DNA of 64,000 nt, taken from Anaerolineales bacterium (GTDB taxonomy: Bacteria > Chloroflexota > Anaerolineae > Anaerolineales > UBA11579). A model generated the notes under the pieces. That model did not search any database. It was given only the letters and a program-made list of their open reading frames with translations, and was not told the DNA's origin. The stretch spans positions 248,001 to 312,000 of the forward strand of contig JAHBVE010000001.1 in assembly GCA_019637675.1 (NCBI GenBank). The letters are read 5' to 3'. The stretch's first letter is position 1. Each line of letters starts with the position of its first letter. Of this stretch, positions 1 through 64,000 are shown one piece after another. Made by a program: the position numbers and the translations under genes.

Positions 1-1112
1 TCTTCCTGCTGGCGGTCGAGCACCTTCAGGCGGCGCATCTTCTCGTCCTCGGGCACATCGTCCACCATGCGGCGGGCGGCCACCGTGCCCTCACGCGTGG
101 AATAGCGCGCCAGGTGGGCCACGTCCAGCTTGAGCTCGGCCAGCAGCTGGCGCGTGCCCTCGAACTGGGCTTCGGTTTCGCCCGGGAAGCCGACGATGAT
201 GTCGGTGGCGATCGAGACTTGCGGAATGATGCGGCGGATGCGGGTCACTAGGGCGCGGTACTCGGCCACCGTGTAGCCGCGTTTCATGTTGGCCAGCACT
301 TCGTCGTCGCCGGCTTGCACCGGCACTTCGATATGCGGCATCACTTTGGGCAGGGCGGCCACTGTTTCGAGCAGCTCGTCGCTCATCCAGTTGGGGTGCG
401 AGGTCAGGAAGCGGATGCGCTCGATGCCATCTACCTCGCTGACATGGCGCAGCAGGGCAGGCAGGTTCGGGCCGTCCGGCACATCCTTGCCGTAGCGGTC
501 GACGATCTGGCCCAGCAGGGTCACTTCCTTGACGCCCTGCGCAGCCAGCGAGCGGATCTCGGCCACGATCTCGCCCAGCGGTCGGCTGCGCTCGACGCCG
601 CGGCGGTAGGGGATGATGCAGAAGGTGCAGGCGTGCGAGCAGCCGTATACCACGGGCACATGCGCGCTCACCAGGTTGCCGCGCTCCTCGGCTGGCAACA
701 CGAGATTTCCGTCCATCAGCTCGAAGCGTTGCTGGGTGTCTTGCAGTTCAATGTAGCGGCTGTCATCCTGGGTCAGGTGCGCCACCAGCGGGCCGGGGTC
801 GGAGGGCGGCGAGAACACATCCACGAAGGGCAGGGCGGCGCGCAGTTTCTCCTGGCCTTTGACGCCCACCATGCAGCCCATCAGGTTGATGGTGACATCT
901 GGCCGGGCTTGCTTGAGCGGCTTGAGCGAGGTGACCCGGCCCATGGCCTTGTCCTCAGCGCTTTGGCGTACCACGCAGGTGTTGAGCACGATCACCTGCG
1001 CATCTTCGATGACCGGCGTGGCCAGGTAGCCGAGCCGCTCCAGCGCAGAAGCCACCCGCTGCGAGTCGGCCACGTTCATTTGGCAGCCTTCGGTCCAGAT
1101 GTGGTATTTCAT
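1..1112 (-). CDS. miaB: MiaB, tRNA-2-methylthio-N6-dimethylallyladenosine synthase (3' end outside window)
   Basis: About 370 residues are visible; the frame is open to the window edge, so the C-terminus (TRAM domain) is missing. MiaB is a radical-SAM methylthiotransferase that modifies A37 of tRNAs reading UNN codons. The N-terminal UPF0004 domain begins MKYHIWTEGCQMN and carries the three cluster cysteines in GCQMN, NTCVVR and MGCMVG. The radical-SAM motif is CSHACTFC (CxxxCxxC), followed by IIPYRRG. The GCQMN and NTCVVRQSAEDK sequences favour MiaB over RimO or MtaB. The start was chosen at 1112. No Shine-Dalgarno is seen, but TATAAT lies 8 nt upstream, so the mRNA may be nearly leaderless. 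Confidence 0.93.
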   Translation of the reverse strand, partial: MKYHIWTEGCQMNVADSQRVASALERLGYLATPVIEDAQVIVLNTCVVRQSAEDKAMGRVTSLKPLKQARPDVTINLMGCMVGVKGQEKLRAALPFVDVFSPPSDPGPLVAHLTQDDSRYIELQDTQQRFELMDGNLVLPAEERGNLVSAHVPVVYGCSHACTFCIIPYRRGVERSRPLGEIVAEIRSLAAQGVKEVTLLGQIVDRYGKDVPDGPNLPALLRHVSEVDGIERIRFLTSHPNWMSDELLETVAALPKVMPHIEVPVQAGDDEVLANMKRGYTVAEYRALVTRIRRIIPQVSIATDIIVGFPGETEAQFEGTRQLLAELKLDVAHLARYSTREGTVAARRMVDDVPEDEKMRRLKVLDRQQE

Positions 1113-1144
1113 GGAAGCTGATTATAGCCAAACTAGCCCATCAA

Positions 1145-1174
1145 AAAGACGCCTCGGATTCCCGAGGCGTCTTT
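1145..1174 (-). terminator. Rho-independent terminator of the 1.2-kb lipoprotein gene
   Basis: A 13-bp stem (AAGACGCCTCGG arm) with a 4-nt loop is followed, in minus-strand reading, by TTTTT. It lies just after the stop of the minus-strand lipoprotein gene and before miaB. Confidence 0.8.
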
Positions 1175-1214
1175 GCGAGTGCGCAGCTTGCCTGCGCACG
1201 AAGCAATCCCCAAG

Positions 1215-1631
1215 CTACTCAGCGTACAGGTCGAGCGTCACGGTGTAGTCGGCATAGTCCACCGGTGCGGAGGCCAGCGGGTACGGGTTGACCTCCAGCA
1301 GGGTGACGGTGAATTCGCCAACGTTGGTCACGTTGGTATCGCCGCTGCTCATGTCGCCCAGGGTCAGCACCACCACGCGGGTGTTGTTGCCCTCCTGGAT
1401 CGCGAATTGAGCCTGCACGAAGCCGGAACTCACGCAGATCGCATCCGCCGGGCAGCGGCTGTCTTGCACGATCTCCACAAAGGTCAAGACCGAGCCGGAC
1501 TGCACGTCGTCCAGGCTCTCGCCCACGCGCATCTCCACCTGGCCGGCTTCGAATACGCGGTTGGGGGCGGCTGGGCTGCAGGCGGCTGCCAGCAACAGCA
1601 ATGCGCTTAGCAAAACAATGCTTCGTTTCAT
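1215..1631 (-). CDS. small secreted lipoprotein of unknown function
   Basis: About 138 residues starting MKRSIVLLSALLLL. A lipobox LAAAC places a lipidated Cys at about residue 18, so the mature protein should be anchored outside the membrane. The rest is predicted beta-rich and contains a second Cys pair (DSRCPADAICVSS). I recognise no family. The ATG at 1631 was preferred to the upstream start at 1649 because GAGGAG sits about 8 nt before it and it puts the signal peptide at the N-terminus. The gene is divergent from the C39/TPR gene and has its own terminator. Confidence 0.75.
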   Translation of the reverse strand: MKRSIVLLSALLLLAAACSPAAPNRVFEAGQVEMRVGESLDDVQSGSVLTFVEIVQDSRCPADAICVSSGFVQAQFAIQEGNNTRVVVLTLGDMSSGDTNVTNVGEFTVTLLEVNPYPLASAPVDYADYTVTLDLYAE

Positions 1632-1732
1632 AGATGACTCCTCATTCATTATCTATTATGAAAACGTTGTGCGCGCACCAAAGGTTCCGAATTCGTTCGG
1701 CCAACACTTAGTTTGTACTCAAGATAGCTGGA

Positions 1733-1744
1733 TACAATCACTCA
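1733..1744 (+). promoter_or_regulatory. -10 box giving a probable leaderless transcript
   Basis: TACAAT at 1733-1738 ends 6 nt before the ATG at 1745 and there is no Shine-Dalgarno sequence. Transcription would start at or next to the A of the start codon. The same spacing recurs at several other genes in the window. Confidence 0.6.
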
Positions 1745-2950
1745 ATGCGCATTCGTACCATCGGCCTTGGATTGCTCGGCCTCGCAGTATTGGCCGTGCT
1801 GGTATATCAAATTCCTTCGGTGAAAGAGCGTTTGGAGTGGCGGCTGGATCTGGCCCAGATCTTCGTTCGCAGCCGCCTCAACCCAGTGGGCGAGCTGCCG
1901 CCGCCCCAGATCGCCCAGAGCAGCACGCAGCCCGCGCCCACGCATACCCCGCCGCCGCCCACCGCCACGCCCGAAGCCAGCCCCACGCCGTTGCCGGCCA
2001 GCGTGCTGCTGCCGCCGCCGGCCCACATCACCCAGGGCCCCAACAACTGCGGCCCGGCCACGCTGGCCATGTACCTGCGCTTCTACGGCTGGGATGGCGA
2101 CCAGTACACCATTTCAGATGAGATCAAACCTGTTTCGGCTGACCGCAACGTGAATGTAGACGAGCTCGACTACTACGTGCGCACGCGGGCGGGCTGGCTC
2201 AATACGTTGTTTCGCGTCAACGGCAGCCTGGAGCTGATCAAGCAGCTGCTCGCCGCCGGCATCCCGGTGATGGTGGAAAAAGGCCACACCATCGAGATCG
2301 ATTATTTGTTCAACGACGACTACTGGAACGGCCACTATGCCCTGGTGACCGGTTACGACGACGCCACCGGTGAGTTCATCTTCCAGGACAGCTACAACGG
2401 GCCAGACCAGCGCATGGACTATGCCGAGTTCGATATGTGGTGGCTGCACTTCAACCGGGTCTACAACCTGGTCTACCGGCCTGACCAGGCCGCTGTTGTG
2501 GAGGGCATCCTGGGCTCCGATTGGGATGCGACCACCAACCGCCAGAATGCGCTGGCAGCTTCTGAGCTGGAGGTGCAGCAGCAGCCAGACAATGCCTTTG
2601 CCTGGTTTAACCTGGGCATGAACCAGACCTATTTTGCTGATTACAACAATGCCGTCGTTTCGTTCGATCAGGCTCGTGTGATCGGCCTGCCCATGCGCAT
2701 GCTGCGCTACCAGTTCGGCCCCTTCTTCGCCTACTATCACACCAACCGGCTGGAGGATCTGGAGCAGCTGGTCGACTACGCCTTGGTCATTACCCCCAAC
2801 TCAGAGGATGTGCTGATCTGGCGCGGCTGGCTGTTCCACAAGCAGGGGGATGTGAACGGGGCCATCCAGCAGTTCCGTATTGCACAGCAAGCCAACCCCA
2901 AATCCTTCTACGTTGAGCAGGCGCTGACCTCGCTCGGCGTGCAGCCATAG
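1745..2950 (+). CDS. membrane-anchored C39-like cysteine peptidase with TPR repeats
   Basis: 401 residues. An N-terminal membrane segment (about 5-22) is followed by a Pro/Thr-rich linker (about 52-92, PPPPTATPEASPTPLP). Next comes a peptidase C39-type papain-like domain (about 93-245). The likely catalytic Cys is C102 in GPNNCGPATL, with H197 in NGHYALVTGYD and a downstream Asp (FQDSYNG). The C-terminal 130 residues are TPR-like (NAFAWFNLGMNQTYFADY and later repeats). The known C39-like fold cleaves peptides or acts on cell-wall substrates; the substrate here is unknown. No bacteriocin precursor or ABC exporter is adjacent, so processing of a leader peptide is not supported. The start fits a leaderless mRNA. 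Confidence 0.8.
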   Translation: MRIRTIGLGLLGLAVLAVLVYQIPSVKERLEWRLDLAQIFVRSRLNPVGELPPPQIAQSSTQPAPTHTPPPPTATPEASPTPLPASVLLPPPAHITQGPNNCGPATLAMYLRFYGWDGDQYTISDEIKPVSADRNVNVDELDYYVRTRAGWLNTLFRVNGSLELIKQLLAAGIPVMVEKGHTIEIDYLFNDDYWNGHYALVTGYDDATGEFIFQDSYNGPDQRMDYAEFDMWWLHFNRVYNLVYRPDQAAVVEGILGSDWDATTNRQNALAASELEVQQQPDNAFAWFNLGMNQTYFADYNNAVVSFDQARVIGLPMRMLRYQFGPFFAYYHTNRLEDLEQLVDYALVITPNSEDVLIWRGWLFHKQGDVNGAIQQFRIAQQANPKSFYVEQALTSLGVQP

Positions 2951-2998
2951 AAAACAGGCGCAGCCGCGCGCTATCGGGCGTTCATTCGCTTATCGCGA

Positions 2999-3754
2999 TC
3001 AGTTGATTTCCAGCAGAACGGCCTGCACTGCGCGGCGGTAGCGGTAGTTGCCGCTGGCCGCGTCAAAACTTTCGCAGGTGATGAGCGTGATCAGGTTATA
3101 CGGGCTGTCACCCAGGGCGGTCAGGCTGCTGGGCAGCACCAGCTGGTTGCTGCGCACTTCGTACACATAGGTGTAGCCATAGGCGCTGATGGTGAAGCGG
3201 TCGCCGTGCTGCAGGTCTTTGAGATCATGGAACGGCCCCGGGCGATTGTCTGCATTCCACACATGCGCAGTGAGCACACTGTTGCCTTCCCAGGTGGGGA
3301 AGCTGGTGCCATACAGATAGCCGGCCTGCGAAGACGACAGCCAGGATACATCCCAGCCATTGACGCCCTGCGGCACACCTACAATGTTGAGCTCCACACC
3401 CAGTTTGGGAATGCTCAGCACCAGGTCTGAGGCAGCATAGGCCAGCGCGGCCGGCTGCTCAGCCAGCCGGGTCACTGCGCCAGGCGCAAAGCCGGTAGCC
3501 GGCAAGGCCAGCTGGCCCAGGGTGAACAAGGACAGCAGCCGGGTCTGCCCGCACACATAGCCAGCCAGGCTGACCTCGGAACCCAGGGCGGCAAAGTCCG
3601 CGCCGTTGTGGCGGTGGTAGACCCGCTTGTTGTTGGTCACACCATCGAGCGGCCGGATGCACACCGTGAGCGGGGCAACGAACGCGCTGAGCTCGCCGCT
3701 GTCGCAGCGGATCGTGACGTCGAACACCACATCGTCCAGCGTGAACCCGAACAT
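2999..3754 (-). CDS. sortase domain with internal LPATG motif; 3' part of an amber-split gene
   Basis: 251 residues from ATG 3754. The frame extends further upstream to the amber codon at 3782-3784 and is in phase with the propeller gene, so this is probably the C-terminal half of one protein. An all-beta region (1-80) leads into LPATGF (residues 84-89, near 3491-3505). A sortase fold follows, with His in LTAHVWNADN (H164), Cys in TLITCESFD (C227) and Arg in NYRYRRAVQA. Sortases join LPxTG proteins to the cell wall or to each other by transpeptidation. An LPxTG motif in cis, just before the sortase, suggests the enzyme could act on its own chain. Without readthrough this half has no signal peptide of its own. 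Confidence 0.72.
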   Translation of the reverse strand: MFGFTLDDVVFDVTIRCDSGELSAFVAPLTVCIRPLDGVTNNKRVYHRHNGADFAALGSEVSLAGYVCGQTRLLSLFTLGQLALPATGFAPGAVTRLAEQPAALAYAASDLVLSIPKLGVELNIVGVPQGVNGWDVSWLSSSQAGYLYGTSFPTWEGNSVLTAHVWNADNRPGPFHDLKDLQHGDRFTISAYGYTYVYEVRSNQLVLPSSLTALGDSPYNLITLITCESFDAASGNYRYRRAVQAVLLEIN

Positions 3755-3781
3755 CCTGGAGCCGTCGTTCAGCTCCTCGAT

Positions 3782-3784
3782 CTA
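3782..3784 (-). other. in-frame amber codon joining the propeller and sortase reading frames
   Basis: The minus-strand codons read GAC TGC CTG CTG TAG ATC GAG GAG CTG. The frame is open for about 430 codons before the TAG and about 260 codons after it. CAG (Gln) would differ by one base, so a nonsense mutation, a sequencing error or programmed readthrough are all possible. Confidence 0.8.
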
Positions 3785-5077
3785 CAGCAGGCAGTCGGTC
3801 TGCCCCGCCGGAATGGCTACCGCGGGCACAGAAACGAGGATGCGCCCCAGAGTCAGCGAGGTGATGCCGGTGGCGGCGATCGGCGTGCTGACAAATTGCG
3901 TGGGAGTCGTGGGGGTGTGCGGCGGCGAAGACGGGATGAACATGGCGATGCCATCTGCATCCGGGTCGCCGCCGGCATTGCTGAAGTAGCCTGCGGCATA
4001 CAGCACACCGTCGTAGAACGCGAAGTCCAGGGCCGGGTTGTTGAGCCCGCTGCCCGGGCCGCCCAGCGAAGACCACACGCCATTCTCGAACTTGGCAACA
4101 TGATCGCCGTCAGGGTCGCCGCCCGCGTTGCTGAAGATGCCCGCAGCGTACAGCACGCCGTTGATCATGGCTACTTTGTATACATCGCCATTCAGGCCGG
4201 CGCCGAGCCAACCCCATGTGCCGCTCTGCAACTTGGCCACATAGTCGGGCCCGGGGCTCAATGTGCCTGCGTCGGTGAACTCGCCGCCGATGTAGAGCGC
4301 GCCGCTGTTGAACTCCATGTCGTACACGGTGAGCGACAACGCCGTGGCGGCTGAATTCAACGGCAGCCAGCTTGAGCCGTCGAACCGGCTGATGTAGTTG
4401 GCGTTCACATCCCCGCCGGCCGCGGGGAAATCTCCCGCCGCATACACAGAGCCGCCGGCGAACTCAATATCCCGCACCGTAGCGCCCGTGCCTATGCCCA
4501 GCGCGCTCCAGGTGCTGCCGTTGAACATGGCGATGTAGCTGGCCGCCGCGATGCCGCCGGCGTTGATGAAATCGCCGCCAGCGTACAGGGTGCCGCTGTT
4601 GATCTCAATGTCGTGTACGTGGTTGTTGAGGCCGGTGTTGGCGCCGTTGAGCGAAGACCACACTGAGCCATCGAACTTGGCGATCGAATTGGCATTCGGG
4701 TCGCCGCCCACATTGCTGAAGCTGCCGCCTATATAGATGTATGTGCCGTCGTAAGCGATCGTGCGCACCAGCGCGCCCACGCCCAGGCCGCTGCCCAGCG
4801 CCACCCAGTTGCCGTTCTCCAACTTGGCAATTCCATCCGCGTTGGCGTCGCCGCCCGCATCGGTAAAGTCGCCGGCGATGTATAGATCGCCATTGATGAT
4901 CTCGATGTCATGCACATCGCCGTTAAGCGGCGGGGTGCCGAGCGAGGTCCACGAGCCGCTGCCGGCGGCCAGGGGCGCGCGGGCCGCTGCGGCCGTGGCC
5001 GGCGCGGCCGCAGCCGGCGTGGGCAACATGGAAGCGAAGAGAGCAGACAGGATGAAAACTGTAAGCAGCTTGTGCAT
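3782..5077 (-). CDS. secreted seven-bladed beta-propeller protein; 5' part of an amber-split gene
   Basis: 431 residues from the ATG at 5077, which has AGGGG about 6 nt upstream. An earlier in-frame ATG lies at 5092. The N-terminus is a signal peptide (LLTVFILSALFASMLPTPAAAAP). Seven repeats of about 45 residues follow, of the type 'LYxAGxFxxAGGDxxAxxIAKFxxGxWxxLG', consistent with a seven-bladed propeller. A short PHTPTTPTQF linker leads to the start of a beta domain that is cut by the TAG at 3782. The propeller is probably displayed outside the cell, for adhesion or ligand binding, and anchored through the sortase half. The ligand is unknown. Confidence 0.75.
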   Translation of the reverse strand: MHKLLTVFILSALFASMLPTPAAAAPATAAAARAPLAAGSGSWTSLGTPPLNGDVHDIEIINGDLYIAGDFTDAGGDANADGIAKLENGNWVALGSGLGVGALVRTIAYDGTYIYIGGSFSNVGGDPNANSIAKFDGSVWSSLNGANTGLNNHVHDIEINSGTLYAGGDFINAGGIAAASYIAMFNGSTWSALGIGTGATVRDIEFAGGSVYAAGDFPAAGGDVNANYISRFDGSSWLPLNSAATALSLTVYDMEFNSGALYIGGEFTDAGTLSPGPDYVAKLQSGTWGWLGAGLNGDVYKVAMINGVLYAAGIFSNAGGDPDGDHVAKFENGVWSSLGGPGSGLNNPALDFAFYDGVLYAAGYFSNAGGDPDADGIAMFIPSSPPHTPTTPTQFVSTPIAATGITSLTLGRILVSVPAVAIPAGQTDCLL

Positions 5078-5193
5078 GACGCCCCTGAACATGAAGCTTA
5101 GTATAGGGGTTTCCTTTCGGCGTCAACGATGAGAAAGTTGGCCTTCCGCTATTAACCCTTTGTAAGAAAGGCTGGTATGTGCCTTGTGTATTC

Positions 5194-5222
5194 TTGACTG
5201 CCTAGTTTGCCCTTGTTAAAAT
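5194..5222 (+). promoter_or_regulatory. promoter of the hrcA-grpE-dnaK-dnaJ operon
   Basis: TTGACT (5194-5199) and TAAAAT (5217-5222) are separated by exactly 17 nt, a near-consensus housekeeping promoter. The predicted start near 5229 puts the CIRCE element directly in the early transcribed region. Confidence 0.8.
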
Positions 5223-5237
5223 GAGGGATAGGCAGCT

Positions 5238-5264
5238 TTAGCACTCTCGATGCGAGAGTGCTAA
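5238..5264 (+). promoter_or_regulatory. CIRCE operator (HrcA binding site)
   Basis: TTAGCACTC and GAGTGCTAA are separated by 9 nt, a perfect match to the classical CIRCE element bound by the HrcA repressor. It lies 12 nt before the hrcA ATG. A second copy precedes groES. Confidence 0.97.
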
Positions 5265-5276
5265 AAATTGCAAACG

Positions 5277-6323
5277 ATGACCACGCAATCACTTAGCGAG
5301 CGCCAAAAGCTCATCCTGGGCCTGATCGTTCAGGATTACGTCGAAAGCACCCAGCCGGTTGGCTCCAAACGCCTGCTGGATCAGTACGCGCTGGATTTCA
5401 GCTCGGCCACCATCCGCAACGAAATGGCCGAGCTGACCGAAGCCGGCTACCTGCGCCAGCCGCATACCTCCGCCGGCCGCGTGCCCACGGAGGAAGGCTT
5501 CCGCTTCTTCGTCGGCGAGCTGATGGCCCGCCAGGAGCTGCCGGCTTCGCTGCGCCACACCATCAGCCACCAGTTCTACCAGGCCCGTCACGAGACGCAG
5601 CAGTGGATGAAGCTGGCCGCCTCTGTGCTGGCCACCCAGTCCCGCGCCGCCTCGCTCATCACCGCCCCGCAAACCCAATCCGCCCGCTTCAAGCATCTGG
5701 AGCTCATCCTCACCACCGGCCGCCAGGTGCTAATGGTGCTGGTGCTCGAGAACGGCCTGGTGCGCCAGCAGATGCTGGCGCTCAAGGACGCCGTGGACCA
5801 GGAGCGCCTCAGCAGCATGGCCGCCAAGCTCAACCAGCACCTGCGCGGCGCCACGCTCGAGAGCATGCAGCCGCCTGCGCCCGAAATGGGCGAGCTGGCC
5901 GGCGAGCTCTACAAGCTGGTGCGCGCCGAGCTGCAGAACACGCAGAGCCCGCTCACCGGCGAAGTGCTGCAAGATGGCCTGACCAACGTGCTGACCCAGC
6001 CGGAGTTCAGCGATGCCGACGCGGCCCAGCGCGCCTTGCGCGTTTTTGAGGAGCGCCCCATGCTGGCTGACCTGCTGGCGCAGACTCTCATGAACAGCGA
6101 GATCGGCGGCGTGCAGGTGCTCATCGGCGGCGAAGGCCGCTGGGAAGAATTGAATGATTTCTCGCTGGTGCTGGCGCGCTATGGCACGCCGAACGCCGCC
6201 AGCGGATACCTGGGCGTACTTGGCCCCATCCGCATGTCGTATGGCCGCGCCGTCTCCACAGTGGATTACGTCGCTGGCCTGCTGAGCGGCATGATGGCCG
6301 AAACCATGAGTACGCAGGACTGA
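5277..6323 (+). CDS. hrcA: HrcA, heat-inducible transcription repressor
   Basis: 348 residues from the ATG at 5277; a TTG lies three codons upstream at 5268 in the same frame. HrcA binds CIRCE and represses chaperone operons, and its activity depends on GroEL. The N-terminal winged-helix region reads SERQKLILGLIVQDYVEST, with SSATIRNEMAELTEAGYL as the DNA-reading helix and HTSAGRVPTEEGFRFFV following, all typical of the family. The C-terminal two thirds is the GAF-like dimerisation region. It is first in the operon and sits directly behind CIRCE, so it should be autorepressed. Confidence 0.96.
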   Translation: MTTQSLSERQKLILGLIVQDYVESTQPVGSKRLLDQYALDFSSATIRNEMAELTEAGYLRQPHTSAGRVPTEEGFRFFVGELMARQELPASLRHTISHQFYQARHETQQWMKLAASVLATQSRAASLITAPQTQSARFKHLELILTTGRQVLMVLVLENGLVRQQMLALKDAVDQERLSSMAAKLNQHLRGATLESMQPPAPEMGELAGELYKLVRAELQNTQSPLTGEVLQDGLTNVLTQPEFSDADAAQRALRVFEERPMLADLLAQTLMNSEIGGVQVLIGGEGRWEELNDFSLVLARYGTPNAASGYLGVLGPIRMSYGRAVSTVDYVAGLLSGMMAETMSTQD

Positions 6324-6330
6324 TAAGAGA

Positions 6331-6840
6331 ATGATGGACGAAACAACACATACCCCCGAAGACACCCCGCATAGCGAAACCGCTGCTGACCTGGGCCTGC
6401 AGCAGGAACTGGCCGCCGCGCACGCCAAAGCCGCCGAGAACCTCGAAGGCTGGCAGCGCGCCCAGGCCGAGTTCGCCAACTACAAAAAGCGCATGGCGCG
6501 TGACCAGGAACTGCAAGAGGCCGAGGTGCGCGGCCGCGTCATCAAACGCTACCTGGAAATTGTGGATGACCTGGAGCTGGCGCTCAAGAACATGCCCGCC
6601 GGCGACGAGTGGGGCCAGGGCATCGAGCTGATCTATCGCAAGCTGCTCAGCTTCCTGGAGGCCGAAGGCGTCACGCGGCTGGAGCCGCTGGGCCAGCCCT
6701 TCGATGCCAACCTGCACGAAGCGGTTGTGCAGGAAGACAGTGATGAACACGAGAGCGGCACCGTAACCGAGGTGCTGCGTACCGGCTACAGCCTGGGCGA
6801 GCGTGTGCTGCGCCCGGCCGCCGTCAAAGTTGCAAAATAG
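6331..6840 (+). CDS. grpE: GrpE, nucleotide exchange factor for DnaK
   Basis: 169 residues. GrpE dimers release ADP from DnaK in the refolding cycle. The N-terminal third is an acidic coiled coil (LQQELAAAHAKAAENLEGWQ), followed by the family motif ANYKKRMARD and a C-terminal beta wing (GEVSLGERVLRP-like stretch, here GYSLGERVLRPAAVKVAK). It starts 7 nt after hrcA stops and is followed by dnaK after 22 nt, so it is part of the CIRCE operon. Confidence 0.95.
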   Translation: MMDETTHTPEDTPHSETAADLGLQQELAAAHAKAAENLEGWQRAQAEFANYKKRMARDQELQEAEVRGRVIKRYLEIVDDLELALKNMPAGDEWGQGIELIYRKLLSFLEAEGVTRLEPLGQPFDANLHEAVVQEDSDEHESGTVTEVLRTGYSLGERVLRPAAVKVAK

Positions 6841-6862
6841 CATTATTTGAGGAGATACAGAT

Positions 6863-8761
6863 ATGGCAAAGATCATTGGTATTGACCTGGGCACCACCAA
6901 CTCCGTCGGCGCTGTCATGGAAGGCGGCGAGCCGGTGGTCATCCCCACCGCCGAAGGCGAGCGCATCGTTCCCTCCGTCGTCGCCATCAACAAGAATGGC
7001 GAGCGTCTCGTCGGCCGCCCGGCCCGCAACCAGGCCGTGGTGAACCCTGAGAACACCATCTACTCCATCAAGCGCTTCATGGGCCGCAAGTTCGATGACG
7101 CCGAGACTTCCAAAGCGCTCGAGGTTGTGCCCTACAAGATCCACCAGGCCAGCAACGGCGGCATCGAAGTTGAGATGGCTGACAAGCGCTACACCCCGCC
7201 CGAGGTCTCGGCCATGATCCTGGCCAAGATCAAGGCCGATGCCGAAGCCTACCTGGGCGAGCCCGTGACCCAGGCTGTCATCACCGTGCCGGCCTACTTC
7301 AACGATGCCCAGCGCAACGCCACCAAGGACGCCGGCAAGATCGCCGGCCTGGAAGTGCTGCGCATCATCAACGAACCGACCGCGTCCTCGCTGGCCTATG
7401 GCCTCGACAAGCAGAAGAACGAGATCATCGCCGTGTATGACCTCGGCGGTGGTACCTTCGATATCTCCATCCTCGATGTGGGCGATGGCGTCTTCCAGGT
7501 GCGTTCCACCAGTGGTGACACCTTCCTGGGCGGTGACGACTTTGACCAGCGCATCATTGACTGGCTGGCGGATGACTTCAAGTCCCAGAACGGCATTGAC
7601 CTGCGCCAGGACCGCCAGTCCCTCCAGCGCCTCAAGGAGGCCGCCGAGAAAGCCAAGATCGAGCTTTCCTCGCTGCAGCAGACCGAGATCAACCTACCCT
7701 ACATCACCGCCGATGCGGCTGGCCCCAAGCATCTGGTCACCAAGCTGACTCGCGCCAAGCTCGAGCAGCTCACCGAAGACCTCGTGGAGCGCACGCTCGG
7801 CCCGGTGCGCCAGGCGCTGAAAGATGCTGACCTCAAGCCGGCGGACATCAACGAAGTCGTGCTGGTGGGCGGCATGACCCGCATGCCGGCCGTGCAGGAA
7901 GCCGTCAAGAAGCTGTTCGGCAAGGACCCCCACAAGGGCGTCAATCCTGACGAGGTCGTCGCCGTGGGCGCCGCCATCCAGGCCGGCGTGCTGGGCGGCG
8001 ATGTCAAAGACATCCTGCTGCTCGACGTGACTCCTCTGACCCTGTCGATCGAGACCCTGGGCGGCGTTGCCACCCCGCTGATCGAGCGCAACACCACCAT
8101 CCCCACCCGCAAGAGCCAGGTGTTCTCCACCGCGGCTGATAACCAGAACCAGGTCGAGATCAACGTGCTGCAGGGCGAACGCCCCATGGCCGTAGACAAC
8201 AAATCGCTCGGCAAGTTCGTGCTCGATGGCATTCCGCCCGCCCCGCGCGGCGTGCCGCAGATCGAGGTGACCTTTGATATCGATGCCAACGGCATCATCA
8301 ACGTCACCGCTGCTGACAAGGCCACCAGCCGCAGCCAGCACATCACCATCACCGCTTCCTCCGGCCTCTCGGATGACGAGGTCGAGCGCATGCGCAAGGA
8401 CGCCGAGTCCCACAAGGCCGAGGACGACAAGCGCAAGGAGCTGGTCGAGGCCCACAACACGGCCGATAGCGCCGTCTACACTGCCGAGAAGACCCTGAAG
8501 GACCTCGGCGACAAGGTGCCCGCCGCCAGCAAGCAGGAGATCGAAGACCTGATCGCCAAGACGCGTGCCACCCTGGGCGGCGAGGACGCCGCCGCCATGA
8601 AGTCGGCCACCGAAGCCCTGATGGAGCGCTTGCAGAAGCTGGGCGCTGAAGCCTACCAGGGCGGCGCAGGCCCGGCTGCCGGTGCCCCCGGCGGTGACGC
8701 TGGCAGCAGCGGCCCCGCCGACGGCGAAGACGTCGTGGACGGCGAGTTTAAAGAAGCCTAG
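6863..8761 (+). CDS. dnaK: DnaK, Hsp70 chaperone
   Basis: 632 residues, normal for bacterial DnaK. The actin-like ATPase half begins [18 protein letters not shown] and contains [14 protein letters not shown] and the [13 protein letters not shown] loop. The linker DVTPLTLS leads into the substrate-binding beta domain and helical lid. The tail ends [11 protein letters not shown] after a Gly/Ala/Pro-rich stretch. A Shine-Dalgarno GAGGAG precedes the start. It is the third gene of the hrcA operon and works with the flanking grpE and dnaJ products. Confidence 0.98.
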
Positions 8762-8764
8762 GAC

Positions 8765-8848
8765 AAGTGAGGAGTGAGCAGTGTTGGGTGAGCAGGAAGC
8801 CCCTGTTCTCCCAGCCTGTTCACTGGTCACTCGTCACTGCTCACTACT
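8765..8848. repeat. palindromic intergenic repeat, GTGAGCAGTG family (copy 1)
   Basis: The 87-nt gap between dnaK and dnaJ contains GTGAGGAGTGAGCAGTG and, further on, the roughly complementary GTCACTCGTCACTGCTCAC, so it can fold into a hairpin. Related sequence occurs near 13778, 30880 and 61591. It could act as a processing or attenuation hairpin between the two chaperone genes. Confidence 0.6.
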
Positions 8849-9970
8849 ATGGCTGCAAAGCGTGATTATTACGAAACGCTAGGCGTTCCCCGCAACGCCA
8901 CGGCGGAAGAGCTGAAAAGCGCCTTCCGCCGTTTGGCGCGCCAATATCACCCGGATGTCAACAAAGATCCCGGAGCCGAAGAGAAGTTCAAAGAGCTCAA
9001 CGAAGCCTACGCCGTGCTCTCGGATGACCAGAAGCGCGCCGCTTATGACCGCTACGGCCATGCTGGCATGGACGGCTTCGGCGGCATGCCGGACTTCACC
9101 AACATTGACCTGAGCGATCTGTTCGGTGAGATGTTCGGCTTCCCCTTCGGCGGCCGCCGCACGCGTGACCGCAATGCGCCCCAGCGCGGCGCCGATCTGC
9201 AGTACAACCTGACCCTCGATTTTGAAGAAGCCGTCTTTGGCGTCGACAAGACCATCGAATTCACGCGGGACGAGATCTGCCACCACTGCAGTGGAGACGG
9301 CGCCGAGCCCGGCAGCAAGAAGCACACCTGCTCCACCTGCGGTGGGGCAGGTGAGGTGCGCCGGGCGCGTGCCACCCTGCTGGGCAACATGATCCAGGTC
9401 ACCACCTGCCCTGACTGCCGCGGCACAGGTGAGCTGTATGACCAGGCTTGCAAGGTGTGCAGCGGCCGCGGCCAGGAGCGCAAGCAGGTGCGGCGTGAAG
9501 TCAAGATCCCGGCCGGGGTCGACAGCGGCAATCAGGTGCGCCTGAACGGCGAGGGCCAGCCGGGTGTTAACGGCGGCCCGCAGGGCGACCTGTACGTGGC
9601 GCTCAACGTGCGCAACCACAAATTCTTCCACCGCCAGGACAACGACATCCTTCTGGATCTGGACATCAACATCGCCCAGGCCACCCTGGGCGCCGAGGTT
9701 GAAGTGCCCACGGTGGACGGCCCGGCCATGCTGAATGTGCCGTCGGGCATCCAGCCTGGCAAGGTGCTGCGCATGCGTGGCAAAGGCGTGCCGCACCTGC
9801 GCGGTGGCGGCCGCGGCGACCAGATGGTGATGGTCAACGTAGCCATCCCCACCAAGCTCAACGCCGAGCAGCGCCAGCTGTTCGAGCAGCTGGCCGCCAC
9901 CATGGGCACCGAGGTGCAGCCGCGTGAAAGCGGCTTCCTCGACAAGCTCAAGGACGCCCTGGGCGGGTAG
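8849..9970 (+). CDS. dnaJ: DnaJ, Hsp40 co-chaperone
   Basis: 373 residues. The J domain (about 1-70) has YHPDVN, the HPD motif that stimulates DnaK ATPase. A Gly/Phe-rich linker ([11 protein letters not shown]) follows. Four zinc-binding CxxCxGxG-type repeats are visible: [24 protein letters not shown] and CKVCSGRG. The C-terminal peptide-binding domains complete a type I DnaJ. It is the last gene of the hrcA operon, separated from dnaK by a palindromic repeat. Confidence 0.97.
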
Positions 9971-10373
9971 CCTATGCCCGCAAGAAGGGCTGCACCGTAG
10001 GGCGCAGCATGCTGCGCCCTGTCTTTTTCTTGTCATTCCGAACCGAGCGAAGCGCGGGAGGAATCCGTACTCAGCCAGTTAATACTCCAACATATCTGAG
10101 GCACCTCAACCCGGCTCATAACGGATTCCTCCTCGGCTGCGCCTATGGCGCAGGCCTCGTTCGGAATGACAACAGGGGGTTTGCGCAAGCATCCACACTA
10201 GACCGCACCGCTCCCCGTGTCATCCTGAGCGGGTAGGCACACACACACCAGACCGCCGATGCACCACCAGCGAAGGATCCCTGCTGACAAATCTTCCAAA
10301 CAGCGCTAAATAGCCCAGAGCGGCAAGAATTCTGCTGTTGCGTCTTTCCTAACCGATGCCCGAATGTCAAATT
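9971..10373. repeat. non-coding repeat-filled gap after dnaJ
   Basis: I see no convincing gene here. Two repeat elements are recognisable. At 10032-10172, arms of the form GTCATTCCGAACGAG...GGAGGAATCCG face each other around about 50 nt. At 10218-10285 is the TCATCCTGAGCGGGTAGG...CCAGACCGCCGATGCACCAC element, which recurs near 16609 and 52915. Short frames through this region appear spurious. Confidence 0.65.
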
Positions 10374-10405
10374 AACTTGACATAATGTCAAGTTGTCTGT
10401 ATATT
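10374..10405 (+). promoter_or_regulatory. promoter overlapped by a 21-bp palindromic operator
   Basis: TTGACA (10377-10382) and TATATT (10400-10405) are 17 nt apart. A perfect palindrome with arm AACTTGACAT, centred on one A (10374-10394), covers the -35 box. A further half site ATGTCAA at 10364-10370 makes three alternating half sites. The XRE regulator that ends this operon is the obvious candidate ligand. Confidence 0.75.
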
Positions 10406-10424
10406 GGCTGTGGAGGTCAAAACT

Positions 10425-10799
10425 ATGAAAACTCTCAGCCCCAGCAAACAGCTTTTCGCTTCCCTCGCCACATACGCGGCCCTCTTGGTGCTCAGCCTCA
10501 TCGCCGCCAACCTGTTCCCCCAGTTCCGCCTGCCCATCATCCTGGTGCCGCTCATCCCCGGCTTCCTCATTGTGCTGTCCATGCTGGCGGCCATCCGCAG
10601 CATGGATGAGATGCAGCGCCGCATCCAGCTCGAGGCGCTGGGCTTCGCCTTCGCCGGCATGTTCATGCTGCTGGTCACCGAGGCACTGCTGGCTGGCGTC
10701 ATGGGACCGCAACAGGCGCAGGGTCCAGCCGCCTACCTCTTCTACATGGCGATGATGTGGGCGGTCGGCCTGCTGGTTGCCCGCAGAAAGTACGCCTAG
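10425..10799 (+). CDS. small membrane protein with about four TM segments (paralogue 1)
   Basis: 124 residues starting MKTLSPSKQLFASLATYAALL, preceded by GGAGGT about 9 nt upstream; the in-frame TTG further upstream was rejected for that reason. Hydrophobic stretches cover most of the chain. A conserved cytoplasmic-looking motif SMDEMQRRIQLEALGF joins the second and third segments, and the protein ends in ARRKYA. It is clearly related to the next gene, which has MDELQRRIQLEAFQM at the same place. The function is unknown. A membrane pair with an XRE gene suggests a self-contained regulated unit. Confidence 0.8.
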   Translation: MKTLSPSKQLFASLATYAALLVLSLIAANLFPQFRLPIILVPLIPGFLIVLSMLAAIRSMDEMQRRIQLEALGFAFAGMFMLLVTEALLAGVMGPQQAQGPAAYLFYMAMMWAVGLLVARRKYA

Positions 10800-10804
10800 C
10801 CATC

Positions 10805-11179
10805 ATGAAGACCATCAATCCTCTGGAGAACTTCACCGCCGCCCTGGCGCTGTATGCCGCCTTGGTTGCGGTCGTGGCGCTGGTCGTGCGCCAGGGTTGG
10901 CTGCCCGGCTGGGAGCTGGTGCTCAGCTTCCTGCTGCTGGCGCCAGGTCTGCTGCTCTTCCGCACCTTGCAGCGCAATACGGCCGCCATGGATGAGCTGC
11001 AGCGCCGCATCCAGCTTGAAGCATTCCAGATGGCCTATGTTGGCATCTTCCTGCTGCTGGTCACCGAAACCCTGCTCAGCATCGGCGGCACGCCGCCCTC
11101 GCACCCCGGCACCTACATTGCCTTCATGGCTGCCATGTGGCTGATCGGGCTGGGCCTCGCCCGCCGGAAATACGAATGA
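10805..11179 (+). CDS. small membrane protein with about four TM segments (paralogue 2)
   Basis: 124 residues beginning MKTINPLENFTAALALYAALV. It has the same length, membrane pattern, central MDELQRRIQLEAF motif and ARRKYE ending as the upstream paralogue, so the two arose by tandem duplication and may form a heteromer. Its stop overlaps the start of the XRE regulator (ATGA), which implies translational coupling. I do not recognise a function. Confidence 0.82.
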   Translation: MKTINPLENFTAALALYAALVAVVALVVRQGWLPGWELVLSFLLLAPGLLLFRTLQRNTAAMDELQRRIQLEAFQMAYVGIFLLLVTETLLSIGGTPPSHPGTYIAFMAAMWLIGLGLARRKYE

Positions 11180-11376
11180 AGAATCGCCTGAAAGTGCTGC
11201 GCGCCGAGCGGAATTGGTCGCAGGCGGAGCTTGCCGACCACGCCAATGTCTCGCGCCAGACCATCAATGCGATCGAGACCGGCAAGTACAACCCCAGCCT
11301 CGACCTGGCCTTTGCCCTGGCCGCCTTGTTCGATCTCAAGATCGAAGACATCTTCTCGCCAGAAGCCGAAAGTTAG
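11176..11376 (+). CDS. XRE-family helix-turn-helix regulator (short)
   Basis: 66 residues, essentially one lambda-repressor-type HTH: MKNRLKVLRAERNWSQAELA, then VSRQTINAIETGKYNPSLDL and LFDLKIEDIFSPE. The start at 11176 overlaps the previous stop as ATGA; the longer upstream start would run into the membrane protein gene. Regulators of this size usually act as dimers on short palindromes. The one overlapping this operon's promoter at 10374-10394 is a likely target, so it may be self-regulated. Confidence 0.9.
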   Translation: MKNRLKVLRAERNWSQAELADHANVSRQTINAIETGKYNPSLDLAFALAALFDLKIEDIFSPEAES

Positions 11377-11414
11377 CACAAGCGGAATCTGTCGCACAGC
11401 GATAGAATCGCCGG

Positions 11415-12011
11415 ATGTTCCGTCGGCTGCTTCGTATCCTGCTCATCGTCGCGCTGGTGCTCGGCATCCATTCCGTCGGCATGACCGCCCTGCGCATTCG
11501 CCAATATGCCCATGTAGATGAAACCCAGCCCGCCGATGTAGCCGTCGTGCTGGGCGCCGCCGCCTGGCGCAACCGGCCTTCGCCCGTGTTCGCCGAGCGC
11601 ATCAACCACGCCATCGAGCTCTACAACCGCGGCCTGGTGCGCGCCATCATTTTCACCGGCGGCTATGGGCGCAACCCGCAGATCGCCGATTCTGAGATCG
11701 CCCGTGACTATGCAATCCAGCGCGGCATTCCCGCCTCGGTGATCTATGTCGAGACCATTTCCACCAATACCGAAGAGAACCTCGCCGAAGCCGGCAAGCT
11801 GATGCAGGCCCTCGGTTTCACCAGCGGCCTGCTGATCAGCGACCCGCTGCACATGTACCGCGCCCAGCAACTGGCCAACGAGCATGGGCTGTCGCTCTAC
11901 TCGTCGCCCACGCCTACCAGCCGCTATCGTTCTACGGTCTCCCGTGTCGTCTTCACCCTCCGCGAAACCTATTCCATCTTCCTGCACTGGTGGGAAGCGG
12001 TGCGCAGCTGA
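11415..12011 (+). CDS. YdcF/SanA-like DUF218 membrane protein
   Basis: 198 residues. One N-terminal membrane segment (about 5-25) is followed by a DUF218 domain: DVAVVLGAAAWRNRPSP, IIFTGGYGRNPQIADSEIA, TNTEENLAEA and SDPLHMYRA are the conserved blocks. Members of this family bind nucleotides or act near cell-wall synthesis, but the precise reaction is not established. TAGAAT lies 6 nt before the ATG with no Shine-Dalgarno, suggesting a leaderless mRNA. The stop overlaps the prmA start. Confidence 0.85.
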   Translation: MFRRLLRILLIVALVLGIHSVGMTALRIRQYAHVDETQPADVAVVLGAAAWRNRPSPVFAERINHAIELYNRGLVRAIIFTGGYGRNPQIADSEIARDYAIQRGIPASVIYVETISTNTEENLAEAGKLMQALGFTSGLLISDPLHMYRAQQLANEHGLSLYSSPTPTSRYRSTVSRVVFTLRETYSIFLHWWEAVRS

Positions 12012-12931
12012 TGCCCGCCTCCTGGTTGCGTATTGCCCTTGAGGTTGACCCTGAGCTGGCCGAAGCTGTCTCCGAAGTTTTGGCGCGCCACATCCCCGGC
12101 GGCGTCGCGATCGAGAGCACCGCCATCCAGGCCAACGCCGAGGACGAGGGCAGCGTGATCGGCAACCTGCGCGTGCTCGGTTACATCCCGCACGACGAGC
12201 AGCTGGAGCAGCGCCGTACCCAGATCGAGCAGGACCTGCGCTACCTGGCGCTCATCCAGCCCATCCCGCAGCCGCAGTACGAGGTGGTGCAGGAGCAGAA
12301 CTGGATGGAAGCCTGGAAGCAGCACTACAAGCCGCTCACCATCGGTGAGCGGCTGCACATCGTGCCGGCGTGGTACGCGCACAGTGATGCGGCCGCCAGC
12401 GGCGACCGCATCGTCGTACGTATAGAGCCCGGCATGGCCTTCGGCACCGGGGTGCATCCCACAACGCAGCTTTGCCTGCTATTGGTCGAGCAGTACCTGC
12501 AGCCCGGCCAGACCGTGCTGGACATTGGCTGCGGCTCGGCCATCCTGGCTATCGCCGCCATGAAGCTGGGCGCTGCCCAGGCCGTGGCCGTGGATATCGA
12601 CATCCAGGCGCTCGACAATGCCCGCCTGAACGCCGAACTGAACGAAGTCGAGGTTGAGATCGGCCCCGGCTCCGTAGACGAAGTGCTGGCCGGCCAATAC
12701 AGCCTGCGCTCTGCGCAGCTTGTTTTGGCCAACATCCTGGCCCCGGTGCTGGTGCGCCTGCTGGCCGCCGGCCTCGGCCGCCTGGTGGAACCGGGCGGCA
12801 CGCTCGTGCTCTCCGGCATCCTCAACGAGCAGGAACCTGAGCTGCGCGCCGCCCTCGAAGCGGCTGGCTTCGCCATCCTCGCCGAGCAGCGCAGCGGCGA
12901 CTGGCTGGCCCTTGCGGCGCAAGTCTCATAA
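12011..12931 (+). CDS. prmA: PrmA, ribosomal protein L11 methyltransferase
   Basis: 306 residues. PrmA trimethylates ribosomal protein L11 using S-adenosylmethionine. The N-terminal L11-recognition domain is followed by a linker with the typical WMEAWKQHYKPLTIGERLHIVP block and PGMAFGTGVHPTT. The Rossmann SAM site is VLDIGCGSAILAIAAMKLGA, and the catalytic-side motif LVLANILAPVL follows. The ATG at 12011 overlaps the stop of the DUF218 gene (TGATG); the longer start at 11990 lies inside that gene. Confidence 0.95.
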   Translation: MPASWLRIALEVDPELAEAVSEVLARHIPGGVAIESTAIQANAEDEGSVIGNLRVLGYIPHDEQLEQRRTQIEQDLRYLALIQPIPQPQYEVVQEQNWMEAWKQHYKPLTIGERLHIVPAWYAHSDAAASGDRIVVRIEPGMAFGTGVHPTTQLCLLLVEQYLQPGQTVLDIGCGSAILAIAAMKLGAAQAVAVDIDIQALDNARLNAELNEVEVEIGPGSVDEVLAGQYSLRSAQLVLANILAPVLVRLLAAGLGRLVEPGGTLVLSGILNEQEPELRAALEAAGFAILAEQRSGDWLALAAQVS

Positions 12932-12936
12932 AACTA

Positions 12937-13006
12937 ACCACAAAGACACAAAGTACACAAAGAAACTTCATTTTTCTAAAACTTTGTGCTCTTTGTGGCT
13001 TTGTGG
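12937..13006. repeat. inverted 'CCACAAAGACACAAAG' repeat
   Basis: CCACAAAGACACAAAG...ACACAAAG is followed after a short A/T-rich loop by CTTTGTGCTCTTTGTGGCTT, so the element folds into a long imperfect hairpin between prmA and trmD. A single arm of the same repeat lies at 16904-16933. Confidence 0.7.
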
Positions 13007-13045
13007 CGATGGTTCTGTACCCGAAACACGGCTAGAATCCTCTTA

Positions 13046-13789
13046 ATGCAAATAGACGTCTTCACCCTCTTCCCTGACCTCTTCCCCGCCTACCTCGAAG
13101 CCAGCATCCTCGGCCGCGCGCAGCATGCCGGCCTGCTGCGCGTCGGCGTGCACAATATTCGCGACTACGCCACGGACAAGCACCAGGTCACCGATGACAC
13201 GCCCTTCGGCGGGGGCGGGGGCATGGTCATGAAACCGGAGCCGATCTTCGCCGCGGTCGAGGCCGTACTGGGTGTGCCGCCTTCGGGCGGCACACCCAGC
13301 ACGCCTGTCATCCTGCTCAGCCCGCAGGGCCGCGTCTTCACCCAGGCCGTGGCGCAGGAGCTGGCCCAGCACCCGCGCCTGGCCCTGATCTGCGGCCGCT
13401 ACGAGGGCGTGGACGAGCGCGTACGCCAGCACCTGGCCACCGACGAGATCTCGATCGGGGATTTTGTGCTCACCGGCGGCGAGCTGCCCGCCCTGATGCT
13501 CATCGACGCGGTGGCGCGCAACCTGGCTGGCGTGCTCGGCCAGGCCGACGGCGCCCTGACCGACTCGCACGCCACCGGCCTGCTCGAAGGCCCGCACTAC
13601 ACCCGCCCGGCCGAGTTCCGCGGCTGGGGCGTGCCCGAGGCCCTGCTCTCAGGCGACCATGCCCGCATTGCCCGCTGGCGTCGCCAGCAGGCTCTACGGC
13701 GCACCGCAGAGCGCCGCCCCGACCTGCTGGAGCGCGCCCAGCTCTCCGACGCGGATCGCAAACTGCTGGAAGAAAACAGTGACGAGTGA
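13046..13789 (+). CDS. trmD: TrmD, tRNA (guanine37-N1)-methyltransferase
   Basis: 247 residues. TrmD methylates G37 of tRNAs to prevent frameshifting. Characteristic blocks are [71 protein letters not shown] and [16 protein letters not shown]. The knotted SPOUT fold residues appear intact. TAGAAT ends 7 nt before this ATG and no Shine-Dalgarno is present; a longer frame starting at 12986 reads through the preceding repeat and was rejected. Confidence 0.96.
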
Positions 13790-13852
13790 GCAGGGGTCAG
13801 TGAGCAGGTCTCAAAACTGACGCCTTCCTGCTCACTTATCACTGTTCACTTG
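13778..13852. repeat. palindromic intergenic repeat, GTGAGCAGTG family (copy 2)
   Basis: GTGACGAGTGAGCAGGGGTC and AGTGAGCAGG are followed by CCTGCTCACTTATCACTGTT, giving a hairpin that overlaps the last codons of trmD. The layout resembles copy 1 between dnaK and dnaJ. Confidence 0.6.
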
Positions 13853-13902
13853 CCCCCACCTTCTCACTAATCCCTTAAGCGCCTACAGGTAAAATCCTTT
13901 CC

Positions 13903-15099
13903 ATGTATCTGCGTGGTTCTCGCTGGCATATGCAACGCCAGCGCAAAAAGCGCCGCTCCAACCCGGCGTTCATTGGCTTGTTGGTAATGCTCATTGCAGC
14001 GGGTATTTACTTTAACAACTACGTCGTCCCCACCATCCCGCTGCCGACGGCCGCTACGCCTACACCCACGCGTGACCCCGAGTCCTACATCTCTGCGGCC
14101 AAGACCGCCTTTGACGAAGGCAACCTGCTCAACTCCATCGAGGCCTACCAGCAGGCCATCCTGCTTTCCCCTGGCAATCCCTCCATCTATCTGGAGCTTG
14201 CCCGCGTGCAGGTGCTCTCCGGGCGCTACGAGGCCGCCCAGACCTCCGCTTCCAATGCGCTGCTGTTGAGCCCGGATAACCCCACCGGGCATGCCATCCT
14301 GGGCTGGACGCTGAACTACCTCGGTGACCGCGGCGGAGCCGCCGCCGCGCTGCAACGCGCCCTGCAGCTTGACCCTAACAGCGCGCTGGCCCACGCCTTC
14401 TATGCCGAGCATCTGGCCGACATGCAGGAGTATGAGCAGGCCGGCGAAGAATCGCGCATTGCGTTGCAGTTGGACAACACGCTGCTCGAGGTGCGCCGCG
14501 CCCGTGGCTACGTTCTCGAGACCACCGCCAATTACGAAGAGGCGGCCTTCGAGTACCAGCAGGCCATGGCCATCAATGACCGCATTGCCGGCCTGCACCT
14601 GGCCCTGGGCCGCACCTACCGCGCCCTGGAGCGCTACGACGACGCCATCGAGCAGTTCGTCATCGCTGATTCGCTCAACCCGGCCGACCCGATCCCGAAT
14701 ACCCAGATCGGCCTCATCTACATCACCACCGGTGAATTCGGCCGCGCCGTGCAGGCCATGCTGCAGGCGGTGAGCGAAGACCCCGGCAACCCCATCCGCC
14801 ACGGCAACCTGGGCGTGGCCTACTACCGCAACCGCCAACTGGTGGAGGCGATCGACGCCTTCACGCTGGCCATCCGCGGCGGCATGACCGAGAACGGCGT
14901 AGCCGTGCAAGGCCTGCCGCTGGAGTACGGCCAGGTGGCGGCCTTCTATTACATGTACGGCCTCTCGCTGGCGCGTGAAGGCCGTTGCCCCGAGGCATTG
15001 CCCATCGCCCAAGGTTTGATCGCGGCGGTGCCGGAAGACCTGATCGCGGTCTCCAACGCCAACGAGATGATCTCCATCTGCTCCGGGGGCGGCGGCTAG
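13903..15099 (+). CDS. membrane-anchored TPR protein 1
   Basis: 398 residues. A basic N-terminus (MQRQRKKRRSNP) and one membrane segment (about 25-43) are followed by a TPTPTR linker. About eight TPR units fill the rest, for example NLLNSIEAYQQAILLSPGNP and RYDDAIEQFVIADSLNP. TPR domains mediate protein-protein contacts, and no catalytic domain is visible. TAAAAT lies 7 nt before the ATG, so the transcript may be leaderless. It is directly followed by a second TPR gene of the same design, with two nucleotides between them. Confidence 0.85.
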   Translation: MYLRGSRWHMQRQRKKRRSNPAFIGLLVMLIAAGIYFNNYVVPTIPLPTAATPTPTRDPESYISAAKTAFDEGNLLNSIEAYQQAILLSPGNPSIYLELARVQVLSGRYEAAQTSASNALLLSPDNPTGHAILGWTLNYLGDRGGAAAALQRALQLDPNSALAHAFYAEHLADMQEYEQAGEESRIALQLDNTLLEVRRARGYVLETTANYEEAAFEYQQAMAINDRIAGLHLALGRTYRALERYDDAIEQFVIADSLNPADPIPNTQIGLIYITTGEFGRAVQAMLQAVSEDPGNPIRHGNLGVAYYRNRQLVEAIDAFTLAIRGGMTENGVAVQGLPLEYGQVAAFYYMYGLSLAREGRCPEALPIAQGLIAAVPEDLIAVSNANEMISICSGGGG

Positions 15100-15101
15100 C
15101 C

Positions 15102-16436
15102 ATGCGCGTCCACAACCGGCGCTTTCTGTTCCACGATCCCGGCCGGCAATCCAACCCCTGGCGCCTGCTGCTGTGGGGCACCTTGATCCTGGTCGGCATC
15201 AGCACCCTGCGCGGCATCAGCGCGGGTGAGATCGAGCCGCTCTTCCTGCCCACCGCCACCGCCACCCGCAGCGCAACCTCGTACCGTGAAGAGGGCACCG
15301 CCTTCTTCAACGCCGGCAACCTGGATGCCGCCATCGGCGCCTACCAGGATGCGCTGGCGGTCAACCCCAGCGACTACGTCGGCTGGACCGAGCTGGCCCG
15401 CATCCAAACCTACTCGGCCAGCTTGCTCACCCAAGACCGCCGCCGCACGCGTATGGCCGAGGCGCGCCAGAGCATCGACACTGCGGTTGCCCTGGCGCCG
15501 CAGGACAGCATGGCCAATGCGGTCAAAGCCTTCGTATACAACTGGAGCGGCAGCTCCGCCGCCAATGCGGCCGAACGCCAGGCCTTCGTATCCGAGGCCA
15601 GCACCGCCGCCATCTTGGCCGTGCAGCTCGACAACCGCAACGTGCTGGCCCAGGCCTACCAGGCCGAGATCCTGGTGGACCAGCAGCAGTATGACCAGGC
15701 GCTGCAGCGCGCCCAGCTGGCCATCTCGCTCGACCCGAATTCGATGGATACCCGCCGCGTCTACGCCTATGTGCTGGAGGCGAGTGCCGCCTATTCCGCC
15801 GCTATCGAGCAGTACCAGTTGGCCGCCGAGTTGGCCCCCAACCTCACCTTCCTGTATATCTCCATCGGCCAGAACTATCGCCAGCTTGGCCTGCACGACC
15901 AGGCGCTGGAATACTTCGACCAGGCCGCCACGATCAACAACGTACTCGGCATCAAAGACCCGCTGCCGTACATCGCCATCGCCCGCACCTATTCGCGTGA
16001 CGGCGAGTTCTACGCCGCCGCGTTGAACGCTGAGCGCGCCATCGAGATCGACCCCACCAACCCGGACTGGTACGGCCAGCTCGGCATCGTGCGCTTCCGC
16101 TCGCGCAACTACGAAGGCTCGATCCCGGTGTTGTTGTGCGCCGTGCAGGGCTGCTCCGCCGAGGAGAACACCGAGGAAGACGTTGCCGTCACCGGTATGA
16201 CCCTCAACGATGCCACCCTGCCGTACTACTACACCCTGGGCTCGGTGCTGGCCGCGCTCGACCAGTGTCCGCAAGCCTTCCCGGTCCTCGAGGCGCTGCG
16301 GGCTTCGTACCCGACTGACCCGGTGGTGATGGGTATCGTGAACGAGAGCTTGCAGGTGTGCGCCAACCTGGCCGCCCGCGCCTCGTCCCAGGGTACGCCT
16401 ACCCCCACGCCGGATAGCGCCACCCCGACTCCGTAA
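15102..16436 (+). CDS. membrane-anchored TPR protein 2
   Basis: 444 residues from the ATG at 15102, two nucleotides after the previous stop. It has a short basic N-terminus, one membrane segment (LLLWGTLILVGISTLRG) and an exported TPR array, for example NLDAAIGAYQDALAVNPSDY and YDQALQRAQLAISLDPNS. The tail is Thr/Pro-rich (GTPTPTPDSATPTP). It looks like a diverged duplicate of its upstream neighbour. The partner proteins are unknown. Confidence 0.85.
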   Translation: MRVHNRRFLFHDPGRQSNPWRLLLWGTLILVGISTLRGISAGEIEPLFLPTATATRSATSYREEGTAFFNAGNLDAAIGAYQDALAVNPSDYVGWTELARIQTYSASLLTQDRRRTRMAEARQSIDTAVALAPQDSMANAVKAFVYNWSGSSAANAAERQAFVSEASTAAILAVQLDNRNVLAQAYQAEILVDQQQYDQALQRAQLAISLDPNSMDTRRVYAYVLEASAAYSAAIEQYQLAAELAPNLTFLYISIGQNYRQLGLHDQALEYFDQAATINNVLGIKDPLPYIAIARTYSRDGEFYAAALNAERAIEIDPTNPDWYGQLGIVRFRSRNYEGSIPVLLCAVQGCSAEENTEEDVAVTGMTLNDATLPYYYTLGSVLAALDQCPQAFPVLEALRASYPTDPVVMGIVNESLQVCANLAARASSQGTPTPTPDSATPTP

Positions 16437-16997
16437 AAGTTATTATTGCGCGGAGTAGGTGGGGGTTAAAACTTATTACTAACAACTTTGACCCACTGTG
16501 CACGTGGAGCTTCCGCAGCCTTGTGCTCGCCACCTTCTATAACGCAGAACAATGTTGTGAACAAGGGCAGGTCAAGCTGTTGGACAAGATTGGCTTGTGC
16601 GCGTGCCTTGTGCATCCCGAGCGCAGCGAGGGATCCTTGCTGAACGTATGGATACTCTGGCGCTGCAAAGAAGACCTGCCAGCGGGGGATCCTTCGCTGG
16701 TGGTGCATCGGCGGTCTGGTGTGGATGTGCCTACCCGCTCAGGATGACACAGGCGGGCGCCTGATTGACTTCACGCCTACTGACCAGAGTTCAGCATTGA
16801 CCCAGTAGGGGCGGGTCTTAGACCCGCCCCTACGCGGCTGGTGTTTGAGTTTATGCCAGCTGGCGGAGGACTGCACTGAGGGGCGCGCTACTCCTAAAAG
16901 TACTCCTTTGTGCTCTTTGTGCCTTTGTGGTTTGCCTCTCACGTACCTCCCAACGTCAGAAAAGTGTCAGAAATCTTGTCCAGCACCTTGATACCTC
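16437..16997. repeat. gene-free stretch with several dispersed repeats
   Basis: No credible gene is seen in about 560 nt. From left to right it holds a TCATCCTGAGCGGGTAGG-family element with GGATCCTTCGCTGGTGGTGC (16609-16750, inverted relative to the copy near 10218). Next is a perfect 29-nt palindrome with arm GTAGGGGCGGGTCT at 16805-16833, then one CTTTGTGCCTTTGTGG arm at 16904-16933. The groES promoter begins just after this stretch. Confidence 0.7.
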
Positions 16998-17026
16998 TTG
17001 ACTGGCCTCCCCAAACTGGTTATTAT
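16998..17026 (+). promoter_or_regulatory. promoter of groES-groEL
   Basis: TTGACT (16998-17003) and TATTAT (17021-17026) are spaced by 17 nt, the same -35 sequence and spacing as the hrcA promoter. The CIRCE element begins 9 nt downstream. Confidence 0.8.
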
Positions 17027-17035
17027 CTGGCCGCT

Positions 17036-17062
17036 TTAGCACTCATATCACTAGAGTGCTAA
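17036..17062 (+). promoter_or_regulatory. CIRCE operator of groES-groEL
   Basis: TTAGCACTC and GAGTGCTAA flank a 9-nt spacer, a perfect CIRCE repeat identical in both arms to the hrcA copy. HrcA encoded at 5.3 kb should repress this operon too. Confidence 0.97.
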
Positions 17063-17136
17063 GGGTGGGCAGATATCTGTTTTGACCCCCACCCACAAAT
17101 CGAACAACATCTTTTTTCTGCTTTAGGAGGCATTGT

Positions 17137-17433
17137 ATGGCTCAGAATCTCAAACCGCTCGCCGACCGCGTCTTGGTGGAGCCCATTGAGGACGAGGAGA
17201 TCACTCCAGGCGGCATTGTGCTGCCCGAGACCGCCAAGGAAAAACCCCAGCGCGGCAAGATCCTCGCCACCGGCCCGGGTGGGCGCGATGAGGACGGCAA
17301 AGTGATCGCCATGGAAGTTTCCGTTGGTGACACGGTGCTGTTTGCCAAGTACGCCGGCACGGAGATCAAGGTAGAAGGCAAGAAGCTGATGATCTTGCGC
17401 CAGTCTGACCTGCTGGCAATCGTAGGCAAGTAA
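17137..17433 (+). CDS. groES: GroES, co-chaperonin
   Basis: 98 residues, normal length. GroES caps the GroEL ring. [20 protein letters not shown] opens the fold, the mobile loop is [16 protein letters not shown], and [19 protein letters not shown] and [14 protein letters not shown] follow. AGGAGG precedes the start. It is co-transcribed with groEL, 47 nt downstream. Confidence 0.98.
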
Positions 17434-17480
17434 ACACACTGCCTTAATTTTCAAAAGATCAACCAGGAGAATTCAGATCT

Positions 17481-19118
17481 ATGGCAAAGCAACTCGTTTT
17501 TTCTGAAGAAGCACGCCGCCACCTGCTGCGCGGTGTGGACGCCGTGGCTGAGGCCGTGGTCACCACGCTCGGCCCCAAGGGCCGCAACGTGGCCCTCGAC
17601 CGCAAGTTCGGGGCCCCCACCATCACGCACGATGGTGTGACGGTTGCCAAGGAAATTGAGCTGGAGAACCCGTTCGAGAACATGGGCGCCCAGCTGCTCA
17701 AGGAAGCCGCTTCCAAGACCAATGACATCGCCGGTGACGGCACCACCACCAGCACCCTGCTGGCACACGCCATCGTGACCGATGGCATGAAGAACCTGGC
17801 CGCGGGCGCCAACCCCATGCTGCTGAAGCGTGGCATCGAGGCCGCCACCAAGGCCGTCTCTGACGAGATCAAGAAGCAGGCGATCGAGATCAAGACCAAG
17901 GAAGACATTGCCAACGTGGCATCTGTCTCCGCCCAGGACCGCACCATCGGTGAGCTCATCTCCGAAGTGTTCGACAAGGTCGGCAACGACGGCGTCATCA
18001 CCGTGGAAGACTCCCAGGGTCTGCAGTTCGAGACCGAGTACGTGGAAGGTATGCAGTTCGACCGTGGCTATCTCTCCGCCTACTTCGTCACCAACCCTGA
18101 GAGCATGGAAGCCGTCATCGACGACGCCCAGGTTCTGATCCACGACAAGAAGATCAGCGCCGCCCAGGACATGGTGCCCCTGCTGGAGAAGCTGGTGCAG
18201 ACCGGCAAGCGCAACCTGGTCATCATCGCTGAAGATGTGGACGGCGAAGCGCTGGCCACTCTGGTGCTGAACAAGCTGCGCGGCATGCTGAACGTGCTGG
18301 CCGTCAAAGCCCCCGGCTTTGGCGACCGCCGCAAGGCCATGCTGCAGGACATTGCTGTGCTGACCGGCGCCACCGTCATCTCGGAGGAAGTCGGCCGCAA
18401 GCTGGAATCGGCCACCCTGGAAGACCTGGGCCAGGCCGAGAAGGTCATCTCTGACAAGGACAACACCACCGTCATTGGCGGCAAGGGTGATGAGAAGACC
18501 ATCAAGGGCCGCATCGAAGAGATCCGCGTCGAGAAGGAAAACAGCACCAGCGACTACGACAAAGAGAAGCTGGACGAGCGTCTGGCCAAGCTCTCCGGCG
18601 GTGTGGCCATCATCCGTGTTGGCGCCGCCACCGAGACCGAGCTGAAGGAAAAGAAGCACCGCGTCGAAGACGCCGTCTCCGCCACCCGCGCCGCCATTGA
18701 AGAAGGCATCGTGCCTGGCGGTGGTGTGGCCCTGCTGAACGCGCGTGCCGTGCTCGACAAGCTGAAGATCGCCGGCGAGGATGAGAAGGTGGGCGTGCAG
18801 ATCGTGCGCCGCGCCCTCGAGCAGCCGCTGCGCCGCATCGCCCAGAACGCCGGCCAGGATGGCTCGGTGATCGTGGACGGTGTGCTGCGCAAGCACGAGG
18901 AGCTGAAGAGCAAGAGCATCGGCTACGATGTGCTAGCTGAGGACTTTGTGGACATGGTAGAGAAGGGCTGGATCGACCCCGCCAAGGTGACCCGCGGCGC
19001 GCTCGAGAATGCCGCTTCGATCGCCGCCATGATCCTGACCACCGAGGCGCTCATCACCGACAAGCCTGAGGAGCATCCGGCCCCCGCCCCTGGCGGCGGC
19101 CACATGCCTGAGTACTAG
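17481..19118 (+). CDS. groEL: GroEL, chaperonin
   Basis: 545 residues, normal length. The equatorial ATP site ([25 protein letters not shown]) and the apical and intermediate domains are complete, with [17 protein letters not shown] near the end. The tail is [13 protein letters not shown] rather than the usual run of GGM repeats. A Shine-Dalgarno AGGAGA is present. It forms one CIRCE-controlled operon with groES, ended by a hairpin terminator. Confidence 0.98.
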
Positions 19119-19193
19119 CCAACGGCTTTGCCGTTGGCTAAAGCGAAACGCAGTTTCGCTAGCAGCCCCGCACGAAAGTGCGGGGCTGCTTTT
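19118..19193 (+). terminator. hairpin cluster and terminator after groEL
   Basis: Three hairpins follow in series: GCCAACGGC/GCCGTTGGC, AGCGAAAC/GTTTCGCT and the main one at 19161-19190. The main hairpin has a 13-bp stem (AGCAGCCCCGCAC arm), a GAAA loop and a short T run. Confidence 0.85.
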
Positions 19194-19248
19194 GACTTTG
19201 CATCTGGTTGGATGTGTTTTGCACTCATCTGCGGCTCATCCCCGCCGC

Positions 19249-19278
19249 TTGTGTTGCAAGCGGCGGGCGTGCTATAAT
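19249..19278 (+). promoter_or_regulatory. promoter of the small RNA upstream of rnj
   Basis: A perfect TATAAT lies at 19273-19278. A weaker TTGTGT lies 18 nt upstream at 19249-19254. Predicted transcription starts at about 19284, at the foot of the first hairpin of the RNA. Confidence 0.65.
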
Positions 19279-19283
19279 TGCAA

Positions 19284-19395
19284 CGTTATTTGAAATAACG
19301 GCCTCGCATTTGGCCTTTTCTGGATTTGCTAACTACAACTAGCAGTACCTGATGAGATCATTACCCCGGCCGTGGTTCACGTGTCGGGGTTTTTT
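19284..19395 (+). ncRNA. structured RNA of unknown class upstream of rnj
   Basis: About 112 nt bounded by a TATAAT promoter and an intrinsic terminator. Hairpin 1 is CGTTATT-TGA-AATAACG (19284-19300), GGCC/GGCC (19300-19315) can pair next, and TGCTA/TAGCA encloses an 8-nt loop (19327-19344). TGAT-GAG-ATCA may form at 19350-19360. The terminator is an 11-bp stem with one bulge followed by TTTTTT (19364-19395). No open reading frame of note lies inside. It could be a free small RNA or a leader that attenuates rnj, whose ATG is 80 nt beyond the terminator. I do not recognise a known riboswitch core. Confidence 0.6.
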
Positions 19396-19475
19396 GTTGC
19401 AGTAGATCAAGTAACACAAAAATAGAAAGGGCAGGGCAGCGTTATCGCGCGCCCTGCAAGGTGTATTTAACGTTT

Positions 19476-21122
19476 ATGAGTAAGAAAGCTCAAAAATTGC
19501 GCATCATCCCGTTGGGGGGCCTGGGAGAGATCGGCAAGAATATGACCGTCTTCGAATACGGAGACGAAATTTTGGTCGTCGATACCGGCATCATGTTCCC
19601 GGAGAGCGACATGCTGGGGATCGATTACATCATCCCTGACTTCAAGTACCTGCTGGACAAGCGGGACAAGGTCAAGGGCATCGTCATCACCCACGGGCAT
19701 GAGGACCATACCGGCGCGATTCACCATGTGGTGGAGCAGATCAACGCGCCCATCTATGCCACTCCGCTGACCAAGGGCCTGCTTGAGGTCAAGCTGGCCC
19801 GCGGCGGGCAATCTGGCAAGGCCAAGGTCAACGAGATCAAGGCCGGCGATACCGTACAGATCGGCGTGTTCAAGGTCGAGTTCTGCCATGTGTGCCACTC
19901 CATTCCCGATTGTGTCGCCCTGGGCATCACTACGCCGGCTGGCCTGGTGGTGCACACCGGCGACTACAAGCTGGACCATACGCCGGTGGATAACTGGCCG
20001 ACCGACTACACCAAGCTGGCCGAGTTTGCTGGCCGGGGTGTGCTGGCCATGCTGGGCGACTCCACCAATGCCGACCGGGCCGGCTGGACGCCGTCTGAGC
20101 GCGTCATCGAGCCGGCATTCGACAAGGTGTTCCGTGAGGCCAAGGGCCGCATTCTGGTGGCCACGTTCGCCTCGCTGATCTCGCGCATCCAGCAGGTGGG
20201 CGAGGCCGCCTTGCGCCATGGGCGCAAGATGGCCTTCGTCGGCACCAGCATGCGCGAGAATGCCAAGATGGCCAAGCAGCTCGGCTACCTGGACCTGCCG
20301 GATGAGCTGCTGGTGCCGATCGACGAGGCGTTGCGTCTGCCGCCGCACGAGGTGGTGCTGATGTGCACCGGCTCGCAGGGCGAGCCGTCGAGCATCGTCG
20401 GCCGCCTGGCGTCTGGCACCAATCGCCAGTTCGATCTGCTGCCCACCGACACGGTGGTGCTGTCCTCGCATCCCATCCCGGGCAACGAGGAGAGCGTTTC
20501 GCGCACGATCAACAAGCTATTCCAGCGCGGCGCGCATGTGGTCTACGACCCGGTGGAAGCCGTGCATGTCTCGGGCCACGCCAGCCAGGAAGAGATGAAG
20601 TTCATGTTGAACCTGGTCAAGCCCAAGTACCTGATCCCGGTGCACGGCGAACTGCGCCACCTGCACCAGCATGCCGCCATCGCCCAGAGCCTGGGCTACG
20701 CCAAGGACAACGTGGCGATCGTGGAGAACGGCCAGGTGATCGAGTTCAGCGCGGGCAAGATGTTCATGGGTGAGCGGATCCCCGGTGGGCATGTGTTCGT
20801 GGATGGCTCGAGCGTGGGCGACATTGGCCCGGCGGTCATGCGTGAGCGTGACGCCCTGGCCCGCGAGGGCTTTGTGCTGGTCAACCTGCGCATCAACCCG
20901 CAGACCCGCAAGCTGACCCGCGAGCCGGAGATCATCACGCGTGGTTTCGTATACCAGCGCGAGTCGGACGAGCTGCTGGCGGAGACCCGCCGCCAGATCG
21001 AGAAGACCCTGGCCGAAGCCAACGGCGACCTGCAGCGCCAGCTGGAGAACAAGCTGCGCGATCATTTCTTTGATATGACCAAGCGCAAGCCGATGATCTT
21101 CGTAATGGTCAACTCCAACTAA
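19476..21122 (+). CDS. rnj: RNase J, 5'-3' exo/endoribonuclease
   Basis: 548 residues. RNase J degrades and processes RNA in bacteria lacking RNase E. The metallo-beta-lactamase metal motif is THGHEDHTGA (H73, H75, D77, H78). The beta-CASP domain has DSTNADRAGWTPSE and SHPIPGNEESVSRTI, and HVSGHASQEEMKFML and PVHGELRHL are typical. The ATG at 19476 was preferred to the GTG at 19461; AAGGTG lies about 12 nt upstream. It sits behind the unassigned small RNA and ends at a strong terminator. Confidence 0.95.
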   Translation: MSKKAQKLRIIPLGGLGEIGKNMTVFEYGDEILVVDTGIMFPESDMLGIDYIIPDFKYLLDKRDKVKGIVITHGHEDHTGAIHHVVEQINAPIYATPLTKGLLEVKLARGGQSGKAKVNEIKAGDTVQIGVFKVEFCHVCHSIPDCVALGITTPAGLVVHTGDYKLDHTPVDNWPTDYTKLAEFAGRGVLAMLGDSTNADRAGWTPSERVIEPAFDKVFREAKGRILVATFASLISRIQQVGEAALRHGRKMAFVGTSMRENAKMAKQLGYLDLPDELLVPIDEALRLPPHEVVLMCTGSQGEPSSIVGRLASGTNRQFDLLPTDTVVLSSHPIPGNEESVSRTINKLFQRGAHVVYDPVEAVHVSGHASQEEMKFMLNLVKPKYLIPVHGELRHLHQHAAIAQSLGYAKDNVAIVENGQVIEFSAGKMFMGERIPGGHVFVDGSSVGDIGPAVMRERDALAREGFVLVNLRINPQTRKLTREPEIITRGFVYQRESDELLAETRRQIEKTLAEANGDLQRQLENKLRDHFFDMTKRKPMIFVMVNSN

Positions 21123-21123
21123 T

Positions 21124-21160
21124 AAAAAAAGCCCGCTGCGAAAGCAGCGGGCTTTTTTTG
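21124..21160. terminator. bidirectional terminator between rnj and the LysM gene
   Basis: GCCCGCTGC and GCAGCGGGC around a GAAA loop, flanked by AAAAAAA on the left and TTTTTTT on the right. It can serve both convergent genes. Confidence 0.92.
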
Positions 21161-21175
21161 TTGTTTGGCCAGAGC

Positions 21176-21889
21176 CTACGGCGTAGCCGAAGGCGAAGGG
21201 GTTACGGTGGGGATGGGGCCGCTGGTGCCTACGGGCGTGGGCGAGGGGCCGGGGGTGGCGGTGATCAGGCGCACGCGGATAGTGAGCAGCTGGCCCACGA
21301 AGATGTTGTTGGCGTTATCCAGGTTGTTCTCACGCAGGATGTCGGCCACCGTGCTCAGGAAGCGCTCAGCGATCAAGGCCAGCGAGTCGCCCGGCAGCAC
21401 CAGGTATTGGATCTCGTCACCGAAGCGCAGGTTCTCCGGCAGGGGGGTGGGCTCGGGGAAGGGCATATCCGGGTTGGGGATGACGATCTCCTGGCCGACG
21501 AGCAGCACGCTGCTGTTGTTGAGGCCGTTGAGGATCATGATGACGATGTAGTCGACCCCGAATTGCTCCGCAATGCTGGAGATGGTGTCGCCCGAAGCCA
21601 CGGTATAGAGGAAGGGCGCCGAGGCGGTAGGTGTGTTGGCGATGGGCGTCTCGGTGGGGATCTCGGTCACCGTGGGCGTGATGCTGGGGGTGGGGGTGAT
21701 GGTGGGGGTTGGCGTATCGCTGGGGAAGATGCCGCCAATGCCGCCGCCGGAGTACCAACTGTAGGTGGTATAGCAGCCGCTCGCCAGCAACAATAAGGCC
21801 AGCAGGCCCAGGCCGTAGGCAAAAACGTTCTTGCGCCCGCCGCGCCCCCTTCCACGAGTGAGTAGCCTGTAAGGTCCTTTTATGGTCAT
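21176..21889 (-). CDS. LysM-domain membrane-anchored protein
   Basis: 237 residues. A basic N-terminus (RGRGRGGRKN) is followed by one membrane segment with a possible lipobox (LLLLASGC). Next come a Thr/Pro linker (DTPTPTITPTPSITPT) and two LysM domains, YTVASGDTISSIAEQFGVDY and YLVLPGDSLALIAERFLST. LysM binds peptidoglycan N-acetylglucosamine. A PTPVGTSGPIPTVTPSPS tail ends the chain. It is probably a cell-wall-binding structural or scaffold protein. GGGAG precedes the ATG. Confidence 0.88.
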   Translation of the reverse strand: MTIKGPYRLLTRGRGRGGRKNVFAYGLGLLALLLLASGCYTTYSWYSGGGIGGIFPSDTPTPTITPTPSITPTVTEIPTETPIANTPTASAPFLYTVASGDTISSIAEQFGVDYIVIMILNGLNNSSVLLVGQEIVIPNPDMPFPEPTPLPENLRFGDEIQYLVLPGDSLALIAERFLSTVADILRENNLDNANNIFVGQLLTIRVRLITATPGPSPTPVGTSGPIPTVTPSPSATP

Positions 21890-22037
21890 ACGTCTCCCAA
21901 AACAAATACCCGTTCGCCGCGCCAGAAGTGCGGTGTAGCAATGCTATGTTGTCTGGCGGCTATGGGTGTAACTAGATTCTACCCGAAGGCATAAGAAAAG
22001 AATGAGTGCTGAACTAGAGATCGGATAGCCCACCGGG

Positions 22038-22385
22038 CTAGGGGCTGACGATGATGTGGCCGACCATGCCGGCCTCATCATGGCCGGGGATGCTGCAAAT
22101 GAACTCGATCGTGGTGGCGTGGTCAATGGTGAAGGTGACGATCTCGACATCCCCGGGGGAGAGCAGCACATCCACGTCAAGGGCCGGGATCCGCAGGGCG
22201 TGGTCGAGCGCGCCGTGGTTGTAGAGGGTCAACTCCACCGGGCGGTTGGCCTGCACATGGAGCTCTTGCACGTCCCAGTGGATATCGTGGGCGGTCAGGC
22301 TGATGTGCTGGGGTTCGGGCATGCAGGCGGCCAGCATCAGGCTGAGTAGCGCCAGCAGGGTCAGGGTTTTGAGGGTCTTTTTCAT
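22038..22385 (-). CDS. cupredoxin-like lipoprotein
   Basis: 115 residues from MKKTLKTLTL. The lipobox LAAC puts the lipidated Cys at 21. The rest is a single cupredoxin fold with a full type-1 copper set: H62 (NHGALDHAL), C97, H102 and M107 in FICSIPGHDEAGM. It resembles the plastocyanin and cytochrome-oxidase-II family, but a CuA site needs two Cys and only one is present, so a one-copper carrier is more likely. The start lies one nucleotide after the AttH-like gene's stop, so the two are coupled. Copper handling or electron transfer outside the membrane is inferred. Confidence 0.85.
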   Translation of the reverse strand: MKKTLKTLTLLALLSLMLAACMPEPQHISLTAHDIHWDVQELHVQANRPVELTLYNHGALDHALRIPALDVDVLLSPGDVEIVTFTIDHATTIEFICSIPGHDEAGMVGHIIVSP

Positions 22386-22386
22386 C

Positions 22387-23541
22387 TTAGAAGTCACCAT
22401 TGAACGGCTCGGCGTAGCCGGTCAGCTCCACATAGCCGGAGCCGGTCACAGGCTGCCCGGCTTGCGTGCCGTGCAGTTGTACCGCGCCTTCCCAGTAGGT
22501 GAAGGTGTGGTTGAGCTCCTGGTCGCTGAGGTAGGGCGTGACCTCGAGCTCCAGGTCGTGGGCGGGCAGGCTAATGTGCCAGCTGGCCGGGTACTCGGCG
22601 CCGGAGCGCGGGCTGCGCCACTGGCTGAGCGGGGTGAGCACAAAATCTTCGGCGAAGAGCTGGGTGGTGCTGCCATCCGGCGCCACCAGCGTGCCGCTGG
22701 AGCGCGGCGCAATACTGCCGTCGGCGCGGCGCAGCTGGTATAGCATCAGCTCGTAGCCGCTATCCAGTTGGAGCGAGAACCAATCCCAGCCGATGATCTC
22801 GCTGGTCAGCACTGAGGTGCTGAACTCGTGGTCCTTCCAGCTCAAGCCGCTGACCTCGAAGATTTCGGCGCCGATGGTCAAGCTGCCCTGGCTCACCAGG
22901 CGGGTTTGGCTGTAGTAGTACGAGGCGTTGCCAGGTTCCTCGCCCTTGCGGCTGTAGCCACGCTCGCCCTGCAGGATAGGGCCTTTGGCGTCTTGCAGGC
23001 TGAGCTCGAGGCGCAGCCCCTCGTGGGCGGCGTAGAGGGTGAAGCGGTCTGGGCCAGCGGCTTCGACGCGCCAATCCTCCAGCCAGACCGCATACGGGGC
23101 GCCCTGGGCGCCGGCCAGCCCGGCTGCGCCGCGTGAGAAGCGCTCCTGGGCATAAAAATCGCCATTTTGCACGTCTGTGATGGTGAAGTGAGCCATGTAG
23201 ACCTGGCCGGTTGCCCACTGGCTGCTGCGCGGCGGCAGCTGGGCCGGCGGCAGCAGGCCGCGGCGGAAGAAGGTGAGCTGGTAGCCAAAATGGCGGCCGT
23301 CTGCGGTTTGCAGGTTGCCGGTGTAGTACCACCACTCGGTTTGGAAGTCAGGGTGGGGGCCGAAATCTTGCGGGAAGCTGAACTCACGGGGGCCTTCGGC
23401 GCGGGCGAAGCCTTCGATCACCTGGGGCGTGCTCTGCACCGAAGCGTTGAGGTCTTCCGGTTTGGCCGGCGGGCGGAAGGCGAAATAGGCCGCGGCAGCC
23501 AGGCCGGCAATGAGCAGCAGGATCGGCGCGAAACGGCGCAT
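22387..23541 (-). CDS. AttH/CrtC-like secreted hydrolase (lipocalin-like)
   Basis: 384 residues. A signal anchor (FAPILLLIAGLAAAAYFAF) is followed by the COG5621 lipocalin-like domain related to carotenoid 1,2-hydratase. The hallmark block is DFQTEWWYYTGNLQTADGRH, with GYQLTFFRRGL, MAHFTITDV, SWKDHEFSTS and WDWFSLQLDSGYELMLYQLR. Homologues occur next to FtsX-type ABC exporters (attEFGH clusters), as here. The substrate is not known; lipid or terpenoid hydration has been proposed for relatives. The start overlaps the permease stop (TGATG). Confidence 0.85.
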   Translation of the reverse strand: MRRFAPILLLIAGLAAAAYFAFRPPAKPEDLNASVQSTPQVIEGFARAEGPREFSFPQDFGPHPDFQTEWWYYTGNLQTADGRHFGYQLTFFRRGLLPPAQLPPRSSQWATGQVYMAHFTITDVQNGDFYAQERFSRGAAGLAGAQGAPYAVWLEDWRVEAAGPDRFTLYAAHEGLRLELSLQDAKGPILQGERGYSRKGEEPGNASYYYSQTRLVSQGSLTIGAEIFEVSGLSWKDHEFSTSVLTSEIIGWDWFSLQLDSGYELMLYQLRRADGSIAPRSSGTLVAPDGSTTQLFAEDFVLTPLSQWRSPRSGAEYPASWHISLPAHDLELEVTPYLSDQELNHTFTYWEGAVQLHGTQAGQPVTGSGYVELTGYAEPFNGDF

Positions 23542-26123
23542 CAGTCAAACCTCATGGCGTCTGCGGCGCTGCGGCGGCTGGCGCGCCAGGCCGGGTACAG
23601 GCCGGCCAGCAGCGCGGCAGCGATGGCCAGCAGCAGCGCCTCGATGAACGGCTGGCTTTCGAAGTGCAATTGCAGGGTCCAGCCGAACGAGCGGCGGTTG
23701 ATCAGGGTGAGCAGCACCTGGGCGATGACCAGGCCCATCGGCAGGGCCAGCAGCCCCGCCAGCGCGCCGATCAGCCCGGTTTCGAGCAGGGTCAGCGACC
23801 AGATCTGGCGCACGGTCAGGCCGATGGCTTTGAGGATGCCCATCTGGCGCTGCTTCTCGAGCTGGAGCGAGAGCATGGCCGAGAGCACGCCCACGAAGGC
23901 CACGTTGGTGGTGATGAGTTGCAGCGCGCTGCTGATGAGGAAGGTGCGGTCGAACACGCTGAGGCTCTCGGCGCGCAGGGTGCTGTTGGAACGAATGTGC
24001 AGCAGCTGCTGTGGGCTGAGCCCGCGCTGCAGCTCGGCCACCATGCCGTCCACATCCGTGCCGGCTGTGACGACGGCGGAGAAGGCCGTGACGCTTTCAT
24101 CGTTCCAGATCTGGCGATAGTTCTCCAGCCACATGGTGATGTTGCCGCGGCTGGAGGTGTAATCACTAAAGACGGCAGCGATGTGGAAACCGCGCGGGCC
24201 GTTAGGTGTGTATAGGGTGATCTCGTCACCCAGGCCAAGCTCCAGGCGGTTGGCAAGCGGCTCAGAGATCATGACCGCCCCATTCTGCACGGCCTGCCAG
24301 ACTTCCTGGCCGCTGCCCTCGGCTTCGTAGTAGACCTGCTCGTCGCCATCGTTGGGGTTGTTGTTGGCGGCGATCATGAGCGGGCCGTAGGGCGAATCGA
24401 CCATGACGTTGCGCAAATAGTAGGTGGCTTCGATGCCGGGCCAGGTTTCGAGGCGGCGCAAAGCGTCAAGGTCGATGGCTTCTTGCGGCTCGGAGAGGTT
24501 GGCGCCGGCCACCGAGCCGTAGACATCATTTTGCAGGATGATCTCCATCCAGTTGACCACGCTGGCGCGGAAGCTGCTGACCATCAGGCTGCCGCCGATG
24601 GTGACGGCCACCGCCACCATGAGGGCGGCCATGGCGGGCGACGTGCGGCTGGCCGAGGCCGAGACCTCACGCGGGGCCAGGCGCCCCAGCGGGCCGATGA
24701 GCGGGGCCAGGACGCGGGCCAGCAGCGGCATGCCGACCTGCATGATGAACGGGGCCACCAACGCGGCGCCGATGACCACGCCGAACATGGCGCCGAAGCT
24801 GGGGATGAGCTGCAGATCGAGGCGGGCTAATGCAAACGCTGAGGCGAGCGATAGCAGCGCGCCGGCAATGCTGGCCTGCGCCAGTGTGCGGCGTGAGATG
24901 CTCTCGAGCTGCGAGCGGGAGAGGGTGCGGCGCGGCGGCGACTTGGCCGCCTCCCAGGCCGGGATGATGGCGGCGACCAGCGTGGCCAGCATGCCGAGCA
25001 GCGCGCCTTTGACCAGGCTCTGGGCCGGCAAGCTGACCTCGCGCACGGTCATGGTGTAGAAGACATCATTGATGGTCTGCGAGACCATGGCCACCGAGCC
25101 GCGGCCCATCAGGATGCCGAGGGCCAGGCCGGCCAGCGAGCCGATCACGCCCACCAGCAGCGCCTCGCCCAGCACGAGGACAAAGATCTCACGGCTGCTG
25201 ACGCCCAGGGCGCGCAGCGTGCCGAAGGATTGGCGGCGCTGCACGACCGAGAAGGTGACCGTGTTGTAGATGAGGAAGACGCCGACCACCAGACCCAGCA
25301 AACTGAGGGCGGTGATGTTGGTGCGGAAGGCGGCGGTCATCTGCTCGACGGATTGGTTGCGGCTTTCAGACTGCAGCACCACCGCGCCTTCCGGCAGGCG
25401 GCTCTCCAGGTCGGCGATGATGGCGGCGCGGTTCTGGCTAGGCAGGATCAGGTCGATGCGTTCCAGGCGGCCCAGGCGGCCGCTGAATTCTTGGACCGTG
25501 GCCAGGTCGGCCAGCAGCAAGCCCTGCAGGGCTTGCGCGCTCAGGTTGTCACGTGGCTGCAGCAGGCCGGCCACCACCGCAGGCAGCGAGATGCCATTGA
25601 TTTGCAGCTCCAGCGGGTCGCCTTGGCTTAGGTTGAATTCACTCGCCATTTGGGTGGAGAGCAGCACCGCGCCGGGGATGGCGTAGAAGGCGCCCATGGC
25701 CGTGCTGGGGCTATCTTCGCCCGCATCGCCGGCGATATAATTGCGGAACGGGCGCTCGGCGAACGGGTCAATGCCCATGAGCTGTAGGGGAGCATCGCCC
25801 AACTGCGGGGAGGTGACCAGCTGGCTGAGCACGGGCGCCATCGGCAGCTCCAGCCCGGCGGTGCGCAGGTCTACATAGACTTGCTCATCCAGGCCAAGGG
25901 GGCCGGCCGAAATGTAATGGGTGGCTTTGCCGGCCACGGCTTCGGTGCTGAGCTCGAAGGCCTGGGCGGCGCTGGCGTTGGCAATATCCACACTGACCGC
26001 CACGCCCACGCCCATAGCGATGCCGATCAGCATCAGCAGGCTTTGCAGCGGGTGGGTCAGCAGGTAGCGCCCGGCAACCTTGAACAGACTCGGCGCCAGC
26101 AGCCCTCGGCTGCGGGCGCTCAT
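23541..26123 (-). CDS. FtsX/MacB-type ABC transporter permease (two-domain)
   Basis: 860 residues with two FtsX permease domains. A signal-anchor helix ([21 protein letters not shown]) precedes a large extracytoplasmic domain. Three helices around 265-380 form the first FtsX unit. A second extracytoplasmic domain and the terminal helices ([20 protein letters not shown]) form the second. AttF and AttG appear fused in one chain. Such permeases move lipoproteins, peptides or lipids with the partner ATPase. The start overlaps the ATPase stop as ATGA, so the operon runs ATPase, permease, AttH-like protein, cupredoxin. Confidence 0.88.
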
Positions 26124-26818
26124 GGGCGGGCTGGCTCGCTGACCAGCTTGCCGTCGTGCATGCGCAAGATCCGGTCGGCCAGGCGAGCGTTGTCGAGGTT
26201 GTGGGTGGCCATCACCAGGTTCTTGCCGGCCTGGCGGGTGAGCTGCTCCAGCAGGGCCATGATGTGCGAGCCGGTCTCCTCGTCGAGGTTGCCGGTGGGC
26301 TCATCGGCCAGCACCAGCAGCGGGTCGTGCGAGAGGGCGCGGGCGATGGCGACGCGCTGCTGCTCGCCGCCGGACAGGCGGTCAGGGAAGGCGCCCTCGC
26401 GCCCGGCCAGGCCGACCTGGCCCAGCAGCTCCCGCGCGCGCGCCTGGGCCAGCTTCAGCGGCGTGCCGCGCAGCTCGGCCGGCAGGGTGACGTTCTCAAG
26501 TACGGTCAGGGTGGGCAGCAAGTTGAAGAATTGGAAGACGAAGCCAATGTGATTGCGCCGGAACAGGGTGCGCTCGGCCTCGCTCATGGCGACAAGGTTC
26601 TGGCCTTGCAGCCAGATCTCGCCTTCATCGGCCAGGTCGATCCCGCTGATCAGGTTGAGGAAGGTACTCTTGCCGCTGCCGGAGGAACCCAGCAGGGCCA
26701 CGAATTCGCCGGGCTGGATCTCGAGATCGACCTGGCGCAGGATGGAGCGGCGTTGGCCGGCCTCCTGGTAGCTCTTGGAGAGGTTGTGGATACGAAGCAG
26801 CGAGTGGGGTGCGCTCAT
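26120..26818 (-). CDS. ABC transporter ATPase, LolD/MacB family
   Basis: 232 residues from [18 protein letters not shown]. Walker A is [13 protein letters not shown], the signature is [16 protein letters not shown] and Walker B is [17 protein letters not shown]. It is typical of ATPases that drive FtsX-type permeases. The start at 26818 follows the family N-terminus; a longer in-frame extension to 26881 was rejected. A 7-bp inverted repeat (CGTTTGT/ACAAACG, 26821-26844) sits just upstream and may be an operator. Confidence 0.92.
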
Positions 26819-26956
26819 AGCGTTTGTTAACAATATCACAAACGAATAGCGAACGGCAAGCGCCAGCATCCATAGGTACAATGGGGCGGCTTAACCTGGC
26901 AGATCCCCACGCTTGAGCTAAGAATACAGACGTACCGCAGAAAGGTATATGCGCGC

Positions 26957-27610
26957 ATGACAACCAAGGCTGCCCCGATGACCGAGACGGCTGCCAGCGA
27001 ATCGCTGGTGGAGAAGCTGGAAGGCATCATCAAGACCATTCCCGCCGGCCATGTGACTTTGGCCAAGATCATGGACATCATCGGTAACGACAGCCTGATG
27101 TTGATCACCATCTTTCTGTCGCTGGTCTTTCTCATTCCGGTCTCCATCCCGGGGGTCAGCACCATCTTTGGCAGCGCCATCATGCTGATCGGCGTGTCGC
27201 TGCTGTTCAGCGACACGGTGTACCTGCCCAAGCGCATCAAGGAGCGCCCCATCGCCAGCGAGAAGCTAGTGAAGGGCATGAACGGCGCGCTGACCTGGCT
27301 GCGCCGGCTGGAGAAGATCAGCAAGCCTGGGCGCATCCCCTGGCTGGCGACCGGCGCGCGTTTGTTCAACAAGCTGGGCTATATCTTGGCGGCGGGTCTG
27401 CTGATGATCCCGTTCGGCTTCGTGCCGTTCAGCAATACCCTGCCGGCCATTGCTTTGATCTTCTTCGCGATCGGCGCCATTCAAAAGGACGGGCTAAGTA
27501 TTTTGTTTGGCCACCTGATGAATGTTGCCACTATCATTTACTTTACAATTTTGATCGCGGGTGGTGGCTGGACCATCGTTGAGCTTTTGCGTCTCATGCA
27601 GGGTGGGTAG
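26957..27610 (+). CDS. ExoD-family membrane protein
   Basis: 217 residues. An N-terminal cytoplasmic helix (SESLVEKLEGIIKTIPAGHV) is followed by about five membrane segments, including LMLITIFLSLVFLIPVSIPG and IPFGFVPFSNTLPAIALIFF. The IPVSIPGVSTIFG and PFSNTLPA motifs match the exopolysaccharide-synthesis ExoD family. ExoD was named in rhizobia for exopolysaccharide and alkaline tolerance, but the biochemical role is unclear. It is divergent from the ABC exporter operon. Confidence 0.88.
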   Translation: MTTKAAPMTETAASESLVEKLEGIIKTIPAGHVTLAKIMDIIGNDSLMLITIFLSLVFLIPVSIPGVSTIFGSAIMLIGVSLLFSDTVYLPKRIKERPIASEKLVKGMNGALTWLRRLEKISKPGRIPWLATGARLFNKLGYILAAGLLMIPFGFVPFSNTLPAIALIFFAIGAIQKDGLSILFGHLMNVATIIYFTILIAGGGWTIVELLRLMQGG

Positions 27611-27667
27611 TAGCTCCGGCAAACTGACTCTGCACTATCAACCTGAACAACCGCATAGGGAGGATAC

Positions 27668-29728
27668 ATGTCACGGATGCTCTTCGGATTCCTGGTCATG
27701 GCGTTGTGCCTGGCCGGTTGCGCCCCGTCGCCCGCTGGCATAGCGGAAACAGCGCCATCACAGCCCACAGCTACTGCGATCGCTCCGGCGGCTACCGCCA
27801 CCGTGGCTGCGCCGCCCACACCAACGCCCACGCCGGTTCTGCCCGCTGAGCCGATCACGCGCGAGAACGTGGCTCAACTGGCCGAGTTCGATCGCCAGGG
27901 CAAGGGCGCGGTGTTGGACCTGTTCCCGGTGCCCTCCGCCGAGGCGGTGTTGGTGCATACCACACGGACGCTGAGCCTGTTCTCCTCGGAGATGCAGCTG
28001 CTGACCGAGATCCCGCTGCCGGCGGCCTTTGCGCTCTCGCCGGACCATACCCTGCTGGCAGAAGTGGACGCCGACGGCAATGTGAACTTGCGCTCATTGC
28101 CGGATATGCAGATCGTGCGCACGCTGACCCATATCGAGCGCCGGGCTTTCACTAGACTCAAGTTCTCACCTGACGGATCATTGCTGGCTGTCTCCAACTA
28201 TGGCACGTATCAGACGCGCCAGCCAGACGACAGTAACCTGCTGGTTTTTAGCGTTGAGACGGGCGAGCTTGTGCGCACGTTGGAGCAGGGCGACTACCAG
28301 TTGGTGCCGGCCGCGGTGTATTTTTCCCCAGACAATACATATGTGATCACAGGCGGCATCGGCATGATCGCCCTGTGGGATTTTGAGACCGGCCAGGTGC
28401 TGCACCGCATGCAGCCGCGCAGCTTCTTCCCTGAACAGCCTTTTCACCCGGAGACCAACCAGTTCATTTCTGAGCGCGATTCGTTCGTGTTCATTTGGGA
28501 TCCGATCGAGGGGCGGCCGATCCGCGAGTATGGGACTGACTTTTTGGATATTCGCTCGATCGATTGGTCAGAAGACTACGAGTATCTGAGCTTCAACAAG
28601 GGTGAGCAGGTGCGCACCTATTTTGACGGGTATGTGGCGACCCGCTTCCAGGCGGCTCGCTATCTGTATCCGCCGGCCTTCATTGGCTCGGCCTTGCACG
28701 ACCCAGCCTATGCCGAGCACCTGGTGCAGCTGAGCGCGCTGGGCTACACCGGCATCCCGCAGGCGGCGGCGCTGACGGCCAGCTACACGGGCGAAGCCTG
28801 GTTGCAGTTCGGCCAACGCAGCGGCGCCATCATGCCCGGCCCGGCCGGCGAGGAGATGGGCGTGGCGCGCTGGCAGCCGGGCGCCGGCCAGCTGGCGCCG
28901 TTCACGCCGGCGGTGGGCGATGGGCTGCAAGTCTACCCGGGGCGCGATCTTGCGCTCAGCTGCGTGGACTCCAAGGTTGTGGTGTATGCGCTCAGCACCG
29001 GCAGCTCTGTCTCGATTGGGCAATGCAACCCCAGCAGCGCCCTGGCTGTATCACCTGACGGCACGCGGCTGGCGGTCGGCAACCAGACCATCGCCGTGTA
29101 CCTGACCGCCACGGGCGCCTTGCTGGGCGAACTGCGCGCTCACGAATATGACGTGTCTGACCTGATATTTATCGAGGAGGGGCGTAAGTTGATCTCATTC
29201 GCTCAGGCGTTCACCCCAAGCTTTGGTATGGATGGCAACTACTGGGCCGGCGCTGAGCTGTTCGTGTGGACGCTGGAAGAGCCGGTGCGGCGGCTGGCGA
29301 CGCTGGGCGGCATGGCCGCCGAGGGGAGACTGGTGAGCGTCTCGCCAGATGCGCAGCATGTGGCCGTCGCCGAAGGTGACCGGCTGCGTATCTGGCAGTT
29401 GAGCAATGGCCAGCAGCTCAACAGCTTCGTCAACCCGGCCGCCATCAGCAGCATCGCCTGGTCGCCGAGCGGCGAACTGATGGCCCTGGGCGGCGAAGAG
29501 GGCAGCCTGCATTTCTGGGATTGGCAGGCACGCAGCCTGTTGCATAGCGTGCGGTTACATACGCTGGATACGACCGAGGTGCTCTTGCCTGACCAGACGC
29601 TGAATCGATTTACCGTGTACCGCCAGCAGACCAGCTTCCCGGTGCTTGACCTGGCGTTCAGCGCTGATGGAGCCATGCTGCACTCGGTCTCGGCGGATGG
29701 CCAGCTGGTGACCTGGGCCATTCCATAG
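27668..29728 (+). CDS. WD40-like beta-propeller lipoprotein
   Basis: 686 residues. The lipobox LAGC gives a lipidated Cys18. A TPTPTPV linker is followed by two sets of WD40-like blades, for example FSPDGSLLAVSNYGTYQT, VSPDGTRLAVGNQTIAVYL, IAWSPSGELMALGGEEGSLH and LAFSADGAMLHSVSADGQL. About ten to twelve blades fit, perhaps two propellers. It is outside the membrane and probably binds another protein; no enzyme motif is visible. GGGAGG precedes the ATG and a strong terminator follows. Confidence 0.85.
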   Translation: MSRMLFGFLVMALCLAGCAPSPAGIAETAPSQPTATAIAPAATATVAAPPTPTPTPVLPAEPITRENVAQLAEFDRQGKGAVLDLFPVPSAEAVLVHTTRTLSLFSSEMQLLTEIPLPAAFALSPDHTLLAEVDADGNVNLRSLPDMQIVRTLTHIERRAFTRLKFSPDGSLLAVSNYGTYQTRQPDDSNLLVFSVETGELVRTLEQGDYQLVPAAVYFSPDNTYVITGGIGMIALWDFETGQVLHRMQPRSFFPEQPFHPETNQFISERDSFVFIWDPIEGRPIREYGTDFLDIRSIDWSEDYEYLSFNKGEQVRTYFDGYVATRFQAARYLYPPAFIGSALHDPAYAEHLVQLSALGYTGIPQAAALTASYTGEAWLQFGQRSGAIMPGPAGEEMGVARWQPGAGQLAPFTPAVGDGLQVYPGRDLALSCVDSKVVVYALSTGSSVSIGQCNPSSALAVSPDGTRLAVGNQTIAVYLTATGALLGELRAHEYDVSDLIFIEEGRKLISFAQAFTPSFGMDGNYWAGAELFVWTLEEPVRRLATLGGMAAEGRLVSVSPDAQHVAVAEGDRLRIWQLSNGQQLNSFVNPAAISSIAWSPSGELMALGGEEGSLHFWDWQARSLLHSVRLHTLDTTEVLLPDQTLNRFTVYRQQTSFPVLDLAFSADGAMLHSVSADGQLVTWAIP

Positions 29729-29737
29729 CGCCATGTG

Positions 29738-29790
29738 TGCAAACAAAAAAGAGCGCCGCATTTTTGCGGCGCTCTTTTTTTTGTTTGCAT
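29738..29790. terminator. bidirectional terminator between the propeller gene and gap
   Basis: A very long inverted repeat: GCAAACAAAAAAGAGCGCCG on the left mirrors CGGCGCTCTT...GTTTGC on the right, with a T-rich loop. It serves both convergent genes. Confidence 0.92.
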
Positions 29791-29802
29791 ATCAGATACG
29801 GC

Positions 29803-30810
29803 TTACTTCAGCGTGCCGGCGATCTCCCGCGCTTTGCGGATCATCTGGTTGGTGTAGCCCCACTCATTGTCGTACCAGGCGAAGATCTTGACCAGGTTGC
29901 CGTCTACCACCTTGGTCATCTCCATGTCGATGATGCAGGCATGCGGGTCGCCCACGATGTCAGACGACACAATCTCATCGTTGGTCACACGGATGATGTC
30001 CTTGTAGCGGCCCTGGGACTCCTCGGTGAGGATCTTGTTGACCTCTTCAGCGCTGGTGTTCTTCTCGGTCAGCATCACGATGTCTGAGACTGAGCCGACC
30101 GGCACGGGCACGCGCAGCGCCACGCCGTCAAACTTGCCCTTGTACTGGGGCAGGGCCAGCGTGGTGGCCTTGGCCGCGCCGGTGGTGGCGGGCACGATGT
30201 TGGCTGCGGCGGCCCGGCCGCGGCGGAAGTCGCCGCCTTTGCCGCCGGGGCCGTCCACCAGGCCCTGGCCGGCGGTGTAGCCATGCACGGTGGTCATGAT
30301 GGCTTTCTGGATGCCCAGATGGCGGCCGATGACTTCCACCACCGGGGTCAGCGAGTTGGTGGTGCAGCTGGCGCACGAGATGATGTTGGCATCCTCGTCA
30401 GAGGTGTTGACGCCGAACACCACTGTGGGCACATCGGCGCTCTTGGTGGGGGCGGAGATGATGACGTACTTGGCGCCGGCTTCGATGTGCTTGATGGCGT
30501 CGGCTTTTTCGGTGAAGCGGCCGGTGCTCTCAATCACAATGTCCACGCCCAGGTCCTTCCAGGGCAAGGCGGCGGGGTCCTTCTCGCTGAGGAACTGGAA
30601 GCTGTGCTTGTCAACGTGCAGGGTATTGCCCTCGGCGCGCACATCCTCGCCAAAGCGGCCGTACACAGTGTCGTACTTGATGAGATAGGCGATATTCTCA
30701 GGCGAGGCGATGTCGTTGACCGCCACCACTTCCAGATTGTCATCCTCGAGGGCCAGGCGCAACGCAGCGCGCCCAATGCGCCCCAGACCATTAATAGCTA
30801 CACGTGCCAT
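29803..30810 (-). CDS. gap: glyceraldehyde-3-phosphate dehydrogenase (type I)
   Basis: 335 residues. It catalyses NAD-dependent oxidation and phosphorylation of glyceraldehyde 3-phosphate in glycolysis. The Rossmann start is VAINGLGRIGRAALR, and the Asp in VVAVNDI favours NAD. The catalytic Cys is C149 in SCASCTTNSLTP, and H176 is in MTTVHGYT. WYDNEWGYTNQM marks the C-terminus. GGAGG precedes the ATG, and a TATAAT lies on the minus strand at 30854-30859. No other glycolytic gene is adjacent. Confidence 0.97.
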   Translation of the reverse strand: MARVAINGLGRIGRAALRLALEDDNLEVVAVNDIASPENIAYLIKYDTVYGRFGEDVRAEGNTLHVDKHSFQFLSEKDPAALPWKDLGVDIVIESTGRFTEKADAIKHIEAGAKYVIISAPTKSADVPTVVFGVNTSDEDANIISCASCTTNSLTPVVEVIGRHLGIQKAIMTTVHGYTAGQGLVDGPGGKGGDFRRGRAAAANIVPATTGAAKATTLALPQYKGKFDGVALRVPVPVGSVSDIVMLTEKNTSAEEVNKILTEESQGRYKDIIRVTNDEIVSSDIVGDPHACIIDMEMTKVVDGNLVKIFAWYDNEWGYTNQMIRKAREIAGTLK

Positions 30811-30879
30811 TTGTTCCTCCGAAATTTCAATGAATGCTGTGTGATTTGAGGCAATTATAGTGCGCTTTGGAACGAACGC

Positions 30880-30936
30880 TCAGTGAGCAGTGACCGGTGC
30901 GCGGGGTGTCGTTTGTACTGTTTGCTGCTCACTGAT
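30880..30936. repeat. palindromic intergenic repeat, GTGAGCAGTG family (copy 3)
   Basis: CAGTGAGCAGTGACCGGTG is followed about 30 nt later by CTGCTCACTGATCCCC, giving a hairpin upstream of the PadR gene. A longer frame through this repeat would extend PadR upstream but lacks support. Confidence 0.55.
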
Positions 30937-30944
30937 CCCCTGCC

Positions 30945-30979
30945 CTCTATTCCATCATGGAATAGAGTCGTGCTATACT
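30945..30979 (+). promoter_or_regulatory. palindromic operator and -10 box of the padR-modA unit
   Basis: A perfect 23-nt palindrome with arm CTCTATTCCA and a 3-nt centre (30945-30967) occupies the -35 region. TATACT follows at 30974-30979, 6 nt before the PadR ATG. No good -35 hexamer is seen. The site is well placed for autoregulation by the PadR protein. Confidence 0.75.
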
Positions 30980-30985
30980 GCGCGT

Positions 30986-31522
30986 ATGTCCATTCCAGTG
31001 CCTGATGAAACCATCCTTGGCATCCTGGCGGCGGAGCCGCAGCACGGTTATCAGTTGCTGGCGCGCTTTCAGTCGAAAGCTGACCTGGGGCGTGTCTGGA
31101 CTCTGAGCACCAGCCAGCTGTATGCCGTGCTCAAGCGGTTGGAGGCCGAAGGTCTGATCCGCGGCAAGACCGTGCAAAGCGGCGATGCCCCGCCGAGGCG
31201 CGAGTACAGCACCACAGCCGCCGGCCGCCGTCGGCTGGATGCCTGGCTGCAGACGCCGGCGCTCTCGGCCAGCGTGCGCCAGGTGCGGGTGCAGTTCATG
31301 AGTCGGCTGTATGTGGCGCGCCTGCTGGGCCAGCCCACGCAGGCGCTGGTGGATATGCAGCGCGCCGTGTGCCAGAAACAGCGCCGCCAGCTGCTGGCCG
31401 CCCGCGACGCTTCCGAGGAGATGGAAGAGCTGGTGCTTGATTTCGTGCTCGGCCAGTTGGATGCGGTGCTGGCTTGGCTGGACCGTTGTGAAGAGCGCGT
31501 GGCGCATATCACGCCTGCGTAA
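30986..31522 (+). CDS. PadR-family transcriptional regulator
   Basis: 178 residues from the ATG at 30986. The winged helix is typical: ETILGILAAEPQHGYQLLAR, then STSQLYAVLKRLEAEGLIRG and RREYSTTAAGRRRLDAWL. A C-terminal helical dimerisation region follows (MQRAVCQKQRRQLLAARDAS). PadR proteins repress their own and neighbouring genes and respond to small ligands. It is 19 nt upstream of modA, so it may sense molybdate or a related oxyanion; this is inferred from context only. Confidence 0.9.
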   Translation: MSIPVPDETILGILAAEPQHGYQLLARFQSKADLGRVWTLSTSQLYAVLKRLEAEGLIRGKTVQSGDAPPRREYSTTAAGRRRLDAWLQTPALSASVRQVRVQFMSRLYVARLLGQPTQALVDMQRAVCQKQRRQLLAARDASEEMEELVLDFVLGQLDAVLAWLDRCEERVAHITPA

Positions 31523-31541
31523 ATATCAAACTAGGAGAACG

Positions 31542-32342
31542 ATGAAGAAGCTACTGTTACCTTTCGTTTTGCTGTTCGCTATGTTGCTGGCGGCCTGCGG
31601 CGCGCCTGCAGCGGCGCCGACCGCCGATGTTCCTGCAGTCACGACGGAGCTTGTGGTGATGGCCGCCTCCTCGCTGACGGATGCGTTCAACGAGATCGCC
31701 GAGACCTTTGAAGCCGCCAACCGCGGCGTGGATGTGCTGCCCAATTACGCCAGCTCGTCCTCTTTGGCGACCCAGCTGGTGGAAGGCGCCCCGGCGGATG
31801 TTTTCGCCTCGGCCAATTTTGCGCAGATGACGGTAGCCGCGGATGCGGGCCGCATTGAGGGCGAGCCCACCGCGTTCCTGACCAACCGCCTGACCATCAT
31901 CGTGCCGGCTGACAACCCGGCAGGTATCGAGAGCTACCTTGACCTGGCCAACCCCGGCTTGGCGCTGGTGCTGGCCGCGCCCGAAGTGCCCGTGCGCGAT
32001 TACAGCGACCAGAGCATCGCCTTGATGGGTGACGCGGCGTTCCAGGCGGCGGTGTACGCCAATCTGGTGTCGGAGGAGCCGAATGTGCGCCAGGTGGCGA
32101 CCAAGATCTCGCTGGGCGAGGCGGATGCCGGCATCGTGTACACATCTGACGTGACACCGGATATTGCCGGCAGCGTGCTGCAGATCCCGATCCCCGACGA
32201 GCTGAATGTGATCGCCAGCTACCCGATCGCGGTGGTGGAAGGCGCCCCGGCGGGCAGCGTGGCCCAGGCCTTTGTAGACTTTGTGCTGAGCGCCGAGGGT
32301 CAGGCGATCCTGGCCAAGTGGGGCTTCGGGCCGAAGCCGTAG
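31542..32342 (+). CDS. modA: ModA-like molybdate-binding lipoprotein
   Basis: 266 residues. The lipobox LAAC gives Cys19. The type II periplasmic-binding fold has LVVMAASSLTDAFNEIAETF, the oxyanion-binding ASSL motif, VDVLPNYASSSSLATQLVEG and APADVFASANFAQM. It should bind molybdate or tungstate for an ABC importer. Unusually, neither modB nor modC follows; a terminator comes next. The partner transporter must be elsewhere, or the protein serves another role. AGGAG precedes the ATG. Confidence 0.9.
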   Translation: MKKLLLPFVLLFAMLLAACGAPAAAPTADVPAVTTELVVMAASSLTDAFNEIAETFEAANRGVDVLPNYASSSSLATQLVEGAPADVFASANFAQMTVAADAGRIEGEPTAFLTNRLTIIVPADNPAGIESYLDLANPGLALVLAAPEVPVRDYSDQSIALMGDAAFQAAVYANLVSEEPNVRQVATKISLGEADAGIVYTSDVTPDIAGSVLQIPIPDELNVIASYPIAVVEGAPAGSVAQAFVDFVLSAEGQAILAKWGFGPKP

Positions 32343-32355
32343 CGTTGTGTCAATA

Positions 32356-32396
32356 AATAAAAAAAGAGCTGGCAATTTGCCAGCTCTTTTTTTGTT
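32356..32396. terminator. bidirectional terminator after modA
   Basis: AAAAAGAGCTGGCAA and TTGCCAGCTCTTTTT form a perfect stem. The convergent DUF2218 gene on the minus strand can use it as well. Confidence 0.92.
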
Positions 32397-32398
32397 GT

Positions 32399-32689
32399 CT
32401 AAGCCTTCACCCTTGACCACTTCAGCTTCAGTTGCTCGCGCTGCCCGAACAGTTCCACGTGCCGGTTTATCGAACGTTGGATGACCAGCATGCCCAGCCA
32501 GTTCGGCGCAGTGATGCGCAGGCGTAGTTCTTGGCCCGTAACATCCGCTTCCAGCCGGCCGCGCTTAAACTGCACCCAACCGTGCTGCGCGTTATATTCC
32601 GCCGGGATCTTCATCTGGTAGTGGTGGCACAGGCGTTTGAGAAACCCTGATGGGTCTCGCGGCTGGATAGTGGCTTCTTGAATTTGCAT
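32399..32689 (-). CDS. DUF2218-family small protein
   Basis: 96 residues. The pattern PSGFLKRLCHHYQMKIPAEY, then GWVQFKRGRLEADVTGQELR and VIQRSINRHVELFGQRE, matches the DUF2218 family, small alpha/beta proteins of unknown role. Relatives are often found beside siderophore or iron uptake genes. No such genes are here; the neighbours are modA and a tRNA. Confidence 0.72.
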   Translation of the reverse strand: MQIQEATIQPRDPSGFLKRLCHHYQMKIPAEYNAQHGWVQFKRGRLEADVTGQELRLRITAPNWLGMLVIQRSINRHVELFGQREQLKLKWSRVKA

Positions 32690-32744
32690 AGATTATTGTT
32701 GCAAGCCCAGCATGGCTATAAACTCAGTTTAGAAACTGCCTAAA

Positions 32745-32789
32745 GCTACAAAGAGACAGGCAGCCCCTGGGGCTGCCTGTCTTTGTAGC
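32745..32789 (-). terminator. hairpin downstream of tRNA-Arg
   Basis: GCTACAAAG-ACAGGCAGCCCC and GGGGCTGCCTGTC...TTTGTAGC form a long stem immediately 3' of the minus-strand tRNA. The T run is short (CTCTTTG), so efficiency is uncertain. Confidence 0.65.
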
Positions 32790-32791
32790 AA

Positions 32792-32863
32792 TGCCCCTAC
32801 TGCGATTCGAACGCAGGCTTCTGCCTCCGGAGGGCAGCGCTCTATCCACTGAGCTATAGGGGC
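32792..32863 (-). tRNA. tRNA-Arg (anticodon CCG)
   Basis: A 72-nt cloverleaf is present: acceptor GCCCCTA/TAGGGGC with discriminator A and D arm GCTC/GAGC. The anticodon stem CTGCC/GGCAG holds loop CTCCGGA, and T arm CTGCG/CGCAG holds TTCGAAT. Anticodon CCG reads CGG. The 3' CCA is not encoded. Confidence 0.96.
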
Positions 32864-32910
32864 TGGCTGTAAGCAGCAAAGCGCATTTTATCACGCCGGC
32901 TTTTGCCCTA

Positions 32911-32938
32911 TTGCTGGAGCGTCTCGGGGTTTTATAAT
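32911..32938 (+). promoter_or_regulatory. candidate promoter of the response-regulator gene
   Basis: TTGCTG (32911-32916) and TATAAT (32933-32938) have 16 nt between them. The transcript would carry a leader of about 200 nt before the ATG at 33150. That leader includes a perfect 11-bp hairpin, ATGCCATCAGC/GCTGATGGCAT. Confidence 0.5.
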
Positions 32939-33149
32939 GGAAGCGCGCCTGGCTGCGTTATGTGTTCCACGAATGGCAGGTGATTTAAAAAAGCGATGCC
33001 ATCAGCCGTTCCCCTCGAGCTGATGGCATGAACTATGTAAGAACGAAAAACCTGGTTAGGTTATACGAGGGAATGTCCTATATTTGAATAGGCGATAGTG
33101 TTTAGAAAATAGACATTTGTACTGGGCATCTGTGGAGGAGGGCATAGGA

Positions 33150-33854
33150 ATGAATAGTCAATTGCAGGCCAAAAAGAAACTTCGTGTCGCTGTTCTGGAA
33201 GATCATCCTCCGGTGGTGGACGGCTACACGTACCGCCTGTCCAAATATCCCAATATAGAGTTGGTGGCCTCGGCCCGCAACGGGGAGCAGCTGGACGAAT
33301 TGCTTAAACTGCACACGATCGATGTGCTCATCCTGGATGTTCTTGCGCCGGCGCGGGAGGGCACCGAAGCGCCGTATCCGCTGTTCAACGTGATCCCTCG
33401 CTTCCGCAAGGATCACCCTGAAATGGCGATCCTGATCATCTCGGGCCACAAGCAACCCACCCTGATCCGCTCGGTGATGGAAGCCGGCGCAAGCGGTTAC
33501 ATCATCAAAACTGAGGCGGCTGCCTCCGAGCGCCTGGGTGAGATCATCCTCTTGTTGGCTGACGGCGGCATTTTCCTCTCGGAGCAAACCGCGGCTGCGC
33601 TTGCCTACCCGGGCGGCAGCGAAGACATTGAAATGCTGACTGACCGCCAGCGCGAAGTGCTTTCGTTGTGTGCAGCCAACCCGGGGATGACCACCAATGA
33701 TCTGGCCGGATTGCTGAGTATCGCCCCAACCACGGTGCGCAATACGCTCTCAGATTCTTACAAGCGTTTGCGTGTCAACAACATGACGGCCGCGGTGCTG
33801 AAGGCGCGTGACCTGGGCTTGATCACCCCCATGGGTGATGTGTACCCGGGCTAA
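33150..33854 (+). CDS. ComA-like response regulator (receiver plus LuxR HTH)
   Basis: 234 residues from the ATG at 33150, which has GGAGGAGGG upstream. The receiver domain (about 11-135) has acidic LEDH (E17, D18), phospho-acceptor D63 in DVLILDVLA, S98 in LIISGH and K120 in GYIIKTEA. The LuxR-type HTH (about 165-230) reads LTDRQREVLSLCA, TTNDLAGLLSIAPTTVRNTL and YKRLRVNNMTAAVLKARDLG. This is the NarL/ComA class that pairs with HisKA_3 kinases such as the one at 35.1 kb. Its stop overlaps the convergent prenyltransferase stop by 4 nt. I infer it is the output of the ComQXPA-like system. Confidence 0.88.
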   Translation: MNSQLQAKKKLRVAVLEDHPPVVDGYTYRLSKYPNIELVASARNGEQLDELLKLHTIDVLILDVLAPAREGTEAPYPLFNVIPRFRKDHPEMAILIISGHKQPTLIRSVMEAGASGYIIKTEAAASERLGEIILLLADGGIFLSEQTAAALAYPGGSEDIEMLTDRQREVLSLCAANPGMTTNDLAGLLSIAPTTVRNTLSDSYKRLRVNNMTAAVLKARDLGLITPMGDVYPG

Positions 33855-34777
33855 GGATCGCCCTGCACGGAAGCAAATAGCTGCTCTATGGGCGCGATGG
33901 CATGATCCAAAATTTGCTGTAGCAGGCCCGGCTCCACCAACTGCATCTCATCCAGCATGCTTTGCAAGTGCTGGTGGCGCAGCACCAGCTCGTTCACGCA
34001 GTAGCTGATCGCCCCGCTGCTCACCAGGATGCGTTGCGCTTCGCGCAGCGCATCTGGCTGCTGCACCTGGCTGCGCAGTTCCACGAAGCGCTCACGCTGC
34101 GGGTGCGGCACTAGCTCGGCGAATAGCAGCGGCAGCGGGGCGCGGCCTTGCAGCCAGTCCACATTGGCCGGCACGGCCAGGCAATCATTCAGATCATCGT
34201 GAATTTGCATCACCTCGCCGAACAGCGCGCCAAACCGGCGCAGCTGCTCGGCCAGCAGCTGGCTGGCGCCGCCATACAGCCCGCCCAGGGTCAGGGCAGC
34301 AGCAAAATAGGGCGAGCTTTTGGCGCGGGCCACAGCCCAGTAGCCTTCCTCGCTATGATCGTTCTGCACATCCAGGTCCTGCCCGTAGGCCGTGTTGCCC
34401 ATCATCTGGCTCAGGGCCGCAGCCGCCAGGCCGGGGTGGGCGCAGGGGTACGCGTCGAGCATATGCTGGCCCAGGCTGTACAGCCCGGCGGCCAGGTTGG
34501 CGGCGCGGCCGGCGCCCACTTCGTTGTGCTTGCCGCGCGGATCTTCGTCCAAAATATCGTCGATCAGCAGAATGGCCATGTGGGCGCAGGTGATGGCCGC
34601 CACTGGTGGGATGGCCTCTTGCTCCTCGGCACCGGCGGCCACGCAGCCCGCGATCGGGAAGTCCCACGCCACGGGCGGCTTGCCCGTTGCCTGGCGTAGT
34701 GCGCTTTGCAGCAGCGGCCATTCGGCGGCCTGCGGCTGCTGCAGGAGCAGCTCAACGGCTGATTGATAAACGGTCAT
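33851..34777 (-). CDS. ComQ-like polyprenyl synthetase (probable peptide prenyltransferase)
   Basis: 308 residues from the ATG at 34777, preceded by GGAGGAG. The all-helical isoprenyl synthase fold keeps its metal motifs: LLIDDILDEDPRGK (first Asp-rich motif, D73-D79) and QIHDDLND (second, D194-D198). It also has YGQDLDV and AKSS (K153). It could be an ordinary geranyl or farnesyl synthase. Against that, it lies 53 nt after a tiny gene with a Trp-rich tail and next to a two-component pair, which is the ComQ arrangement. ComQ transfers a geranyl or farnesyl group to a Trp of the ComX precursor. No other terpenoid genes are nearby. Confidence 0.8.
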   Translation of the reverse strand: MTVYQSAVELLLQQPQAAEWPLLQSALRQATGKPPVAWDFPIAGCVAAGAEEQEAIPPVAAITCAHMAILLIDDILDEDPRGKHNEVGAGRAANLAAGLYSLGQHMLDAYPCAHPGLAAAALSQMMGNTAYGQDLDVQNDHSEEGYWAVARAKSSPYFAAALTLGGLYGGASQLLAEQLRRFGALFGEVMQIHDDLNDCLAVPANVDWLQGRAPLPLLFAELVPHPQRERFVELRSQVQQPDALREAQRILVSSGAISYCVNELVLRHQHLQSMLDEMQLVEPGLLQQILDHAIAPIEQLFASVQGDP

Positions 34778-34794
34778 CTCTCCTCCTCTAGTGT

Positions 34795-34823
34795 CAGGGC
34801 CGGCCACTTTGTGGCCGGCCCTG
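34795..34823 (-). promoter_or_regulatory. perfect 13-bp hairpin between the peptide and prenyltransferase genes
   Basis: CAGGGCCGGCCAC and GTGGCCGGCCCTG enclose AAA on the minus-strand RNA. There is no T run, so rather than a full terminator it probably stabilises the short peptide mRNA or reduces downstream expression. That would give more peptide than enzyme. Confidence 0.6.
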
Positions 34824-34830
34824 AATTTAC

Positions 34831-34980
34831 TTACTTGGCCTCGCCCCAAGAGTCCCAGGCCAGCTCACTGCGCACAGCCTGCACCTGCTCCAGGCTGGCC
34901 TTGGTGATGCGCAGCAGGGTTTGCAGTTGTTCCGCCACTGTATTGGCGGCAATGTTTGTGTAAAATGCTTGCATAGACAT
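34831..34980 (-). CDS. ComX-like prenylated-peptide pheromone precursor (49 aa)
   Basis: The 49-residue reading frame begins MSMQAFYTNIAANTV and ends SELAWDSWGEAK. AAAGGA lies about 9 nt before the ATG at 34980. There is no signal peptide, the middle is an amphipathic helix, and Trp occurs only in the last eight residues (W42, W45). This matches the ComX plan: a leader of about 45 residues and a short C-terminal peptide with a conserved Trp that ComQ prenylates, often as WG. It lies directly upstream of the prenyltransferase on the same strand and is divergent from the sensor kinase. Sequence identity to known ComX is low, as expected for this fast-evolving family, so the call rests on context and design. 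Confidence 0.72.
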   Translation of the reverse strand: MSMQAFYTNIAANTVAEQLQTLLRITKASLEQVQAVRSELAWDSWGEAK

Positions 34981-35084
34981 CGTAGTTTTCCTTTTCTAGT
35001 TGAACAAAATGGTGGTTTTTGCTGCTGGCGTTCCTGGCTAGTGCTCGATAGGCATCACCTCCCTGGCGTAAGCGCCGTGAAGCT

Positions 35085-37313
35085 ATGCACAGTAATCAAT
35101 CGGCTCACCCCCTTAAGCAATTCGTCCTGCCGGCCTTGGTGCTGTTTGTTTTGCTGCTGTTTACCTATGCGCGCTTCTTTTCTATTCCCTATATCGGTTT
35201 CCAATACGACACCAGCGGCGAGATCGTGGACGTATTCACCCCTGAGGCAACCGGCGCGCTGGCGCTGGGCGATATGCTGCTCGAGGCGAACGGCATCAAG
35301 CACAGTGAGTATCGAGACAGCCTGGCCAGGCCCTGGTTCGATCATTTGCATCCAGGGGATGTGATGGAGTTGCGGGTCAGCAGTGAGGGGGTGGAGCGTT
35401 CGCTTCAACTCGCTGTGCCGGGGTTCAACCTGCCAGAGTTCCTCGGGCGGCTGATCAACACCTGGTGGCTGAGCTATGTGTTCTGGTTTGCCGGCACCAT
35501 TATCTGTTTCCATGTCCGCCCGCAGGATGTGCGTTGGCGGCTGCTGGTAATGTTCTGCTACGTCACGGCCATATGGCTGATCGCAGGCTCACTTTCACGC
35601 TACGGCGTCTTTTTTGGTCCATACGTCTTCCGCATAGGCATCTGGCTGTCGCTGCCTGTGTATCTGCATTTGCACTGGAACTTTCCTCGGCCTTTCCCGC
35701 GCCTGCCCAACCTGGTGTGGGGGGCGTTGTATGCCGTAGGGATCGGGTTTGCCGCCTTGCAGGCGATGAGTCTGATTGACCCTGACTGGTTCGGGTACGC
35801 ATTGTTTGTGGCCGTGGTGGGTAGCTTGCTTATGCTGCTCGTGCGCTTTTTTACCAGCTCGGGTGAACGGCGTGAGGTCGGTTTCCTGCTAGGCGCATTT
35901 GCAGTCGCTTTGCTGCCTGCGCTCATGCTGGGCCTGGCGACTGCCCGCGAAGCTTTGCCGCTGCTTGGCAACGGCAGCGTGTTCTCGCTGGTTGCCTGCC
36001 CGGGCGCTTATCTGTATGTGGTGTACCGCCGCCAGCTTGGCGGCATGGAGTTGCGCGCCAACCGCCTCATCTCGGTGTACCTGTTCCTTGTACTGCTCTT
36101 CACCGGCACGCTGATCCTGGTGTCGTTCTTCGCACCCGGCTTGGAAAACCCGCAAGAGATCGCCATCGCCATTCTGGGCACGGGCTTGTTCGTATCCTTG
36201 TTCAACATCTTTGCGTTCGAGCGTTTTCAGCGCTTCGTCGAGCGCAGATTTCTCAATATCCCCATGCCGCCCGAGGGTTTGCAGCAGCGCTTTGCCAACC
36301 TGATCTCGACCAGCTTCACGCGCCAGCACCTGGGGCAGACCCTGATGGAGCAAGTGCTGCCCGCGCTGCTTATTCGCCAGTCGGCCTTGATGCATTTTGA
36401 TGGCCGGACACCGGAGCGCAAGCTGATCTATGCGCAAAACGTAACGGCGGAGCAAATGCCGGATGGCGAGGTATCACAGCAGCTGGTGCGGCCGGCGAAC
36501 TCGCCTGGCGTTCAGACGCCGGCCTGGGTCCAGTTGGCTATCCCTGTAAGGGCCGGAGAGCAGGTGGTGGGCTTGTGGCTGCTGGGCCGTAAAGACCCGG
36601 ATGACTATTACTCGTATTCGGAAACGAATTTGCTGAACTCGCTGGCTGACCAGATGGCGATCGCCTTGGTCAACATCGAGCAGGCCGATAGATTGCGCGT
36701 CTTGCACCAGCGTGACATTGACCAGCAGGAGGAGCGCCGCGCCTACCTGGCCCGCGAGCTACACGACGATGTGCTGGCCGGCATTGCCGATCTGGTTGCG
36801 CTGGCGGACCGCGGCAACCCGGATGCGCTGCAGGCACGCCATGAACAAGTGAGCGACCGCGTGCGCCAGCTCATCTACCAACTGCGCCCGGCCATGCTCG
36901 ATTTCGGCCTGTACCGTGCGCTGACGGAGCTGGTGGATAACCTGAGCCTGCGCTTAGGCGAGGATGTGCAGGTGTCCCTGATGCTGCCGGAGAGCGCCGA
37001 GATGTACGAGGGGCAAGTGGCGGAGCATGCCTATCGCATCGTGCAGCAGGCGGCTGAGAACGCCGCCAGCCGCGGGTTGGCTAAGACCATCATCATCAGC
37101 GGCCAACTGACCGCTGATGTGATCGACCTGCTGATCGAGGATGACGGCATCGGTTTCGATTTGGCCGGTACCAGCCTGCCAGACCTGCTGCACGCCAGCC
37201 ATTTTGGCCTGGCGAGCATGAACGAGCGCGCAGCTCTGATCGGCGCGTACCTCAGCATCCACTCAACACCCGGCGTGGGCACCCAGGTGCATCTGGAATG
37301 GCATAAACACTAA
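35085..37313 (+). CDS. ComP-like sensor histidine kinase with PDZ-like domain and multiple membrane spans
   Basis: 742 residues. One N-terminal membrane helix (about 13-30) is followed by an extracytoplasmic PDZ-like domain (about 38-112, GEIVDVFTPEATGALALGDM and LHPGDVMELRVS). Seven or more helices lie between 128 and 375. A cytoplasmic GAF-like region (about 400-530) leads to a HisKA_3 domain with H560 in ARELHDDVLAG. The HATPase has the N box QQAAENAASRG, G1 box DDGIGF and GLASMNERA. ComP of Bacillus has the same order of parts. The gene is divergent from the peptide gene and should phosphorylate the LuxR-type regulator at 33.2 kb. Confidence 0.87.
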   Translation: MHSNQSAHPLKQFVLPALVLFVLLLFTYARFFSIPYIGFQYDTSGEIVDVFTPEATGALALGDMLLEANGIKHSEYRDSLARPWFDHLHPGDVMELRVSSEGVERSLQLAVPGFNLPEFLGRLINTWWLSYVFWFAGTIICFHVRPQDVRWRLLVMFCYVTAIWLIAGSLSRYGVFFGPYVFRIGIWLSLPVYLHLHWNFPRPFPRLPNLVWGALYAVGIGFAALQAMSLIDPDWFGYALFVAVVGSLLMLLVRFFTSSGERREVGFLLGAFAVALLPALMLGLATAREALPLLGNGSVFSLVACPGAYLYVVYRRQLGGMELRANRLISVYLFLVLLFTGTLILVSFFAPGLENPQEIAIAILGTGLFVSLFNIFAFERFQRFVERRFLNIPMPPEGLQQRFANLISTSFTRQHLGQTLMEQVLPALLIRQSALMHFDGRTPERKLIYAQNVTAEQMPDGEVSQQLVRPANSPGVQTPAWVQLAIPVRAGEQVVGLWLLGRKDPDDYYSYSETNLLNSLADQMAIALVNIEQADRLRVLHQRDIDQQEERRAYLARELHDDVLAGIADLVALADRGNPDALQARHEQVSDRVRQLIYQLRPAMLDFGLYRALTELVDNLSLRLGEDVQVSLMLPESAEMYEGQVAEHAYRIVQQAAENAASRGLAKTIIISGQLTADVIDLLIEDDGIGFDLAGTSLPDLLHASHFGLASMNERAALIGAYLSIHSTPGVGTQVHLEWHKH

Positions 37314-37423
37314 GCCTATTCAATTGTTAACGTGGGGCAGGCGTTTGTACTGCCTGGGTGTGCCCCCACGATAGACCAGCTGAGTATCAAAGTATCTGTC
37401 ACCTGTCTTCGAATCTATGTCAA

Positions 37424-37458
37424 TAAAAAAAGCCCCGCGGATGCGGGGCTTTTTTTTT
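37424..37458. terminator. bidirectional terminator between the kinase gene and jag
   Basis: AAAAAAAGCCCCGC and GCGGGGCTTTTTTT enclose GGAT, a strong intrinsic terminator usable from both sides. Confidence 0.93.
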
Positions 37459-37474
37459 ATTCGAAAATGGAGGA

Positions 37475-38215
37475 CTACTTGGGAATGATGACGACCTTGC
37501 GACGCGGCTCTTCGCCCGTGCTCTCGGTGGTCACTTCGGCGCTGTCACGCAGTTCAAGGTGAATGATGCGGCGCTCGGAGGGCGACATCGGCTCCAGGGT
37601 CTGGCGGCGGCCGGTGGAAACGGCTTGCTTGGCCATTTTGTGAGCCAGCTTGCGCAGGTTCTCATCGCGGCGCTGGCGGTAGCCGGCTATGTCAATGATG
37701 ATGTGGGCGGCGCGGCCAACTTCCTTACCGACGATGAGGCGGGTGATCAGCTGCAGGGCGCCCATGGTCTCGGCCTGGCGCCCGATCAGGAAGCCAAGAT
37801 CGCCGCCCTGGATATCCACCAGCACCGGCGCGGCCATGTCTGGCTCGTCCGGCTCGCCCAGGCTCACGCTCACATCGGCGCGTACGCTCATGTGCTCCAG
37901 CAAGGTCAGCACCGTGGCCTTGGTGATGGCCAGCAGGTTCTCGGCCTCGGCTTCGGTCAGCGGGGCGCTGGGCTCGGCGGCCGGGCGGCTGCGGCGCGGC
38001 GCAGCCGGGGCGGCTGCGCCGGGCTTGGCCAGCCCTTCCTTCACGATCAGGCGCACGCGGGCCTGGCGGCCGCCCAGGCCCAGAAAGCCTGTGCCGCCTT
38101 CATCCAGCACCTCAACGTCTACCTGCGTGTCTTCCAGCCCCAGCTCGACCAAGCCCTTTTCAATGGCTTCGTGCACGGTGGGGGCGATGACTTCCAAACT
38201 TGTGCGATGTTCCAT
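37475..38215 (-). CDS. jag: Jag/KhpB RNA-binding protein
   Basis: 246 residues. An N-terminal Jag_N domain (about 1-60, TVHEAIEKGLVELGL and GTGFLGLGGRQARV) is followed by an Ala/Pro linker. A KH domain (about 110-165, GGDLGFLIGRQAETMGALQ) and an R3H domain (about 168-235, DENLRKLAHKMAKQAVSTGR) complete it. KhpB forms an RNA-binding complex that affects cell division and envelope genes, and it regularly follows yidC. It is the last gene of the rpmH-rnpA-yidD-yidC cluster. Confidence 0.95.
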   Translation of the reverse strand: MEHRTSLEVIAPTVHEAIEKGLVELGLEDTQVDVEVLDEGGTGFLGLGGRQARVRLIVKEGLAKPGAAAPAAPRRSRPAAEPSAPLTEAEAENLLAITKATVLTLLEHMSVRADVSVSLGEPDEPDMAAPVLVDIQGGDLGFLIGRQAETMGALQLITRLIVGKEVGRAAHIIIDIAGYRQRRDENLRKLAHKMAKQAVSTGRRQTLEPMSPSERRIIHLELRDSAEVTTESTGEEPRRKVVIIPK

Positions 38216-38238
38216 GCGATACCTGCCGGAATTCTAAC

Positions 38239-39000
38239 TTACTTGTTGGCCGGAGCCGCCGGAGTGGTGCTGAGCGGCTGGCGGCGCATCAACCAGGCCT
38301 GGGCGATGCCGAACACGTTGCTGATCACATAGTAGATCGAGAGGCCCGAAGGGAACACCATCGAGATGTAACCCATCATCAGGGGCATGGTCAGGCTCAT
38401 CGAGCGGGCCATCTGGGCGCTCTGGTCATTTGGGTTGGTGGAGGCCGGGGTCATCATCTTGCTCTGCAGCCAGGTGGTCACCACCACGATGATGGTCAGC
38501 ACGGGGATGGCGAACGGCAGCCAAGCCAGGTGCAAACGCTCCGGCTGGGACAGGTCCATCCACAGGAAGCTGCTATTCAGCGGCAGCAGCTCGGCTGCGT
38601 TGGGCAGGGCGATGCCGCGGGCGAAATCAAGCAGGGCGATCGGCGTGGCGGCCAGCGAGCGCTGGATCGACCAGTACATGGCGATCAGCAGCGGGAACTG
38701 GATCAGCATGGGCAGGCAGGAGCTGAACGGGCTGATGCCCTTCTCCTGATAGAACTTCATCTGCTCCTGGGCCAGCTTCTCGCGGTTGTCTTTGTACTTG
38801 GTCTGGATCTGCTTCCAACGCGGGTCGTTCTGCAGCTCCTGGGTCATGCGGGCGCTCTTGAGCTGCGATACCGAGAGTGGGTAGGTGAGCAGCTTGATCA
38901 GCACCGTGAACACAATGATCGCCAGGCCGAAGTTCTGACCCAGAATGTCATACAAAAAGACAAGAACGTTGGTGAAGGGGACAATGATGATGTCTAACAT
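38239..39000 (-). CDS. yidC: YidC/Oxa1 membrane protein insertase
   Basis: 253 residues. It inserts proteins into the cytoplasmic membrane alone or with Sec. FGLAIIVFTVLIKLLTYPLS is the first core helix, and a basic cytoplasmic loop (ARMTQELQNDPRWKQIQTKY) and FSSCLPMLIQFPLLIAMYWS follow. The remaining helices include FPSGLSIYYVISNVFGIAQ. It is short and lacks the large periplasmic domain of Gram-negative YidC, fitting a monoderm. The N-terminal MLDIIIVPFTNVLVFLYDIL serves as the signal anchor. Confidence 0.95.
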   Translation of the reverse strand: MLDIIIVPFTNVLVFLYDILGQNFGLAIIVFTVLIKLLTYPLSVSQLKSARMTQELQNDPRWKQIQTKYKDNREKLAQEQMKFYQEKGISPFSSCLPMLIQFPLLIAMYWSIQRSLAATPIALLDFARGIALPNAAELLPLNSSFLWMDLSQPERLHLAWLPFAIPVLTIIVVVTTWLQSKMMTPASTNPNDQSAQMARSMSLTMPLMMGYISMVFPSGLSIYYVISNVFGIAQAWLMRRQPLSTTPAAPANK

Positions 39001-39009
39001 GGCTGTCCT

Positions 39010-40068
39010 TTAGTTGTTGCTGGGGAAGGCCCAAACGCGCGAGCCGCTTTCGTTGACGGCTATCACGGTGGTGGTGTTGTTGTGCTGGCCAACCAGGATC
39101 AGGTCGCCGGCGGCGACGGCCGAGCCGTACAGCTCGGTGCCGAAGTCCTGATTCCACTGGATGGCGCCATCTAGGCTGGCGGAGATGACGCGGCCGGCTT
39201 CGTTGATGACGTAGATGCTGTCGTTCAGACCCAGCGGGGTGCCGGTGATCGAGCCGCCGGTCTCCAGCATCCAGTTCTGGGCGCCGCTGGCCGGGTCAAG
39301 CGAGTACAGGAAGCCGCTCAGGTCACCCAACAGCAGCTGGCCTTCGTACATGGCCGGCGTGCCCCACACCCAGCCGTCGGTCGGCACGCGCCATAGCACT
39401 TCGCCGCCGGCGGCATCCACCGCCAACACTTCGCTGTTGAAGCTGCCGATGTACAGCACGCCTTCGTGCAGCAGCGGGCCGGCGGCCAGCGTGCCGCCAG
39501 TGTCCAGGGTCCACAGCACCTGGCCGCTCTCGGCGTCAAGCGCATACAGGAAATGGTTGAGCGAGCTTATGTAGACCACGCCGTCGCCCAGGGCAGGCTT
39601 GCCCCATTGCGGGTGGGTGGTGGTGAAGGTCCATAGCAGCACGCCGGCATGATCGAAGGTGTAGAGGTTGTGATCTGCATTCGAGGCGTAGATGCGCTCG
39701 CCATCCACCAGTGGGCTGGCGATGAACTGGCCCTCGGCGCCGTCGAAGCTCCATTCCAGCGCGCCGTTGGCTGGAGTGACCGCATAGAAGTTGTGGTTGT
39801 AGCCGCCGAAGAACAACTGGCCGTCACCCAGGGCGGGTTCGGCAAAGGCTGTGAAGCCGTTGTCACGCTCGGTTGGGAATGCCCAGACGGATGCGCCGCT
39901 CTGGCTGTTCAGCGCGGTGACATTGTTCTGGTAGGCCACGTAGACTCGGCTATTGGCCTCGTCCACATGGATGCCGGGCCAGGAGAGCGGCGCGACCGTG
40001 CCGCAGGCGCTCAGGGCAAGGCTGAGCAGGCTCAGCACAGCAAGGTTAAGCAAGGTGTTTTTCTTCAT
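39010..40068 (-). CDS. PQQ-type beta-propeller lipoprotein (BamB-like) inside the yidC cluster
   Basis: 352 residues from MKKNTLLNLAVLSLL, with AGGAAG upstream. The lipobox LSAC gives Cys22. PQQ-like blades repeat with the motif 'G.. .W.f.t.g....P...g..vy....' such as ALNSQSGASVWAFPTERDNG, ALDAESGQVLWTLDTGGTL and SLDPASGAQNWMLETGGSI. BamB in Gram-negatives is part of the outer-membrane assembly complex, but no such complex is expected here. Its position between yidD and yidC suggests a role in folding or handling exported proteins at the membrane face; this is inference. Confidence 0.85.
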   Translation of the reverse strand: MKKNTLLNLAVLSLLSLALSACGTVAPLSWPGIHVDEANSRVYVAYQNNVTALNSQSGASVWAFPTERDNGFTAFAEPALGDGQLFFGGYNHNFYAVTPANGALEWSFDGAEGQFIASPLVDGERIYASNADHNLYTFDHAGVLLWTFTTTHPQWGKPALGDGVVYISSLNHFLYALDAESGQVLWTLDTGGTLAAGPLLHEGVLYIGSFNSEVLAVDAAGGEVLWRVPTDGWVWGTPAMYEGQLLLGDLSGFLYSLDPASGAQNWMLETGGSITGTPLGLNDSIYVINEAGRVISASLDGAIQWNQDFGTELYGSAVAAGDLILVGQHNNTTTVIAVNESGSRVWAFPSNN

Positions 40069-40081
40069 GCATCTTCCTAAT

Positions 40082-40387
40082 TTATGGCACCGGGTCATAC
40101 CCGGCGGATTTATTGAAGGGGTTGCAGCGCAGCAGGCGGTAGAAACCCATGCTGCCGCCTTTCAACGCGCCGTATTTGTAGATGGCCTGGTAGGTGTAAT
40201 GAGAGCAGGTGGGGTAAAAGCGGCAGGTATCCGGCGGCAGGGTGCGCGCCCAGGTGAGCTGATAAATGCGGATGGGGATCAGCAGCAGAAAGCGCGGCAG
40301 GTTGGCCAGGGTGCGCGGCAACTCACGCAGCGACGGGTCCGGCTGCTCGTGGATCTCTGCGTGCTCGTGGGTGAGGTGTGCGTTCAT
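40082..40387 (-). CDS. yidD: YidD, membrane protein insertion efficiency factor
   Basis: 101 residues. The signature CRFYPTCSHYTYQAIYKYGA, preceded by a membrane-associated helix (FLLLIPIRIYQLTWARTLPP) and followed by GGSMGFYRLLRCNPF, is diagnostic of the family. YidD aids YidC-dependent insertion. The start overlaps the rnpA stop as ATGA. The N-terminal 20 residues are an acidic extension. Confidence 0.95.
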   Translation of the reverse strand: MNAHLTHEHAEIHEQPDPSLRELPRTLANLPRFLLLIPIRIYQLTWARTLPPDTCRFYPTCSHYTYQAIYKYGALKGGSMGFYRLLRCNPFNKSAGYDPVP

Positions 40388-40716
40388 AGTAGTTTGGCTC
40401 GCCGCAGCAGCCGCTCCAGCGCGGCCTGGGCCTGCTGGCTGCTGCTTGCAAGAATACCAGCCCGAGCGATCAGCACAAGGTCGTGCCCGGGGGCGATCCG
40501 TTCCAACAGCGGCTGCATGGCCGCTCGTAACACCCGTTTGGCCCGGTTGCGCTGCACTGCGCCCCCTACGCTGTGGCCGGCGGCCACGCCGACCCGCACC
40601 CGGGCAATGTCATTGGCTTGGACTACAAGCACAACAAACGGGTGCGGGTATGACTTTCCCAGTCGCCGCACCCGTTTGAAATCGGCTGGTCTGCTGAGGC
40701 GAAATCCTCGCTTCAC
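40384..40716 (-). CDS. rnpA: RnpA, protein component of RNase P
   Basis: 110 residues. RnpA helps the catalytic RNA cleave tRNA 5' leaders. FRLSRPADFKRVRRLGKSY is the N-terminal block, and the signature GGAVQRNRAKRVLRAAM contains the RNR motif. It lies between rpmH and yidD, the standard order. Confidence 0.96.
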   Translation of the reverse strand: MKRGFRLSRPADFKRVRRLGKSYPHPFVVLVVQANDIARVRVGVAAGHSVGGAVQRNRAKRVLRAAMQPLLERIAPGHDLVLIARAGILASSSQQAQAALERLLRRAKLL

Positions 40717-40758
40717 CGATGATCACAGGCCTGCTCGCCGCGTAGGCGTTGGACGCGC

Positions 40759-40935
40759 TTACGCGTTCCAGTCCACCTTCTTGACGTGGTTGTTGGCTTT
40801 CACCGTGAGGCGCTTGCGGCCACGCAGGCGGCGGCGCTTCAGCACATCCTGACCCGAGGAGCTGGACATGCGCTTGCGGAAGCCATGCACGCGCACGCGG
40901 CGGCGCTTCTTGGGCTGATAAGTTCTTTTGGGCAT
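40759..40935 (-). CDS. rpmH: ribosomal protein L34
   Basis: 58 residues: [20 protein letters not shown] opens the protein, followed by [19 protein letters not shown] and a short tail VKKVDWNA. The sequence is the basic L34 pattern with a C-terminal extension of about ten residues beyond the common 44-47-residue form. AAGGAAAG precedes the ATG. It is the first gene of the rnpA-yidD-propeller-yidC-jag cluster. dnaA, often the divergent neighbour, is not present here. Confidence 0.95.
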
Positions 40936-41056
40936 CTTCTTTCCTTGCTTTTGCTAAATTCTAAAGTAACGAGGCAGGATTATACCCGTAGTTTGGGCAA
41001 AAGTTGCAAATTGCACAATTTCAACTATAATGCCCGTACTGACCTTTGGAGGAAGC

Positions 41057-41323
41057 ATGGCTGAACACACAACAGAGCACGGTAGCGGCCTGGAGGCCAC
41101 GGATATTTTTGTAGGCCTGCTGGGCGCGGGCACGATTGCCGGCGTCGTGTGGTCTGTAGTGTTTGGCCTGTTCGCAGGCACCGCCTTTGGCCTGGAGTAC
41201 TTCCAGGTGCAGCTGCCGCAACTGGCCGCCGATGGCCTGCATGTTGCCTCCCAGGTGCTGCCCTGGCTGGCCGCCATCCCGGCCGCCTGGTTCGGCTACC
41301 AGTTCATTATCCGCCTGCCGTAA
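41057..41323 (+). CDS. small membrane protein with two TM segments
   Basis: 88 residues. MAEHTTEHGSGLEATDIFVG leads into a first helix (LLGAGTIAGVVWSVVFGLFAG) and a second near the C-terminus (VLPWLAAIPAAWFGYQFI). GGAGG lies 3-7 nt before the ATG at 41057, so the earlier ATG at 41030 was not used. TATAAT stands at about 41025. I recognise no family. Confidence 0.75.
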   Translation: MAEHTTEHGSGLEATDIFVGLLGAGTIAGVVWSVVFGLFAGTAFGLEYFQVQLPQLAADGLHVASQVLPWLAAIPAAWFGYQFIIRLP

Positions 41324-41343
41324 GGCTGGCTCGCTTAAAAGAC

Positions 41344-41375
41344 AAAAGCTCGGGCATTGCCCGAGCTTTTTTGTT
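41344..41375. terminator. bidirectional terminator
   Basis: AAAAGCTCGGGC and GCCCGAGCTTTTTT with an ATT loop, between the convergent small membrane protein and the 142-residue protein gene. Confidence 0.92.
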
Positions 41376-41384
41376 TGAACCTGG

Positions 41385-41813
41385 CTATTCCTCGCCATCT
41401 TCCGGGGCGATCTGCCCGGGCTGGATCAGCTCCAGCAGCTCGCCGTGCAGGTTGATGCGCACCTTGAAGCCGCTCATGCCGAGGTAGGCCCGGCTGGCCT
41501 CGGGCAGACCCTGGGCCAGCACCTGGTCGAACTGCTCATCTACGTTCTTGAGCTGGTTTTGAATGGCGGCCTGGGTGAAGATGTCGTCCTGGCCCATCAT
41601 TTGTGCGGCCTGTTTGCTCAGCTCTTCTTCGTGGCCTGAGAGCATCTCGCCCATTTGCTTCAATACCTGGCGGTCCACATCTTCTGAGGGGACATGGCGC
41701 ATGAAGCCCTGGTCATTGACCACATAGAAGGCTTCTTCGCCAACCTGGGTGGTGTTCACCGGCTGGTCAAACTCGTCCACCACCAGCCCGCTGAACAATG
41801 CATGTTTTGCCAT
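41385..41813 (-). CDS. conserved-looking hypothetical protein, 142 aa
   Basis: MAKHALFSGLVVDEFDQPVN begins a small N-terminal beta region that ends in GEEAFYVVNDQGFMRHVPSE. A long, charged helical middle (about 50-110, QVLKQMGEMLSGHEEELSKQ) follows, and a beta end (FKVRINLHGELLELIQPGQ) closes it. It is soluble and acidic with no signal peptide. No known family is recognised. It is the single gene between a small membrane protein and the cell-wall enzymes. Confidence 0.7.
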   Translation of the reverse strand: MAKHALFSGLVVDEFDQPVNTTQVGEEAFYVVNDQGFMRHVPSEDVDRQVLKQMGEMLSGHEEELSKQAAQMMGQDDIFTQAAIQNQLKNVDEQFDQVLAQGLPEASRAYLGMSGFKVRINLHGELLELIQPGQIAPEDGEE

Positions 41814-41866
41814 GCCTTATCTTACTCAAGCGTGAGAACTGCGGCGTTAGCGATTTATAAAAATCG

Positions 41867-42877
41867 CTAGTAGTGCACCTGCACGGTGGTGCCCACGCTG
41901 GCCCAGTTGTACATCCAATGGGCATCCTCGATGGTCATGTTGACGCAGCCGGCGCTCATGGGCGTGCCAAAGTTGTTGTGCCACCAGGTGCCGTGGATGC
42001 CGTAATCGCCATAGAAATACATGACCCAGGGCACATCCCGAATGTAATAGCCCGGCCCGGACATATCCTGAATGCGCACCTTGATCCAGACCTTGAAGGT
42101 GCCGGTCACCGTGGGTGAGCCGGCCCGCCCACTGGAGATCACGAAGCTGCGGATCAAGGTGCTGCCTTCGTAGGCTTCCAGTGTTTGGGTGCTCAGGTTG
42201 ACGTCGATCCAGCGTTCGTTGGGGCCAACGCTGCGCGGCACTTCGACGAAGTGCTTTTCGAGCCCGCTCACATCTGCGCCGGTGGTGGCGGTGGCGGTTG
42301 GGCTGGGAGTCAGCGTGGGCGTGGGGGAGGGCGTGGCGCTGGCCGTGGCGGTGTGGGTGGGTGTATAGGTGGCCGTTGGCGTGCTGCTGGCGGTGGGCGT
42401 AGCCGTTTCCGTCGGCGTGCTGGTGGCCAGCAAGCCATCGATGCTTTGGGCCGCGGCGGCGCTGACGAAGCGCAGGCCATCGTCCAGCCCGGGCGGGCGC
42501 AGCCAGGCGAACAGCGCGAACGCCACGACGCCCGCCGCCAGCGCCATCAGCGCCAGGCCGCTGGGGCGCGGCAGCGTCAGCACGGGTTTGTCCGCGGCTG
42601 CCACGTGGGTGCGTTGCTTCTTTGTGTCCGGGCGTTGCTGCGCCCACTTCAGCGCTTTGCGCGCCCGCGTGGAGCGCGGGTTGATGCGCAGAGCTTCTTT
42701 CAGATAAGCCAGGCTGGCCGCCGGCGCGGCCATGGCGGCCAGCAGCAGCCAAGGCTCCTCCTGGTTTGGGGCCAGCTTGGCCGCTTGGCGCGCCAGGCGG
42801 CGCGCCTCCGGCTTGCGGCCCGCCGCCAGCGCGGCGCGCGATTCTACGCACAGGGCGTGCCAGGCCGCGGCGGCCAT
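41867..42877 (-). CDS. L,D-transpeptidase (YkuD) with TPR-like N-terminus
   Basis: 336 residues. A cytoplasmic TPR-like helical region (about 1-85, RKPEARRLARQAAKLAPNQE) precedes one membrane helix (about 106-126, LALMALAAGVVAFALFAWL). A long Thr/Pro/Ala linker follows (TPTASSTPTATYTPT...). The exported YkuD domain begins at about 215 and has the catalytic block YGIHGTWWHNNFGTPMSAGC. These enzymes make 3-3 cross-links in peptidoglycan or anchor proteins. It starts directly after the amidase stop codon, so both are one transcript. Confidence 0.9.
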   Translation of the reverse strand: MAAAAWHALCVESRAALAAGRKPEARRLARQAAKLAPNQEEPWLLLAAMAAPAASLAYLKEALRINPRSTRARKALKWAQQRPDTKKQRTHVAAADKPVLTLPRPSGLALMALAAGVVAFALFAWLRPPGLDDGLRFVSAAAAQSIDGLLATSTPTETATPTASSTPTATYTPTHTATASATPSPTPTLTPSPTATATTGADVSGLEKHFVEVPRSVGPNERWIDVNLSTQTLEAYEGSTLIRSFVISSGRAGSPTVTGTFKVWIKVRIQDMSGPGYYIRDVPWVMYFYGDYGIHGTWWHNNFGTPMSAGCVNMTIEDAHWMYNWASVGTTVQVHY

Positions 42878-43693
42878 CTAGTTGCCCTCCGGTGTGGTGG
42901 CGCTCTCGTTATAGATGTAGCACAGCACGCCGCTGGCAATGCCATCCGCCACCGCATTGGAGTTCTGGGTCAGCATCTGCCGGTCGAGGTTGAGGAAGCC
43001 GGTTTCGATGATGGCCGCGGTGGTGTCGTGGTGGATCTCATTGAAGGTGTGGTAATTGCTCATGTGGGCCGTGATGCTGGCCGGGTGGTAGCGCATGCCG
43101 GTGGCGGTCTGGTAGCGATTGCTGAGGCAAGCGACCAGACGCTGGGCTTTCTCCGGCGCGCTGCTAGCCAATGAAGAAGCCACTTTGAAGCCGGTGGCGT
43201 TGTCGTCAATGTATTCACAGGTATCAGCATGAATGGAGACCAGCACCAGGGCGTTGTAGCCCGGCATGCGGTCATCGTATTCCTGCAAGAGGTCCACATC
43301 AAAGCCGGCGTCGGTCAACTTCTGCTGTACACGCGTGGCCACATCCAGATTCACTTCGACTTCGGTCAGGCCATCGCTGCACACCGCGCCCGAGTCGTTG
43401 CCCCAGTGGCCGGCCACAATGCCGATCACCGGGCGCGGCCGCGGCGTGGGGGTGGGGAAGCTGCCGCCGCCGGCGTTGCTGCCGCTGAGTTGCAGGGCCA
43501 CCCATTCGGTCAGCCCGCCAGGCAGCAGGCCCAGCGGGGTGAAGGCGGTGAACAGCGTGGCCAGCACGGCGCTGACCGCCACAATGGTGGTGAGCTGGCC
43601 GAAGATGTTCATGCTGGCCCGCCGCGGCCGCGGGCGGCGCGGCTCGCTGAAGCCCGGCTCAGACATCTCAGACGGAATCTCGTCCTGCAGCAT
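42878..43693 (-). CDS. N-acetylmuramoyl-L-alanine amidase (Amidase_3), membrane-anchored
   Basis: 271 residues. A basic cytoplasmic stretch is followed by one membrane helix (FGQLTTIVAVSAVLATLFTA), a PTPTPRPRP linker and a zinc amidase domain. Zinc ligands fit: His in IVAGHWGND, Glu in GLTEVEVNLDVA and His in LVSIHADTCE, with catalytic Glu in AAIIETGFLNLD. It cleaves the bond between N-acetylmuramic acid and the stem peptide. It is followed immediately by the L,D-transpeptidase gene. Confidence 0.9.
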   Translation of the reverse strand: MLQDEIPSEMSEPGFSEPRRPRPRRASMNIFGQLTTIVAVSAVLATLFTAFTPLGLLPGGLTEWVALQLSGSNAGGGSFPTPTPRPRPVIGIVAGHWGNDSGAVCSDGLTEVEVNLDVATRVQQKLTDAGFDVDLLQEYDDRMPGYNALVLVSIHADTCEYIDDNATGFKVASSLASSAPEKAQRLVACLSNRYQTATGMRYHPASITAHMSNYHTFNEIHHDTTAAIIETGFLNLDRQMLTQNSNAVADGIASGVLCYIYNESATTPEGN

Positions 43694-43798
43694 AGGAAAA
43701 CCATGCTACCCCGAATCAGGCGCGGCTCCAATAGCTTTTTTGCGCTGGCATGTGATTTGCACCCGCAGCGCTCCAAATCACAGGGTTACAATGACCGC

Positions 43799-44323
43799 AT
43801 GCAGCAGCAAGCCCAACCCGGCGCTATTTTGCGCCCAACGCCTGACCAACTCAAGGATGTGCTGCGCTTTTGGACCACGGGCGTCACCGTGGTCTCGGCC
43901 AGCCACCAGGGCAGCCAGCACGGCATGACGGTCAACTCGTTCACTTCGCTCTCGCTGGAGCCGCCGCTGGTCTCGATCTCGCTGGAGAAGAGCACCCGCA
44001 CGCACCAGTTGGTGCTGCAAGCCGGGCGCTTTGGCGTCAGCATTCTCTCGGCCAATCAGCAGGAGCTGTCTGACCGTTTTGCAGGCCGCGAAAGCGAACA
44101 GAGCGATCGTTTTGAAGGTGTGAATGTATTTACGCTGGAGACGGGCAGCCCGCTCTTGCAAGAGGCGATCGCCTATTTTGATTGCCGGGTCTCGGTCACT
44201 CACGACGCCGGCACGCATACGATCTTCATCAGCGAGGTGCTGGCCGCAGGCGCTCCTGCCAACCAGCAGGGCGGCCAGCCGCTGGTGTATTTCAACCGGG
44301 CGTATCGTAAGCTCAGCGGCTGA
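43799..44323 (+). CDS. flavin reductase family protein (FMN-binding split barrel)
   Basis: 174 residues from the ATG at 43799. FWTTGVTVVSASHQGSQHGM, TVNSFTSLSLEPPLVSISLE and GRFGVSILSANQQELSDRFA are characteristic of NAD(P)H:FMN/FAD reductases of the HpaC type. A two-component monooxygenase partner is not adjacent, so the physiological partner is unknown. TACAAT ends 6 nt before the start with no Shine-Dalgarno, another probable leaderless gene. A longer open frame reaching back to 43229 is antisense to the amidase and is spurious. Confidence 0.9.
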   Translation: MQQQAQPGAILRPTPDQLKDVLRFWTTGVTVVSASHQGSQHGMTVNSFTSLSLEPPLVSISLEKSTRTHQLVLQAGRFGVSILSANQQELSDRFAGRESEQSDRFEGVNVFTLETGSPLLQEAIAYFDCRVSVTHDAGTHTIFISEVLAAGAPANQQGGQPLVYFNRAYRKLSG

Positions 44324-44331
44324 CCCCGAGC

Positions 44332-45462
44332 TTATTCGCCCCACTTCAGCTCATAGCCAAAATCCACCAACACCTGCAGCGGGCGGCCGTCGGCATAGGC
44401 CAGCACGATCGGCCCTGCGCCGCTGGGGGCGCTTTGCGCCACCAGCGCCAGGCTGCCGTCCGGCGCCCACAGCGCCTCACGGATGCTGAAGGCGTCGTCA
44501 CGCATCTGGCTGCGGCCGCCGGCGCCATCGGCGGCCGAACGCACCATGTACAGCGGCAGATCCGCATCATGGATCTCACCTGCGCTGGCGTAGAAATATT
44601 GCAGGTCGCCATTGGGCAGCTGCAGCGGCCAGCCCACAAAGTGATACGCATCCTCGGCCTGGGTTTCGATCAGGGTAGTGGCTTCGCCGCTGGCCGCGTC
44701 GTAGCGCCATAGCCCCGGCTCCACCAGGCCCAGCGCGGCGCTGGCCAGCAGCAGGCTCTGGCTGTCGGCCGCCCAGGCGGCCTGGCAGCACAGCACCGCG
44801 CCGCCCTGCAAGCGTACGAACGCCTCGCTGCGCACATCCCACACGCCCAGGCTGCTGCCTTCGGGCGTGGCGATGGATATTAGCAGCTGCATGCCCGAAG
44901 GCGACCAGGCCACCGGCGCGTACAGCTCCACCGGGGTGATGGCCTCGTCTTCATAATCAACAATGTTCTCGAGGATCAGTAGCGAGTTGCCGCTGGCCAG
45001 ATCGAACAGCCACACGCCGCCCTGCGCATAGGCCAGCGTGGCGCCGTTGGGCGCCAGCCGCGGAGCGCGCACTGCATCCGTGTAGGCGAAGCTGGCATCC
45101 TGCGCATCCGCGCTGGCATTGTCCACCAGCGTCTGTGGCGCGCCACTGGGGTCGTAGCGGTAGATGCGGTTCTGGATGCGGTATACCAGCGTGCCGTCGG
45201 CGGCCACGTCGTATTCATCCACCGGCTCGCTCTCGTCGGTCAGCTGCTGCAGGCTCACGCCATCGGCAGCCAGCCGCCAGATGGCGGCGCTGCCCTCGCG
45301 CTGGCTCAGGAAATACAGCGCGTGCGGCAGTACCCGCGGCGCCTCCGTGGGCGCGGGCGTGGCGCTGGGCAGCGGCGTGGGCGGGGTCACCACGGCCAGG
45401 CTGCCGGGGTAGTTGCAAGCCGTCAGAACCAGCGCTGTTAGTAGAAGGGCGAATGTGCGCAT
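44332..45462 (-). CDS. TolB/WD40-like beta-propeller lipoprotein
   Basis: 376 residues from MRTFALLLTALVLTAC, whose lipobox LTAC gives Cys16. A TPPTPLPSATPAPTEAP linker is followed by propeller blades with TolB-like motifs (LYFLSQREGSAAIWRLAADG, LAPNGATLAYAQGGVWLFDL, VAWSPSGMQLLISIATPEGS). It is exposed outside the membrane and its partner is unknown. The ATG at 45462 is favoured over the TTG at 45495 by the signal peptide; neither has a clear Shine-Dalgarno. Confidence 0.82.
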   Translation of the reverse strand: MRTFALLLTALVLTACNYPGSLAVVTPPTPLPSATPAPTEAPRVLPHALYFLSQREGSAAIWRLAADGVSLQQLTDESEPVDEYDVAADGTLVYRIQNRIYRYDPSGAPQTLVDNASADAQDASFAYTDAVRAPRLAPNGATLAYAQGGVWLFDLASGNSLLILENIVDYEDEAITPVELYAPVAWSPSGMQLLISIATPEGSSLGVWDVRSEAFVRLQGGAVLCCQAAWAADSQSLLLASAALGLVEPGLWRYDAASGEATTLIETQAEDAYHFVGWPLQLPNGDLQYFYASAGEIHDADLPLYMVRSAADGAGGRSQMRDDAFSIREALWAPDGSLALVAQSAPSGAGPIVLAYADGRPLQVLVDFGYELKWGE

Positions 45463-45596
45463 GAGGGGAACAAGCCGTCGGGTGATTTCGTTCAAGATAG
45501 CATGCCTAGTTTAACAAAAGCGTGCCCCACATGCTGGCAAGCGCCATATGCTAGAATCGCTCCAGAGCTTACATCACAGCCAGCTGGAGGATCTTA

Positions 45597-46064
45597 ATGA
45601 GCGCAGAAACCGCCGTACGCGGCATGTACTTCGAAGATTTTGAGGTGGGCCAGAAGCTGGCTACCGCAGGCCGCACCGTCACCGAAACCGACATCGTGAT
45701 GTTTGCCGGCCTGACGGGCGACTTTAACCAAATTCACGTAGACGCCGAGTACAGCAGGACCACCCCGTTCGGCGCGCGTGTGGCACATGGCCTGCTGGGC
45801 CTGTCGTTCGCCTCTGGCCTCATCGTGCAGACCGGCATCATGTCCGGCACCATCATGGCCTTCCGTGAGATCACAGAATGGAAGTTCATCAAGCCGATCT
45901 TCATTGGCGATACCGTGCATGTGGAGACGGATGTGCTGGCCACCAAGGCGCTGCCGCGCATTGGCGGCGGCTCCATCAATCTGCAAGTGGAACTCAAGAA
46001 CCAAACTGGCGAAACCCTGATGAAAGGCGTGTGGACGGCGCTGTTCCTCAGCCGCCCAAGCTAA
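45597..46064 (+). CDS. MaoC-like (R)-specific enoyl hydratase
   Basis: 155 residues. The hot-dog fold hydratase motif GDFNQIHVDAEYSRTTPFG contains the catalytic D42 and H47, followed by ARVAHGLLGLSFASGLIV. The enzyme should add water to trans-2-enoyl-CoA or related thioesters. GGAGG is placed before the ATG, and TAGAAT lies at 45552-45557. The next gene, a class A PBP, starts 6 nt later and may be co-transcribed, without an obvious functional link. Confidence 0.9.
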   Translation: MSAETAVRGMYFEDFEVGQKLATAGRTVTETDIVMFAGLTGDFNQIHVDAEYSRTTPFGARVAHGLLGLSFASGLIVQTGIMSGTIMAFREITEWKFIKPIFIGDTVHVETDVLATKALPRIGGGSINLQVELKNQTGETLMKGVWTALFLSRPS

Positions 46065-46070
46065 TCCGTC

Positions 46071-49000
46071 ATGACCGGCAGCCTGCCCGAAGACCCCACC
46101 CAGCCGGAGAAGCAGCACCCCGGCGAGGGCGCCTCGGACCGCTTCCGGCGTTTGTCCGCCTCCGGCGCACATCCGGCCCTGCCCGGAGACGAAGCTCCTG
46201 ACCTGAGCGACACCCAGCCCAGCCGGCCGATGCCGGTCGACCCCGGCCTGGTGCCGCCTGACGAAGCCCCCACCATCTTTGAACCTGTGGGCGATTTCAC
46301 GCCCGCCCCGCCGCCGCTGGGGCACACGCCCTCCGGGCCGCGCCCGGCCATGGATGAGTTCGGCATGCCCCTGCCGCGCCGCGTAGCCGAGGTGGACCCG
46401 GAAGCGACGCGGGTCAGCCGGGCCGCCTACAGCAACACCGGCCGTGCGGCTGGCAGCGGCAACGGCGGCGGCTCGCGTTTCAAGCAGTGGTGGGCGCGGG
46501 TTGGCCGCATGGGCTGCCTGCCGCGCGTGCTGGTGTATGGCGCCATCGCCACCATCTTGCTGGCGATGGCTGGCCTAGCCTTCGCCTTCTACGAATACTA
46601 TGTCATCGCCTCCAGCCTGCCTTCGGTGGCTGACCTGCATGATCGCGGCTCGCAGTTCGAGACCACCCGCATTCTGGATGCCAACGGCAACCTGCTGTAC
46701 GAGATCCTTGACCCGAATGCCGGCCGCCGCACCTATGTGCCCCTGGCCGAGATCTCGCCGTACATGGTGGCCTCCACCATCGCCGCCGAGGACAAGGAGT
46801 TCTACAACCACCCTGGCTTCAACGTCATGTCGATCGCGCGGGCGTATTTCCAGAACCGCGCCGATGGTGAGATCGTCTCCGGCGCGTCCACCATCACGCA
46901 GCAGTTGGCGCGCATGCTGCTCTTCTCTCCGGAGGAAGCTTCCCAGCGCACCTATATACGCAAAGTGCGCGAAGCCATCCTGGCCGCGGAAATTACGCGC
47001 CGCTACTCCAAGGACGAGATCCTGGAGCTGTACCTCAACGAGATCTACTTCGGCAACCTGGCCTATGGCGTGGAAGCTGCGGCCGAAACTTACTTCGGTA
47101 CTTCAGCCAGCGAGCTGACCCTGGCGCAGGCGTCATTCCTGGCCGGTTTGCCGCAGTCCCCATCGGTATACGATGTCTACACCAACCGCGAAGCCGCCCT
47201 GGGCCGCCAGCAATACGTGCTGCGCCTCATCTATAGCCTGAGTGCAGAGACCGGTTGCATCTACGTCAGTAACAGCAATGAACGCGTATGCGTCTCGCTT
47301 GACCAGGCGGCCGCGGCCGGTTTGGAAATGCTGGACTATCGTTTCAACCAACCGGGAGTCGAGATCCGCTATCCGCATTGGGTGCACTACATCCGCGCCC
47401 TGCTGGAAGAGCAGTTCGATCCGCAAACCATCTATCGTTCCGGCTTCACCGTGCACACCACGCTCGATCCTGAATTGCAGGACATGGCGCAGGACACGCT
47501 CAGCGAGCACATCGCCGGGCTGCAGGACCGCAACGTGGGCAGCGGGGCGTTGGTGGCCATACGCCCCAGCGACGGCCACATCCTGGCCATGGTCGGCTCG
47601 GCCGATTTTTACAACGAGGCGATCGACGGCCAGATCAACATGGCCGTTATGCCGCGCCAGCCCGGCTCCTCTATCAAGCCGCTTACCTATGTGGCCGCCT
47701 TTGAGAAGGGCTGGACAGCGTCCACGCTGATCTGGGACGTGGAGTCTGAGTTCCCGCCATCCGGCCTGGCCACGGACACGCGCCCGCCGTATATACCGCA
47801 GAACTATGACGAACGCTTCCACGGCCCCGTCACTGTGCGCTCGGCCCTGGCGAATTCATACAACGTGCCCGCGGTCAAGGCGCTCGACTTCGTCGGCATC
47901 TACGACAACCCTGACACGCCGGAGGAAGAGGGCCTGGTGGCCTTCGCCCACCGCATGGGCATCACCGACCTGCATAGCGACCAATACGGTCTGGCGCTGA
48001 CCCTCGGCGGCGGTGAGGTCAAGCTGCTCGATCTCACCAATGCGTATGCCATCTTCGCCAACCAGGGCCGCGCCGTGACCCCGGTCGCTATTACGCGTAT
48101 CACCGACTTCCAGGGCAACGTCATCTACGAAGCTCCGCAGCCCAGCACGGAGCAGGTAATCCGTGAAGAGCACGCTTTCCTGATCAGCTCCATCATGTCG
48201 GACAACCAGGCGCGCACGCCGATGTTCGGCAGCAACTCGCTGCTCAATTTGCCTTTCCCCGTGGCGGCCAAGACCGGCACCACCACTGACTTCCGCGACA
48301 ACTGGACCATGGGCTACACCCCGGATGTGGCCGTGGGTGTGTGGGTCGGCAACCCGGATAACACCGAGATGCAAGGCACCAGCGGCCTGAGCGGCGCGGC
48401 GCCGATCTGGGCCGAGTTCATGCAAGAGGCGGTCAACTACCTCACTGGCGGCAATTCCAGCGGCTTCGTGCGCCCGGCCGGCATTGAGGAGAAGGTCATC
48501 TGCACCCTCTCGGGCGCCGAGCCATCCCAGTACTGCGATGACCAGCGCCGCGAATTCTTCGTCGTCGGCCAGCCGCCGGCCGACCCGGACAATGATCTGT
48601 GGCAGGACGTGCTGGCCGACACCTGGACCGGCTTGTCAGCCTCGGGCGCGTGCGGCAGCCGCTTCACCGAGGAGCACCTGGGCCTCAACGTCAAAGACCC
48701 GTGGGCGATCAAGTGGCTGACCCAGACCAACCAGGGCCGCAACTGGGCGCAGGCGCATGGCTTCGATGACCCCATCTATTTCTCGCCGCTGCGCGAATGC
48801 CGTGATACCGACCCGCGCCCGCTGCTCGACATCATCTTGCCCAATAACGGCGAGCACTTCAACCAGCACGAAGTGCAGGTTGTGGTGCTCGCCGACGCCA
48901 CGCAGAACTTCCGGCGCTATGTTGTGGAGTGGGCGCGTGGCGCCAACCCGGACGATGGTGACTGGCAGGAACTGGCCGCCAGCAACTCGCCCATCCCGCA

Positions 49001-49256
49001 GCAGGAGCGGGTCTACACCCTGCGCATGGACGAGATGCCACGCGGGGCGCTCTCGCTGCGCATCACCATGTACAGCACGCAGAACACCTTTGCCGAATAT
49101 GCGATCGTGATCCACAACGATATGCCCGAGCCGACCGCCATCCCTTCGGCGACGGCGACCAGCACACCCACTGCGACTGTGACGCCCACCCCAACGGCAA
49201 CTCCCACGATCACGAATACCCCTACGCCTACGGAAACGCCCTCACCCACGCCATAG
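46071..49256 (+). CDS. class A penicillin-binding protein (PBP1A-type)
   Basis: 1061 residues. A long Pro-rich cytoplasmic region (about 1-140) precedes one membrane helix (about 152-174). The glycosyltransferase 51 domain has catalytic E240 in AAEDKEFYNHPG, plus ASTITQQLARMLL and LNEIYFGNLAYG. The transpeptidase has S533 in GSSIKPLTY, S596-Y-N in ANSYNVPA and K734-T-G in AAKTGTTTDF. A Cys-containing extension and a Thr/Pro-rich tail (PTATVTPTPTATPTITN) complete it. It polymerises glycan strands and cross-links them. The extensions make it longer than usual PBP1A. Confidence 0.95.
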   Translation: MTGSLPEDPTQPEKQHPGEGASDRFRRLSASGAHPALPGDEAPDLSDTQPSRPMPVDPGLVPPDEAPTIFEPVGDFTPAPPPLGHTPSGPRPAMDEFGMPLPRRVAEVDPEATRVSRAAYSNTGRAAGSGNGGGSRFKQWWARVGRMGCLPRVLVYGAIATILLAMAGLAFAFYEYYVIASSLPSVADLHDRGSQFETTRILDANGNLLYEILDPNAGRRTYVPLAEISPYMVASTIAAEDKEFYNHPGFNVMSIARAYFQNRADGEIVSGASTITQQLARMLLFSPEEASQRTYIRKVREAILAAEITRRYSKDEILELYLNEIYFGNLAYGVEAAAETYFGTSASELTLAQASFLAGLPQSPSVYDVYTNREAALGRQQYVLRLIYSLSAETGCIYVSNSNERVCVSLDQAAAAGLEMLDYRFNQPGVEIRYPHWVHYIRALLEEQFDPQTIYRSGFTVHTTLDPELQDMAQDTLSEHIAGLQDRNVGSGALVAIRPSDGHILAMVGSADFYNEAIDGQINMAVMPRQPGSSIKPLTYVAAFEKGWTASTLIWDVESEFPPSGLATDTRPPYIPQNYDERFHGPVTVRSALANSYNVPAVKALDFVGIYDNPDTPEEEGLVAFAHRMGITDLHSDQYGLALTLGGGEVKLLDLTNAYAIFANQGRAVTPVAITRITDFQGNVIYEAPQPSTEQVIREEHAFLISSIMSDNQARTPMFGSNSLLNLPFPVAAKTGTTTDFRDNWTMGYTPDVAVGVWVGNPDNTEMQGTSGLSGAAPIWAEFMQEAVNYLTGGNSSGFVRPAGIEEKVICTLSGAEPSQYCDDQRREFFVVGQPPADPDNDLWQDVLADTWTGLSASGACGSRFTEEHLGLNVKDPWAIKWLTQTNQGRNWAQAHGFDDPIYFSPLRECRDTDPRPLLDIILPNNGEHFNQHEVQVVVLADATQNFRRYVVEWARGANPDDGDWQELAASNSPIPQQERVYTLRMDEMPRGALSLRITMYSTQNTFAEYAIVIHNDMPEPTAIPSATATSTPTATVTPTPTATPTITNTPTPTETPSPTP

Positions 49257-49277
49257 TATCGCAAGGGTGAGGGCTGC

Positions 49278-51503
49278 CTACAGCAGCGGCGCCTGCAGCG
49301 CCTCAGCGGTCAGCGGGTCCAGCCGCACCGCATCGGCGATGCTCTCAGGCGTCAGTGTTTGAGTTGCCAGCAGGCGGCGCACGGCGCGGAACTTGAGGAA
49401 GCGCCAGCCGTCTTCGGCGGCTTGCGCCAGGCGCGGGTCGCGCTCCAGCTTGAAGAGCGCCAATGGGGCGCGGCGGCCGGGCAGCACGATCAGGCTGTTG
49501 TGGGCCGGCGTATTGGCGCCCAATAGCACCTCCCCCAATAAGGCTGAAGCGATGACGTAGAAGTTGAATACGGCCTGGCCGTCTTGCAGCCAGCGCAGCG
49601 GCTCGCCCTGGGCGTTGCCTTCTTCCACTTCGTAGCCCAAATGCTGACCCAGGATCAATAAGCCGGCGCGCATCTCCACCAGGTCAGCCCGGCGCTGGCG
49701 CGGCTGGTCTTCAGCGGCCAGCTGCCACAGCTCGCCGTCCTGCTGGGCGTACGAATTCAGCACGGCTTCCAGCAAGGCCGGCTGCGGGGTCAGCAGCCCG
49801 GGGAAGATGGCGCACAGCGCCCGGTCGTGCGCCAGGGTGCTTTGCGGCTGGCTGCGCAGCAGGCCGCGCACCACAGCGATCTCGACCCGGTCGGCCAGGG
49901 GCGCACGCGCCTCCTGCGGATTGGTAGGCCACCACAGGCCGCTTTCGGGTGTGTCCGGGTTGCCGCTGTGCTGCACAAAATCGCCGTGCATGGTTACTGC
50001 GGCTTCGATCTGCTTGCGGGTGTGGGTGTAAACCTCGGATGGGTCGGTTTGCCCGCTGCCCATATTCTGCTGTTTGTTGAGCAGGGTCAGAGCGGCGGCT
50101 TGCATATATTCGAATGCGCTGGGCTGGCCGCGCCCATTCAGTACGAAGCGCGCCGCTCGGCGGATGGCTTCGTCCGGGGCTTGTTCGGCGGCCTGGGCTG
50201 CGCCTTTGCGCAGGGTTAGCTGCATCTCGGCCGCGGCGTGGCGGTAGGCCATGGCCTGGATGCGCAGCCCGGCCAGATTGGCCGCCACCGCGGTGGCGGC
50301 CTGCAGCCCGCCTTCCGCCTCGGCCAAGAGAGCGAACACGGGCGTCTTCTCGCTCAGGCGCTCGGCCACGGCCGAGAGGGCGGCGTGTAGCGCCTCGGTG
50401 TGCCAGGCCCAGTCGTAGCGGCGGCGACGCAGCACCAGCACGAACGGGCCGATGGCCTCGCGCCCCCACAGCCAGCCCGCCCACAAAGCGCACAGCGTCC
50501 AGAAGGCTGGCGCAGGCCGCGGCACGGCGGCGGATACTGCGGCGAGCGGCAGCTCGTGTATCTCGGCCGCCAGGTCACGCATGCGGCCTTCGTAGATGCA
50601 GATGCCGCCGCTCTCCGGCGGCGATTCTGGCCATTCGGTGACGGGTAGCGCTTCGTTGGGTTGCGCCCACAGCGCGATCGAGCGCTCCATCTCGAACCAG
50701 ATGTTGTATTCGCGGAATTGCGGCGGCGCATTCAGTTGGCGCGGGCGCAAACGCCCGCTGGGGTGCGCCCACAGCTTGGTAGCGCGGTCGCAGGCGCTCA
50801 GCAGCAGGGCGGAGAGCAGGCGGCGCTCGCCGGCGTCGGCATCCAAACTGTCCAGGCGGTTGATGATGGTGATGAGCGCATAGGCAGCCCGCGGCAGATA
50901 GGCCTGCAGCGCCTCTTCGGCGTGTTCGCGGTCAGGGTCGTCTTTGGAGGCGATGCGCTCCAGGGCGCGCGAGAGGGTTGGCCCGCTCAGCGGATAGGCT
51001 GCGGCGCGGGCGGCGTCGTGCTCGTCACACGGATATTCGCCTTGCACGCCGCACTGCTTGCAGTGCAGCAGTTTGGCGTGCGGCGCGTCAGCTTCGCGCT
51101 CCCAGATGAAGGCTTCGGCCGGCACTTGCGCCGAGCAGTTGGGGCACTCAGTCAGGTACAGCTCCAGGATGGCGGGTTCCAGGCGCTCTTCGCCGCGGCG
51201 GGCGGCGCCCAGCGCCGCCAGGGCGGCGGTCAGCGCCTCGGCGCTGGGTGGCTGGGCGTGCATTTCGATCAGGAAGCGGGCGATGGGGTTGTTGGCGGCC
51301 ACCAGCACGCGGTAGCCCGCGCGGGCGGCTTCTACAGCCCAGTGCGGCGATGCGCCGAAGGGCTCCAGCACCCAGCCGCCGGGCGCGGCGTGCTGCTGCA
51401 GCCAACTGGCGGCCACGCCGCGCGGCACGGGCGGCAGGTAGCGCTCCAGCGGGCTGGGCGGGAAATCTCCCAGGGTGGGTATGTACACGTTAGGGTCAGC
51501 CAT
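49278..51503 (-). CDS. DNA-methylase-like zinc-ribbon protein lacking a catalytic DPPY motif
   Basis: 741 residues from the ATG at 51503 (GGAAGG upstream). The N-terminal region has a SAM-binding-like motif, GGWVLEPFGASPHWAVEAAR, similar to motif I of N6/N4 DNA methylases (DPFAGSG). A zinc ribbon CPNC...CKQC follows, as in the DUF1156/COG1743 class. Where those enzymes have DPPY before FW.L, this protein has AVPRPAPAFWTLCALWAGWL. It may be an inactive paralogue or bind nucleic acid without methylating it. No restriction gene is adjacent. Confidence is moderate for the family and low for activity. Confidence 0.55.
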   Translation of the reverse strand: MADPNVYIPTLGDFPPSPLERYLPPVPRGVAASWLQQHAAPGGWVLEPFGASPHWAVEAARAGYRVLVAANNPIARFLIEMHAQPPSAEALTAALAALGAARRGEERLEPAILELYLTECPNCSAQVPAEAFIWEREADAPHAKLLHCKQCGVQGEYPCDEHDAARAAAYPLSGPTLSRALERIASKDDPDREHAEEALQAYLPRAAYALITIINRLDSLDADAGERRLLSALLLSACDRATKLWAHPSGRLRPRQLNAPPQFREYNIWFEMERSIALWAQPNEALPVTEWPESPPESGGICIYEGRMRDLAAEIHELPLAAVSAAVPRPAPAFWTLCALWAGWLWGREAIGPFVLVLRRRRYDWAWHTEALHAALSAVAERLSEKTPVFALLAEAEGGLQAATAVAANLAGLRIQAMAYRHAAAEMQLTLRKGAAQAAEQAPDEAIRRAARFVLNGRGQPSAFEYMQAAALTLLNKQQNMGSGQTDPSEVYTHTRKQIEAAVTMHGDFVQHSGNPDTPESGLWWPTNPQEARAPLADRVEIAVVRGLLRSQPQSTLAHDRALCAIFPGLLTPQPALLEAVLNSYAQQDGELWQLAAEDQPRQRRADLVEMRAGLLILGQHLGYEVEEGNAQGEPLRWLQDGQAVFNFYVIASALLGEVLLGANTPAHNSLIVLPGRRAPLALFKLERDPRLAQAAEDGWRFLKFRAVRRLLATQTLTPESIADAVRLDPLTAEALQAPLL

Positions 51504-51581
51504 GCGGCCTTCCACTTGCGCCCAGCGCGCCAGACCAACAAGCAGGCGTTGCGGTCAGGCGAACGGTGGGCGTACGCATGC

Positions 51582-52505
51582 TTAGTCCTTAGGCGGATAG
51601 AACTGAAGGATGGCCGGCGTCACCTGGCTGAGGTCTTGCAAGCCGGCGCAAAACTTCTGGCGCAACGGCGGCGCGCCGATGACCAGCGCCGGCACGGGGT
51701 TGTCGGTGTGGGTGCGGCGGCTCAAATCTTCCATGTTGCCGTGGTCTGACGTGATCAGGATCAGGCCTTCGTCATCCACCCAGGCTTCGAGCAGGCCGCC
51801 CATCACGCCGTCAAAATGCTCCAGCAGTTTGACGGCGCCTTCGTGGTCTTGGTGGTGGCCGGCGTAGTCGCTGGGCCAGAATTCGAAGAAGGCCAGATCG
51901 TACGTGCGAGTGACCTCGGCCAGGCGGCGGCCGGCCTCGTGGGGCGTGTGCAGCGGGGAATCGGTGAAACCGAGGTGGGTACGCCAACCTTCACCGGTGA
52001 AATCGGCCGAGAAGCCATCGCCATGCAGCATATCCTCGTGGGTCTTGAGGGCGATGCCAGCGCTGGTGACCGCCAACGGGATGGCGGAGAGCAGGCGCTT
52101 GCCACTCTCGATGCCCTGGAAATAGGGCGGCGGGTAGGCGTTAAGCAGGGTGCTGCGGTAGCCGCGCTGCGCCAGCTGCATGAATACATTGTCTTCTTTC
52201 ACGATGGCGGCCACGGGCTTGTTGGGCTTGGGGCCGTAGTGCTCGCCGACCAGCTGGGGTACGTTCTTGCCGGTGACGAGGGCGGCCTGGCCGGTGGCGG
52301 ATTGCGGCAGGCCGGGCATGCCCAGGTTGGGGTCGAGGGCCAGCAGGGTGGCGCGCTCAGTCTGCAGCGGGGCGGAGCCGGCCACTAGGCGGGCGCCGCC
52401 CAGCAAGGTGTCTATGTTGGGAGTGCGTGCGGCGGCGAAGGGGTTGGTTTCGGGGTCGTTGGCCCCGAAGCCGATGCCGTCCATGAAGAGGAAGAGGAAA
52501 TGCAT
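51582..52505 (-). CDS. phosphoglycerate-mutase/alkaline-phosphatase superfamily metalloenzyme
   Basis: 307 residues from the ATG at 52505, with TACAAT 6 nt upstream and no Shine-Dalgarno. The first metal site is FMDGIGFGANDPETNPFA (Asp9), the likely nucleophile region is PQSATGQAALVTG, and TSDHGNMEDLSRRTHTDN carries the C-terminal metal ligands. The fold is that of cofactor-independent phosphoglycerate mutases and alkaline phosphatases, but it is shorter than the 510-residue mutase and lacks the inserted domain. The substrate is unknown. The longer frame to 52859 runs through repeats and was rejected. Confidence 0.82.
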   Translation of the reverse strand: MHFLFLFMDGIGFGANDPETNPFAAARTPNIDTLLGGARLVAGSAPLQTERATLLALDPNLGMPGLPQSATGQAALVTGKNVPQLVGEHYGPKPNKPVAAIVKEDNVFMQLAQRGYRSTLLNAYPPPYFQGIESGKRLLSAIPLAVTSAGIALKTHEDMLHGDGFSADFTGEGWRTHLGFTDSPLHTPHEAGRRLAEVTRTYDLAFFEFWPSDYAGHHQDHEGAVKLLEHFDGVMGGLLEAWVDDEGLILITSDHGNMEDLSRRTHTDNPVPALVIGAPPLRQKFCAGLQDLSQVTPAILQFYPPKD

Positions 52506-53147
52506 TCGGGGATTGTAGCCGCTTTGTGCGCCGCTTCGGCGGCGCACAACTCCACTGGAGATGTTGTTCGTTCTATAGGTGGGAGTGGGGGTGGTGCGCC
52601 GCTTCGCGGCGCGGGAGTTGTGCGCCTGCGGCGCGGCAACTCCGGGTAAAAAAGATGTTGTTCGTTTTGTAGGCGGGGGTGGGGGGTGCAACTCAAAAGA
52701 TATCTGGCTTCGCGTGTGGGAGGTGTTGGCGATGGTGGGTGCAGGGATACCACGGGTGGCATGGGACGGGGCGAAGTGAGTGCGTATGTCAAGGGTTTGA
52801 GCCCTCACCCCACTCCCTGCGGGAGTTCCCCTCTCCCAAGGGGAGAGGGGGGAATGCATGCCTGCTGGGTAGTAAGTTCAACGGGGTGAGGGTGTCTTGC
52901 AGGGTAACGTCTATTTGGAAGATGTGCCAGCGAGGATCCTTCGCTGGGCTGGCATCGGCGGTCTGGTGTTGGCGTTAGTACCCGCTCAGGATGCACGCGG
53001 GTGTTGTGTGGATGGGGACGGGGTTACCCCAGATTGCTTCGTCCGTTGCCGCTGCTACGCAGCGTCTACTCCTCGCAATGACGATATGAGTAGCGTTGCC
53101 GCTGCTGCGCAGCGGCTACTCCTCGCAATGACAGAAGCTGGATAGTG
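52506..53147. repeat. gene-free stretch with stacked repeat families
   Basis: No credible gene is seen in about 640 nt. From left to right: two units of a GATGTTGTTCGTT-containing repeat with GCGCCGC hairpins (52528-52595 and 52622-52686), then a CCCTCACCCC...GGGGAGAGGGG hairpin (about 52802-52852). A GGATCCTTCGCTG...CCCGCTCAGGATG element (52915-52992) matches those near 10.2 and 16.6 kb. Two near-identical units of a GCCGCTGCTACGCAGCG...CTCGCAATGAC repeat follow (53044-53082 and 53093-53132). Confidence 0.7.
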
Positions 53148-54278
53148 CTATTTGCCCACTACGCGCAGTTCGCGCGGGAAGGTGCTGAGGGTGCGCGGGC
53201 CGTCGGCGGTCATGACGACGTTGTCCTCGATGCGCACACCGCCGCGGCCGTCGAGGTAGATGCCCGGCTCGACGGTGAAGCTCATGCCCTCGGCCAGCGG
53301 CAGCGTGTTATCGCCGCGCATGTAGGGCTCTTCGTGGCCCTCCATGCCCAGGCCGTGGCCGGTGCGGTGGGTGAAGTATTGGCCGTAGCCATTGTCGTCG
53401 ATGGCGTCACGCGCCGCCTGGTCCACCGCGGCGCAGGGGGCGCCGATGGCGGCTGCCTCGCGGCCGGCCTGGTTGGCCAGTTTCACCACCTCGTAGATGC
53501 GCTTGAACTCCTCGCTGATCTCACCCACGGCGAAGGTGCGGGTCAGGTCGGAGAGGTAGCCGTCGTACGACGCGCCCCAATCGATCAGGAGCAGGTCGCC
53601 TTCCTGGATGCGGTAATCGCTGACGGTGGAGTGCGGGTTGGCGCTGTTGGCGGCGGCGGCCACGATGGGTGCGAAGGGCAGCTCCGGGTCGGAGCCGAGC
53701 GCATACAGCTCCTGCACCAGGATGCCGGCGATCTCCTTCTCGCTCATGCCGATCTTGATCTTCTGCAGGGTAGCTTCCAGGCCGCCCTCGGCGATCTCGA
53801 CCGCCTTTTGCATGGCGGCGATCTCGCCAGCGTCCTTGTGCTTGCGCATATCGGCGATCAGCTCTTCGGCGATGGGGAACTCGGCGCCGGGGAAGGCGGC
53901 CTGCAAATAGCGTAGCTCCATCACGCGCATGCGCAGGCCTTCCACGCCGATGCGCTTGGCCGGGCCGATGAGCGCGGCGGCCTGGTTGAAGGCGGCCTGC
54001 CATTCGGCCGGGTTTTCGCTGTAGGTCACGGCGCGCAGCTCAAAATCCAGCTGGGCCAGCTTGCCCTTCTCGAAATCCGGTAGCACGATGACCGGGCTCT
54101 TGCCGGGGGCCAGCAGCAGCACGGTGGGCCGCTCCATCAGATGGAAGTGCAGCCCGCTCATGTAGACCTGGCTGGGGCCGGCGTTGAGGGCCATGGCGTC
54201 GAAGCCGCCGGCGTTCATGGCGTCGCTGAGCTGGGCCTGGCGGCGAATGAGATTTTCAGTCGAGAAGGGATTGGTCAT
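53148..54278 (-). CDS. Xaa-Pro aminopeptidase/dipeptidase, M24 family
   Basis: 376 residues. A creatinase-like N-terminal domain (about 1-135) is followed by the pita-bread metallopeptidase. Metal ligands are visible: two Asp in LLIDWGASYDGYLSDLTRTF, His in HRTGHGLGMEGHEEP, and Glu in SFTVEPGIYLDGRGG and VRIEDNVV. It should release N-terminal residues before proline or cleave Xaa-Pro dipeptides. A TATAAT about 40 nt upstream indicates a normal leader. It is a single gene beside DUF1684. Confidence 0.92.
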   Translation of the reverse strand: MTNPFSTENLIRRQAQLSDAMNAGGFDAMALNAGPSQVYMSGLHFHLMERPTVLLLAPGKSPVIVLPDFEKGKLAQLDFELRAVTYSENPAEWQAAFNQAAALIGPAKRIGVEGLRMRVMELRYLQAAFPGAEFPIAEELIADMRKHKDAGEIAAMQKAVEIAEGGLEATLQKIKIGMSEKEIAGILVQELYALGSDPELPFAPIVAAAANSANPHSTVSDYRIQEGDLLLIDWGASYDGYLSDLTRTFAVGEISEEFKRIYEVVKLANQAGREAAAIGAPCAAVDQAARDAIDDNGYGQYFTHRTGHGLGMEGHEEPYMRGDNTLPLAEGMSFTVEPGIYLDGRGGVRIEDNVVMTADGPRTLSTFPRELRVVGK

Positions 54279-54373
54279 GGAGTAGTCGCTCTCTGGATTA
54301 GTGAAGGAATGCTGATTATACGCCGCTGCACTGCTGGCGCGTTTGGTGTTAGGCTAGGTTGGTTCGGAGAGCT

Positions 54374-54994
54374 ATGTTTCGATTGGAAGAGTTGGACCAA
54401 CTGGATTATTACCGCAAGATGCACGCCATTTATGCGGGTGTGCGCGACCGCCGCATTCCGGCGGAGCAGCGCTGGCAGTATTGGGTGGCGGCGCGTAACG
54501 AGCTGCTGGGCGGCCACCCGCATTCCCCGGTGCCGGCGGCGCAGCGGGCGCACTTCATCAACCTGGCCTATTACGCGTACGACCCGGCGCTGCGCTTCGT
54601 AGTGGATGTGGACATTGACGTGCAGCGGGAGCGTTTCGAGCTGGCGGGCGCGCCGGTGCAGCGCGTGGGGCGAGTGCTGTTCCCGATCGCGGGCAGCACG
54701 CTAAGCCTGTCGCTGTTCAGCGTGCGGGGCTACGGCGGCGGCCTGCTGTTGCCGTTCGTGGATGCCAGCGCCCGCAGCGGCAAGACCTACGCCGGGGCGC
54801 GCTGGCTGCTGGATACGCCCCACGGCGCCGACCTGGGCGAGGAGCACGGCAAGCTGGTGCTCGATTTCAACTTTGCCTACAACCCGGCCAGCGCCTATGA
54901 CCCGGCCGCCCCGCGCCACGAGGCGCCGCCGGAGAACGTGCTGGCGCTGGCCGTGCCAGCCGGCGAGCAGGCCTACCCGCTGGCAGCGGCTTGA
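54374..54994 (+). CDS. DUF1684-family protein
   Basis: 206 residues. The C-terminal half has the family hallmarks YGGGLLLPFVDASARSGKTY, YAGARWLLDTPHGADLGEEH and LVLDFNFAYNPASAYDP, ending near ENVLALAVPAGEQAY. The N-terminal half is shorter and helical (YYRKMHAIYAGVRDRRIPAE). DUF1684 members are soluble beta-rich proteins of unknown function. GGAGA precedes the ATG. It is followed by the 36-bp palindrome. Confidence 0.85.
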   Translation: MFRLEELDQLDYYRKMHAIYAGVRDRRIPAEQRWQYWVAARNELLGGHPHSPVPAAQRAHFINLAYYAYDPALRFVVDVDIDVQRERFELAGAPVQRVGRVLFPIAGSTLSLSLFSVRGYGGGLLLPFVDASARSGKTYAGARWLLDTPHGADLGEEHGKLVLDFNFAYNPASAYDPAAPRHEAPPENVLALAVPAGEQAYPLAAA

Positions 54995-55044
54995 CGACTT
55001 TGCAATACCCCTCTATAATTTAGGTATACCTAAATTATAGAGGG
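54991..55044 (+). promoter_or_regulatory. promoter with a 36-bp perfect palindrome over the -10 box and start site
   Basis: TTGACG (54991-54996) and TATAAT (55014-55019) are spaced by 17 nt. The -10 box lies inside a perfect palindrome, 55009-55044, whose arm reads CCCTCTATAATTTAGGTA. The palindrome ends 4 nt before the ATG of the following membrane protein, so the RNA 5' end and the ribosome site are inside it. Confidence 0.82.
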
Positions 55045-55048
55045 CATC

Positions 55049-55552
55049 ATGTTGGACTTAAAAATACTCCTAACTCACAGTCTTATAGGCATTGTGGCCA
55101 TCAGCGGCATCATCCTTGTCATCGGCGTCAAGCGACCGCGCTGGTTCCTCGAGAAGAAGAATGTGCCGCCAGACATTCTGGCGGCGGTGCCGCCGCGCAC
55201 GGAAGCCGAACGACGCCAGTCCTTGTGGGCTGCGATCCCGCTGGCCTTCCTGCTGCTTGGCCTCGTCTTCTACTCCACCTATGTCTTTGGTGAGGCAAGC
55301 GGCGCGGGCTTCGGCACGCTGTTCCTGCATGCGCTCATCCTCATACTGTTTGTGAGCACCTTTGACCTGGTGGTGATCGATTGGCTGCTGCTGAACACCA
55401 TCACGCCGCGCCAGTTCGTCTACCCAGGCACAGAGGGATTTGCGGGCTACAAAGACTACGGCTTCCATGGCCGGGCGCATCTGCGCGCATTACCAGGCCA
55501 GGCTGTATTTGCTGTGCTGGTGGCGGGCATCGTGACGCTTCTGTTGGCATGA
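55049..55552 (+). CDS. membrane protein with about four TM segments (paralogue A)
   Basis: 167 residues. Helices at about 7-26, 63-82, 90-115 and 147-165. Shared blocks with the next gene are NVPPDILA, FYSTYVFGEASGAGFGTLFL, DWLLLNTITP and PGTEGFAGYKDYGFH. The last block, between helices, is hydrophilic and strongly conserved between the two copies, so it is probably functional. I recognise no family. Expression should be set by the palindromic promoter directly upstream. Confidence 0.82.
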   Translation: MLDLKILLTHSLIGIVAISGIILVIGVKRPRWFLEKKNVPPDILAAVPPRTEAERRQSLWAAIPLAFLLLGLVFYSTYVFGEASGAGFGTLFLHALILILFVSTFDLVVIDWLLLNTITPRQFVYPGTEGFAGYKDYGFHGRAHLRALPGQAVFAVLVAGIVTLLLA

Positions 55553-55604
55553 CTTGGTTGCAGATCCTGTTTGCAGTTTAGAATGAGCGCAGGAGATCTA
55601 CTCG

Positions 55605-56114
55605 ATGCTTGATTGGACCAAACTGATCATGGATGGCGGCATCTTCACCGCCGTATTCACCGGGCTGGTGTTGTACACTGCCATGAATAAGCCGCGCATG
55701 TTCCTGACGCCGGGCGAGGTGCCGCCGGACATTCTGGCCAAGGCCAAGCCGCTGAGCAAGCAGGAGAAGGAGCAGGTCCAGAAAGCCATGTTCCCGCTGA
55801 TGGTGATCCTGGTGGGTGGCACGCTGTATTCGACCTACACCTTTGCCCAGCAAAGCGGGGCCGGTTTTGGCACGCTGTTCCTGCACGCCCTGCTTATCCA
55901 GCTCATCATCACTACGTTCGATCTGATCTTCATCGACTGGTTCATTCTCAACACGCTGACGCCGAAGTGGGCCGTGTTCCCCGGCACCGAAGGGTTGGCC
56001 GGATACAAAGACTACGGCTTCCACGCCAAAGTGCATCTGAAGTTGCTGCCGCGCCAGATCGTGGGCGCGATGGTGATTGCCGGGATCTGTTTGTTGCTGG
56101 CAAACTTTCTGTAG
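55605..56114 (+). CDS. membrane protein with about four TM segments (paralogue B)
   Basis: 169 residues, the same layout as paralogue A, with matching VPPDILAKAK, YSTYTFAQQSGAGFGTLFL, DWFILNTLTP and PGTEGLAGYKDYGFH. The two genes are 52 nt apart and probably one transcript, formed by tandem duplication. The proteins may form a heteromer. The function is unknown. Confidence 0.82.
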   Translation: MLDWTKLIMDGGIFTAVFTGLVLYTAMNKPRMFLTPGEVPPDILAKAKPLSKQEKEQVQKAMFPLMVILVGGTLYSTYTFAQQSGAGFGTLFLHALLIQLIITTFDLIFIDWFILNTLTPKWAVFPGTEGLAGYKDYGFHAKVHLKLLPRQIVGAMVIAGICLLLANFL

Positions 56115-56115
56115 C

Positions 56116-56152
56116 GATAAAAAAAGCCCCGTGCAAACGGGCCTTTTTTGTT
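56116..56152. terminator. bidirectional terminator before pstB
   Basis: AAAAAGCCCCG and CGGGCCTTTTT pair with one mismatch around TGCAAA, followed by T runs in both directions. Confidence 0.75.
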
Positions 56153-56153
56153 T

Positions 56154-56909
56154 TTAGTAGAACTCGCCTTGTAGATAGGCACGCGTGCGGTCGTTCTTGG
56201 GTGCGTTGAGCACCTGCTCGGCTGGGCCAGCTTCCACCACTTCGCCCAGGTACATGAAGACGAGATAGTCGGCTAGATGACGTGCCTGGCGCAGCACGTG
56301 CGAGACCAGCACGACGGTGTAATCCTTCTTGAGCTCTTCCAGACGCTCTTCGATGAACTTGGCCGAGATCGGGTCCAGCGAGGAGGTGGGCTCGTCGCCC
56401 AGGATGACCTCCGGCTCCACGGCCAGGCCGCGGGCTAGGCACAGGCGCTGCTGCTGGCCGATGGACAGATCGCGGGCGGGGGTGTTCAGGCGGCCCTTGA
56501 CCTCATCCCACAGACCGGCGACTTCAAGATAGTGCTTCACCTTGTCGCGCAGCTCTTTGCCGCGGGCAAGCTTGTGGATGCGCATGCCATAGGCCACGTT
56601 CTCAAAGATCGACATGGGCAGCGGAAAGGGGCGCTGGGCGATGAGGCCCACCTTGGTGCGCACCTCGGTCACTTCCACATCCGGCGCGTACAGATCGACC
56701 CCATCCAGCTCCACATGGCCGGTCACCTGGGTGTCGTCGGCCAGATCATGAAAGCGGTTGAGGGTCTTGAGCAGGGTCGACTTGCCGCACCCCGAGGGGC
56801 CGACGATGACCGTGATCTGGCCGCGCGGCAGGTCCAGATTGATGTCCTTGAGCGCGTGGACTTTGTTGTAGTAGACGTTGAGGTCGCGGATCTTGATCTG
56901 AGTTTCCAA
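56154..56909 (-). CDS. pstB: PstB, phosphate ABC transporter ATPase
   Basis: 251 residues. Walker A is IVGPSGCGKSTLLKTLNR and Walker B is VILGDEPTSSLDP. The QRPFPLPMSIFENVAYGMR Q-loop region is typical of PstB. The signature is LSIGQQQRLCLARGL, with Ile in place of the usual second Gly. It energises phosphate import with PstC and PstA. It is last in the pstSCAB operon; no phoU follows. Confidence 0.94.
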   Translation of the reverse strand: METQIKIRDLNVYYNKVHALKDINLDLPRGQITVIVGPSGCGKSTLLKTLNRFHDLADDTQVTGHVELDGVDLYAPDVEVTEVRTKVGLIAQRPFPLPMSIFENVAYGMRIHKLARGKELRDKVKHYLEVAGLWDEVKGRLNTPARDLSIGQQQRLCLARGLAVEPEVILGDEPTSSLDPISAKFIEERLEELKKDYTVVLVSHVLRQARHLADYLVFMYLGEVVEAGPAEQVLNAPKNDRTRAYLQGEFY

Positions 56910-56922
56910 TGGTGGCCTCTTG

Positions 56923-57783
56923 TTAGCGAATTACGTTGCGGCTGAGACGGCGCGCCAGGAAGCGCGAAAGCATGCTGATGAAAAGAATGAGCACGGTGAG
57001 CACCAGCGCCGTTGCGTAGCCGTTGCCGCGCACTTCGGGGAAGGGCGAGCCGAGCTGGAAGAAGACGGCCAGCGGCAACGAGGCCGAAGGGCTGGCCAGC
57101 GAAGTGGGGATGCGGTCACTGAAGCCAGCGGTGAACAGCACCGAGGCGGCGTCGCCGATGCCGCGGCCGAAGGCCAGCAGCACGGCGGTGACCAAGCCCG
57201 GCAGGGCCTGGCGCACCAGTACGCTCCAGGCGGCTTCGAGGCGGGTGGCGCCCAGGCTGTAGGCCGCCTGGCTGAGTTCAGAGGGGACCATGCGCATCAC
57301 CTCGTCCATCGAGCGCACCATGATGGGGATCTGCAGCAGGGTCAGCACCAGGATGCCGGCGCCCAGCGAGGCGCGCATGCCGAAGGCGATCATGATGGTG
57401 AAGCCGAAGGCGCCGTAGACGAGGGAGGGAATGCCCCACAAGACATCCAGCGCCATGCGCAGCAAGGAGGCCAGGCGGCTGGCTCCGGTATAGACATTGA
57501 TGCCAAAGGCGATCGGCAGGCTGATGAACAGGGCCAGCAGGGTGCCGCCGCCAGCCAGCAGCAGCGAGCCTACGATGGCGTTGAGGATGCCACCCTCACC
57601 GCCGAGGAAGAAACCGCCCTGCGGCGTCTTGGTGATCAGGTCGAGATCAAGGAAGGGCAGGCCGCGTATGAAGATGGTGACCAGAATGGCGGCTAGCACG
57701 CCCACCAGCACCAGGCTGGCGAGCTGCATGATGGTGCGCATGGCGCGGTCTTCCAGGTGGGCCAGGGTCCAGCGTTTTTTCAT
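56923..57783 (-). CDS. pstA: PstA, phosphate ABC transporter permease
   Basis: 286 residues with about six membrane helices. The cytoplasmic EAA-type loop is LSQAAYSLGATRLEAAWSVL. GGVLAAILVTIFIRGLPFLD-like hydrophobic sequence and GTLLALFISLPIAFGINVYT follow the family pattern. It is the second permease subunit and overlaps pstC by 4 nt. Confidence 0.95.
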   Translation of the reverse strand: MKKRWTLAHLEDRAMRTIMQLASLVLVGVLAAILVTIFIRGLPFLDLDLITKTPQGGFFLGGEGGILNAIVGSLLLAGGGTLLALFISLPIAFGINVYTGASRLASLLRMALDVLWGIPSLVYGAFGFTIMIAFGMRASLGAGILVLTLLQIPIMVRSMDEVMRMVPSELSQAAYSLGATRLEAAWSVLVRQALPGLVTAVLLAFGRGIGDAASVLFTAGFSDRIPTSLASPSASLPLAVFFQLGSPFPEVRGNGYATALVLTVLILFISMLSRFLARRLSRNVIR

Positions 57784-58736
57784 ACCTGTGCTCTCCGGTT
57801 GGCGCGAATGAGCACGAGGGCCGCGCCGAGATTGAAGATGATGACGATGACCAGCAGTAAGAGCGCCGCGCCCATCAGCGCCGAATCATAGAGGGGAATG
57901 GACATCATTTCGCCGTAATTGTTGGCGATCAGGGCGGTCAGCGGATAGCCGGGGTCGAAGATGGAGCGCGGGATCAGCGGCGTGTTGCCGACCACCATCA
58001 TGACCGCCAGGGTTTCGCCAAAGGCGCGTGAGAGGCCCATCACGATGGCGGCGATGAGGCCGGGCATGGCGCGGGGCAGCACCACCTTTTTGATGGTCTG
58101 CCAGCGCGTGGCGCCCAGGGCCAGCGAGCCGTGGCGCAGGCCGTCGGGGACGGAACGCAACACCTCGATGGAAACGGAAATGATGATGGGCGAGATCATG
58201 ACGGCCAGCACAATGCCGCCGCTCAGGATGGAGTAGCCGGTGGGGTTGTTGGCCGCGAACAGCGGGATGCTGCCCAGCCAGGGTTGCACAAAGCTGGAGA
58301 TCTGTGGCACAAGCGGCACGATCACCAGCAGCCCCCATACGCCGTACACCACGGAAGGGATGCCGGCCAGCAGGTCGATCGCCGGCAGGATGGCGGTGAG
58401 CGCCCGCCGCTTGGCGTACTCCACCAGGAATAGCGAAGTGAGCATGCACAGCGGCGCGGCCAGCAGCAGAGCCAGCAGGGTGACCGAGAGCGTGCCGCTG
58501 ATGAAGGTCAGCAGGCCGAACTCGCCGGCGGAGGGGCGCCACTGCATCCCGCTCAGGATCTCCCATACGCTGCTGTGCTCCAGCAGCGGCTGGGTGCGCA
58601 GGAAGAAGCCTACTACCATGATGAGCAGCAGGAACAAAGGAAAACTGGCTGCCAGTCGGTAATTCCTGGCAGCCAGTTCGTCTTTGCGGATGCGGCGTGC
58701 CTGCGTATGGAGTTTTGAGTCTTGTGTATTCTGCAA
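57780..58736 (-). CDS. pstC: PstC, phosphate ABC transporter permease
   Basis: 318 residues with about six helices. The EAA loop GLRHGSLALGATRWQTIKKV, the block VYGVWGLLVIVPLVPQ and the AFGETLAVMMVVGNTPLIPR stretch are diagnostic. It forms the membrane channel with PstA. Starting about 30 nt after pstS, it lies second in the operon. Confidence 0.95.
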   Translation of the reverse strand: MQNTQDSKLHTQARRIRKDELAARNYRLAASFPLFLLLIMVVGFFLRTQPLLEHSSVWEILSGMQWRPSAGEFGLLTFISGTLSVTLLALLLAAPLCMLTSLFLVEYAKRRALTAILPAIDLLAGIPSVVYGVWGLLVIVPLVPQISSFVQPWLGSIPLFAANNPTGYSILSGGIVLAVMISPIIISVSIEVLRSVPDGLRHGSLALGATRWQTIKKVVLPRAMPGLIAAIVMGLSRAFGETLAVMMVVGNTPLIPRSIFDPGYPLTALIANNYGEMMSIPLYDSALMGAALLLLVIVIIFNLGAALVLIRANRRAQV

Positions 58737-58765
58737 GCGCGCGTTTTCCCTTCGTGTTTGCGAGT

Positions 58766-59713
58766 TTAAGGCAGTCTTGAGATCTCCCCAGCCAACTCGT
58801 CGGCTGAGAGCGGCACATAGCCTGCCTCGGCGACAAACGCCTGACCATCGCTGTAGATCCAGCGCAGGAAGTCAAGTGTATCGCCACTTGGCTGTCCCTT
58901 GGTGACCACATACAGCAAGCGGGAGGGCGGTGAGGGGTAGTCGCCATCGAGGATGGCCTGGACTGCCTCTTCGCGGGTCTCCAGCAGTTCGTGTTCTTCA
59001 ATCTGCCCGTTGGTGTTCAGGTCAACCGGGGCAACGACTGCGCCGGCCACCGGCACACCCGTGCTGAAATCGTACACGAAACCGAGGTTGTTATAACCGA
59101 TTCCGAGCGGGTCGTTCAAGACTGCGGTGAGCAAACCGGGGTCGCCATCCACGCCAATGCCCTTCAGGTCTTCCTGTGCGTCTGCGCCGTAGAACAGGGC
59201 GATCATCTCAGCCGCGCCGGCTGAATCGGAACGGGTGTAGACGTTGACCGCATCGGTGATGCTGGGGTCGCCCAGCAGGTCACCCCAGGTGCTGAACTCT
59301 TGCGTGACGTAGAGCTTGTTCAGCGCTTCGGTGGTCAGGCCGCGCTCGAGGATCAGGTCAAGGTAAGGATTGTTGGCGTTCACGACCACGAACACGGCAT
59401 CGCGCGCCACGGCAAAGCCAACCGCGCCCAGCTCGATCTCTTCAGTGCGGAGTTCACGTGACACCATACCAAAATCGGTTGCCCCGGCCAGGACATCTGA
59501 GATGCCTTTGCCTGCGCCGCCGCCGGTGATGTCAAAGGCTACGTGCGGGTACTCGCTTGAATACTCCTCAGCGTAGCGCTGCATCATGGGGTAGAGGGCA
59601 AATGCGCCTGAGCTGGAGAGGGTGACGGTTGGCTCATCCGCACCCCCGCCACAGGCGGCCAGCAGCAGGCCGGCGATGATGAGCAGGCTAAACACAACGT
59701 GTTTGGTCTTCAT
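58766..59713 (-). CDS. pstS: PstS, phosphate-binding lipoprotein
   Basis: 315 residues from MKTKHVVFSLLIIAGLLLAA. The lipobox LAAC gives Cys21. The PstS fold has VTLSSSGAFALYPMMQRYAE, DITGGGAGKGISDVLAGATD and MVSRELRTEE. GGGAGKG resembles the phosphate-binding loop of the family. It captures phosphate outside the cell for PstCAB. Upstream, AGACCA and TGGTTT half sites flank an A/T-rich stretch that could be a regulatory site, but no clear Pho box is seen. Confidence 0.92.
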   Translation of the reverse strand: MKTKHVVFSLLIIAGLLLAACGGGADEPTVTLSSSGAFALYPMMQRYAEEYSSEYPHVAFDITGGGAGKGISDVLAGATDFGMVSRELRTEEIELGAVGFAVARDAVFVVVNANNPYLDLILERGLTTEALNKLYVTQEFSTWGDLLGDPSITDAVNVYTRSDSAGAAEMIALFYGADAQEDLKGIGVDGDPGLLTAVLNDPLGIGYNNLGFVYDFSTGVPVAGAVVAPVDLNTNGQIEEHELLETREEAVQAILDGDYPSPPSRLLYVVTKGQPSGDTLDFLRWIYSDGQAFVAEAGYVPLSADELAGEISRLP

Positions 59714-59824
59714 AAAGGCTCCCTTTGTATATAAACCAGATAGATTTGGTCTACTTATATCTGCATTACGAAACCTTGTCAATTCGCAAACGAGCCGGCG
59801 GCGAGGGTGTGATGGGCAACCAGG

Positions 59825-61204
59825 TCAGGCCTGGTTGAGGGCTTCCTTAAGGGTGTCTTCTTCGCTCTGGCTTTTGATGGTCACGTCAGGGATCTCGTCT
59901 TGCACGTTGCGCAGGCGCGGGCTGCCCAGGGCCAGGATGGAGATGGTCAGGACCAGCAGGCCGATCACGGCGAAGAACAGCGCCATGCCGCGGCCGGGGC
60001 CAACGCCCACCCATTGGCCCAGCAGGGTATCCGCCAGCGCGCCGCCCGGCATCAGGGCCGGGCCGAACACGCGGTCCACCAGCGGGCCGGAGAGCAGGAT
60101 GGCGATCGGCGCGGTGAACTGCGCCAGCATGCGCCGCACCGAGAACACGCGGCCCTGCAGGTCAGGCTCGGTCTTGCTCTGCCAGAGCGCCTGGCTGCTG
60201 CCGTTCATGATCGGCAGCACCAGCATCGAGAAGAAGCCGGTTGTTGCGATCAGGGGCAGGCTGGCCGGCATGAGCAGGAACAGGAGCATGACGCCCATCC
60301 AGATGCCGGTCAGCAGCACGCCATTGACGCGGCGCCTGGGGCCGCCCCAGGCGCTCATGATGAAAGTGCCGACCAGCATGCCGGCGCCCACGATGGAGCC
60401 AACGAAGCCGGCCTGGGCGGGCGTGCCCAGGTTGAGCAACAGCGGAGTCCATAGCGGCTGCAGCATGGTGAAGAACAGGTTGATGCCAGCGAAGTACATC
60501 AGCAACTGGAACAGGCCGGGGCGATTGCGAATGTAAGTGAAGCCGGTGCGGATGCTGGCCATGATGGAGGGCTTGTTGGCGGCTTCCTCGGCGGTGCGCA
60601 CGGGTTCGGGGATGCGGACGTACAGCAGCGTGCCGACCGCGAACAGGAAGGTGACCACATCCACCATGATGATGTTGGGGATGCCCCAGGTGAGGAACAG
60701 CGCGCCGGCGATGGCCGGGGCGGCCAGCTGCGAAATGGCATCCGCCATTTGCACCATGCCGCTGGCGCGGCCCAGCTGGGACTGCGGCACCAGCATGGTG
60801 GTGGCGGCGGAGTAGGCCGGCCATTGGAAGGTGTTGAACAGCGAGGCCACGAAGTTGGCGACGTAGATGTGCCAGATCTCCAGATTGCCTGTGCGAATCA
60901 GGATCAGGATGGCGATGGTGGTCATGCCGGCGCCGGTATCGCTCAGGATCATCATCCAGCGGCGCGGGAAGCGGTCCACCAGGGCGCCGGCGACCGGCGA
61001 GAACAGCACGCCGGGCAGGGTGAAGGCCAGGATGCTCATGGCGAAGGCGGTGATGGAGGTGGTCTCCTGGTAGACGTATACGCCGAGGGCGAAGCCGGTG
61101 AGGCCGGAGCCCAGCAGGGAGACCAGCTGGCCGAGCCAGATGATATAGAAGGTGCGCATGCTTTGGGGCTGCCCCGGCGCGGGGGCGGATGCAGTAGCGG
61201 TCAT
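59825..61204 (-). CDS. major facilitator superfamily exporter (EntS/MFS_3-like)
   Basis: 459 residues with twelve predicted membrane helices. MRTFYIIWLGQLVSLLGSGL is helix 1 and AGALVDRFPRRWMMILSDTG holds the conserved GxxxDRxxRR loop. SQALWQSKTEPDLQGRVFSV is typical of the MFS_3 group, which includes enterobactin and macrolide exporters. The substrate is unknown. The ATG at 61204 was chosen; an in-frame TTG at 61249 adds 15 residues without support. The C-terminal tail is acidic. Confidence 0.9.
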   Translation of the reverse strand: MTATASAPAPGQPQSMRTFYIIWLGQLVSLLGSGLTGFALGVYVYQETTSITAFAMSILAFTLPGVLFSPVAGALVDRFPRRWMMILSDTGAGMTTIAILILIRTGNLEIWHIYVANFVASLFNTFQWPAYSAATTMLVPQSQLGRASGMVQMADAISQLAAPAIAGALFLTWGIPNIIMVDVVTFLFAVGTLLYVRIPEPVRTAEEAANKPSIMASIRTGFTYIRNRPGLFQLLMYFAGINLFFTMLQPLWTPLLLNLGTPAQAGFVGSIVGAGMLVGTFIMSAWGGPRRRVNGVLLTGIWMGVMLLFLLMPASLPLIATTGFFSMLVLPIMNGSSQALWQSKTEPDLQGRVFSVRRMLAQFTAPIAILLSGPLVDRVFGPALMPGGALADTLLGQWVGVGPGRGMALFFAVIGLLVLTISILALGSPRLRNVQDEIPDVTIKSQSEEDTLKEALNQA

Positions 61205-61323
61205 AGGTCTTTTGGTCTTTCGGGGTAAGTTGGAGGGGTGTTGCTTCAAGTATATACTGTTTGAAGTCTGGGCATTCTTGACAGTGCAGAAACGGCAAAG
61301 TACAATGCTGCCCTCTGTAACTA

Positions 61324-61396
61324 GGGCCTGTAGCGCAGTTGGGAGCGCGCATCAATCGCACTGATGAGGTCGAGGGTTCGAATCCCTCCAGGTCCA
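61324..61396 (+). tRNA. tRNA-Ala (anticodon CGC)
   Basis: A 73-nt cloverleaf: acceptor GGGCCTG/CAGGTCC contains the G3-U70 pair that identifies alanine tRNA. Anticodon stem CATCA/TGATG encloses loop ATCGCAC, anticodon CGC reading GCG. T arm GAGGG/CCCTC holds TTCGAAT. No CCA is encoded. Confidence 0.96.
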
Positions 61397-61467
61397 CTGT
61401 GCGATGTTAGGCACTGGCACGTTTATAAAAACAGGTTACCACGGCGCTCGTTAGAGCGCCTCGTAAC

Positions 61468-61510
61468 AAAATTCAGGTAACTGGCGCTTTGCGCCAGTTA
61501 CCTGAATTTT
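61468..61510 (+). terminator. 20-bp hairpin between the two tRNA-Ala genes
   Basis: AAAATTCAGGTAACTGGCGC and its exact complement enclose TTT and end in TTTT. The 3' end of the stem directly abuts the first base of the second tRNA at 61511. It probably terminates the first tRNA transcript. Confidence 0.7.
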
Positions 61511-61583
61511 GGGCCCATGGCGCAGCTGGGAGCGCGCCTCAATGGCATTGAGGAGGTCGAGGGTTCGAATCCCTCTGGGTCCA
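61511..61583 (+). tRNA. tRNA-Ala (anticodon GGC)
   Basis: A 73-nt cloverleaf: acceptor GGGCCCA/TGGGTCC again with G3-U70. Anticodon stem CCTCA/TGAGG holds loop ATGGCAT, anticodon GGC reading GCC. It is highly similar to the tRNA-Ala(CGC) copy 115 nt upstream. Confidence 0.96.
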
Positions 61584-61590
61584 CTCGCAA

Positions 61591-61622
61591 GACAAGTGAA
61601 GAGTGACCGGTGAGCAGTGAAC
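61591..61622. repeat. palindromic intergenic repeat, GTGAGCAGTG family (copy 4, partial)
   Basis: AAGTGAAGAGTGACCGGTGA and GCAGTGAACCGG resemble the left arm of the copies at 8.8, 13.8 and 30.9 kb. The opposing arm is not clear here. Confidence 0.45.
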
Positions 61623-61630
61623 CGGTTGCG

Positions 61631-61867
61631 CCGAGCAGGAGTAGTAGGTTCGCTTTACGCTCACAGAGAGCTGGGTGCAGTGGTGTAAGCCCGGCACGCG
61701 CAAAAGCAAACTGAACTCGCCTGCCAGCCTTAACCGGCACGGCAGCGGGCGGCGCCCGATACAGCGTTGAAAAGTGGCCGGAGCAGTTGACCGGCAACCC
61801 GGGTGGTACCGCGGGAGTTCTACTCTCGTCCCGATGCAAAGAAGCATCGAGTGACGAGAGTTTTTTG
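61631..61867 (+). ncRNA. T-box riboswitch controlling leuS
   Basis: The T-box sequence GGGTGGTACCGCGG at 61801-61814 is the diagnostic core that pairs with uncharged tRNA 3' ends. Stem I contains AGAGAGCTGGG (61665-61675) and a specifier loop CTGAACTCGCC whose CTC (61716-61718) reads leucine. A terminator follows: ACTCTCGTC/GACGAGAGT plus TTTTTT (61822-61866). Uncharged tRNA-Leu should favour the antiterminator and switch on leuS. Confidence 0.93.
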
Positions 61868-61953
61868 TTTAAGCAAGTCAGCAGTAGCGAGTTTGTAATT
61901 GGAGATTTGAGAGTAGAGATCAAGCTTATAACTGACCGCTAACAAGGAGACGA

Positions 61954-64000
<2,047 letters not shown>

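Follow-up and report, generated by a model that had tools for sequence, protein, structure and literature searches.

A response regulator gene, a gene for an isoprenyl-synthase-like enzyme (Q), a small peptide gene (X) and a sensor kinase gene (P) lie side by side on contig JAHBVE010000001.1 of an Anaerolineales bacterium (GCA_019637675.1). Their coordinates, and those of the associated non-coding elements, are given in Table 1 as positions of the 64,000-nt stretch that was analysed (the window). The gene order is RR> <Q <X P>, with the regulator and Q convergent and P divergent from X. The stop codons of the regulator (33852-33854, plus strand) and of Q (33851-33853, minus strand) fall within a 4-nt overlap; X and Q share a strand, with 53 nt from the X stop to the Q start, and 104 nt separate X from P. 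The first-pass annotation had described four reading frames at these positions, the 4-nt overlap and the divergent kinase, all of which we confirmed. Translation of Q most likely starts at the ATG at 34777, which has the Shine-Dalgarno sequence AGGAGGAG, rather than at the longer TTG start in the list of open reading frames. The window-type locus consists of peptide, enzyme, kinase and regulator alone, and no transporter or immunity gene adjoins it.

Table 1. Genes and non-coding elements of the locus (positions within the 64,000-nt window).
Feature	Position	Strand	Size and evidence
Response regulator, receiver + LuxR-type HTH (ComA-like)	33150..33854	+	234 aa; Response_reg, GerE; syntenic
Q, trans-isoprenyl-synthase-like, proposed peptide Trp prenyltransferase	33851..34777	-	308 aa; polyprenyl_synt
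X, candidate pheromone precursor, MSMQAFY...SELAWDSWGEAK	34831..34980	-	49 aa; dN/dS, upstream-ORF recurrence
P, sensor histidine kinase	35085..37313	+	742 aa; domain matches, ComP alignment
Intercistronic hairpin, X/Q	34794..34824	-	RNA fold
Divergent X/P intergenic region, candidate operator or promoter	34981..35084	.	Conserved block
Regulator upstream region, candidate promoter or operator	33059..33149	+	Conserved blocks

Q has a prenyl synthase fold but is distinct from housekeeping synthases

Q matches the Pfam family polyprenyl_synt (5e-20) and, as noted at first reading, carries both Asp-rich motifs, DDILDED and HDDLND (FARM DDILD, SARM DDLND). An AF2 model (pLDDT 95.8) retrieved the trans-prenyl-synthase fold from the PDB. 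Housekeeping GGPPS, IspA and IspB share the fold, FARM and SARM with Q, but the alignment shows that Q has lost the RRG IPP-binding loop and the GK..SD loop, and Q is linked to X and to a sensor. The same genome encodes a second, housekeeping GGPPS-type synthase. In the tree, which provided the comparison with housekeeping enzymes that the first-pass annotation had proposed, Q and its relatives form a separate clade (100/100).

The match of Q to ComQ made at first reading needs correction, in that orthology of the two is no more than possible. Both are of the trans-IDS type and lack the RRG loop; however, the second Asp motif has been lost from ComQ (PMC10853753), and the ComQ rows of our alignment read GD or ND at this site, whereas the Q family retains DDxxD, with D194, D195 and D198 invariant. 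Diphosphate synthesis may therefore still be within the capacity of Q. ComQ forms its own clade (100/99) and is not joined to Q as a sister, the branches being long. The profile closest to Q is that of a Chloroflexota group, some members of which adjoin NHLP-type, Trp-ended precursors; we term this group PalQ-like on the basis of the NHLP precursor and the Trp end, not of an alignment to PalQ.

X is a conserved double-Trp peptide

X is a genuine coding sequence under purifying selection, as indicated by dN/dS values of about 0.06-0.08 against three close relatives. An ORF of similar size ending in W-x(1,2)-W occurs just upstream of the Q relative in 49 of 55 loci, compared with 1/55 on the antisense strand and a mean of 1.0 of 55 in shuffled sequences; the Trp near the C-terminus is thus kept in relatives, as the first-pass annotation had suggested one should look for. 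The Trp residues of X are at positions 42 and 45 of 49 (relatives are alike), and its C-terminal W-x-x-W core, AWDSWGEAK, places them internally. Among relatives the short leader, of the MxMQxFY type, is conserved and the C-terminus around the Trp pair is variable, the pattern expected of a pherotype-forming signal; within the genus the entire peptide is well conserved, its end included.

X matched nothing in Pfam or NCBIfam and showed no NHLP match. In hhalign it paired with four ComX sequences at a probability of 0.4 percent, and a genome search with PF05952 returned no ComX match at a cut-off that the B. subtilis control also failed to reach. ComX itself being hypervariable, these results speak weakly against membership of the ComX family. 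The first-pass annotation's view of the peptide as a ComX counterpart thus holds for a coding, conserved, Trp-ended precursor, but not for detectable homology: X would be ComX-like by role, and its sequence suggests a novel peptide family with a double-Trp core.

P aligns with ComP over its full length

P consists of a first transmembrane segment (TM1), an extracytoplasmic PDZ-like domain (about 36-112), a multi-TM region, GAF, a HisKA_3-like region and HATPase_c. Pfam detected GAF and HATPase_c; HisKA_3 is weak in P itself and was found in 23 of 25 relatives. Alignment with Bacillales ComP by hhalign covered the full length (E 2e-32 over 692 columns), and the sensor part alone still matched (E 3.6e-10, against 0.27 for the reversed control). 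In the PDZ-like plus multi-span sensor claimed at first reading, support for the PDZ-like part is weak: PDZ_2 was matched in 4/25 relatives (best E 0.0018). The model of P has a beta-rich domain at 36-112, and the best matches in a fold search with this model cover the kinase part only. The regulator gene encodes a LuxR-type response regulator, as annotated (Response_reg 6e-13, GerE 7e-9), whose phospho-acceptor D63, together with K120 and D18, is kept in all relatives and in ComA.

Conserved non-coding elements

The hairpin between X and Q has a perfect 14-bp stem and a 3-nt loop, lacks a T-run and folds at -31.4 (z -8). A similar stem of unrelated sequence lies between X and Q in nearly all window-type loci, and we regard it as a candidate attenuator or processing site that would yield more X than Q. 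The X/P intergenic region holds a conserved block, GGGAGGTGATGCC in X-strand orientation, near 35051-35063, the core of which (GGAGGTGA) is invariant in seven genus members. Upstream of the regulator, the blocks GGTTATACGA and ACATTTGTACT are conserved in six genus members. Allowing ≤ 3 mismatches, the genome contains no further match to a 33-nt pattern over the first of these (33059-33091); it was therefore rejected as a recurrent operator, and no regulon is predicted from it.

The sensor accompanies X and Q across genomes

About 20 genomes from this order carry the same four-gene arrangement. The complete kit of peptide, enzyme, receptor and regulator is present in dozens of Chloroflexota genomes, and parts of it extend to three other phyla: Q relatives occur in Acidobacteriota, Myxococcota and Bacteroidota, and X-Q pairs in Acidobacteriota, Bacteroidota and probably Myxococcota. 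The Chloroflexota setting of the first-pass annotation is thus correct but not exclusive. Among 201 relatives, the sensor was found in 31/32 genomes with Q vs 23/169 without it (Fisher 1e-20, uncorrected for relatedness). The kinase and regulator stay with X-Q across families, and the unrelated operon that the annotation had named as a refuting outcome was not observed. In a second type of X-Q locus, this sensor is found joined to different outputs (HD-GYP, HisKA hybrid), which indicates that the sensor, rather than the kinase, goes with X-Q. Kinase-regulator pairs also exist without X-Q in some relatives, where the sensor may respond to a different ligand or act purely as a receiver.

Comparison with ComQXPA and PalQ/PalX

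In a 2014 census, comQXPA-like loci were confined to Firmicutes (PMC4008528), in agreement with the first-pass annotation, and the open-access papers that we searched gave no report of one in any other phylum, Chloroflexi (Chloroflexota) and Bacteroidetes included. The ComQXPA system of Bacillus subtilis and other Firmicutes and the locus described here place the same four functions side by side, with a FARM-bearing enzyme of the polyprenyl synthetase family next to a small precursor gene. A ComQXPA precursor is expected to be 50-70 aa long with a Trp no further than 5-10 residues from its end, and X, at 49 aa and with two Trp (W-x-x-W), fits this description. ComP and P share an N-terminal TM, an extracytoplasmic domain, a multi-TM region, a GAF-like region and HisKA_3/HATPase; likewise, ComA and the regulator both combine a receiver with a LuxR HTH. 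In contrast, ComQXPA has the order Q-X-P-A on one strand, occurs in another phylum and encodes a peptide to which X has no detectable similarity; the X/Q hairpin is a further difference. Relative to ComQXPA, what is new is the peptide family, the gene order, the conserved hairpin and the fusion of receptors elsewhere to other outputs. The PalQ/PalX/PalP system of Paenibacillus alvei (PMC10853753) also resembles the locus, with a trans-IDS-like Trp prenyltransferase, a small precursor and a neighbouring histidine kinase, but PalX has an NHLP leader and a strictly C-terminal Trp, unlike the leader and usually internal W-x-x-W of X.

A putative prenylated-peptide signalling system

We consider it very likely, judging from sequence, that the locus encodes a ComQXPA-like prenylated-peptide cell-cell signalling system, as first proposed; the separation of Q from housekeeping enzymes, the conservation of X, the linkage of kinase and regulator and the full-length ComP match all support this reading. 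X would be made in excess over Q by means of the hairpin. Q would bind an allylic diphosphate (GPP, FPP or GGPP) at its first Asp motif and alkylate one of the two Trp residues in the core of X. After removal of the leader, the lipidated C-terminal peptide would leave the cell, and the PDZ-like plus multi-TM sensor of P would detect it at the membrane. P would then phosphorylate the regulator and so change target transcription.

It is improbable, though worth weighing, that X-Q instead makes a prenylated RiPP with a mainly non-signalling role (antimicrobial, surface-active or metallophore-like), with P and the regulator controlling its production or sensing membrane effects. PalQ/PalX of Paenibacillus, described as a RiPP cluster, also includes a histidine kinase (PMC10853753), and some Bacteroidota and some Anaerolineae X-Q pairs have no adjacent receptor; however, the locus adjoins no gene for transport or immunity. 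The ComP-like sensor follows Q from genome to genome and has been moved to c-di-GMP-type and other outputs, as would sooner be expected if it received X than if it controlled X production.

We give very little credence to the view that Q is an ordinary isoprenoid synthase, e.g. for a short-chain diphosphate, with the small ORF and the kinase as unrelated neighbours. Fold, Asp motifs and the polyprenyl synthetase label of Pfam and PDB would suit such an enzyme, but its clade excludes the GGPPS-type enzyme that the genome also encodes, the RRG loop is gone, and both X and the sensor accompany Q. The version in which the small ORF arose by chance was rejected on the separate clade, the dN/dS of X and the 49/55 upstream ORFs; likewise, the recurrence in about 20 genomes, the purifying selection on X and the Trp-ended ORFs show that the locus is not fortuitous. 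Equally hard to credit is that X is not a substrate, acting as a small regulatory protein or leaving Q to make an isoprenoid detected by the kinase itself. Modification of X is a prediction, and the whole peptide is conserved within the genus, but the near-universal W-x(1,2)-W in otherwise variable tails and a layout matching ComX/ComQ and PalX/PalQ point to Trp as the substrate.

Going beyond a ComQXPA-like assignment, we see an even chance that these loci represent a separate, undescribed class of Trp-prenylated-peptide signalling, with its own W-x-x-W precursors and a prenyltransferase clade bearing both Asp motifs. Its PDZ-like/multi-TM/GAF receptor would be a portable module, coupled to a histidine kinase, a hybrid kinase or HD-GYP as the output. 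Such a class would span at least two phyla with the receptor and four with X-Q, and receiver-only genomes may eavesdrop. If the proposed working is correct, lipid-tagged peptide signalling would operate in the mostly uncultured Chloroflexota and reach Acidobacteriota, Bacteroidota and Myxococcota. Peptide prenyltransferases would gain the double-Trp precursors as new substrates. Because a single sensor module is paired with several outputs, what prenylated peptides bind could be asked directly, and the receiver-only pairs would make signal cheating or eavesdropping testable.

Gene content of the locus

The four open reading frames (ORFs) claimed by the first-pass annotation are all present. 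The regulator and Q genes overlap tail to tail by 4 nt; the gene of the 49-aa peptide X precedes Q in the same orientation at a distance of 53 nt, and the kinase gene, P, is divergent. The most probable start codon of Q is ATG 34777, preceded by AGGAGGAG; X (MSMQAFYTNIAANTVAEQLQTLLRITKASLEQVQAVRSELAWDSWGEAK) has an SD of its own. Pfam and NCBIfam assigned receiver and LuxR HTH domains to the regulator, polyprenyl synthetase to Q, and GAF and HATPase_c to P, and gave no family match for X. The closest named relative of this Anaerolineales genome is the Anaerolineales MAG ACE_CHL1 (CP075367.1; Q identity 96%). Judged from its ORFs, the neighbouring region reads as an rpmH-rnpA-yidC-jag cluster. 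A conserved inverted repeat upstream of the regulator (TGCCATCAGC...GCTGATGGCA) resembles a terminator stem or an operator; its arms hardly vary among six members of the genus.

Features of the locus in the window
Feature	Position	Strand	Description
Inverted repeat	32997-33029		upstream of the regulator
RR	33150-33854	+	LuxR-type response regulator
Q	33851-34777	-	trans-prenyl-synthase-fold enzyme, proposed peptide Trp prenyltransferase
X	34831-34980	-	proposed precursor peptide
P	35085-37313	+	sensor histidine kinase

Conservation of the layout and of X

The layout RR> <Q <X P> (window type) recurs in nine of the ten further genomes available for the genus. It is also seen in different families of the order, where the proteins can be as little as about 35-45% identical. 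Nearly all these loci carry a 45-60 aa ORF with an SD upstream of Q; its start is conserved (MxMQxFY), its end is variable, and the C-terminal Trp anticipated by the first-pass annotation is among the last residues at nearly all syntenic loci. Against three close relatives, dN/dS of X was 0.06-0.08. A Q profile search across genome contigs matched 55 loci; at 49 of them the ORF upstream of Q ends with W-x(1,2)-W (SD-like sequence in 45), vs. one on the antisense strand and a mean of 1.0 (maximum 3) in dinucleotide shuffles; several of the six others still carry a Trp-ended ORF outside this pattern.

A perfect 14-bp hairpin separates the X stop from the Q SD, and nearly all window-type loci have one of similar strength but unrelated sequence in the same place. 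Because no T-run follows it in the window, we read it as a putative attenuation or processing element favouring X over Q.

Ten loci (L094, L096, L097, L101, L104, L105, L106, L114, L115 and L116) have a fifth conserved gene directly 3' of, and codirectional with, the kinase gene. Its product, of about 380 aa, starts with an HTH domain (HTH_31) and contains roughly six hydrophobic stretches that probably span the membrane; copies are 28-44% identical to that of L114, and the gene occurs outside the window's genus and is absent from the window's genome. Another Chloroflexota MAG has a window-type locus (L118:8604-12929) adjoining a polyketide-synthase-like ORF (IAIIGMACRYPGG) that the regulator may target.

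Q is distinct from housekeeping synthases

Among 200 relatives, matches to Q were bimodal: 31 further genomes have a close relative (E < 1e-30), and most others only a distant housekeeping-type synthase. At E up to 1e-3, the window genome yields a single further synthase match, which shares about 32% identity with Q. The Q family has both Asp-rich motifs claimed for the enzyme of the window, FARM (DDxLDxDPRG) and SARM (QIHDDLxD); it has lost two loops of GGPPS, the IPP-binding RRG loop and GK..SD. In ComQ from four Bacillales plasmids, the RRG loop is likewise lost and SARM is degenerate; ComQ was described as having FARM and no SARM (PalQ paper, 2023; PMC10853753), and the SARM region of this enzyme group is reported to be reused for Trp recognition (2026 review; PMC13290415).

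In trees, the Q sequences clustered as a single clade (100/100), separate from housekeeping GGPPS, the PalQ-like group and ComQ, whose own position the trees do not fix. HMM-HMM comparison placed the PalQ-like group closest (E 1.8e-36), followed by GGPPS (8.7e-22) and ComQ (4e-17). For Q, AF2 gave a confident model (95.8) with a trans-prenyl synthase fold.

Anaerolineales also have PalQ-like prenyltransferases (L071, L081, L086, L176, L177 and L178). Several of these lie next to NHLP-type precursors with Trp ends (RGWM, KNWG, SWVL, RWG), of which L086 has two copies in tandem, and some adjoin a relative of P's sensor.

A candidate receptor for X

The alignment of P to the ComP proteins from Anoxybacillus and Priestia spans 692 columns (E 2e-32), and the sensor part of P alone matched ComP at E 3.6e-10 (reversed ComP control, 0.27). 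The PDZ-like domain of the proposed PDZ-like plus multi-span sensor is weakly supported. The regulator retains the phospho-acceptor Asp and switch residues.

A second type of locus combines X-Q with a receptor gene in a different arrangement, mostly 3' of Q and in the same orientation. The peptides encoded there are different in sequence (e.g. M.IEEFxxLL...GWGGWY) but are alignable with window-type X (hhalign E 2.7e-8). These receptors share with P the first about 535 residues (TM, PDZ-like, multi-TM, GAF), and their outputs are HisKA_3, HisKA, hybrid kinase or HD-GYP. As the sensor is what stays constant with X-Q, it is the best candidate receptor of X. In Bacteroidota, X-Q pairs occur in Aureisphaera galaxeae (L136, two tandem X genes), Kordia (L140) and Cytophagales (L141), with no adjoining receptor gene of the P-type family.

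The sensor was found in 31/32 Q+ vs. 23/169 Q- genomes (n=201), an association inflated by relatedness. In several of the latter, the regulator gene directly adjoins P, in unchanged order but lacking an intervening X-Q, for which reason X-Q looks like a cassette nested between RR and P that was gained or lost. In other Q- genomes a PalQ-like enzyme adjoins the sensor, in one case (L178) together with an NHLP-type precursor ending RWG; in one (L168), X lies at a contig end. Adjacent, codirectional kinase and LuxR-type regulator genes without X or Q were seen at L163, L164, L165, L166, L167, L172, L173 and L174; these loci could be receiver-only or have a sensor of another signal.

Relation to ComQXPA

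A 2014 census reported no comQXPA-like loci outside Firmicutes (PMC4008528), and our search of a largely open-access literature found no later report. In its components and its logic, the predicted system would resemble ComQXPA: it shares the enzyme and peptide pair, the Trp position, a ComP-like receptor and a ComA-like regulator. In contrast, X has no detectable match to the ComX family, the SARM of Q is not degenerate, and the genes are not on one strand. Since the likeness is partial, we regard the system as a variant of the ComQXPA-like kind, and there is a fair chance that it deserves a class of its own.
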